NCBI GenBank assembly: GCA_002786715.1
Contig: PCTW01000016.1
Location: 1-35,941 of the forward strand
Direction of reading: 5' to 3'
DNA length: 35,941 nucleotides
Source of the DNA: Bdellovibrio sp. CG22_combo_CG10-13_8_21_14_all_39_27
GTDB lineage: Bacteria > Bdellovibrionota > Bacteriovoracia > Bacteriovoracales > Bacteriovoracaceae
The notes under the pieces are model-generated. The model worked only from the letters and a program-made list of their open reading frames with translations, was not told the DNA's origin and did not search any database. The translations under genes and the position numbers were made by a program. Positions 1 through 35,941 of this stretch are shown one piece after another. The number at the start of each line of letters is the position of its first letter. The stretch's first letter is position 1.

Positions 1-430
1 CTTTAGCACTTGGAGTGATTACATGAGTACCTCCTTCAGAACATTGAGAAGAATCAGGAGTTAATGTCGAAGTTGGTGTTACAGTTAATACTGGTGTCGG
101 CCAGTCACAGGTTCCATCGCCTCGAAGTGTTCCGGTAGGACAAGTTACACAATGCTGTCCCTGCTCATACCAAATTTGACCAGTTGAACATGTTACACAC
201 GAGCTGTTAACCCAATGATTGTTTGGATTATTGAGATCACAGGAGAAGCAGCCTTTTAACGGTTCATACCAAAACAGGTTAACCTCGTCGCAAGTAATAC
301 ATCGATCATCAGCTTTCAAATAGTGACTCTTGGGATCATTTAAATCACAATTGATACACTTGGCGCTATCTGGATTCCAAACTCGCTTGTCTGATTCTTT
401 GCAAGATTCATATTTGATTGTTCCTAAAAA
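1..430 (-). repeat. Cysteine-rich CxxC repeats near the visible end of the giant protein
   Basis: Reading toward the left edge, five CxxC pairs occur at regular intervals of 12-15 residues (CINC, CITC, CFSC, CVTC, CVTC), with aromatic WYE/FWYE or HW motifs between them, followed by a TPTST-rich linker. The spacing resembles extracellular cysteine-rich repeats of the TNFR/furin type rather than one zinc ribbon. In an exported protein the cysteines are more likely disulfide-bonded. Whether the array continues beyond the window is unknown. Confidence 0.7.
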
Positions 431-3400
431 GGCGTTTCCACCAATAATTTCATTAGGTGAGCTTTCATAATATGCTTTTATACTTGTTTGAATCGGCGTT
501 TCAATATTATTTTCATCAAAAATGAAGAGACTATTTAGTGCTTGAAGAATAGCATTTTGATCATTTAAATCTACCTCTGTATTCAAACCTTGATTTTCAC
601 TTTGAAGTCTTATTGAAAGCTTTAAATCAGGGCTTTTTAGGCCATACATTTGATACTCACTGTTAAATGTTCCCACATCAAAAGGTCCTGTGTAATTTTC
701 GGTATAAAGACCGGGGATGTTTAATCTGTCGAGATCAAATGCATTTACAGAAAGATTGCTCCCTTCATAATAGTACCCGGAATCTAGCGCTACAAATCGA
801 TTTAGCGTATAGTAAAAAGTAGGTTCATTTCGCGGGAAGATGTAACCTGAGGAGAACTGGTCACTTTCAAAACAAAGATTCCCATTCATTCTAATTAACT
901 TGAATACAACTTTATCTTTGTCCCATTTTACACCGCGATTAATAAAAACGTTGTCTCCACTATAATATAAGTCATCGCCTTCAGTACGACTCACGAGTGT
1001 CCATTTATATTCATCATTAGGAATTGAAAGATCAATTTTATGATAATAAAGCTTGTCTGATAACTGCATGCCAACAACTTGGTAAGCTTGATAGAGTTTC
1101 CTAGGACTTTGATCAGATAAAACATCAGCAGGAACAGCAGGCATCATTTCAATTTTTGGCTTAACATAACCATCATGAGTGACTATAAAACTTGAATTGT
1201 TTAAATAATTATCGGGATTGAAGTCTGGTTTTGTTTTTTCATTTCTGCCTCCCCAGAAGGAGATGTGATGATGATCCTTGTGACTTTGATCATTAATAGC
1301 AACATTTCGAAGAAATCTGCCATCTTTTGAACAAGAAGAATCAACAAAATTGAAAAATGGACTGTTTTCCTCACTAAATAATAAGTAAGCACGTAATTGA
1401 TTTGGAAATTGGTCAATAATTCTTTTAACTAATATAGCTGAAGATTCACTTTTTTCTGGTGGAGCAGGAGAAATCGGAATGGCAGCAGCTGTTCCATTTA
1501 CTTCAATATCAATATCAGTTCCAAAGATATGCCCCTTACGAGTTCCACTTGCCAACAACTGACTGCCATTGATTCCGCCAAAATCTCCAAATTTTACATT
1601 TCCACTATTTATGAGACTGTAAATATTCAATCTATACTTATAGGCGGCCCAATTGTCATAACCAATACCAGCATTAATATCAGTTACATACTTAATACTT
1701 GCGACTGTCGTAGGATTTAAAAGTTGGTCACCCATAGCGATAATTGTTGGAAATTCGTATTTGGTAATAACGGGAATTTCATCCTTGATGTATCGACTTT
1801 CTAGAAATATCTCTTCAATTGGGATGGTAAAGTCTGGTGAAATTACACGAATTGATAATCGATAGAAATCTTGATCAGGATTGTACCAACCAGAAGGAAT
1901 TTTTACATCGAAATCGTTTCCAAAAAGTCTTTTTTCTAACGGGAGTATTGCTAAAAGTTGATTACTTGTAGACAGAAGTGCAAGTTCGTACTTGTATGAA
2001 TTATAAAGTTCTTGGGTCATTCCATTTATCTTAATTGTTAATGGGTTTTGGAACTGGCCTTGAATAGTCGTACTTTCATATATCTTGCCAACTCCGGGAT
2101 ACAATGAAGGATAAGTTCCTAATGAAATACCGACGAGTTCTGTCTTGGTCCCTCTGTTAAAAATCTTCGCTTGCCCTAAGGAATTCCGAATTGGAGGTTT
2201 CGCTGTTGTTCCTGAACCCGATCCCGCAGCAAATGCTCGGCTTATAAAATAATCAACGGGGTTTACCGACTGGTTTTTAACTGTTACAAAATCTGTTCCA
2301 AAAAATTGTGAATACACTACAAAGATACGGTCTGAATGATCTGGACTCTCTATTAAAATGTTGGCAGGAGTTTCAACGAGATTGCCTGTTGTATAGTCAC
2401 CTCCTACTTGATTCATATTAAATGAAATTTCTCCTGTGTTAGGGTTTTTGATGATTCCAAGTAAAAAGGAATCTGGACTTGATGAAATAATATTCATTGG
2501 GTAAGCAACATTGAAGACATCTTGGTTAAATGAGAATCTTGTCGCAACAAGCGAGATACCGCTTAAGTCAGGTGAAAAATTCGCATCCATTGCCGAGTCT
2601 GGATATTGTACAAATGAAGTTGAATTCTCATGAAGTAGTGTTTCTCCAAGACCTCTAATCATTTGCCAATTATCAAAACCATTTTCAAATTCGTAATCTG
2701 AATGAGCAACTAATGAATTTAGAGGACTTGATACAATATCTAGAACAGTTGGGGTATCAGTTGCTTCAACTGAGTTAACACCGATGAAATTGTTTTCATC
2801 AGAAATAAAAATGATGCGCCCTTTAGGAATATTTAAGATTGGTGTGGAGTTAAAGCTAAAAGTTCTATTCGAAAAATTGGTATGGATGGCATGAATTTTA
2901 GTAAGAGAGATCGGACTTCCACTGTTGTCAGTTAAGTTTACGTCAACTCTTCCTGAACCAGAAATAAATTCCCATTCTTTTCTAAATTCTCGGCCCTCAA
3001 AATCTTTAAAGGAAAGAGTTACGTAGTTTGTTCCTTCTTCTAAAACAACAGGAGCTAGAACTCGTCCTTGCTCAATGAGAACAGTTTCTACGGGGATCGT
3101 TAAATCATTAACAATGAGAGAGAAGAAATCAGGAAGTCCATTTTGTGCGATGAGAACTTCACTATTTGCTATAAGAAATTCAAACTCATTCAATAGTGGA
3201 TTAAATGTACTCTCGTCAATGCCTGTAAGTACTACTTCGGCCAATGATTTTCCTACGCCCGTCCCTTGATCAATTAAAGAAAAATTGCTCGAAGAGTTTG
3301 AAGCGAGTCCAGTTGATGAAGTCACTTCAAGAGAAATAATGGCTTCAATTGAGGATTCAAACTGAATTTCAATATTCTCTGTACTATAAATAATACCATT

Positions 3401-6400
3401 TACAATCCAACTATAAGTTTGCGCCAATCCAAAATCATCTACAAACTGTGGACTACAAGAGAGACGAAGGTTTGCCGATTCAAAGCATGAAATTGATAAG
3501 GCAGGAGCTGGGGGAGGAATTATTGAATAGCTATTTGTACTTATGCCTTGATCATTGAAATTATCAGTTACGATTAGAGAGATATTTGCAATTGATGTGC
3601 CTGAAGAAAACTTATGAGTGAACTCATTTCCTGTATATAAGCTTGCTCCGTCGATTTGCCAATTAAGGGAAGTAATTTCACCATCATAATCAAGAGAACC
3701 CGAGTTCGCGCAAGAAATTTCTAAAGGTTTAGTTGTTTGACATTCAAAATTTGCTACAGGGAGCTGATTTTGAATAACTTCCACATTTTGAGATGCAGAA
3801 GCTGTAGCTCCTTCGTTGTCAGTAGCAACTAGGACTATTTGATGAAGACCACCGGAGGAAAAGACCTTTGACACAATATCATTTTCATCAATAGCGACAA
3901 TTGTAGTCTCGTCATCAAATTGATATTCAATTTTTACGATCGAGCCATCTGAATCGAAGCTACCCACGGCCTGACATTGAACAGTGTTAATAGAGTTTGA
4001 ACTGCATGATAGAAACACTATTGGTGCTCGATTGATTTTTTCTATTGCATTCACAAGTATTTCAGTCTGCGTACTTGCACCAAGTTGGTCAGTGACAATC
4101 GCACGGACGATATAAGTTCCACCTTGTTGATAAGAATGATTAACGAAATTATCAAAATAACTTGTTCCGTCGCCCATTTGAATTTCTGTTGAAACAATCA
4201 ACCCATCTGGATCATAGGAAAAAGAAGAATCACACGTGACTTGAAGAAAATTTGAGGAACAGTAAATATTGGCCACAGGTGGAATATTGCCTGTTCCATT
4301 TCCTTCAGTTGTTATTTGTGAAGATGCGGTGGCCTGCATACCGCTAAAGGTAATAGCACTTACCGTGACATCATAAGTACCAGCACTTTGATAATTATGT
4401 CCGATAGCATCAAAAATTTGCCATTCATTGTTAGCAACTGGGTATGAGTCAATGTTGCCATCACCCCAATTAATTTCTACTCGATCGAGTTCTTTGTCTT
4501 TGTTCGCTACAAAAAAATCGCACTCACCGTATAAACCAAAAGCATTACATTGATCAATCTTGCTAATAATGGCAGGGCCACTATTAGTGATCAGGATTTG
4601 TTGGACTTGTGAGGCACGAACCCCCATGGAGTCTGTGATAGTCAAGCGCGCCAGATAAAGGCCCGCTTCATAAAAGTGAATAGACTCCTCACCATAGCCC
4701 ACTTGTCCATCTCCGTACTGCCAAAAGTATGACAAAATTTCTCCATTGGGGCTTGCTGAATATTGAGAGAGAAGTCTTACGTGTTTAATCGTCTCATCTT
4801 GCAAAACCATAAAATTAGCGACTGGATTAAGGGCCTCTGGTGTCGAGTTCGTGACCGTGATCTCACGAGTAAGAGAGCTTGTGAGGTTTTGAGCATTTTC
4901 AAGAGTTAAAGTAACTGAATAGACCCCAGCATTTTGATAATTGTGGCTTGCAAAGTGGCTTGAAAGAGTTTCTTCGGGAGTTTGATCACCCCAATTTATT
5001 TTCATACTGGTTGTCGAATTTAAGAGATCAAAACTGTAGAGCGCATTTAAAAAGACCTGATTGATGTTTGATTGGGCAATGGTAAATTGGGGAACTGGAG
5101 CTTGTTGGGTTTCATCCATAATAACAGAGATCGTCTCTTCTGAAGTTTGGTTTTGTTCATCGGTGACAATTTGTTTAATGTCATAGCGAAGTCCGCCTTC
5201 TGCTTGAAAAGAAGCTTCTGAATAAGCGTAGATCGCTGAAGAAAGTGAGACTTGATTGTTTACGAGATAGCTCACAGAAGTAATATTTGAACTTCCTGCG
5301 ATCGCTTGGTTCTTTAATCTGACTAATCCAGTACTCGAGTCGGCTTCAATCTGAAACCACGCGATTGGTGGCGTTTTAATCTCAGGAGCAGTCACGGTAA
5401 TTTCAACCATTGCCTCAGAGACAAGATTTTCCCCATCATAAATTTGAATTTTTGCGGGGAAAACGCCCGGCTCATTATAGGTATAGCTAACAGTGCTTCC
5501 TGCGTTTAGAGCAAACACGTTAGGAGCAAATTGATAATCTCTTTTTATAATGGAGACATCATCGCTTGATGCTGATGAATCAAACGTAACCGTTAAAGGA
5601 GCCTCTCCTGAAATTTTATCCGCTGATAAAAGAGCAATCGGAGGCGCATTGACTGAAATACTCATCGTTTTTGAATCACTCAATCCAAAAGAATCGGCGA
5701 CAGTGAAAATAAAATCAAAATTTCCAGGCTGACTAATCACGATATCGAAAATACCTGTTGTGTTGGTTTGATTAATTCCTAAAGTAGTACTTGAGAGAGA
5801 AAAAGAGATTATATTGTTTTCAGCATCAGTAGAAGTTGATCCATCAAACTTAAAGCTCGATCCAGGGTTAGCTCGAACCTGATCAACTAACAAGCTTGCG
5901 ATCGGCGCGGTGTTGGGAGTATTCACTTCAATAGAGACAGATTTTGAACTTGATAAATTCTCTTGATCGAAAACTTCGACGGATGCTGAGAAATTTCCAC
6001 TTTGCTGATACAGGTGAGAAACCACGGCATCAGTTGTAGTAAGGCTCTGACCATCGCCGAAGAGGTAAATTCGGTTAACAATTTCTTTATCATCGCTCGA
6101 AGCTGATGAGTCAAAAGTAACTAAAAGTGGCGCATCTCCTAAAATTGGAGTGGCCGACAAGCTTGCGATTGGTGCTTGATTAACAGGAGGAGCAGAGACA
6201 CTCACAGAAGCGCTTATTGAACTCTCTAGGCCTTCTTGGTCTTTAACCACTACCTGAGGACTAAAAACATTTACGGATGAATAGACAACGTTTAAAATGG
6301 GTTCTGTGGTTGAAATGATCTCGCCGTTTCCAACGATGAAGGTATAAAGGACGATTCCTTTGTCATCGCTTGAGCCAGATGCATCGAGTGTCACTTGCAA

Positions 6401-6949
6401 TGGTGCAATGCCTGAAATTGGATTAAGAACTAACTTCGCGACAGGTGCTTGATTGACTGGCACTGTATCCGTTTGCGCAATGATGCGAACTTTTTCTCGA
6501 TCTGGTTTGGATTTTTTATTATTACTGTCGATGACGAAAACTTTGGGATGAAATTCTTTGATGTTCTTTTTGTGCTTATGTTTTTTAGAAAGAGTTTCTT
6601 TAATAAAAGAGTATTCGTATGTGACGATGGGATTACTCGATTCAAATAACGGTGATCCATCATCATAATCAAAAACATATTTAACAATAGTGGCACCTTT
6701 ATGGGCACGAGACTTTGAAGCATCAAGCGTTGCTGTACAAGGAGATTGGCAAGGTTTTGAATCGACTCTTAAATGCGCCTGTGGTGGGACAAGGTGCTTG
6801 TTACGTTGGTTGTGGTGGTCATCTTTGCGATCTTCTTTCTCTTGATGAGATTTATCGCTGTCTTCTTTATCCTTGTCTTTGGCAAAAGAAAAAGAGGAGC
6901 TACTGACAAGAAAGAGAGTGATGATAAGAAGTTTCAGCTTACGTTCCAC
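1..6949 (-). CDS. Giant secreted PKD-repeat protein with embedded MepA-like (M74/LAS) metallopeptidase domain; C-terminus beyond window
   Basis: The frame is open from a GTG at 6947-6949 to the left edge (2316 residues seen, no stop). The start is supported by an AAGGA six bases upstream and by a signal peptide: Arg/Lys near the start, a hydrophobic core, then a Ser-rich SFSFA-like cleavage region at about residue 24. A charged Lys/Asp/His-rich linker follows. About 13 PKD/Ig-like repeats span residues ~57-1215, with typical SSDDK turns and WGDG-type motifs. After ~550 unassigned residues comes a metallopeptidase-like domain (~1770-1905), then another unassigned region and a cysteine-rich stretch (~2180-2316). 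The protein is probably exported and acts at or beyond the outer membrane; PKD repeats in such proteins usually act as spacers or in adhesion. A peptidoglycan-cutting role is inferred from the metallopeptidase motifs. Total length, C-terminus and any outer-membrane sorting signal are not visible. It appears monocistronic; I found no convincing promoter in 6950-7196. Confidence 0.88.
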   Translation of the reverse strand, partial: MERKLKLLIITLFLVSSSSFSFAKDKDKEDSDKSHQEKEDRKDDHHNQRNKHLVPPQAHLRVDSKPCQSPCTATLDASKSRAHKGATIVKYVFDYDDGSPLFESSNPIVTYEYSFIKETLSKKHKHKKNIKEFHPKVFVIDSNNKKSKPDREKVRIIAQTDTVPVNQAPVAKLVLNPISGIAPLQVTLDASGSSDDKGIVLYTFIVGNGEIISTTEPILNVVYSSVNVFSPQVVVKDQEGLESSISASVSVSAPPVNQAPIASLSATPILGDAPLLVTFDSSASSDDKEIVNRIYLFGDGQSLTTTDAVVSHLYQQSGNFSASVEVFDQENLSSSKSVSIEVNTPNTAPIASLLVDQVRANPGSSFKFDGSTSTDAENNIISFSLSSTTLGINQTNTTGIFDIVISQPGNFDFIFTVADSFGLSDSKTMSISVNAPPIALLSADKISGEAPLTVTFDSSASSDDVSIIKRDYQFAPNVFALNAGSTVSYTYNEPGVFPAKIQIYDGENLVSEAMVEITVTAPEIKTPPIAWFQIEADSSTGLVRLKNQAIAGSSNITSVSYLVNNQVSLSSAIYAYSEASFQAEGGLRYDIKQIVTDEQNQTSEETISVIMDETQQAPVPQFTIAQSNINQVFLNALYSFDLLNSTTSMKINWGDQTPEETLSSHFASHNYQNAGVYSVTLTLENAQNLTSSLTREITVTNSTPEALNPVANFMVLQDETIKHVRLLSQYSASPNGEILSYFWQYGDGQVGYGEESIHFYEAGLYLARLTITDSMGVRASQVQQILITNSGPAIISKIDQCNAFGLYGECDFFVANKDKELDRVEINWGDGNIDSYPVANNEWQIFDAIGHNYQSAGTYDVTVSAITFSGMQATASSQITTEGNGTGNIPPVANIYCSSNFLQVTCDSSFSYDPDGLIVSTEIQMGDGTSYFDNFVNHSYQQGGTYIVRAIVTDQLGASTQTEILVNAIEKINRAPIVFLSCSSNSINTVQCQAVGSFDSDGSIVKIEYQFDDETTIVAIDENDIVSKVFSSGGLHQIVLVATDNEGATASASQNVEVIQNQLPVANFECQTTKPLEISCANSGSLDYDGEITSLNWQIDGASLYTGNEFTHKFSSGTSIANISLIVTDNFNDQGISTNSYSIIPPPAPALSISCFESANLRLSCSPQFVDDFGLAQTYSWIVNGIIYSTENIEIQFESSIEAIISLEVTSSTGLASNSSSNFSLIDQGTGVGKSLAEVVLTGIDESTFNPLLNEFEFLIANSEVLIAQNGLPDFFSLIVNDLTIPVETVLIEQGRVLAPVVLEEGTNYVTLSFKDFEGREFRKEWEFISGSGRVDVNLTDNSGSPISLTKIHAIHTNFSNRTFSFNSTPILNIPKGRIIFISDENNFIGVNSVEATDTPTVLDIVSSPLNSLVAHSDYEFENGFDNWQMIRGLGETLLHENSTSFVQYPDSAMDANFSPDLSGISLVATRFSFNQDVFNVAYPMNIISSSPDSFLLGIIKNPNTGEISFNMNQVGGDYTTGNLVETPANILIESPDHSDRIFVVYSQFFGTDFVTVKNQSVNPVDYFISRAFAAGSGSGTTAKPPIRNSLGQAKIFNRGTKTELVGISLGTYPSLYPGVGKIYESTTIQGQFQNPLTIKINGMTQELYNSYKYELALLSTSNQLLAILPLEKRLFGNDFDVKIPSGWYNPDQDFYRLSIRVISPDFTIPIEEIFLESRYIKDEIPVITKYEFPTIIAMGDQLLNPTTVASIKYVTDINAGIGYDNWAAYKYRLNIYSLINSGNVKFGDFGGINGSQLLASGTRKGHIFGTDIDIEVNGTAAAIPISPAPPEKSESSAILVKRIIDQFPNQLRAYLLFSEENSPFFNFVDSSCSKDGRFLRNVAINDQSHKDHHHISFWGGRNEKTKPDFNPDNYLNNSSFIVTHDGYVKPKIEMMPAVPADVLSDQSPRKLYQAYQVVGMQLSDKLYYHKIDLSIPNDEYKWTLVSRTEGDDLYYSGDNVFINRGVKWDKDKVVFKLIRMNGNLCFESDQFSSGYIFPRNEPTFYYTLNRFVALDSGYYYEGSNLSVNAFDLDRLNIPGLYTENYTGPFDVGTFNSEYQMYGLKSPDLKLSIRLQSENQGLNTEVDLNDQNAILQALNSLFIFDENNIETPIQTSIKAYYESSPNEIIGGNAFLGTIKYESCKESDKRVWNPDSAKCINCDLNDPKSHYLKADDRCITCDEVNLFWYEPLKGCFSCDLNNPNNHWVNSSCVTCSTGQIWYEQGQHCVTCPTGTLRGDGTCDWPTPVLTVTPTSTLTPDSSQCSEGGTHVITPSAK
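1245..1640 (-). other. Embedded MepA-like (peptidase M74, LAS superfamily) zinc peptidase domain
   Basis: In the giant protein's frame the segment carries the ordered motifs of penicillin-insensitive murein endopeptidase MepA. There is a GDxxG strand, a Gly-Gly, then GHIFGTDIDI (His codon 1529-1531, Asp codon 1508-1510), matching MepA's HxxGxDxDI in which His113 and Asp120 bind zinc. About 76 residues later comes HKDHHHISF (codons ending at 1262), matching MepA's HDDHFHV, whose His206, His209 and His211 form the rest of the active site. The spacing inside both motifs is identical to MepA. The preceding residues (GRFLRNV) also match the DRDWLRKV type of sequence before the MepA histidines. All expected zinc and catalytic residues (1807, 1814, 1890, 1893, 1895 in this protein) are present, so the domain is predicted active on peptidoglycan cross-links. 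That substrate is inferred from family similarity. Confidence 0.8.
3300..6790 (-). repeat. Array of about 13 PKD/Ig-like repeats inside the giant protein
   Basis: Translated in the giant gene's frame, this stretch repeats a unit of about 85-95 residues. Each opens with a hydrophobic strand of the form xPxAxL or xPVAxF, often followed by a SxSSDDK-like turn and then a strand ending in a WGDG- or FGDG-like motif (WGDG is encoded at 4462-4473). Units near the N-terminus are the closest to one another and share the SSDDK turn. Later units diverge and several gain a cysteine pair about 8-9 residues apart in the first strands, suggesting disulfide stabilisation outside the cytoplasm. Repeat boundaries are by eye. 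Confidence 0.75.
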
Positions 6950-7196
6950 AAACTATCCTTCGGTTATAAAGAAAACTTTAAATTTATGCTTGGATTATTA
7001 TTCGACAGGAATGTTTGATCGCTTCAGTTGGATTTTCATGATCTTTTGTTTATTCTCATTAAATTAGTAAGTTACATGATAAGGAGATCACCTAAGTGCT
7101 TGATAGTTTCTACTTCACTTTTTCAAACTGCTGTTTTCAACACGATAGATAGGCCTAGACACGTATTAAAAACAAACTATTAAGCATTTAGAAAAT

Positions 7197-7781
7197 TTAA
7201 GAAATTCTGTAAAATTGCCCATTTTGTTTGTCACTAAGTGAAATGCCAATTGAAGCAAGCTTCCTTTGGAGGCTTAAAGAATGTTGATTGAAGCTTCTCG
7301 ATTGAAGTTCCATTAATTGCTTGAGCCGATCTTTTGAAACTTCATTATGGTCAAGGATGAGTTCAAGCATTCTGCGCTCTTTTTCAGTTAAACCCACTTG
7401 CTTACTAACTCGATTGATAGTCAAATCAGTGGAGAAGTTTTGAAGCTTTTCAAAATGACCCTCAAGAACTTTTAAAAAGAGCTTCTTTTGAATATCCAGT
7501 ATTTTGCTCCATCCAGCATAGTTAAGTTTCTTAACTTCAACGGAGTTAAAATTCTTTGTAATAACCAGAGAGTGCTCTTTTTCAATTCTTAGAATATCTA
7601 TTTTTGTTAAGTCTCTATATGAGATTCCAACGAAAATGTTCAGGTGCTTTGGTTTTAGAATAACCGTCTTGGGAAGTCTTAGAAATTCTACCTCTGAGTA
7701 TTTTTCAGAGATAAGCTTATGAGAATACCAATATTCTTGGGCCTCATCCTGATTCGAGCAGACGATCGTAATCTTTTGCAT
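7197..7781 (-). CDS. Putative transcriptional regulator with C-terminal OmpR-like winged helix
   Basis: This 194-residue protein starts at an ATG preceded by GAGGG. The C-terminal ~75 residues have the pattern of the OmpR/PhoB effector domain: LTEKERRMLELI (compare LTPKEFRLLELL), a helix with conserved Arg/Gln, SLQRKLASIGISL (compare the recognition helix and IRRKL), and a final hairpin ending GQFYRIS (compare GYRL). The N-terminal ~110 residues may be a degenerate receiver-like fold (KITIVCSNQDEA), but I see no phospho-accepting Asp in the usual place and no conserved Lys loop. A phosphorylation-independent regulator is the best guess; the target is unknown. It lies upstream of the giant PKD gene on the same strand, separated by 247 bases, so it could regulate that gene. 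Confidence 0.6.
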   Translation of the reverse strand: MQKITIVCSNQDEAQEYWYSHKLISEKYSEVEFLRLPKTVILKPKHLNIFVGISYRDLTKIDILRIEKEHSLVITKNFNSVEVKKLNYAGWSKILDIQKKLFLKVLEGHFEKLQNFSTDLTINRVSKQVGLTEKERRMLELILDHNEVSKDRLKQLMELQSRSFNQHSLSLQRKLASIGISLSDKQNGQFYRIS

Positions 7782-7907
7782 TAATCCCTCATTGCAAAAA
7801 GTTATTCAATAGCCCTGATCGGTTGGATGATGGGGAAGGATAGTAAAGAAAAATTAAACGTGGTTAGATTTAGAGTTAAATTTTTTAACTATTTCATTGA
7901 AGAATGT

Positions 7908-9086
7908 CTATTCTGCTTGTTTAAGAACTACTTTTGACTTTATTTCAGAGCATTCTGAGCACCAACTCTCTTTTGCTTTAAGATAAGTTGTACGCCATTG
8001 ATGCCCATGCGAACATTCCCACAGCAATAGAGAATAGGTACTCTTGGCGACCTCCGCTAAGCACTGACCACCTTTCTCGCGTGCTAAATTATGAGCATCA
8101 GAGATTGTAATGTTTTGAAAAAGACATTCGTTACACCACTTTTGATTGTTTATAATGTCTTTTGCACATCGCTTGAATTTGTGTCCATTTTTACAACGCC
8201 AAAGTAATGATTTATCACTTGAGATATACTCTACGCTTAAGCATTCTCCCCCTTTCGATTTGGCCAGCTCGTGCATTTCTTCAATAGTCTTTTTTATTTT
8301 TGAAATATGGCATTTGGGACACCAAGATTTCTTACTTATAATACTCGAAGGTATAGCTTTCCATATATGATCGTTCTTGCACTTAAATCTAATATAAGAA
8401 CTGCCTTTATTGTACTCGTCAATTGTCGAGAGACATTCTCCATCTTTCGCTTGTGCTGCCTTTTGAGCTTTCTCCAATGTTTCTAATCTCTGCTTTAATG
8501 CCCTAACTTCAATGGCACATTTTGGACACCAATTTCCTTGTCTGATTGAACTGGCAACCGCACTCCATTGATGTTTCTTACTACATTCCCAATCGTATTT
8601 TTTATCATTGCCTCTGTACGTGCTTGAAAGACATTTTCCGTTGCGAGACTTTGCCAAGTCTTTTAAATCATCAATGGTTTGATTTTTGCCAACACAATAA
8701 GGACACCAACATCCTCCATGCACAATTGTTGAAGGTTGTGCTTCCCATTGATGACCCAATTGACACTCCCATGAAAGTTTGGAGTGATGATTTACAAATT
8801 GCTCCGTTAAGCATTTACCCCCTCTGGAGATTGCTATAGCCTGCATTCGCTCAATATTATCAAAACGTCCAAGACGCACACATTCAGGACACCAAGTTCC
8901 ATCATAGATCACATGTGAGGCACGAGCTTGCCATTCATGACCCTTGCTGCATCGCCAATGGAGTTTGTTTTTATAAGCGGTACAGGAATTCAATTTGGAG
9001 AGACATTCCCCTCCATGATCTCGGGCCGTTTGAATAGCATTATTAAAAATGATCTTTTTCACTCTCAAAGTATCGACATTTACCAA
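7908..9086 (-). CDS. Protein with six tandem zinc-ribbon/treble-clef repeats (DUF4379-like)
   Basis: This 392-residue protein is almost entirely six copies of a ~55-60-residue module: a helix ending in GGECLS or a variant, a strand with WxC, then GHxW, a helix with SxI, and finally WCPxC. Each unit offers Cys/His ligands for one zinc ion (CxxGHxW ... WCPxC), typical of the probable zinc-ribbon family PF14311/DUF4379. These are often found in accessory or phage-linked proteins next to nuclease domains. No nuclease or other catalytic domain is visible here. Nucleic-acid binding is the likely role, by inference. The start is uncertain: the TTG at 9084-9086 is the first possible start after an in-frame TGA and has no clear ribosome binding site. 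The GTG eight codons later is an alternative and would keep all repeats intact. Confidence 0.72.
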   Translation of the reverse strand: MVNVDTLRVKKIIFNNAIQTARDHGGECLSKLNSCTAYKNKLHWRCSKGHEWQARASHVIYDGTWCPECVRLGRFDNIERMQAIAISRGGKCLTEQFVNHHSKLSWECQLGHQWEAQPSTIVHGGCWCPYCVGKNQTIDDLKDLAKSRNGKCLSSTYRGNDKKYDWECSKKHQWSAVASSIRQGNWCPKCAIEVRALKQRLETLEKAQKAAQAKDGECLSTIDEYNKGSSYIRFKCKNDHIWKAIPSSIISKKSWCPKCHISKIKKTIEEMHELAKSKGGECLSVEYISSDKSLLWRCKNGHKFKRCAKDIINNQKWCNECLFQNITISDAHNLAREKGGQCLAEVAKSTYSLLLWECSHGHQWRTTYLKAKESWCSECSEIKSKVVLKQAE

Positions 9087-9169
9087 GAAATGCTTGAATG
9101 CTTTAGGATTGTCTTGCTTTCATTTCAAGGAGTTAGAGTTTAGATACAATTTAATTAGGATAAAGTTGA

Positions 9170-9511
9170 TTAACTTTTTTCGATTTTTCTCAGGATGAAT
9201 TCATTTTTTAGAAAGTCTCTAATGAAGGCCGTTGCTGTTGAATGTGTATTTTTCTTCAGTTCATCTGATCGGGTTAAATCGATTATAGGTAGTAACTCTG
9301 AAATGATATGAGCAGGAGATCGATCGGCCCTAGCGATCAGCTTAATAATGGACAAAAAAAAAGAAACATTACTTTGAGCTTTCAGATCAAATTGAAGCCA
9401 GTCATTTAAAAGGAGATGAATTCGAGGGGGAAGGTGATTTTCAAATTCTTGAATTCCGGTTTCTATTAGTAGAGTGAATTTCGTCGAATCTATTTTGTCA
9501 TTATTTGTCAT
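9170..9511 (-). CDS. Small unknown protein, possibly translated from a leaderless mRNA
   Basis: The 113-residue product is predicted mostly alpha-helical, with no signal peptide, membrane segment or motif I recognise. Its ATG has no Shine-Dalgarno sequence, but a perfect TATAAT on the minus strand (9518-9523) sits exactly six bases upstream, which would place transcription start on the A of the ATG. It is divergent from an XRE-type regulator 53 bases away, and the two promoters overlap. That arrangement is common for regulator-target pairs and toxin-antitoxin-like modules, but nothing in this sequence shows toxicity. Function unknown. Confidence 0.5.
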   Translation of the reverse strand: MTNNDKIDSTKFTLLIETGIQEFENHLPPRIHLLLNDWLQFDLKAQSNVSFFLSIIKLIARADRSPAHIISELLPIIDLTRSDELKKNTHSTATAFIRDFLKNEFILRKIEKS

Positions 9512-9538
9512 GGGTATATTATAATGTAATTATATTAA
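9495..9538. promoter_or_regulatory. Overlapping divergent promoters and imperfect palindrome between the small unknown gene and the XRE gene
   Basis: On the plus strand TTGTCA (9495-9500) and TATAAT (9520-9525) are 19 bases apart, serving the XRE gene. On the minus strand TATAAT (9518-9523) serves the small gene, with a weak TTGCAC 18 bases upstream (9542-9547). The two -10 boxes share four bases, so the promoters should exclude each other. The segment 9521-9538 is an imperfect palindrome (ATAATG-TAATTA-TATTAA) and is a candidate operator for the XRE protein. The region is very AT-rich, so some symmetry is expected by chance. Confidence 0.4.
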
Positions 9539-9564
9539 AATGTGCAATCCTCTAAAATGGAGAA

Positions 9565-9765
9565 ATGGCACATGAAGCAAAGTTAAAAATTAAAAGCGTT
9601 CTGAAAAAGTATGAAGTTAGCCAATATGAGCTGGCGAAGAGACTTGATATTCCGACCAATCACATCACTAATATGATTAAAAGTGATTATAATCCCACTT
9701 TTAAAACTCTAAAAAAACTCGCTAAGGCCGTAGGATGCAAAGTTTGTGAGTTCATCGAAGAGTAA
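9565..9765 (+). CDS. Small XRE/Cro-type helix-turn-helix regulator
   Basis: This is a 66-residue protein consisting of a single HTH_3-type domain. Helix 2 and the recognition helix read VSQYELAKRLDIPTNHITNM, followed by NPTFKTLKKLAKAVGC, the standard ending of small Cro-like repressors. The ATG follows GGAG by only two bases, so translation may be modest. It probably binds DNA as a dimer and, given the overlapping promoters and palindrome just upstream, may repress itself and the divergent gene at 9511. It has no fused sensor domain. Such stand-alone regulators are common in accessory islands and prophage remnants; no other phage gene is visible here. Confidence 0.8.
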   Translation: MAHEAKLKIKSVLKKYEVSQYELAKRLDIPTNHITNMIKSDYNPTFKTLKKLAKAVGCKVCEFIEE

Positions 9766-9836
9766 TTGGCGCAATCTTTTTTAAGTTTAGATAAACCTAA
9801 CATGATTAGTGCCAAGTTCAGCAATCATTTATTTTC

Positions 9837-9899
9837 AGCCACACTTAGCCACACTTTGCGATGAGAAATGCTGAAACATGATGAGAAATGATGAAGTAA
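9837..9899. repeat. Two short tandem-repeat pairs in the gap after the XRE gene
   Basis: The 262-base gap 9766-10027 has no gene. It contains AGCCACACTT twice in perfect tandem (9837-9846, 9847-9856), then two units of about 20 bases that each begin GATGAGAAATG (9860-9870 and 9880-9890). Further on, AAAGGC (near 9900) could pair with GCCTTT (near 9960), and a GGGGGCCCC palindrome precedes a run of T. Tandem short repeats of this kind occur at binding sites of tyrosine recombinases and repressors, but no recombinase gene is present in the window. The role is unknown. Confidence 0.45.
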
Positions 9900-10027
9900 A
9901 GAAAGGCAAGTCCTTGAAATCATAGTCCAACTACCTAGAAATACTTATGGGTTAAGCCTTTGCAGGGGGCCCCTTTTTTCTTTCTACTCTTCAAAATATT
10001 TCTCATCTCTTAAAACTAAACGCATGT

Positions 10028-11704
10028 CTACTTTAACTTAACTTCTTTAGTGTATTTTAAATCATTTTGAAACATTGCTTGCGTATATTTGGAAAATTGA
10101 GGACTAATAACCACTGCTACAGATTCAGAGTGATTATGAAAACTAGAATTACTTATATTATAAGAACCAATAATACTTAGAACACCATCGACTTCCATTC
10201 CTTTAGAATGAAATGCGCCACTACTGAGTTGTTTTCCATCTTTAATAATTTTTGCTTGCCACTCAAAAATTCGAATTTTTCCCTTACTACTCGAAAGTAT
10301 ACTCTCGTAGCTAATTTTGTTTCTACGATAAGTAAAAATTCCTTTATCGCCTAGGGTTTTAGAAGTTTCTTTCGAATTAGTAATGATATGAATTTTAACA
10401 CCTCTTTTTGATGCATCTAAAAGGGCATTTAATATTTGATCATCAGGGCCTAAGGAAAAACTTCCCCAAAGAATTTGTTTTTTAGCATTATTAATTACAT
10501 TTAAATAATAGTTTGAAATGTAAGTATTTGGACTTGATTCATTTATCAATAATTTCTTAGCACGTGCAATTTTGATGAGCTTCTTATCTTTTTCTCTGTT
10601 CATATACAAAAATGGTCTTTGGGCCATATAGCGTATCTGATAGGATGGACCAGTTGGACTTACATCTTCAGGATCTGGTAACCATACGGGATTACCTTCA
10701 TACTGCTCGCGAAACTCACGCTCTACATTTTCTATAATAGGTTCTTGAACATATTGGAATCGATATAGTTTCCTTTTCATGCTCATTCTTATTGCAAGAA
10801 AATCTTTAATTAATCTTTCTTGAATATTGAGCACCACAGGCCCATGGAGTAATATGTCCGTATCCCTCCAACCTTTATGATTAAACTGTCCCCATCCGTG
10901 ATTTGGTGGATAGACTTCATTTAATTTTAAAGCCTGTGACAGGGGAGAGTTTAGAAATTCTATAAAGCTATAATCAGAAGCATTGTATGAGTTACCTTCA
11001 GCATAGACTTTTCCCCAATTAATTCCACCGATAATTGCATAGCGTGAATCGACGAGAATCGTTTTATCATGCCATCTGTTTAGAATAAGACTTTGTTTTT
11101 TTAAATTTGAGAAGAAAAAGATTTTTCTTAATACATTTAAAATGTCCAGAGGATAAAATCCCAAGAAATCACTATTCTGACTAATATAAGGATTGTACTT
11201 AATGACTTCAATCTTTTCAGATCTTAGCTGGTCAATGACTTTTTGAGATTTTCTCATGAATGAGGATATTCCATCATAAATGACAAAGACTTTGACACCT
11301 CTTTGGCGGGCTTTAATCAAACTATCTACCAGTCTCTTCGTGTGTAAATCTCGAATTTCAGGACTAAATCGGGAGCCGCTTTTGTGAATTGAAAGTAAGC
11401 TGATGATGATGCTTTTTTTTGCCTTTTCGATCAACTGATATCTTACCTTAAAAGACATCATCCCATTTATGAGAAGCATTGCCTTATTATCATTATCCAC
11501 TTGTGAATTTGTAATTTCATTAAGGCTATTTTGAAATTCCTTATTTACCAGTGGCCCAGTTCCATTTTGCCATTGGTTTTCCCTTTCATGATCATTCATC
11601 ACGACCCTGAAGGTTTGAAAATCCACTGTATGAAAAGATTTTGACTCGGCACTTGTCATTAAAATGATAAGTATAACAACTGCGACTACTATTTTTAGAA
11701 TCAT
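10028..11704 (-). CDS. Exported phospholipase D family protein (two HKD motifs)
   Basis: The 558-residue product has both signature motifs of the PLD superfamily: HDKTILVD...IIGGIN at about residues 212-229 and HSKGMEVD...IIGSYN at about 499-516. Each matches HxKxxxxDx6G(G/S)xN, so an active site formed by the two halves is expected. The substrate could be phospholipid (cardiolipin-synthase or PLD type) or nucleic acid; family members do both. The start is placed at the ATG at 11702-11704 because a perfect AAGGAGGTG precedes it and residues 1-20 form a signal peptide or membrane anchor (ILKIVVAVVILIILM). An in-frame start 29 codons upstream would bury that signal and has no such site. It is divergent from the 5'-nucleotidase gene, suggesting two exported hydrolases. 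Confidence 0.87.
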   Translation of the reverse strand: MILKIVVAVVILIILMTSAESKSFHTVDFQTFRVVMNDHERENQWQNGTGPLVNKEFQNSLNEITNSQVDNDNKAMLLINGMMSFKVRYQLIEKAKKSIIISLLSIHKSGSRFSPEIRDLHTKRLVDSLIKARQRGVKVFVIYDGISSFMRKSQKVIDQLRSEKIEVIKYNPYISQNSDFLGFYPLDILNVLRKIFFFSNLKKQSLILNRWHDKTILVDSRYAIIGGINWGKVYAEGNSYNASDYSFIEFLNSPLSQALKLNEVYPPNHGWGQFNHKGWRDTDILLHGPVVLNIQERLIKDFLAIRMSMKRKLYRFQYVQEPIIENVEREFREQYEGNPVWLPDPEDVSPTGPSYQIRYMAQRPFLYMNREKDKKLIKIARAKKLLINESSPNTYISNYYLNVINNAKKQILWGSFSLGPDDQILNALLDASKRGVKIHIITNSKETSKTLGDKGIFTYRRNKISYESILSSSKGKIRIFEWQAKIIKDGKQLSSGAFHSKGMEVDGVLSIIGSYNISNSSFHNHSESVAVVISPQFSKYTQAMFQNDLKYTKEVKLK

Positions 11705-11716
11705 GTTCACCTCCTT
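11705..11716 (-). promoter_or_regulatory. Strong ribosome binding site that fixes the start of the PLD-family gene
   Basis: The minus strand reads AAGGAGGTGAAC immediately before the ATG at 11704, nearly a full anti-16S match with good spacing. It favours this ATG over the in-frame start at 11791, and the signal-peptide-like sequence that follows agrees. Confidence 0.8.
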
Positions 11717-11872
11717 GTGATAGAAATAAATTACTTTGCAACTCATTTTTTGGGTATGCGAATGGGCATTCTTAATTTTGATAAGAAACAATGAACCTTT
11801 TGGGATATGCTATGACGCACATGACGTGAATTATTTAATAGAATTACGGAAACTTATTTTCTATCATGAACT

Positions 11873-13570
11873 ATGATGACTTTAATAATTTCTCTTTTTC
11901 TGCATTTTTCTTTTGCAACTGAAATACCCTTTACTATTTACCACACAAACGATCTTCATTCACATTTTGATGGTGTAAAGTATCCAAATCCAGTTGAGGG
12001 GAAAAATGTCTCTATAATCAAAGGTGGGTTTTCTCGAATCGCCACAGTGGTACAGGAATTAAAAAAGGAGAAGGCTAGGCAAAATGAAATAATTTTTGGA
12101 GTTGATGCAGGGGATTTTTTCGCGGGAACAATTTTTTCTGCAATTGGTCCTTCTTCTCAAATTGAAGATTTTCCAGAGTTTGAATTTTTGAATTCTATTA
12201 ATATAGATCTTATCACTTTGGGAAATCACGAATTTGATCCTGGAAATTCAGGATTAGAAACGATGCTGAGTAAGATTAAGAAGATCAATCCCCAAGCTTC
12301 TCTCGTTGCAACAAATCTCTTTATCAAAAATCCTCAATCTACACTAAATGCTTTTGTTGGCGATGAAGCCTTAATTAAAAGCCATGTTGTTAAGACCTAC
12401 AAAAGCGGAGAGACTCAATTAAAAGTGGGCTTTTTAGGAATATTGGGACCTGATGGTTGTTTAGTTAGTCGGTCGACACGTGAAGATGTGAAGTTTATCG
12501 GATTCGATGATGAAGGTTCTCGTGTCAGATGGAAAGAGCTCCTTCTGCTTTTGCGTAAAAAAGTACATATGCTCAAAAAAGAGCAGGGAGTTGATATTGT
12601 TATTCTTTCTATGCACGGAGGCGGCATGGAGAGTGACCATATTGCCAAGGAAGTTGCCGGTATTAATGTCATTATTGCTGGACATACCCATCAAGAAGAA
12701 TTTCGAACAATCAATAATGTCATCATTTCCCAAACTGGATCCTATGGTGAATCACTTGGTCTGCTAAATCTAAAGTTCGATACTGTTTTAAAGCGAGTGC
12801 TTTTGCAAAATGAATCTGAAAAACGTCTCATCTCTATTGATCAAAATATTCCTAGGGACTCTAATTGGGAGAAGAGAATTGGTGATTATCGACGATTTGC
12901 CTATGAACTCATGGGACATGGAGCAGATCAAGCGCTTAAACCTGTTTTTAAGCCAATTAAAGATTATATTCGAGCAAGAGAGTTGTTCAATCCCATGGGA
13001 GAGTTAGTAACTCGCGCCCTTCGAGATCAAATCAATTTAGGCTTAAGTGATAAAAAGATAGATGCTTATTTTACTTCAATGGGTTTGGTTCGCACTTCAT
13101 TTTTAAAAGGTGTTGATTACAATGAATCTGATATTTTTGAAGCAGTTTCAATTGGATTTGATGAATTAAAGCGTCCAGGAACGGATATCGTTAGCTTTTA
13201 TTTGAGCACAGAAGAATTTGTTCGCTTAATTAACTTTCTTGAACTTTATTCTCATTTTTCAAACTCTTTTGCACCAGCAATTTCTCCCAATATTGATTAT
13301 AAAGTTCGTTGGTGGGGGATTCCGTTTCTGAATAGAATTCACAACATTACTGTTAACGGTACTGATATCTCCGACAGGAAAGGCCTTATTCACGTCGCAA
13401 CTAATCGCTTTGTGTATCAGAATATTTCGACAGTTGAGAGCTTGAGCTATGGTCTGGTGAAAATGGCACCAAAGGATGAAAATGGTGCATCACTTGTTAA
13501 TCCACCAACTCATCAAAAAGAGTATCTTCATTTGATTCAGTATTTAAGGGCCAACTCAGGGAAGCTTTAA
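11873..13570 (+). CDS. Secreted 5'-nucleotidase / cyclic phosphodiesterase family protein (UshA-like)
   Basis: The 565-residue protein begins with a short signal peptide (LIISLFLHFSFA). The calcineurin-like metallophosphatase domain has all its metal-binding motifs: HTNDLHSH (~residues 24-31), DAGD (~78-81), LGNHEFD (~116-122), SMHGGG and AGHTH (~245-275). The C-terminal half matches the 5'-nucleotidase substrate-binding domain, with an N/GELVTRAL-type segment and a late aromatic patch. UshA-type enzymes dephosphorylate nucleotides in the periplasm so that nucleosides can be imported, a sensible role for a bacterium consuming the contents of another cell. ATG codons at 11873 and 11876 are both possible starts; neither has a strong ribosome site. 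The last 15 bases overlap the end of the convergent CoA-transferase gene. Confidence 0.88.
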   Translation: MMTLIISLFLHFSFATEIPFTIYHTNDLHSHFDGVKYPNPVEGKNVSIIKGGFSRIATVVQELKKEKARQNEIIFGVDAGDFFAGTIFSAIGPSSQIEDFPEFEFLNSINIDLITLGNHEFDPGNSGLETMLSKIKKINPQASLVATNLFIKNPQSTLNAFVGDEALIKSHVVKTYKSGETQLKVGFLGILGPDGCLVSRSTREDVKFIGFDDEGSRVRWKELLLLLRKKVHMLKKEQGVDIVILSMHGGGMESDHIAKEVAGINVIIAGHTHQEEFRTINNVIISQTGSYGESLGLLNLKFDTVLKRVLLQNESEKRLISIDQNIPRDSNWEKRIGDYRRFAYELMGHGADQALKPVFKPIKDYIRARELFNPMGELVTRALRDQINLGLSDKKIDAYFTSMGLVRTSFLKGVDYNESDIFEAVSIGFDELKRPGTDIVSFYLSTEEFVRLINFLELYSHFSNSFAPAISPNIDYKVRWWGIPFLNRIHNITVNGTDISDRKGLIHVATNRFVYQNISTVESLSYGLVKMAPKDENGASLVNPPTHQKEYLHLIQYLRANSGKL

Positions 13571-14164
13571 TTGCTCTTTAGTCACACCTTCAGCAAGGTC
13601 GATGATTTCAAATGCTTTTCCATTCGGGCGAAAGAGTCCCATTTCTGTTACAACTAAATCGACTACTTTGTAACCCGTCAGTGGCAACGTGCATTTCTTA
13701 ACTAATTTACTTTCACCATCTTTACTAAAATGAGTCATCATGATGATAACTTGTTTGGCGCCATTAACGAGATCCATGGCCCCACCCATTCCTGTAATTT
13801 TTTTGCCTGGTATCGCCCAGTTTGCAAGACTTTGCTCGCAATCAACTTCCATACCTCCTAAAACGCAATAGTCGATATGTCCGCCTCTGATCATCCCGAA
13901 GCTCATAGATGAATCAAAGAAACTCGCGCCTTTATTAATGGAAATGGTTTCTTTGCCGGCATTAATTAAGGTAGGAGAGACAGTTTCTTTAGTCGGTCGT
14001 CCTTTAACTCCAAGCACGCCATTTTCAGAATGGATCATAAAATCACTTTGAGGGGGAATTCTTTCGGCAACTGCAGTTGGCATGCCAATTCCGAGATTAA
14101 TGCTTGAGCCAGGCTTAAAAAGTGAAATCACTTTGTCGGCCATTTGTTCTTTTGTCCAACTCAT
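13556..14164 (-). CDS. scoB: 3-oxoacid CoA-transferase, subunit B
   Basis: This 202-residue protein has the family-I CoA-transferase beta-subunit layout: GxxxNLGIGMPT near residue 22, then HSENGVLGV at about 45-53, whose Glu47 is the catalytic carboxylate that forms the acyl-CoA thioester. A later GGMEVD segment also matches the family. With its partner it would move CoA from succinyl-CoA or acetyl-CoA to a 3-oxo acid such as acetoacetate. Its ATG overlaps the stop of subunit A (ATGA) and is preceded by AGAGGA, so the two are translationally coupled. It is the last gene of the thrS-led operon and overlaps the convergent 5'-nucleotidase gene by 15 bases. The natural acceptor may be a longer oxo acid from the upstream aminotransferases. 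Confidence 0.88.
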   Translation of the reverse strand: MSWTKEQMADKVISLFKPGSSINLGIGMPTAVAERIPPQSDFMIHSENGVLGVKGRPTKETVSPTLINAGKETISINKGASFFDSSMSFGMIRGGHIDYCVLGGMEVDCEQSLANWAIPGKKITGMGGAMDLVNGAKQVIIMMTHFSKDGESKLVKKCTLPLTGYKVVDLVVTEMGLFRPNGKAFEIIDLAEGVTKEQLKLP

Positions 14165-14859
14165 GATTGATCCTCTAACAATAAAAATTCAATATCATTT
14201 TTATAATCTTTTCCTTGGAATATTCTTTGGACAAATAAGCCTGGAAGATGAATGTCCTCAGGTGCGATCTCTCCAAGCTCAACGAGTTCTTCGACTTCGA
14301 CGATTGTGGTTTTTGCTGCCATCGCCATGAGAGGTGAAAAGTTTCTAGCGGTTTCCTTAAACCAAAGATTTCCGTATGGATCACCCTTTTGAGCTTTAAT
14401 AATAGCGAAGTCTGCGTGAAGGGCCGTTTCTAATATGCAAGGTCGATCAAAATTTTTGACGTCTTTACCTTCGGCGACAGGAGTCGCGAAACCTGTTGGC
14501 GTATAAAAAGCACGAATTCCCATTCCCGCAGCGCGAATTCTTTCAGCAAATGTTCCCTGAGGAACAAGTTCGACTTCGATTGTTTTCGCCATCATCTGCT
14601 TCTCAAGATCAGGATTTCCGCCGACGTAGCTACAAAAAGCTTTCTTGATTTTATTTTGGACTAAGATTTTGACCAAGCCACGTCCCGAATTTCCAATATT
14701 ATTAGAAATGACTGTGAGATCTTTGACGTCCATTTGTGTTAAAGCATCAATGCAATTTTCAGCAATACCACAAAGGCCAAAGCCACCACTCATTAATGTT
14801 GAGCCTGATTTAAAATCAAAGAGAGCTGATTGAGCATCTTTAAAAACTTTAGAACTCAT
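14161..14859 (-). CDS. scoA: 3-oxoacid CoA-transferase, subunit A
   Basis: A 232-residue alpha subunit of a family-I CoA-transferase. Its N-terminal signature GSTLMSGGFGLCGIAE fits the subunit-A pattern (LMxGGFGxxG), although the usual Pro after the last Gly of the motif is Ile. GNPDLEKQM and the GxRAFYTPTGFAT segment are also typical. The start is placed at the ATG at 14857-14859 because GGAG lies five bases upstream; a GTG two codons earlier overlaps the previous gene's stop and lacks a ribosome site. It works as a heteromer with the following scoB gene, and its position behind two aminotransferase genes suggests activation of an oxo acid produced by transamination. Confidence 0.88.
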   Translation of the reverse strand: MSSKVFKDAQSALFDFKSGSTLMSGGFGLCGIAENCIDALTQMDVKDLTVISNNIGNSGRGLVKILVQNKIKKAFCSYVGGNPDLEKQMMAKTIEVELVPQGTFAERIRAAGMGIRAFYTPTGFATPVAEGKDVKNFDRPCILETALHADFAIIKAQKGDPYGNLWFKETARNFSPLMAMAAKTTIVEVEELVELGEIAPEDIHLPGLFVQRIFQGKDYKNDIEFLLLEDQS

Positions 14860-14861
14860 AA

Positions 14862-16049
14862 TCACTCCAGTAGTTTGTGAATCTTAGCGAAACCTTCAGA
14901 TATGAGCTCTGGTGGCATGTTAATCGCTGGTGAAATAATGAGGCGATTATTTTGGTTTATCAGATAGATTCCGACATTGATGAGATCTTGAATAAAGTAT
15001 GTAGAATTCTTTAAATCTATCGCAGCTAACATTCCAACTTGTCGAGTTGTTTCAACTTTTGGATGTCTTGCCAGTTTTTCTAATTCTTGAAGCATGAGCG
15101 TTTCTATTTTTTGGTAATTTTCAATAAAGGGTTTTGATTCTATAAAATCGAGCACGGCCTCAAGAGCGGCCAATCCCATGGGATGGGCATAATTGGTAAG
15201 CCCGCAATTCAGAAGAATATCATTAAAGTAAGTGGCTATTTTTTCAGAAGTCCAAACGGCACCAAAGGGTATCACTCCACCAGAAATGGCCTTGGCCATA
15301 CAAACAAAGTCGGGTTTTAAAAAAGGAAAATGATGAAAACCAAATGGCTTACCTGTTCTTCCAAAGCCGCAAATGACTTCATCAAGGATGAGAGAAATAT
15401 TGAACTCGTTACAAATTGCTTGAATTCCTCTCCACCAGTCTTCGGTTGCTTTTATGATTCCATTGCTACCTGTAACTGTTTCTAGGCAAATGGCGGCAAT
15501 CTTATTGGGACCGATCATTTCAATTATTTTTCGAGTAAATTCTAGTTTAGGATCTTCGTCTGGCTCAGGTATACGAATGGTTCCTTCTTCCAACTTATAG
15601 GAAATATCATTGCGCCAATCTCCAGAAACTGAAACGGCACCAAGGCTTGCTCCGTGATAGGACTTTTTTCTACTCAAAACTATTTTTCGTCCTGAGTATT
15701 GGCGTACCATTTTGAGGGCATTTTCAATAGCCTCAGAACCTGAAACTGTATAAAAGATCTTTCCTTCTTCTAAGTTGATGAGGTCGAGTAAGCGTTGGCT
15801 CGCATCCATCTTTATTCCAAATTTCGCTTTTGGTGAAGCGACAGGAAGTGTATCAAGTTGTTGCTTAATTCGATCGATAATGAATTGAGGTTTTAAACCA
15901 AATGAGCATTGATAGCTTATAGAGCTGAAGTCCAAAACTTCTTGACCATCTGTTTTGACAAAATGAAAGGGTTTGTTGTGAGAAACTTCAAACGAGTGAA
16001 CACCCTTTTGTTTTGTCCAAGTATAATAATAAGGCATGATTTGGCTCAT
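14862..16049 (-). CDS. Class-III PLP-dependent aminotransferase
   Basis: The 395-residue fold-type-I aminotransferase is complete in its key residues: SGSEAIENALK (~103-113) for cofactor phosphate binding, YHGAS (~131-135), LDEVICGFGRTG (~222-233) with the pyridine-nitrogen Asp223, and MAKAISGG (~251-258) with Schiff-base Lys253. Class-III enzymes act on amines away from the alpha carbon (omega-amino acids, beta-amino acids, ornithine, GABA) or on acetylornithine-type substrates. The exact substrate cannot be read from the sequence. It is shorter than most class-III enzymes (~420-450) and has a compact N-terminus. It follows the C45 gene by one base and runs into scoA, so its oxo-acid product may be the CoA-transferase substrate, as in YodT-YodRS of Bacillus. 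Confidence 0.85.
   Translation of the reverse strand: MSQIMPYYYTWTKQKGVHSFEVSHNKPFHFVKTDGQEVLDFSSISYQCSFGLKPQFIIDRIKQQLDTLPVASPKAKFGIKMDASQRLLDLINLEEGKIFYTVSGSEAIENALKMVRQYSGRKIVLSRKKSYHGASLGAVSVSGDWRNDISYKLEEGTIRIPEPDEDPKLEFTRKIIEMIGPNKIAAICLETVTGSNGIIKATEDWWRGIQAICNEFNISLILDEVICGFGRTGKPFGFHHFPFLKPDFVCMAKAISGGVIPFGAVWTSEKIATYFNDILLNCGLTNYAHPMGLAALEAVLDFIESKPFIENYQKIETLMLQELEKLARHPKVETTRQVGMLAAIDLKNSTYFIQDLINVGIYLINQNNRLIISPAINMPPELISEGFAKIHKLLE
14865..14868 (-). promoter_or_regulatory. Shine-Dalgarno GGAG that decides the scoA start
   Basis: On the minus strand GGAG sits at the very end of the preceding aminotransferase gene, five bases before the ATG at 14859. This supports coupled translation and argues against the GTG at 14865. 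Confidence 0.6.
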
Positions 16050-16050
16050 T

Positions 16051-17142
16051 TTAGAGAACCTTTATAAAGTGCGAACCATCTCGCTTAAATTTGTAGCTAA
16101 TATAATTATTGTCGTGAATTGGGCACCCTCTCCAAAGATAAACGTCACCATCAGTGATGTCATAGACACCGCCGCCACAAGTTGAAGAAGGATCTTGTGT
16201 TCCACTTTCAAAGTGAGAGCAAAGTGATTTTGGCTCACCTTCGTGATCTTGTAGGAGTTTTATCATTGAATGAAAATCAGTCACAGTTCCTGATTTTTTA
16301 GTTAAAAGATCATATCGTTCCAATGTCGTTGAGCTTAGGCTTTTCCTATCTTCAATTTTTTGAATCGATTCTCCAATGCAGTGATTTGTGTGAAAAATTG
16401 AACCGTTTTGATGAGTTTGTATTTTACCTACTTGCTCAGAAATATGAGGAGTGACCTCCCAATGTTCACCTTCATTGTCATCAGATAAAAGATAATTATG
16501 ACCGCTTGTGACAGGGGCTTCAAGCAGCATCGATCTCATCGAGGGGAGATTCTGTTGTGTAAGTAGTTTTCTAATGAGAACTGGCCAAATGAGCCCAGCT
16601 TTTGCATTCTTGGTATTGATATTATTTACGCCGGCCAAACAACCATATGTATTCATCCCCATGAGTGCACTACAACCAACAAGAGAAAGAAAGAGTTGCT
16701 CTGGTTTACCTCCCTGACTTTTGACGTGGATAACGCTTAAAAAACGCTTAGCGCTTCTGTGCATATCCCAAGTCTGACCAGAGATCACTTTTTTGTTATG
16801 ACTTGTATGAATGGTTGAACAACCTTCTTCAGGAAGTTCAATATCTCTAAAATCAGTATAATTATTTAAGATAACCAAGTCAGGTATGGACAGGTTCGCT
16901 GCTTCAGCAATGCCTTCAAGTTCTTCACAGAGATGAGTGGAGAAACGCTTTGTGACATACCATTGTTCCATTGCGAGCGGTATGAGGTTCTTACTTAACG
17001 ACGGGTTTTTCGCTAACATTAACTGTGTTCGTATCTCTACCAACTCATTGATTGCCGCTTTATGCATTTCTCCTTGAAGGAGACCATGTTGTCTTGGAGT
17101 TTGATTGGCCTCAAGAGTAATTAAAGGGAACTGACAATCCAT
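16051..17142 (-). CDS. C45-family Ntn hydrolase / acyltransferase (AAT-like)
   Basis: This 363-residue protein resembles peptidase family C45 (acyl-CoA:6-aminopenicillanic acid acyltransferase and related amide hydrolases). The hallmark is EEGCST: Cys108 would become the N-terminal nucleophile after self-cleavage between Gly107 and Cys108, as at Gly102-Cys103 of the fungal enzyme. NNYTDF just before the cleavage site, GQTWDMH after it, GVNNINT and FHTNH are also typical. No signal peptide is seen, so it should be cytoplasmic. Family members hydrolyse or transfer acyl groups on amides. In this operon removal or transfer of an acyl group on an amino-acid intermediate is a reasonable inference. 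The ATG overlaps the preceding stop (TAATG), with AAGGAA upstream. Confidence 0.8.
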   Translation of the reverse strand: MDCQFPLITLEANQTPRQHGLLQGEMHKAAINELVEIRTQLMLAKNPSLSKNLIPLAMEQWYVTKRFSTHLCEELEGIAEAANLSIPDLVILNNYTDFRDIELPEEGCSTIHTSHNKKVISGQTWDMHRSAKRFLSVIHVKSQGGKPEQLFLSLVGCSALMGMNTYGCLAGVNNINTKNAKAGLIWPVLIRKLLTQQNLPSMRSMLLEAPVTSGHNYLLSDDNEGEHWEVTPHISEQVGKIQTHQNGSIFHTNHCIGESIQKIEDRKSLSSTTLERYDLLTKKSGTVTDFHSMIKLLQDHEGEPKSLCSHFESGTQDPSSTCGGGVYDITDGDVYLWRGCPIHDNNYISYKFKRDGSHFIKVL

Positions 17143-20100
17143 TACGCTATTCCTTCTGTTTCGATGAAGTCCCTCATGGCATCATATGATGGATCGATTA
17201 AATAATAATCCTCATAATGTGAAAATAGAGATGCGAGGTGTGAGGGGAGATCGGCTTTGAAGCGTCCCTTTCCTTGGAAGACTTCCCAATTATTCAAAGA
17301 ATAAGGTGATAACATTGATTTTAACTTAGCTTCAAATTTCTCAATAGTTTGAGCAAAAGCCTTTTGATCTTTATGAATACTATTTACTTGGCGTAAGTAT
17401 GAAGCGAATGAAAACTCATCACCATCCCAAGTACTAATGAGCATTAAAGGCTTGCTGATAAATTTTTCGCTTTTGGCGTAAACAATTCCCGCTTGTCCAC
17501 CTAAGAAGATCATTCCCATATCAGGCGAGATATCAGCTTGGTTGGCCAAACAGTAATCTTGAGCAGAGTAGCTATATCGTGAAGATGAAGTCTCATTATA
17601 AACTAAATTGGTCCCCAATTTGGTTGAAAGTTCCTTTAGTTGCTTTAGGAATTCACGCGGAACTCTTTGCATTGTTTGTTGTTGGATGGGTTCTAGCCAA
17701 ATGCCGAGATATTTTTCTTTTTTGAGATGATTTTCAACTTCAGTTAAAACTTCTTTCCAATTATTTTCATTTGGATTTTCCAAGTGATCTACAGGAAAAA
17801 AAGCATGTTGTTTAGAAGATAAAGATCTTGAAAGAAATGATCCATTTCCAAAATAATGACCTTTGAAAGTCAGCATTCTATAAGTTTGTTTACTTGAAAC
17901 ATACCAAAGTGATTTCGCAATCTTGTCGACACATTCTGATTGTCCTGAGCAGACATAGCCGTGGCGAAGTTCAGGAGTTATAGAACTAAAAAGTCCAGTG
18001 ACTTGCTCCATAAAACGCGCGCTTACAAAATTAGAAAGGCAAATCTTATTAACCATGTAAGGGAGTTGCTCATTGATATATTGTGAATCAAGTGAACGCT
18101 CAGTAATGGGTGAGGTTTTGGCCTGTGATAAGTTCAGCTTTGTCTTATTCCATTTGAGTGGAGAGGTATAATAAAAAACGTCTCTATAGTCTTCGTTGTC
18201 AGGATAATCCTCATGAATATAAAAGAGCTCATGCCCACCTAGTGATAAATTGATTGACAACATTGGTGCTGCTAGACGATCTCTATTGCGTCCATGAATT
18301 CTTTTAAGTCCCCGTGATTGGGCCATAAGAGAAGTCGCGTACTTGATTTGTCTTCCTAGACCATGGCCTTGTCCTTCTTTATTAACTGTTACATCAAGCA
18401 TGTAAAGCACACCTTCATCGTTAAAATAGGGATCTCTTTTAACACCTCTTTCTGTAGGGTTGATTTTAAGTGGTGAAGCAAAGGACATAGCTTCAATTTC
18501 ATCGTTTTTAATGAGGGCCAAGCAGATTGATGACGGATTAAGAGCTGCATCTTCGAATTTCTCAATCTTTGTCTGTCTCGCAGGCTCATAGTTGAGTTGT
18601 TGCATACGAACTATTTTTTCACGAAACTTTTCAAAGTTGTTTTTGTCGATAAAAACCAGCTCTGATGAACTACTTTCTCCAAAAAGTTTGCTCATTTGCT
18701 TCATCAGTTCTGCTTCAGGGAGTATTTCTCCTTGGAGATCAGAGAGCTTTGATTTCAAAATGAGCTCTTGCCAAGCATAGACGTTGTCACTGCTTCTTTC
18801 GGCCGTTTCTACGTGTGTAGGAAGTTTCTCGGAAGCATTATTGAAAAGTTCATTGGTAATATGATCGAGTTCGGCAAATAAGAATTCGAGGTCCTGTTGG
18901 TTATAGGCGGTATTTAAGCGGAAGCGTAGAGTTTTATCACCGGCAGGATAATAGAGCATTCCATGTTGAAATCTCTTATCTACATATTGATTGAGTTTAG
19001 TTTTATCTAGTACGTCAAAAGCAAAACAGAGGCCCATTCCCCTTGGTCTAGCTAAATGTTTTGAATGTTTCAGCACCAGTTGTTGGAGAAGTTTATCCCA
19101 GTGCTTTTCGAGGGATAATATTTTTTGTTGTGCTTGATCAAGTGCAATTGCATGAATGTATCCGCGAGCTAGAGAAGCCACTTGATATTCTTCTTGTCTT
19201 TCAAAAGCATCTTTGTAGAGATGATTAGGGGAGAGGACAAGACCTATTTGGGCCTTTTTTGCACATGTCACAAAGTCAGGCAATAAAGGGGAACCATCAA
19301 CATTCTTTAATTGAAATTGTGTATGCCAAAAAAATTCACGACCTAAATGAAAACCAGTTTGAACCTCATCAAAAATAACGGGCACACCAAATGTTTTGGC
19401 CATCAAAAGAAGGGCATTTTGAAAACGGTTTGAACTATAACAATCGCCACCTTCACATTGCATTGGTTCAACAATAATGGCAAAAAGTGTTTTGCTCAGA
19501 AGGGCTTCTCGCACTTTTTCGAGCGATTTTACCTCGAGACTTAACATTGGATCATTGTGATAACTTTCAGGAATGCTGAAGTCTGAACGAGTAGAATCGC
19601 GCCAGAGCTCACGCCATCCTTGAGGATTTGAAAGCATGATTTGCGAGTCCGGAAGTTCTGGGTAAGGAATATAAGTGATTTCATGTCCCGGCCACTCAAA
19701 TGGCTCTCTTTTACTTTTGTTCCAGGTGGCGGCCAATGTGACCATCATTCGTCCATGAAAGCTGCCTTCGAAGGCCAATACTTTGTTTGCCGATTTATGC
19801 TTGCGTCTTTTATAACAATAGCCTAATGCCGTTTCATTGGCCTCTGCTCCTGAATTGACGAAAGTCATTTCAACATGATTCCAATTTGTTTTTCTTTTAA
19901 CAAATGTTTCTAAACCATCGGTTAAAGCCTTTGTCGCTTCACCTTGAGTATTGTTGAGCCACGATTCAAGATAATGAGCGGTTCCCATAAATGCCGAAGG
20001 TGAAAAACCCAAGCCTAATGTGGCAATCTGTGAAGCTGCATCCATCATATATTTGGTTTCGCCCTTGGCTCCTTTAAGAGCTAAGTAGGGACCTTGAGAT

Positions 20101-20219
20101 TCACGTAAGAGCGTCAGGTACTCTTTTTTTTCGGGAGGAATGAGATCTCCCGTATAATATTTTTGAAGAGCTTCCTTTGAGGCCATTTGATCTTGAGAAT
20201 CGATAATAGGTAATTTCAT
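17142..20219 (-). CDS. Three-domain fusion: class-III aminotransferase - GNAT acetyltransferase - degenerate aminotransferase
   Basis: One open frame of 1025 residues encodes three domains. Residues ~1-460 are an intact class-III aminotransferase: SGAEANETAL (123-132), FEGSFHGR (150-157), IVEPMQ, IFDEVQTG (282-289) and CAKKAQIG (319-326) with the Schiff-base Lys, closest in motif style to lysine-6- and GABA-aminotransferases. Residues ~490-695 are a GNAT acetyltransferase with acetyl-CoA loop GQGHGLG (~617-623). Residues ~715-1025 again follow the aminotransferase order (CSGQSECVDKIAK, FKGHYFG, LEPIQ, YNETSSSR, LGGQAGIV). However, the cofactor Asp is Asn (YNET) and the Schiff-base Lys is missing (KK becomes GG), so this half should not bind PLP normally. 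It may be a structural partner, since these enzymes work as dimers. It lies nine bases after ddl. Confidence 0.85.
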   Translation of the reverse strand: MKLPIIDSQDQMASKEALQKYYTGDLIPPEKKEYLTLLRESQGPYLALKGAKGETKYMMDAASQIATLGLGFSPSAFMGTAHYLESWLNNTQGEATKALTDGLETFVKRKTNWNHVEMTFVNSGAEANETALGYCYKRRKHKSANKVLAFEGSFHGRMMVTLAATWNKSKREPFEWPGHEITYIPYPELPDSQIMLSNPQGWRELWRDSTRSDFSIPESYHNDPMLSLEVKSLEKVREALLSKTLFAIIVEPMQCEGGDCYSSNRFQNALLLMAKTFGVPVIFDEVQTGFHLGREFFWHTQFQLKNVDGSPLLPDFVTCAKKAQIGLVLSPNHLYKDAFERQEEYQVASLARGYIHAIALDQAQQKILSLEKHWDKLLQQLVLKHSKHLARPRGMGLCFAFDVLDKTKLNQYVDKRFQHGMLYYPAGDKTLRFRLNTAYNQQDLEFLFAELDHITNELFNNASEKLPTHVETAERSSDNVYAWQELILKSKLSDLQGEILPEAELMKQMSKLFGESSSSELVFIDKNNFEKFREKIVRMQQLNYEPARQTKIEKFEDAALNPSSICLALIKNDEIEAMSFASPLKINPTERGVKRDPYFNDEGVLYMLDVTVNKEGQGHGLGRQIKYATSLMAQSRGLKRIHGRNRDRLAAPMLSINLSLGGHELFYIHEDYPDNEDYRDVFYYTSPLKWNKTKLNLSQAKTSPITERSLDSQYINEQLPYMVNKICLSNFVSARFMEQVTGLFSSITPELRHGYVCSGQSECVDKIAKSLWYVSSKQTYRMLTFKGHYFGNGSFLSRSLSSKQHAFFPVDHLENPNENNWKEVLTEVENHLKKEKYLGIWLEPIQQQTMQRVPREFLKQLKELSTKLGTNLVYNETSSSRYSYSAQDYCLANQADISPDMGMIFLGGQAGIVYAKSEKFISKPLMLISTWDGDEFSFASYLRQVNSIHKDQKAFAQTIEKFEAKLKSMLSPYSLNNWEVFQGKGRFKADLPSHLASLFSHYEDYYLIDPSYDAMRDFIETEGIA

Positions 20220-20228
20220 AATTGAACC

Positions 20229-21221
20229 TTATGCTTTGAGATAAGAATGAATTCTATCTGTTAAAAAATCTTGATATTTAAGCCCGTTGTTTTCCATCAT
20301 GAGGGGAAAGAGCGAGATCGCTGTATGTCCTGGAAAAGTATTGATCTCGTTGAGGTAGACTGATCCTTCATGATCGAGAAAAAAATCAATTCTAGAGAGA
20401 TCTTTTAGTCTTAAACCCGCAAATGCCCTTTTCGCATAGGATTTCATTTCTTCTTTAATTACTGAAGATAATCCCTGAGCTTCTGTTTTGGTTTCAGTTT
20501 TAGATTCGCTATTATACTTTTCTTCAAAAGTATAAAACTTATCTGGGCAAACAATTTCTCCTGGATTCGTAGCAAAAAGTTGGCCATTGTATTGATAAGT
20601 GGCAATTTCCAGTTCTCGCCCCTTAATTGTTTTTTCAACAAGGACAAAAGGTGAGAGAGCGAATGCTTCTTTTAATCTTGTTTCTAACTGCGATTTTTCT
20701 GTAACATGGTAGCATCCTACTGAGCTGCCTTGTTCACTTGCTTTTATAAAGACGTCTTTATGAATTTCAAAAAAGTTTTTAACTTCTTGCAAAGATTCAT
20801 CGTTAAAATCGGAAAGAAATACAAATGGAGTTACAGGAATGTGTAAAGCTTGAAGCCAAAGCTTCGTGGATATTTTATTAAAACAGAGGATACTGGCCTC
20901 ATGGCCGCAACCTAAAAAAGGGAGACCCATCATTTCAAAGACGGCCTGGATATGTCCTGATTCTCCAGGAGGTCCGTGGATACAAGGAATTGCAAAATCA
21001 AGCTTAATCGTTTGATCTTCCAAAACGAGCAGTCCATCTTTGCGAAGCTCACAAGCTCGCCCTTTGCTGTCTCTTCTCGTTTGATCTTTGCCGATTTCAA
21101 CGAAATAAACCTCGAGATCAGCAACTGAGTTTAATTTTTCTTGCAGATATTTTGCTGACCGCAAAGAGATATCATGCTCTGAACCTCCGCCACCGCAAAT
21201 TAACAGAACATTTTTGGCCAT
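20229..21221 (-). CDS. ddl: D-alanine--D-alanine ligase family ATP-grasp enzyme
   Basis: The 330-residue protein has the complete Ddl pattern: GGGGSEHDISLRSA at the N-terminus (with the D-Ala-binding Glu), CIHGPPGESGHIQ, KASEQGSSVG (ATP-grasp lysine and serine loop), EKTIKGRELEIA, FYTFEEKYNS in the omega-loop region, and DFFLDHEGSVYLNEINTFPGHT with the Mg-binding Glu/Asn. It would join two D-alanines for peptidoglycan precursors; a D-Ala-D-X or other dipeptide ligase is possible. GGAGAGG precedes the ATG. It is co-transcribed with thrS and the aminotransferase fusion rather than with a division/cell-wall cluster, which is unusual, so it may be a second copy with a different substrate. Confidence 0.87.
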   Translation of the reverse strand: MAKNVLLICGGGGSEHDISLRSAKYLQEKLNSVADLEVYFVEIGKDQTRRDSKGRACELRKDGLLVLEDQTIKLDFAIPCIHGPPGESGHIQAVFEMMGLPFLGCGHEASILCFNKISTKLWLQALHIPVTPFVFLSDFNDESLQEVKNFFEIHKDVFIKASEQGSSVGCYHVTEKSQLETRLKEAFALSPFVLVEKTIKGRELEIATYQYNGQLFATNPGEIVCPDKFYTFEEKYNSESKTETKTEAQGLSSVIKEEMKSYAKRAFAGLRLKDLSRIDFFLDHEGSVYLNEINTFPGHTAISLFPLMMENNGLKYQDFLTDRIHSYLKA

Positions 21222-21236
21222 AACCTCTCCGAGCGC

Positions 21237-22988
21237 TTAGTCGCGCAATGGGGCAGGCATTTTCTCTAGATCAAGTTCGAGAAACTTTTTCTCAACATCA
21301 TCAACACTGAGTGTTTCTGAGTTGGCCTGTCCGTAGCCTCTTACACTTAAAGTATTTGTTTCCATTTCGCGGTCACCGATGACGAGCATAAAAGGAATCT
21401 TTCCCTTTTGAATTTGACGAGTTTTGTAACCCATACTTTCATTGCGATCATCAATATGAATTCTTAAGCCTAGCTTATCAAAGCGTGCTTTAATTTTTTG
21501 AGCAAAAGCTAAATGGAGGTCGTTATTTACCGGAACAATAGTCGCTTGATTGGGGGCCAACCAAAAAGGAAAAGCGCCGCCAACATGTTCTAGATAAACA
21601 CCAAAAAATCTTTCGAGCGATCCCAGTAAAGCACGGTGAATGACGACTGGACGCTCTTCACTGCCTTCTGCCGTTGTGTAAGTGAGATCGAATCTTTCGG
21701 GTAGTTGGAAATCCAATTGAATCGTGCCCAATTGGTGGTAGCGATTAAGGGCATCGGCAATTTCAATGTCGATCTTTGGTCCGTAAAACGCTCCATCGCC
21801 TTCTTTGATATGATACTCATGTCCACTCTGATCGAGCGCTCCTTTTAGTGCTGATTCTGCTTTATCCCAGGTGGCATCATCACCTGATTTTTTCTCTGGG
21901 CGAGTTGAAAGATTAACTTTCACTTTGTTAAATCCAAAATGGGCGTAACAAATAAAGAACATATTCATCAAATCTTTAATTTCTGCTTGAATTTTATCCA
22001 TTGGCAGAAAGATATGAGCGTCATCTTGGCAAAAAGTACGGACGCGAGTGAGCCCTGCCACGGCCCCGGCTTTTTCGTAGCGATGGAGACGACCGAAATC
22101 GGCGTAGCGAAGTGGGAGGTCACGATAGCTATAGCGATAATGCTTGAACATCAACATATGACATGGGCAGTTCATTGGCTTTACGGCATATTCTTTTTCA
22201 TCAATATTTGAAAAGTACATATTATCTTTGTAATGCTCGTAATGACCTGAAGTATGCCACAGATCAGAGTCTAAAATTTGTGGAGTGATGACTTCTGAAT
22301 AATCAAATTTCTTATAGATTCTGCGCATGAATTCGATCATCGAATTATAAACAAAGGCCCCTTTAGGCATAAAGAAAGGAGAAGCAGGGGCGACACCTTC
22401 AAAGTGGAAGAGTTCAAGCTCTTTTCCAAGCTTTCGATGGTCGCGTTTTTTGGCTTCTTCTAAAAAGTGCAGATGCTCTTTCAAATCTTCTTTATTCAAG
22501 AAGCAAGCGGCATAGACTCTTTGGAGCATTTGACGATTTGAATCTCCACGCCAATAAGCCCCGGCCGTATGAAGAATTTTAAAATAGAATGTGAGTTCAC
22601 TGGTATTTTCAACATGGGGACCGCGGCAAAGGTCGATAAATTCACCTTGTTGGTAACAAGAAATTTCTTCGTTTTCTGGAATCGCCGATATCAATTCAAC
22701 TTTTAAGGCCTGACCTTTCTTTTTAAAGAATTCAATCGCCTCGTTGCGTTTCATGACAACTCTTTCAACTGGAAGCTTTTCTTTAATGATCTCTTTCATT
22801 TTCGTTTCAATTTTTTTGAGATCTTCTTCAGTTAAGCGATAATCCATCTCAACATCATAATAGAAACCATTTTCAATTGTGGGACCAACTCCGAATTGAA
22901 CGTGGGATTCTGGCCAAAGTCTTTCAATGGCCTGGGCCATGAGATGGGCCGAAGAATGGCGGATAGTTTCGAGGTCTTGATGGGCCAT
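21237..22988 (-). CDS. thrS: Threonyl-tRNA synthetase lacking the N-terminal TGS domain
   Basis: A 583-residue class-II synthetase that charges tRNA-Thr. It starts directly in the second, editing domain (HSSAH at residues 11-15, CRGPH at 121-125). The catalytic core keeps the zinc ligands Cys274 (MNCPCH), His325 (DDAHIF) and His451 (IHRALLGS). Each is exactly 60 residues lower than the E. coli counterparts 334, 385 and 511, so everything except the first ~60 residues (the TGS domain) is present. The start is secure: an in-frame TAG lies just upstream with no other start between, and GGAG precedes the ATG by eight bases. The last residues, after the anticodon-binding domain, end normally. It opens the seven-gene operon. 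Confidence 0.95.
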   Translation of the reverse strand: MAHQDLETIRHSSAHLMAQAIERLWPESHVQFGVGPTIENGFYYDVEMDYRLTEEDLKKIETKMKEIIKEKLPVERVVMKRNEAIEFFKKKGQALKVELISAIPENEEISCYQQGEFIDLCRGPHVENTSELTFYFKILHTAGAYWRGDSNRQMLQRVYAACFLNKEDLKEHLHFLEEAKKRDHRKLGKELELFHFEGVAPASPFFMPKGAFVYNSMIEFMRRIYKKFDYSEVITPQILDSDLWHTSGHYEHYKDNMYFSNIDEKEYAVKPMNCPCHMLMFKHYRYSYRDLPLRYADFGRLHRYEKAGAVAGLTRVRTFCQDDAHIFLPMDKIQAEIKDLMNMFFICYAHFGFNKVKVNLSTRPEKKSGDDATWDKAESALKGALDQSGHEYHIKEGDGAFYGPKIDIEIADALNRYHQLGTIQLDFQLPERFDLTYTTAEGSEERPVVIHRALLGSLERFFGVYLEHVGGAFPFWLAPNQATIVPVNNDLHLAFAQKIKARFDKLGLRIHIDDRNESMGYKTRQIQKGKIPFMLVIGDREMETNTLSVRGYGQANSETLSVDDVEKKFLELDLEKMPAPLRD

Positions 22989-23013
22989 GATTTGTGCTCC
23001 AAATAACTGAAAT

Positions 23014-23043
23014 ATTATGAATTTCCGGCTCCAACTCTATCAA
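23014..23043 (-). promoter_or_regulatory. Promoter for the thrS-led operon
   Basis: On the minus strand TTGATA (23038-23043) and CATAAT (23014-23019) are separated by 18 bases, each one mismatch from the sigma-70 consensus. Transcription would begin near 23007, giving a leader of about 19 bases. There is no room for a T-box or other long leader regulator. Confidence 0.6.
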
Positions 23044-23102
23044 GCCCCTTAAGAGAAATCAACGACTCAGCCCACTAATTTTTACATGTTTCTTACATCG
23101 TT

Positions 23103-23132
23103 TTGACTTGTGGCAAGAACGGATGGTATGAA
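23103..23132 (+). promoter_or_regulatory. Promoter for the TPR/winged-helix regulator gene
   Basis: TTGACT (23103-23108) and TATGAA (23127-23132) are 18 bases apart on the plus strand, close to the sigma-70 consensus. Transcription would start near 23139, about 42 bases before the ATG. It diverges from the thrS promoter about 60 bases away. Confidence 0.5.
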
Positions 23133-23180
23133 TATGGCCTAATTGGGGACTTCGGGACCTGGTTATCTGGGGGTTAGAAA

Positions 23181-24440
23181 ATGAATGATACGCAAACCAT
23201 TATGGAATCTGACAGTGGTATTTTGGCCTACATCTCTGACGAAGAGCTCAATGTAGACCCAAAAATGCTAACGAAGTATGAAATTGGTCGCTCTCACTAT
23301 CAATTGGCCAAGCTTTACTACGACAAATCAGACCTTTCCAAAGCAGAATTTCATTTTGCTCAGGCCATTAAAGGCACTGAAAGACCGAAAGATAATTACT
23401 CAACACTTAAAATTTTAGGCTTTTTGATCAGAATTGCTTCTGAGAAGTTGGAAGATGATAAGGCCCAACGTTATATAGCATTGGCAGAGGAATTGGCCGA
23501 TGAGTTAAGCCGTGAGTTAGGCAGCTTAAGTGCTGAATACTTCTATAATGCAGGTATTGTTTCAAATTACCGCGGTGATTTTGAAAATGCCCGTACGCAG
23601 TTTGAGCTTTGCTATAAAAAGTCGAAAGAAGAAAACGAGCCTGAACTTCTTTCTAAATGCCTTTTGGCCTTGGCCGTGAACTGTTTTAACCGTCGTGAAT
23701 TCCAAGGTGCTCTCGATTTCTTACATCAACTTGATCAACTTTTAAAAATTATCAAGAAAAACTACCTTCTTGGCGCCATGTATATGTCTTACGCTAAAGT
23801 TTATAGCGAACTCGATATCCAGGACCGTGCGCTTGAATATTATTCGTTGGCCAACATGACTCTTCAAAGTAAGAAGTGCTGGAACCTTTATGGATACGTT
23901 CTTTTAGGAAAAGGTGCAATTTTTAAGCGTTTAGGCGATTTTGAATCAGCGCTTAAGTTTTTCGAACTTGCTAAGGAAACGGCCGATACTCAAACTTTTA
24001 AGCGATTGATGACTTTGATTAAGTCTGAAATAGAAGATGTTAATGATTCAAGCGTTGATATTTATCTTGATCGTACCAACCGCAAGATCAAAGAGCGCAA
24101 TCTAGGGACAATTGATTTTAAACATCGTTTTGTTTTACTTGAGATTCTTTTCCTTTTGGCCAAGAATCCGGGGTCATATTATGATAAAGAACAATTAGCG
24201 AAAATGATTTGGCGCGATGAGTATAATCCACTCATTCACGATAAACTCATTTATACGAGCGTTTCACGCCTGAGAAAATTGATTGAGCCTAAGAATGAGA
24301 AAAACGATAAGAGAAAATATATTATCCGTGGCAAAGATGGTTATACCTTCAATCCACACGTTAAAATTCGTTTCCACATGGAAGGGAAGTCTGAAGGTCA
24401 AAAGACCATCGGTAACGTCGATTTGGGCTCGCCAGTCTAA
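23181..24440 (+). CDS. TPR-repeat protein with C-terminal OmpR-type winged helix
   Basis: The 419-residue protein starts with about seven tetratricopeptide-like helical hairpins (residues ~30-290; alternating helices such as KAEFHFAQAIKGTE and YFYNAGIVSNYRGDFENA). It ends with an OmpR/PhoB-type DNA-binding domain (~310-405): FKHRFVLLEILFLLAKN, DKEQLAKMIW, LIYTSVSRLRKLIEP (recognition helix), then IIRGKDGYTF (wing hairpin). There is no receiver domain, so control is probably through protein contacts at the TPR face. SARP/AfsR-type regulators combine the same domains in the opposite order. GGGGG lies upstream of the ATG. The next frame overlaps the end of this gene. Its target is unknown; the neighbouring divergent thrS operon is one candidate. 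Confidence 0.82.
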   Translation: MNDTQTIMESDSGILAYISDEELNVDPKMLTKYEIGRSHYQLAKLYYDKSDLSKAEFHFAQAIKGTERPKDNYSTLKILGFLIRIASEKLEDDKAQRYIALAEELADELSRELGSLSAEYFYNAGIVSNYRGDFENARTQFELCYKKSKEENEPELLSKCLLALAVNCFNRREFQGALDFLHQLDQLLKIIKKNYLLGAMYMSYAKVYSELDIQDRALEYYSLANMTLQSKKCWNLYGYVLLGKGAIFKRLGDFESALKFFELAKETADTQTFKRLMTLIKSEIEDVNDSSVDIYLDRTNRKIKERNLGTIDFKHRFVLLEILFLLAKNPGSYYDKEQLAKMIWRDEYNPLIHDKLIYTSVSRLRKLIEPKNEKNDKRKYIIRGKDGYTFNPHVKIRFHMEGKSEGQKTIGNVDLGSPV

Positions 24441-24975
24441 AGCGGTAGTATTAGCTCTTAGCTTTTGTTTTTCACCGGTCCATGCGGTACAATCCGCACG
24501 TCCTATGAAAGACAAAGCTTTAGTTCGTATCGACAGTCTGGTTTATTTCACCAGCGATTTTAAAATCCTTAAAAATTCACTCCAATGGATGATTTGCCAA
24601 AATAATGGAAAGGCATCGAAAGAAATAAGCTCATTGTGGAAGTCGCTTCAATTGCCGGAGAATTGGTGGAAAACGGATATTGATTTAACCAAGTCAATTC
24701 CCCAGTCGCACCCTCATATGATGAGTTTGGTAAATTTTCTTAAAATTGTGCATTTTTATCGCCTCCAAGGTCGCTTGGCCCGGCCAAATGTTGAAAAATC
24801 AAAAAGCAAATGCCGCAATCTTTGGAGTGACGATTATCGTCAATGGGTTTCCGAATTAAACAATTTAGAAATTCTTTTGGGTCAACTTAAAGAGGGGGAA
24901 AAGGGGAGCGAGCTCAACCTTGGTCTCCAACTTGATCGCATTCTTGGAAATCTTCAGTATGAATTTTTCAATTGA
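24295..24975 (+). CDS. Unknown protein, probably exported; start uncertain
   Basis: The frame is open from a TTG at 24283 (first ATG 24295) to 24975. Residues encoded at about 24442-24490 look like a signal peptide (AVVLALSFCFSPVHA, with an A-x-A-like cleavage site), just after the previous gene stops at 24440. This implies that the codons before 24420 may not be translated. No good start exists right before the signal (ATT at 24421, CTG at 24391), whereas the ATG at 24505 would remove it. The mature part is helical and rich in Lys, Leu and Trp, with no known motif. Translation may be coupled to the TPR gene. It overlaps the following gene by 17 bases. Confidence 0.5.
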   Translation: MRKTIRENILSVAKMVIPSIHTLKFVSTWKGSLKVKRPSVTSIWARQSKAVVLALSFCFSPVHAVQSARPMKDKALVRIDSLVYFTSDFKILKNSLQWMICQNNGKASKEISSLWKSLQLPENWWKTDIDLTKSIPQSHPHMMSLVNFLKIVHFYRLQGRLARPNVEKSKSKCRNLWSDDYRQWVSELNNLEILLGQLKEGEKGSELNLGLQLDRILGNLQYEFFN

Positions 24976-25426
24976 AACCTTTGGTCTCGATTCATCCTTA
25001 ATAGTTGATTCATCTCTATCTGATCAATGGGAAGCCTTAGACGAGTACTTTCCTTATCCATGGACTGCTGAGGGCTGGCGTGACCTTTATCAACAGTGGG
25101 ATCGTCATCTCGTTCTTCATATTTTGGAGTCTCAAAAAATAATAGGGTTAGTGCTCTATGGATTTAATAGTGATGAGACGGCCCATCTCTACAAGATTGT
25201 AGTCAATCCTCTTTATCGAAAGAGGGGATATGCTGGCATGCTTTTAGAGCGATCTATTGAATATTTAAAAAGTAAAAGCTGCAAAAGTGTTTTTCTTGAA
25301 GTTGAAGACACTAATGTTGCGGCGCATAAACTATATCTAAAATACCATTTTGAAAATCTTCATTTCGCTCGCCATTTTTACGGTCAAAACCGCCATGCTT
25401 ACAAAATGATGCTAAGCATTTCTTGA
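24959..25426 (+). CDS. rimI: GNAT acetyltransferase, RimI-like
   Basis: The 155-residue protein is a single GNAT domain of the type that acetylates the N-terminal alanine of ribosomal protein S18. Motif A reads LYKIVVNPLYRKRGYAGMLL (acetyl-CoA loop RKRGYA), followed by VFLEVEDTNVAAHKLYLKYHF and a C-terminal FYGQNRHAYKMML, a good match to RimI (YY...ALVM-type ending). Other protein or small-molecule acceptors cannot be excluded. The ATG at 24959 is preferred over the in-frame TTG at 24920, because it is a standard start and gives a normal RimI N-terminus. It overlaps the upstream gene by 17 bases, so the two are probably co-transcribed, and it ends before a terminator. Confidence 0.75.
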   Translation: MNFSIETFGLDSSLIVDSSLSDQWEALDEYFPYPWTAEGWRDLYQQWDRHLVLHILESQKIIGLVLYGFNSDETAHLYKIVVNPLYRKRGYAGMLLERSIEYLKSKSCKSVFLEVEDTNVAAHKLYLKYHFENLHFARHFYGQNRHAYKMMLSIS

Positions 25427-25438
25427 AATTCTATATAC

Positions 25439-25467
25439 TTGATTTATTGCCTGAACTTCGTTATAAA
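25439..25467 (+). promoter_or_regulatory. Promoter of the rimP-nusA-infB operon
   Basis: TTGATT (25439-25444) and TATAAA (25462-25467) are 17 bases apart, an excellent sigma-70 match. Transcription would begin near 25474. This is the only clear promoter before rimP; the region after the terminator at 25502-25534 is too short (16 bases) to hold one. A small hairpin with loose stem (25474-25490) followed by T6 sits at the start site and may end upstream transcripts. Confidence 0.6.
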
Positions 25468-25501
25468 TACCTGCCTTAAAACATTTTAGGTTTTTTGAAT
25501 T

Positions 25502-25534
25502 AGGGCGGTTTCTCTGAATCCGCCCTTTTTTTTT
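25502..25534 (+). terminator. Strong intrinsic terminator in the rimP leader (possible attenuator)
   Basis: AGGGCGG (25502-25508) pairs perfectly with CCGCCCT (25520-25526) around an 11-base loop, followed by a run of nine T. It could end the rimI transcript. It also lies between the rimP promoter and rimP itself, so it would act on the operon mRNA as an attenuator. Confidence 0.88.
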
Positions 25535-25550
25535 AGGTAATGATTAAAAA

Positions 25551-26108
25551 ATGAGCGTCCTCAAAAATTTTGAGTCTGGTGTTACTAAGCAATATTGGGA
25601 TTTAGTTAACCCTGTCGTTCAAGAGTTAGGATACGAAGTTTACGATCTTGATTATTTAAGTGGAAGTACGACTTTACGTCTCTATATTAGAAATCAAGAA
25701 ACTAAACAGACCGATATTGAAGATTGCGTGAAGGTCGACCATGCCTTGACCACGCCCATTCAAGAGGCTGAGTGGATTCCAGATACTTTCACTCTCGAAG
25801 TTTCTTCCCCAGGAATTTATCGGAATCTCATCAAGGCTGATCATTTTATTGAGTCAGTTGGCGAGCGAGTTGAAGTCGTGGGAATGAAAAAATGGGGAGA
25901 ACTACTCCCAGATATTAAATGGCCGACAGAATTGAAAACAGTAAAAAAACTCATTGGTGTCATTAAAGGTGCGAATGAGAATGAAATTGAAATGGAAATT
26001 GAGAAATATAAAAATATTATTAAACTGAACTACGCTCAAATTTCAAAAGCTCATTTAGAGCCAAGTTTTGAGCAGTTGATGTCAAAAAGTGAAAGGATGG
26101 ATGCATGA
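25551..26108 (+). CDS. rimP: Ribosome maturation factor RimP
   Basis: The 185-residue protein is slightly longer than typical RimP (~150-155). The N-terminal domain (VTKQYWDLVNPVVQELGYEV, DLDYLSGSTTLRLYI) and the central LEVSSPGIYR motif identify the family; the C-terminal SH3-like barrel starts near GERVEVVG and carries an insertion around residues 120-130. RimP helps assemble the 30S subunit. Its stop overlaps the nusA start (ATGA), so the two are translationally coupled. The only SD-like sequence is a weak AGG about 12 bases upstream, at the base of the leader terminator. Confidence 0.9.
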   Translation: MSVLKNFESGVTKQYWDLVNPVVQELGYEVYDLDYLSGSTTLRLYIRNQETKQTDIEDCVKVDHALTTPIQEAEWIPDTFTLEVSSPGIYRNLIKADHFIESVGERVEVVGMKKWGELLPDIKWPTELKTVKKLIGVIKGANENEIEMEIEKYKNIIKLNYAQISKAHLEPSFEQLMSKSERMDA

Positions 26109-27514
26109 ACTTTACTGAATTGAGTCGCATGATAGAAGCTCTTGGAAAAGATCGCGGAATTGAAAAGCAGATCGTGGTTAAGGCGATTGAACAAGCCTTT
26201 TTGGTAACTGCACGTAAGAAATTCGGAATCCAAGGAGAATACGAAACTCGCTATAATGCAGATGATGGTGAAATTGAAATTTTTCAATATAAGAACGTTG
26301 TTGATCAAGTTCGAGATCCTATTGTTGAAATCGTATTAAAAGAAGCTAAAGACCTCGATGAAGAAATCGAAGTTGGCGATCAAATTGGTATAAAGATTGA
26401 AAACCCACGATTTACTCGCGTTGACGTGCAAACTGCTAAGCAAATTATTTTCCAAAAAGTTCGTGATGCTGAAAGAGAAATCTTGTTTGCAGAATACAAG
26501 CACAAAGAGAAGACTCTTGTGACTGGTATTGCTCGTCGTTATGAAAAAGGAAATATCATTGTAGACCTTGGTAAAGCAGATGCTATTCTTCCTAAACGTG
26601 AAGTTATTCCTTCTGAAAACTTTAAGACAGGTGATCGCATTCAAGCTTATTTATCTGAAGTGGTTATGACTAATCGTGGACCAGAAATCAGATTGTCTCG
26701 TACTTCGCCAATGTTCTTAGTTAAGTTATTTGAAGTTGAAGTACCAGAAATTCAAGACGGCACGATCGAAATTAAATCAGCAGCCAGAGAGCCTGGCTTT
26801 AGAGCTAAAATCGCAGTGAAATCTGTTGATAAAGATATTGATCCTGTAGGAGCTTGTGTTGGTATGAAAGGTTCACGTGTTCAAAACGTGGTTAACGAGC
26901 TTCAAGGCGAAAAAATTGATATCGTTAAGTATTCTGAGGACATTGAAACTTTCTCCCGTGCAGCTCTAGCTCCAGCTGATATTGTTAATATTCAAATGGA
27001 CTATGAAGAAAAAAGTATGGATGTGGTTGTTGATGATGATCAATTGTCGCTTGCTATCGGTCGCCGCGGACAAAACGTCCGTCTTGCAGCGATGTTAACA
27101 GGCTTTAGAATTAACATTATTTCTAAAACGAAATTGCAAGAAAGAATTAAGAAAGCGGTTGAGAATCTTGTTCAAATTGATGGTGTTAATGAAGCTCGTG
27201 CTCAGGTTCTTGTCCACTCAGGGATTATGTCTGTTGGAGAACTTGCTGCTATTGGCGCACGCGAACTCGCATCAATGCTTGAAACGAATGAAGAAGACGC
27301 TGAAACTATTTTGAAAACTACACATGCTGCTATCGAAGCTGCATCTGTTCAATTGGAGCCGACTGAGGAAGAAGAATTTGTATCAGCATCTGCTGTACCT
27401 TCTTATACTGGTCTTATCGATAATGGCGCTCCTAAATCAGAAAACGATAAAGATCGTTTCTCTGATGTTGAACGTAGATTGCGTGAAGAATTAGCTGCAT
27501 TTAAATTGAAGTAA
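26105..27514 (+). CDS. nusA: Transcription termination/antitermination factor NusA
   Basis: The 469-residue protein has the complete NusA core. The RNA-polymerase-binding N-terminal domain covers ~1-125 (VVKAIEQAFLVTARKKFG, GEIEIFQYKNVV). The S1 domain is at ~135-200 (GIARRYEKGNIIVDLGKADAIL), and the KH domains have GxxG loops at GMKG (~253) and AIGRRGQ (~318). After that comes a helical/HhH-like region (VDGV-type turn at IDGVNEARA, ~355) rather than the longer acidic repeat domains of E. coli (495 residues). NusA controls pausing, termination and antitermination. In E. coli it represses its own operon, and the terminator in this leader suggests a similar loop. It is coupled to rimP and 30 bases from infB. 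Confidence 0.95.
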   Translation: MNFTELSRMIEALGKDRGIEKQIVVKAIEQAFLVTARKKFGIQGEYETRYNADDGEIEIFQYKNVVDQVRDPIVEIVLKEAKDLDEEIEVGDQIGIKIENPRFTRVDVQTAKQIIFQKVRDAEREILFAEYKHKEKTLVTGIARRYEKGNIIVDLGKADAILPKREVIPSENFKTGDRIQAYLSEVVMTNRGPEIRLSRTSPMFLVKLFEVEVPEIQDGTIEIKSAAREPGFRAKIAVKSVDKDIDPVGACVGMKGSRVQNVVNELQGEKIDIVKYSEDIETFSRAALAPADIVNIQMDYEEKSMDVVVDDDQLSLAIGRRGQNVRLAAMLTGFRINIISKTKLQERIKKAVENLVQIDGVNEARAQVLVHSGIMSVGELAAIGARELASMLETNEEDAETILKTTHAAIEAASVQLEPTEEEEFVSASAVPSYTGLIDNGAPKSENDKDRFSDVERRLREELAAFKLK

Positions 27515-27544
27515 ATTGTATTTGTCTCGTAGAGGAGAGTTTTA

Positions 27545-30322
27545 ATGAAAATCTTTGAACTTGCTAAGGAACTCAACGTTGGGGCGCTAGACCTCGTCGA
27601 AGAGCTCAAGAGCAAAGGTTATTCTGTTCGTAACCACATGACAGCTTTGACTGATGATGAGGTTGCACAAGTTAAAGAGATGTATCAAGCATCTGCAAAA
27701 GCTGAAGCTCCTGCTTCAAAGTCTGCAAAGACTAAGAAAAAAGTTGTGAAGAAAGCAGCGAGCTCCACTGAAACGACGAAAGAGAAAGCGGCACCCAAGA
27801 AAGCCGATGAAGCTGGCAAACCAGTTCGTAAAAAGCCAAAGAAGATTATCGTTCGAAAAAGTAATGATAGTAACGAAGAAATTGCTGAGCATGAAGAAGC
27901 TCCTGCCACTCTTTCAGATATGATGGCCCAATTTGATCAGAAGAAAGCTGATGATCAAGAATCATATCAAAAAGAAGAGGCTCCAAAATCTTCTGGTGGT
28001 TTAAGAGTTGTTGCTCAACCAGAAAAGAAAGAAGAAAAGAAAGTTGCTTCAAAAGCAGAAGAGACTGAAGTTCAAGAGAGTGAAGATGCTGATGAAGAAA
28101 AAGTCGTCATTTATCGCGAGAAAATGCATCGTTTTACTCCTGTTTTCATTCCTCCAGCTGAGGAAGTAGAGGCAAAGGCCAAGGCTGCTGCCAAAGCAAA
28201 GGCTGCAGCTGCCGAAGGCGCTGCTAAGCCAAAATCTTTAGAGCCAGAATTGGTTGATGATGATGATAAAAAAGGCGACGCAGCCACTAGAAAAAGAATG
28301 GGTGGCCTTGCTTCTTTAATGTCAGGCAAGAAAGTGGTCGCTTCGCGTTCACAAGCTATCCTCGAAGAGAAAACAGTTGATGAGCTTCGTACCTACGGTG
28401 TTTTAGGTGGCGTTGGTCGTCCGATCTATACAACTATTAAGAAAAAGCGCTCTTATGCAGGCCCTACTCAATCAACTCAAATTACAGAAGTAAAAGAGTC
28501 GAAGAGAGTCATTTACGTCAATGAAGGGACATCTATTCTCGATCTCGCCAAAAAATTAAAAGTTAAAATGAAAGATTTAATAGATCATTGTCTTGATTTG
28601 AATCTTCTCGTAAAAGCGGAAGATTATGTCGGCATTCAATTAGCTTCTGATATCGCTTCTATTTACGATTACCGAGTCGAAGATGTGGCTTTCCAAGAAG
28701 ACGATCTGCTTTCAAAATCTGATCTCAGTGATGAAGAAAAATCTAAACTTCCAGTCCGTGCTCCGATCGTTACGATCATGGGTCACGTCGATCATGGGAA
28801 AACAACATTACTTGATTATATTCGTAAAGCGAAAGTCGCTTCAGGTGAAGCTGGTGGTATTACTCAGCACATTGGCGCCTATTCAGTTGATGTAAATGGT
28901 AAATCAATCACCTTCTTGGATACTCCAGGTCACGCCGCTTTCGCTAACATGAGACAGCGTGGTGCCAACGTTACAGATATTGTTATCTTAGTGGTGGCCG
29001 CAGATGATGGGGTTATGCCACAAACGAAAGAATCAGTGCGCTTTATTCAAAACGCTGGCGTTCCAATGATCGTCGCAGTTAATAAAATGGATAAAGAAGG
29101 CGTAAACCCTGATCGTATTAAGCAAGAATTAATGGAATTCCAAATCACTCCTGAAGAATGGGGTGGGGATACTATGTTTGTTCCTATTTCAGGGCAAACC
29201 GGTCTTGGAGTAGATTCACTTCTTGAATCTATTTTGCTCTTAGCTGAAGTTCAAGATTTGAGAGCTGATCCAAAAGCACCTTGCGAAGGGATCGTCATCG
29301 AATCGAAGATTGAACCTGGTCGTGGCCCTGTTGCCACTATTCTTGTTCAAAACGGAACGTTAAACAAAGGAGATGCAGTAGTTGTAGGCGAGACTTGTGG
29401 ACGCGCTAGAACTCTCACAGATCATCTTGGTCAACAGATTAAGGATGCTGGTCCTTCTACTCCTGTTCAGATTTTAGGTTTAGAAAGTGCTCCTAATCCA
29501 GGTGACGAAATTAACGTTGCTAAGAATGAAAGAGAAGCGAAGAAAATTGTTCAGAACAGAATTGATCAACGCAAATTGCTTGAAAATATCCCTGCTCAAA
29601 AACGTGTATCTCTTGAAGACTTTTTTGCGAACGGACAGAATGACGGAGTTGAACGCAAGAGCTTGCTTCTTATCATTCGTGCCGACGTTCAAGGTTCATA
29701 CGAAGCGATCAAAAATTCTCTTGAGCCTCTTTCAACTAAAGAAGTTGAAGTTAAAGTTATCGGCGGTGGCGTAGGTCCAATTACCGATACTGATATTCAA
29801 CTTGCTTCGAGTGCAGGAGCCATTGTTATTGGTTTCAATATGCGACCAGTGACCTCTGCTAGAAAGTTAGCGGAAGAGCGCGGAATTGATGTTCGTACAT
29901 ATTCGATTATCTATGAACTTATCAATGAAGTTAAACTTGCCGTTGAAGGGATGCTTGCTCCAGAAACAATCGAACAATATGTTGGTCGTGCTGAAGTTAA
30001 AGAAACATTTACAGTGCCTAAAGCAGGCTTAATTGCTGGTTCAACTGTGGTTGAAGGCAGTATTAAAGTCGGCGCCCATATCCGTCTTCTCCGCAATGGT
30101 AAAATTGTCCATGACGGTGAAATTTCTTCACTTAAGCGTTTCAAAGACGATGTTAAGGAAGTTAAAAATGGCGTTGAATGTGGTATTGGACTCAAAGACT
30201 TTAACGATATTAAAGTTGGCGATATATTCGAATGTTACACAATCGAAGAAAAGAAGCGTTCATTGGATGACATCTTCAAAGCTGAGATCAAGGAAGGAAT
30301 TCGTACTGAGACCATGCTTTAA
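27545..30322 (+). CDS. infB: Translation initiation factor IF-2
   Basis: The 925-residue GTPase delivers fMet-tRNA to the 30S subunit. The N-terminal IF2_N-type domain (MKIFELAKELNVGALDLVEE) is followed by a long Lys/Ala/Glu-rich linker (~50-300) and another IF2_N-like helical unit (~330-380). The G-domain starts with GHVDHGKT (413-420) and carries DTPGH and NKMD. After it come beta-barrel domain II, domain III and a C-terminal tRNA-binding barrel, finishing with EECYT-type IF-2 endings. The linker shows low-complexity lysine/alanine composition typical of the family and varies in length among bacteria. AGAGGAGA precedes the ATG. Its position between nusA and rbfA is the standard bacterial order. 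Confidence 0.95.
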   Translation: MKIFELAKELNVGALDLVEELKSKGYSVRNHMTALTDDEVAQVKEMYQASAKAEAPASKSAKTKKKVVKKAASSTETTKEKAAPKKADEAGKPVRKKPKKIIVRKSNDSNEEIAEHEEAPATLSDMMAQFDQKKADDQESYQKEEAPKSSGGLRVVAQPEKKEEKKVASKAEETEVQESEDADEEKVVIYREKMHRFTPVFIPPAEEVEAKAKAAAKAKAAAAEGAAKPKSLEPELVDDDDKKGDAATRKRMGGLASLMSGKKVVASRSQAILEEKTVDELRTYGVLGGVGRPIYTTIKKKRSYAGPTQSTQITEVKESKRVIYVNEGTSILDLAKKLKVKMKDLIDHCLDLNLLVKAEDYVGIQLASDIASIYDYRVEDVAFQEDDLLSKSDLSDEEKSKLPVRAPIVTIMGHVDHGKTTLLDYIRKAKVASGEAGGITQHIGAYSVDVNGKSITFLDTPGHAAFANMRQRGANVTDIVILVVAADDGVMPQTKESVRFIQNAGVPMIVAVNKMDKEGVNPDRIKQELMEFQITPEEWGGDTMFVPISGQTGLGVDSLLESILLLAEVQDLRADPKAPCEGIVIESKIEPGRGPVATILVQNGTLNKGDAVVVGETCGRARTLTDHLGQQIKDAGPSTPVQILGLESAPNPGDEINVAKNEREAKKIVQNRIDQRKLLENIPAQKRVSLEDFFANGQNDGVERKSLLLIIRADVQGSYEAIKNSLEPLSTKEVEVKVIGGGVGPITDTDIQLASSAGAIVIGFNMRPVTSARKLAEERGIDVRTYSIIYELINEVKLAVEGMLAPETIEQYVGRAEVKETFTVPKAGLIAGSTVVEGSIKVGAHIRLLRNGKIVHDGEISSLKRFKDDVKEVKNGVECGIGLKDFNDIKVGDIFECYTIEEKKRSLDDIFKAEIKEGIRTETML

Positions 30323-30332
30323 GGTGATATAA

Positions 30333-30692
30333 ATGGCAAAGAAGGCCTTCGGGAAAGTTAAATTAACTGAGCGTATGCAAAATATTATCAATGGATATTT
30401 GCGCACAGGACTTTCAGACTCCAGGCTTCAATTCGTTTCAATCACTCGTGTTGAACTTAATCGTGATTCATCTGTTGCCTCTGTTTATTGGGATACTTTT
30501 GATGCCAATAAACGAGGCGATGTTAAAAAGGCCATTGATTCTGCTGGGCCCAAAATAAGATCTCATTTAGCGACTCTTTTAGAGAGAAGAAGCGTTCCTC
30601 ATTTGCAATTTTTCTACGACTCGCAATTTGACGATGAAAATAAGATCGATCAACTCCTTCGAGAAGAACAAGATGATGGAAGTGACGAGTGA
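30333..30692 (+). CDS. rbfA: 30S ribosome-binding factor RbfA
   Basis: At 119 residues this is the normal length. It has the KH-like fold: residues SRLQFVSITRVELNRDSSVASVYW form the central strands, followed by RSHLATLLERRSVPHLQFFYD, the family's conserved helix and last strand. RbfA is needed for late maturation of the 16S rRNA 5' end, especially in the cold. AAGGTG lies ten bases before the ATG, and the gene begins ten bases after infB. Its 3' end overlaps the start of truB by about 20 bases, so translation is coupled. Confidence 0.93.
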   Translation: MAKKAFGKVKLTERMQNIINGYLRTGLSDSRLQFVSITRVELNRDSSVASVYWDTFDANKRGDVKKAIDSAGPKIRSHLATLLERRSVPHLQFFYDSQFDDENKIDQLLREEQDDGSDE

Positions 30693-31584
30693 TCCATTGA
30701 ATGGACTCTTGTTCATTAATAAGCCTAAATCTCTTTCAAGTTCAGATGCTCTTTATCCTATAAAGAAATTATTAAGACAGATCGGACAGAAGAAAACCAA
30801 AATAGGTCATTTTGGCACACTTGATCCCTTTGCTGATGGATTACTCATTATCGCGCTTGGGCACTGTACTCGTTTGGCCGATTATGTTCACGAGTATTGT
30901 CCAAAAACTTATATCGCAAAAGGTCTATTTGGAACCCAAACTGATACTGGCGATTTAACAGGGCAAAGTTACAAAGAATGTAACCTGGCCGACATTTCAG
31001 CTCGCTCAATTGTTGAAAAAAAGTATCTCGGGAAATACTCGCAGCGGCCTCCCTTTTTTTCTGCAACCAAACATCAGGGAAAGCCACTTTATGAATGGGC
31101 AAGAGAAGGAATTGAGATCGTTAAAGACCCAGTAGAGCGAATGATTTATCAATTCGAAATAAATAAACTTGATGAAAATGAAATCATTTTTTCAGCTAGT
31201 GTAAGTTCTGGAACCTATATTCGGGTTTTAATGGAAGATATTGCATATGATTTTAAGAGCTGTGGACATTTGGTTGAATTGACACGTACTAAAATTGGTA
31301 ATGCCGAGAAAGATCAAGCAACTGAGCTTGCTTTATTTAAAGAACTCCAATCTTATGCTGAGCTCTCTCAAAAATTAATAGAACCTGAAGTTGTTTTGCC
31401 TTTTTTAAAAGTTGAACTGGACTCCGAAAGAGAATGTGAAGCTTTTCGCCATGGTCAAACAATTGAAACAATCTTTTCCTGTGAACAGCCTGTCTGGGTT
31501 TATCATGAGGGGAAGCGATTGGGTTTGGCCAAGATACGTGAAGGGAAGCTTCAAGTATTAATTAATATGATGGCCCAACTATAG
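30673..31584 (+). CDS. truB: tRNA pseudouridine(55) synthase TruB
   Basis: The 303-residue enzyme makes pseudouridine at position 55 of the T-loop in tRNAs. The catalytic motif GHFGTLDPFADGLL has its Asp at residue 51 (numbered from the ATG at 30673). The neighbouring RPPFFSATKHQGKPLYEWAR and GTYIRVLMEDIA segments also match TruB. The start is placed at 30673, two ATG codons in a row (30673 and 30676); an earlier in-frame ATG at 30628 would add 15 atypical residues inside rbfA. It ends the rimP operon. In many bacteria rpsO and pnp follow truB, but here the next gene is an unrelated ferredoxin with its own promoter. Confidence 0.93.
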   Translation: MMEVTSDPLNGLLFINKPKSLSSSDALYPIKKLLRQIGQKKTKIGHFGTLDPFADGLLIIALGHCTRLADYVHEYCPKTYIAKGLFGTQTDTGDLTGQSYKECNLADISARSIVEKKYLGKYSQRPPFFSATKHQGKPLYEWAREGIEIVKDPVERMIYQFEINKLDENEIIFSASVSSGTYIRVLMEDIAYDFKSCGHLVELTRTKIGNAEKDQATELALFKELQSYAELSQKLIEPEVVLPFLKVELDSERECEAFRHGQTIETIFSCEQPVWVYHEGKRLGLAKIREGKLQVLINMMAQL

Positions 31585-31635
31585 ACGTTGACTAGATTAT
31601 GTCGCACCTGGTTAATTTCACTGTGCTAAAAGTCG

Positions 31636-31664
31636 TTCACACTTGAGCATTTTCGACCTATAAT
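31636..31664 (+). promoter_or_regulatory. Promoter for the membrane-anchored ferredoxin gene
   Basis: TTCACA (31636-31641) and a perfect TATAAT (31659-31664) are 17 bases apart. Transcription would start near 31671, about 29 bases before the GTG start. It separates this gene from the rimP operon. Confidence 0.7.
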
Positions 31665-31699
31665 TTTATCTAAATATTGAGTTTTATGAGGAGTTTAGT

Positions 31700-32542
31700 G
31701 TGAGCATTACGATGATTGCTATGGGCGTGGCCCTCCTTTTGGCAGTAGGTTTGATCGTTAATTTAGCGGTTGTAAGTTTACTCTCTGGTGGGTTTCACTT
31801 TTTGTTTGCTCGTCCTCGCATTTCAATTTTGAAGTCACATTTAGGTGAAAGAGGATTTGCTTTCTCAATGAAATGGAATAGTTCACGTGAGCCAGCATCA
31901 TTTAACAAAATAAGAATTAGATTATTTAATCCGTTTGGTTCACCAACTCAAATGGATGTTTCACATGAATATGAGAACGTTGATTCGAGTTTTGCCCGTG
32001 ACGTTGATATGGGACCTGCCTTTTTAGAGTTAATGAGTGCCAAGGGACTAGAGCAAGCTTCCATTTTGATTGAAGTCGTCTCTGATCGCGATGGAATCTC
32101 TTATCAAAAAGAAATGCGGGCCCTTGAGTTCTTAAAGGCCAGAAGGGAAGCGACATTGGATGCATTTACATTCAATGATGAGAATAAAATTGTTAAAGCA
32201 AAAAAACTTTATCATACGGTAGAGAGAAGTTTTATCTCGGAGCCTCTTCCAACTTCTAATAAAGCACTTAAGATTGCTACCAACCCAGAGTTTGCTGGTC
32301 AATTTGCTGGTGCAGGAGCTCCTGCAGGTGAGGCCGTTGCGAACTTCTCTGTTAGCAAGGTTTGGATTGAGCCAGGTTGTATTGTTTGTAATGCCTGCGA
32401 AGGTATTTATCCTGAGGTTTTCCATGTGACTGATGATTCATGTATCATCCATCCAGGAGCACCTTTAAACGATGGTCTAAAGATTTTAGAAGCTGCCGAA
32501 GCTTGTCCAGTAGAGGTTATTAAATTCACCAAAGTTAGCTAG
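31700..32542 (+). CDS. Membrane-anchored protein with C-terminal single-cluster ferredoxin domain
   Basis: The 280-residue protein starts at a GTG preceded by GAGGAG six bases away. Residues ~5-33 form one hydrophobic membrane segment. The middle (~40-170) is a soluble domain I do not recognise. The last ~65 residues are a small ferredoxin: CIVCNAC (Cys227, 230, 233) and a distant CP (Cys269-Pro) give the four ligands of one [4Fe-4S] cluster (or a [3Fe-4S] cluster), as in the Thermotoga/Desulfovibrio one-cluster ferredoxins. The anchor probably holds the ferredoxin at the inner membrane, with the C-terminal side most likely cytoplasmic. An Ala/Gly-rich linker (~196-212) connects the two parts. 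Electron partners are unknown. Confidence 0.8.
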   Translation: MSITMIAMGVALLLAVGLIVNLAVVSLLSGGFHFLFARPRISILKSHLGERGFAFSMKWNSSREPASFNKIRIRLFNPFGSPTQMDVSHEYENVDSSFARDVDMGPAFLELMSAKGLEQASILIEVVSDRDGISYQKEMRALEFLKARREATLDAFTFNDENKIVKAKKLYHTVERSFISEPLPTSNKALKIATNPEFAGQFAGAGAPAGEAVANFSVSKVWIEPGCIVCNACEGIYPEVFHVTDDSCIIHPGAPLNDGLKILEAAEACPVEVIKFTKVS

Positions 32543-32554
32543 AATCAAAAATAA

Positions 32555-32589
32555 GGGAGATTGAGTTTTTAATCCAATCTCCCGTTTTT
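32555..32589. terminator. Bidirectional intrinsic terminator between the ferredoxin and metzincin genes
   Basis: GGGAGATTG (32555-32563) pairs perfectly with CAATCTCCC (32575-32583) around an 11-base loop. T5 follows on the plus strand, and an A-rich stretch before the stem gives a U-run on the minus strand. It ends both convergent genes. Confidence 0.9.
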
Positions 32590-32592
32590 CTC

Positions 32593-35500
32593 TTAGATTG
32601 TTAAAAGAATTTCAGTTAAAAGATCAATTTGGGCTTCGTATTCTTCAAGGTTTGCTTGAAACTTTTGTACGTTTTGAATTTTCTTTTCGTTTTCATTGAC
32701 AAAAGTTTTTGCTCTTTCTTCCTTGCCACTATCATTAAGTTCAGATGTCTTAATATTTAAGAACTTTTCAACAAAGTTCGTAACTGGTTCTGCAAGCATT
32801 TCCTTGATTTGTTCAGCATTTTCCGAGATCGCCTGAGCAAGGTTTATTTCCAAACCAAAGTAGTTCTTTAACATTGCAGCTACTGGAGAGTCACTTGGAA
32901 TTCTGCCAATAAAAGTCGTTAATGTTTCAAGATGTGCAATGTAGTCTTGCAATGTCATTTTATCAAAATCTTCAGAGCTAAGGCTTGGTACTTTTGTGAG
33001 GAGGTCGAGCATTTGTTCCAAATTAATTTGGATCATTTTTGTTCCAATTGCTTTCTTCATTTCAATTAATTCTTGTCTTTTTTGAACGAGTTTGAATGTT
33101 TCTTTATTCTTAGGAGTCGCAATGATCCTAGTGTTAACAAATCGAGTTTCAATCGCCCCCTGAGGAAGTTCAATACTTGGATCATTTGTTTTGAATAAAG
33201 CATACGGAGCTTTTCTTGCGATTGAGCTCTCAATTTTGCCAGGAATCATAATCCCATCTGCAAGCATCTCAAAAGCGAAAGAGAGAATGTCTTTTTCTGA
33301 TTCGTACATTGGAATGGTTGTCTCCGTCTCTGAGATTCCATCAACAATACGGCTTGTAAGATACTTTGTAATTTCATTCTTATAAATTGGATTATCGAAA
33401 AAGTTTGGCTCGAACTGGTCAACAGCATGTTGCTTGAATGTTGTTGTTCTAAGACCTAAAACGATGGCCGCAAATCTTCTAAGCATTTTTAAACCAACGA
33501 CTTCCGTTTTCTCATAATCAGAGTCAGTGATGTCGAGTGATAACTTTTGACTATTAACAAAGTTACCAATTGTTTTAATGTAGTCATATCCAGAATCTTT
33601 CATGGAACTAATTGCGAGAGGGTCATTACAGTCTTTGATCGTTGTTTGCGTACTTTTAAACAGATCTCCTCTAAGCTTTTCGAAGTCGATATAATCGATT
33701 TGAACAGCATTTTCTGTCGACTTGACGACACAAAAACGTGCAGGTGTTTCAAGGAGATTTCTCAAAAACTCATAAGCTTTAACATTGGCTTCATAATAGA
33801 GTTTGTAGTTCTTACCGTGAACGCCAGTATCATTCTTCATTTGCTCAAGTACTTCTTTAAATGTCGCTTCATCAAATGATTCGAGGTAGCGGTTTCTCTT
33901 TGTTACGAATTCGGCCAAGTGGTATCTCCACTGATCATGAATCGCTTTAAGGGGAAGGAGAGTTCTTTGAAAGTGAGCAAATGTAAACGCCAATTCACTT
34001 GGTCCAAAGGCGCGATCATTTCTATGTCCACTCATTTCATAAGAAGCATTAAAGTTATTGATGATGCTGGTTACAACCTCTAGCGGATCAGTGCCGTAAT
34101 CCCAACGTTGGCACATTGGATCGAATTCTCCAATATTCTCATCAGTACAGAATTTAAAAGGATGTCTTTCTAAACCTTTTTCGCTCAATTGTTGAGAAAT
34201 TGATTTCGATGTATCAAGTTTGAGAATTGAACCATCTTTTAAAGTTACCGAGTTCCCATAAGCAAATCGAATAACTTCTTCATCATATTTAGCTGGTTTT
34301 AAAAGCTCTCGAACTGCTCCATTTGAGTAGTCCATCGTCGAACTCGTTGCAGCTAAATAATTTCCATCTTTATCTTGGATGAAGTTCTCTTTGTCTGTTG
34401 AGGCCATAAAATTATGTCTCATTCCAAAATTATGTCCCATTTCATGAACGAGTGTTGCAACCACGTTGTCTTCAACTAATTTCTCTGCGCATCCTTCGAT
34501 AACGGCCAACTCATTTTCATTATGTGTAACTCCAAGGCGCTGAAGTTCTTCAATATAAGTATTAATTTCTTCCTTGCAAACACTTTCGATTCTGTCAATA
34601 GTGTCTGAGTTGCTCGTCTGGTAGCTGCATTTTTGACCATAGTGAGTTTGTTCAATTGTCTTCACTTGGGCAGTGGCTTTAAGATTAATGGTCTTTAACT
34701 CGCTTAATGTTTTTGAAATGGTGCTTGATTTTAAGGCATCATTTTCTTTGGTTTTGGCATCAAACTTACTCATTTGGGTGCTCAATACTGAATTGAGCTT
34801 TTCAACTGAAGCAGAGTCGATAGTTATTTTTTGAGAATCAATAGTTGAAATTTGATTACTTTTAAAATATCCAAGTTTGAACTTAATGTAATTTCTGATG
34901 TTGCCAATGAGTCCCTCTCTGAATGGGTTAGCATAAATATTTGTTGTCGCTGAAATGATTTCTCCAGACTCAGAGTCAACAATACTTGGCCCATATCCTA
35001 GAAGTCCTGAGCCATCCTTTGTATCAATGATATTGATGATGTTGTAACGAAGATCTCCAAGTGATACTGTTTTACTTTCATCAAGAATGACTTCGATATC
35101 AGTGCCAGCATTTTTAAAAGTTTCATTCCAAGCTTGGATGGCCCTTTTTCCGGCAGTTTTCATATTCTCAGGTGTATTTGATGAGAAGTAGTAGCGAATT
35201 TCTTTGGTTCCCGTAGTTGGGTTTACTTCTGGGATAAAGCGATTCATAAGAACTTGTTTTTCAAAATCTTCATCTCTATGGAATCTGTGGTTGTCAATGA
35301 AGTGCTTTGTTGTTGTAAAGAGTCCCAAGGATTTTCTATCTTCTTTTCTATAAACTCTTCCTTCTTTTGCTTTATGAGCTTTTCTAAGTGCATATTTAAT
35401 TTTAATTTGTTGATCAGTGTAATGAACTGTAAAGCTTAAGTAGTTGTCTGAAAGCTCTACGTTTTCAAGCATTGCTGAACGAGATTCCGTCAAAATCGAT

Positions 35501-35941
35501 TTAACGTTCGCAAAGTCGACCTCTGCATACTTTCTCTGGGTCCAATTCTTTGAATCTTTATTTGAATCATCTAACATTTCTTCTCGTAGATCGTAATTAC
35601 GACCCTCTTTCTTAACTCTAAAATCAACCCACTTAACTGGTATTTCTACCGCCGTTTGAAGATTCATTGTATCATTTTGATCAATATTCGAGTCTATGTT
35701 GGTATTGACTGCTCTTACCGAGTTTGCGGTTGGAATAAATTTGATTCTAGAAACTGATTCAGATTCAAAATCTACTGAAATATCGCGTCCAATTGATGTA
35801 GCATTTTTTAAACTCGCACTGACGATAGTTGCAGCATAGAACCATTCGCCATCAAAGATATTGGCAGGAAAAATTTCATTTTTCTTAATAGCATCAAAGG
35901 TAACTCTATTAAAATGATCGATTTTAAAATGTGTGGCCTCT
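32593..35941 (-). CDS. Large metzincin-type zinc metalloprotease; N-terminus beyond window
   Basis: The frame is open from 32593 through the internal ATG at 35667 to the right edge (about 1115 residues seen). No stop occurs between 35667 and the edge, and the upstream residues continue the same style (EWFYAATIV), so the true start lies outside. The catalytic motif HEMGHNFGMRH at 34414-34446 fits the metzincin HExxHxxGxxH pattern, with three zinc His and the catalytic Glu. STMDYS downstream provides the Met-turn. This architecture resembles the zinc-dependent DUF5117/DUF4953 metalloproteases. A long C-terminal part (~350 residues) is helical with coiled-coil-like segments. It is probably exported and degrades protein, in keeping with a predatory life. 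The signal peptide is not visible. Confidence 0.85.
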   Translation of the reverse strand, partial: EATHFKIDHFNRVTFDAIKKNEIFPANIFDGEWFYAATIVSASLKNATSIGRDISVDFESESVSRIKFIPTANSVRAVNTNIDSNIDQNDTMNLQTAVEIPVKWVDFRVKKEGRNYDLREEMLDDSNKDSKNWTQRKYAEVDFANVKSILTESRSAMLENVELSDNYLSFTVHYTDQQIKIKYALRKAHKAKEGRVYRKEDRKSLGLFTTTKHFIDNHRFHRDEDFEKQVLMNRFIPEVNPTTGTKEIRYYFSSNTPENMKTAGKRAIQAWNETFKNAGTDIEVILDESKTVSLGDLRYNIINIIDTKDGSGLLGYGPSIVDSESGEIISATTNIYANPFREGLIGNIRNYIKFKLGYFKSNQISTIDSQKITIDSASVEKLNSVLSTQMSKFDAKTKENDALKSSTISKTLSELKTINLKATAQVKTIEQTHYGQKCSYQTSNSDTIDRIESVCKEEINTYIEELQRLGVTHNENELAVIEGCAEKLVEDNVVATLVHEMGHNFGMRHNFMASTDKENFIQDKDGNYLAATSSTMDYSNGAVRELLKPAKYDEEVIRFAYGNSVTLKDGSILKLDTSKSISQQLSEKGLERHPFKFCTDENIGEFDPMCQRWDYGTDPLEVVTSIINNFNASYEMSGHRNDRAFGPSELAFTFAHFQRTLLPLKAIHDQWRYHLAEFVTKRNRYLESFDEATFKEVLEQMKNDTGVHGKNYKLYYEANVKAYEFLRNLLETPARFCVVKSTENAVQIDYIDFEKLRGDLFKSTQTTIKDCNDPLAISSMKDSGYDYIKTIGNFVNSQKLSLDITDSDYEKTEVVGLKMLRRFAAIVLGLRTTTFKQHAVDQFEPNFFDNPIYKNEITKYLTSRIVDGISETETTIPMYESEKDILSFAFEMLADGIMIPGKIESSIARKAPYALFKTNDPSIELPQGAIETRFVNTRIIATPKNKETFKLVQKRQELIEMKKAIGTKMIQINLEQMLDLLTKVPSLSSEDFDKMTLQDYIAHLETLTTFIGRIPSDSPVAAMLKNYFGLEINLAQAISENAEQIKEMLAEPVTNFVEKFLNIKTSELNDSGKEERAKTFVNENEKKIQNVQKFQANLEEYEAQIDLLTEILLTI

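Follow-up and report, generated by a model that had tools for sequence, protein, structure and literature searches.

Giant proteins in which a relative of the M74 (MepA) murein endopeptidases is joined, in most cases, to an arm of PKD repeats recur in the phylum Bdellovibrionota, where we count 20 members in 19 genomes, and the five metal-site and catalytic positions of M74 are conserved throughout. The protein from which the family was traced is encoded at one end of the window, that is, the whole stretch of DNA analysed, which makes up the opening 35,941 bases of a contig 199,371 bases long from Bdellovibrio sp. CG22_combo_CG10-13_8_21_14_all_39_27. We consider it probable that the family consists of secreted modular giants, in which a PKD arm is combined with a zinc peptidase of an M74-like subfamily that would cleave peptidoglycan cross-links, most likely in the walls of prey or neighbouring cells. 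The window organism's family within the phylum is presumably that of Halobacteriovorax, and its habit is probably predatory. To our knowledge, the predator wall enzymes studied so far are mostly small secreted Bdellovibrio proteins; giant secreted proteins with a MepA-like cutter, in the lineage to which the marine predator Halobacteriovorax belongs, would suggest a different way of delivering the same chemistry. The giants also add an M74 subfamily that current profile libraries miss, and provide a defined gene set for deletion and expression.

The original prediction of a secreted protein of more than 2300 residues holds: the frame is real, begins with a GTG codon that has AAGGA about 8 bases upstream, and opens with a probable signal peptide. 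Its layout is as follows.

2..6949, minus strand: giant secreted protein gene, 2,316 aa, C-terminus truncated by the contig start
6881..6949, minus strand: residues 1-23 (MERKLKLLIITLFLVSSSSFSFA), a probable Sec signal peptide by inspection of the sequence
3257..6787, minus strand: 13 PKD repeats, residues 55-1231 (repeat HMM, 13 matches)
1757..3229, minus strand: linker, residues 1241-1731, partly common to the G034 and G069 relatives (blastp)
1250..1756, minus strand: M74/MepA-like domain, residues 1732-1900 (family-profile match)
1508..1531, minus strand: HxxGxDxD block with His1807 and Asp1814, aligned with a MepA metal-site block
1265..1282, minus strand: HKDHHH block with His1890, His1893 and His1895, aligned with a MepA metal-site block
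404..1249, minus strand: region C-terminal to the M74-like domain, residues 1901-2182, about 280 residues
2..403, minus strand: Cys-rich tail, residues 2183-2316, read from the translation and cut by the contig end

The repeat count agrees with the 13 or so PKD units first proposed, and PKD scores above the Pfam cut-off (PKD_4, PF18911, E=1e-80, 266 bits in 11 stretches; PF00801, 160 bits). Pfam scans gave no match to the linker of about 500 residues or to residues 1901-2182, and a search of the assembly for a continuation of the tail found none, the first 130 bases being present once. Two other parts of the window, both on the minus strand, may be recorded here. At 7908-9086 a frame of 392 residues is built from a recurring Cys-rich unit, some 60 residues long, with CxxC/H motifs (KGGECLS...WxCxxGHxW...WCPxC). 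At 13556-20219 adjoining genes resemble, on reading only, two CoA-transferase subunits, aminotransferases and a C45-like acyltransferase, one of the aminotransferases being part of a protein of 1,025 residues whose middle resembles an acetyltransferase.

The two-block M74 signature is present with the spacing proposed, and all five residues lie exactly where they had been placed: His1807 (codon 1529-1531), Asp1814 (1508-1510), His1890 (1280-1282), His1893 (1271-1273) and His1895 (1265-1267). The pattern HxxGxDxD[IVL] plus HxxHxH at the observed spacing arose in none of 20,000 shuffles of the window protein. His1807, Asp1814 and His1895 reproduce the zinc-ligand pattern of M74 (HxxxxxxD and HxH), and HKDHHH at residues 1890-1895 its active-site block HxxHxH. 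Some details had to be corrected, since the whole domain occupies 1250-1756 rather than 1245-1640, and the strand preceding the blocks, given earlier as GDxxGG, reads GDFGGING. We take the MepA equivalents to be His113 and Asp120 (for His1807 and Asp1814) and His206, His209 and His211 (for His1890, His1893 and His1895), the MepA numbering and roles being those reportedly given in the structure paper of Marcyjaniak and others. The motif match alone is not proof, because neither Pfam nor NCBIfam recognises the domain, and the window protein had no M74 match in either library. Compared with the PDB, the single window domain matched nothing meaningful, and its single-sequence AlphaFold model had a pLDDT of 32. 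As the window protein alone gave no M74 match, the homology test was run through its relatives.

A set of 59 genomes yielded one relative (G034), wider searches two more (G069, G098), and further rounds ten and then six. The domains of these relatives are only 16-31% identical to the window domain, yet HxxGxxxD and HxxHxH occur in all 20 members. A profile from which the window protein was left out scores the window domain at 58.5 bits over residues 1761-1898, which makes it a true member of the family. When a profile of 13 members was compared with all PDB chains, E. coli MepA came out on top (1tzp, also 1u10; E=4e-5, against 0.17 for the next-best match), with both blocks aligned to the MepA metal-site blocks. 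An hhalign comparison of the family with 31 M74 sequences of the phylum gave P=6e-18 (global, 173 columns). Because such P-values come from single comparisons without calibration, controls were run: reversed alignments gave P of 0.14-0.87 and 40 column shuffles scored at most 19, compared with 104. Searched with the family profile, many genomes of the phylum also yielded ordinary M74 genes, including the two encoded by the window genome itself (E=5e-10 and 2e-10).

The original description of the domain as MepA-type is partly supported: homology to M74/MepA stands, but the giants form a sister subfamily rather than part of M74 proper. The curated Pfam M74 cut-off of 25 bits was not reached by the window protein or its domain, which had no match, or by any relative (best 16.7 bits), and weak matches at the motif were seen in three relatives (G115, with 0.006, G002 and G069). 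On the tree, giants and M74 proteins are two separate groups with 100/100 support and long branches within the giants, none of which fall among the M74 sequences. On these profile and tree comparisons, the domain of the giants is an M74-like subfamily, homologous to M74 and with the same predicted metal-site residues, outside PF03411 as now delimited. Since it is also present in 19 related proteins from 18 further genomes, it seems to represent a branch of a known enzyme family that has so far gone undescribed.

Most members come from the window's own family in the phylum and three from another family, and the presence of the giant genes is patchy within the phylum; searches of viral contigs and plasmids found no relative. 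One candidate locus (L007) was rejected as a relative, its 14-residue match being due to chance. The same architecture, for which a search had been proposed, does occur in other genomes, with PKD repeats in the same frame as the domain in 15 of the 20 members; the G034 relative matches the window giant in frame length and order. Several of the remaining members run into a contig end or could be shorter versions. The picture of a peptidase head on a long stalk is half right: the PKD arm does precede the domain, but the domain is internal, with at least 416 residues C-terminal to it in the window giant and 330-770 in most relatives. In some giants this C-terminal part contains hexapeptide-like repeats, which match a left-handed helix model weakly.

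Three copies are broken or out of frame. In G002 (L072:8336-14797) an in-frame TAA splits the gene into 670 and 1,483 codons. In G061 (L066:8276-12086) two transposase-like frames (649 and 379 aa) lie between the PKD start and the M74-like end, an IS-like insertion that puts the PKD piece beyond it, and in G064 the N-terminus of the giant is in another frame. The gene is thus not essential for predation everywhere. A further PKD giant in pieces, 44% identical to that of G094, occurs in G093, a genome of the same genus as G002 (L162:4416-9832); it has no detectable M74-like domain, and two partner genes, of the kind described next, follow it.

At nine of the 20 loci (G226, G227 twice, G061, G064, G094, G007, G100 and G002) the giant is followed by a same-strand gene for a secreted protein, placed directly after it or after a short hexapeptide-repeat gene (partner genes at L065:11825-12922, L069:7688-8806, L071:3439-4650, L072:6230-8397, L064:5468-6427 and L066:5097-5984). 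These partner proteins of 296-404 residues have in common a module of about 45 residues at the N-terminus. In leave-one-out profile searches every one of them was recovered, three only weakly (E 0.002-0.02), and the partner genes scanned with Pfam gave no confident match. Copies distant from the giants, tandem or often at contig ends, were found in G002 (two) and G094 (five), and G096 has four, with no giant found in its genome. Adjacent and orphan copies are common for the immunity genes of polymorphic toxin systems, and by this analogy the arrangement is suggestive, though only suggestive, of a partner gene that may protect the cell from its own giant. The downstream side of the window giant lies off the contig. 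At its sister locus in G034 a different gene is found downstream, and neither that gene nor the partner module had a match in the window genome.

Other neighbours of the giants were also noted. At three loci of the second family a gene for a secreted hexapeptide-repeat protein of 174-175 residues, left-handed helix-like, lies directly after the giant (L068:4486-5007, L067:1227-1751, L135:6503-7024), and repeats of this kind are also present within several giants, at the C-terminus, and in three neighbouring genes of the G060 member. Ankyrin repeats were considered for the lipoprotein-like gene after the G022 giant (L070:9272-11158) and rejected, Pfam finding none; the gene product resembles designed ankyrin proteins marginally (E=0.009), a point of interest because Bd3460, a protector in Bdellovibrio, is an ankyrin protein.

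In the mechanism we favour, the signal peptide would send the giant out through Sec, and the PKD arm, which could span about 50 nm if each domain measures some 4 nm, would together with the terminal parts position or anchor the enzyme outside the cell. His1807, Asp1814 and His1895 would be the zinc ligands, and His1890 and His1893 would lie in the active site. The bonds cleaved would be D-Ala-mDAP or related ones, and the wall most likely attacked that of prey or of neighbouring bacteria. An assignment to another LAS family such as M15/VanY, which would predict a carboxypeptidase in place of an endopeptidase, is very improbable. VanY-type enzymes (PF02557) have the LAS group and HxxGxxxD in common with the giants, and the hhalign match to 30 of their sequences was weak, with P=0.018 for a short stretch in local mode and 0.84 in global mode, and amounts to no significant profile similarity; M74 is matched more strongly by some fifteen orders of magnitude, the HxxHxH block is of M74 type, and the WH block of VanY is absent. 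We also think it distinctly unlikely that the domain, as an M74 relative, has lost catalysis and serves only to bind peptidoglycan or metal. Hedgehog provides a precedent for such a loss in the wider LAS group, and the long branch that separates the giants from M74 and the missed Pfam cut-off are in its favour, but all 20 proteins, which otherwise share little, retain the five metal and catalytic positions.

The main rival to cleavage of prey walls keeps the enzyme and changes its target, so that the giant would remodel the wall of its own cell, for example by opening it for the giant itself or for a surface fibre, with the PKD repeats as a structural fibre. The signal peptide and fibre-like repeats are compatible with this, as are the two ordinary M74 genes of the window genome, which indicate that M74 chemistry is used there anyway. 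Nevertheless, an enzyme of 2,300 residues would be an odd housekeeping tool, the patchy presence and broken copies speak against housekeeping, and the extra copies of the partner gene suggest a need for protection, and we judge own-wall remodelling to be unlikely. Use of the giants on the walls of prey or rivals is the likelier reading from their genes, because of their size, their patchy presence and the possible protector.

Comparison with described systems places the giants close to known chemistry in an unfamiliar setting. They share with M74/MepA (PF03411; PDB 1tzp, 1u10) the GD-S-NGG strand, HxxGxxxD and HxxHxH, in equal order and spacing range, and differ in scoring below the Pfam cut-off, in forming their own tree group and in the GGDDW-like motif that precedes the first block in most members. 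The contrast originally drawn with MepA as a stand-alone enzyme of about 270 residues describes its normal form, but M74 also occurs in multidomain proteins, listed with LysM, PGB1 and NALAA domains and without PKD (PMC6403190). These proteins, like the M74 frames of 500-860 residues in the phylum, which group with M74 on the tree and not with the giants, join M74 chemistry to other parts as the giants do, although neither a PKD arm nor giant size is listed for the former (PMC6403190). The view that no described family has this architecture stands: searches of the openly accessible literature, main texts only, found no paper joining M74 with PKD, and the main text of a 2024 comparison of predator wall enzymes mentions neither. 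A further parallel is in Bdellovibrio, where an endopeptidase with a co-transcribed protector is proven, namely the DD-endopeptidases Bd3459 and Bd0816 with Bd3460 (PMC4686830). There, as is predicted for nine loci of the giants, the gene of a predator wall endopeptidase lies beside that of a secreted protein; Bd3459 and Bd0816, however, are small serine enzymes of unrelated fold (PMC4686830), and Bd3460 is an ankyrin protein of proven function, whereas the neighbour of the giants is a candidate partner known from its genes. Tentatively, and against our present expectation, the giants could be predator-specific wall-cutting effectors, each a PKD arm with an M74-like cutter, that travel with a cognate secreted self-protection gene whose extra copies lie scattered in the genome; the Halobacteriovorax lineage would then have its own version of the Bd3459 and Bd3460 pair of Bdellovibrio.
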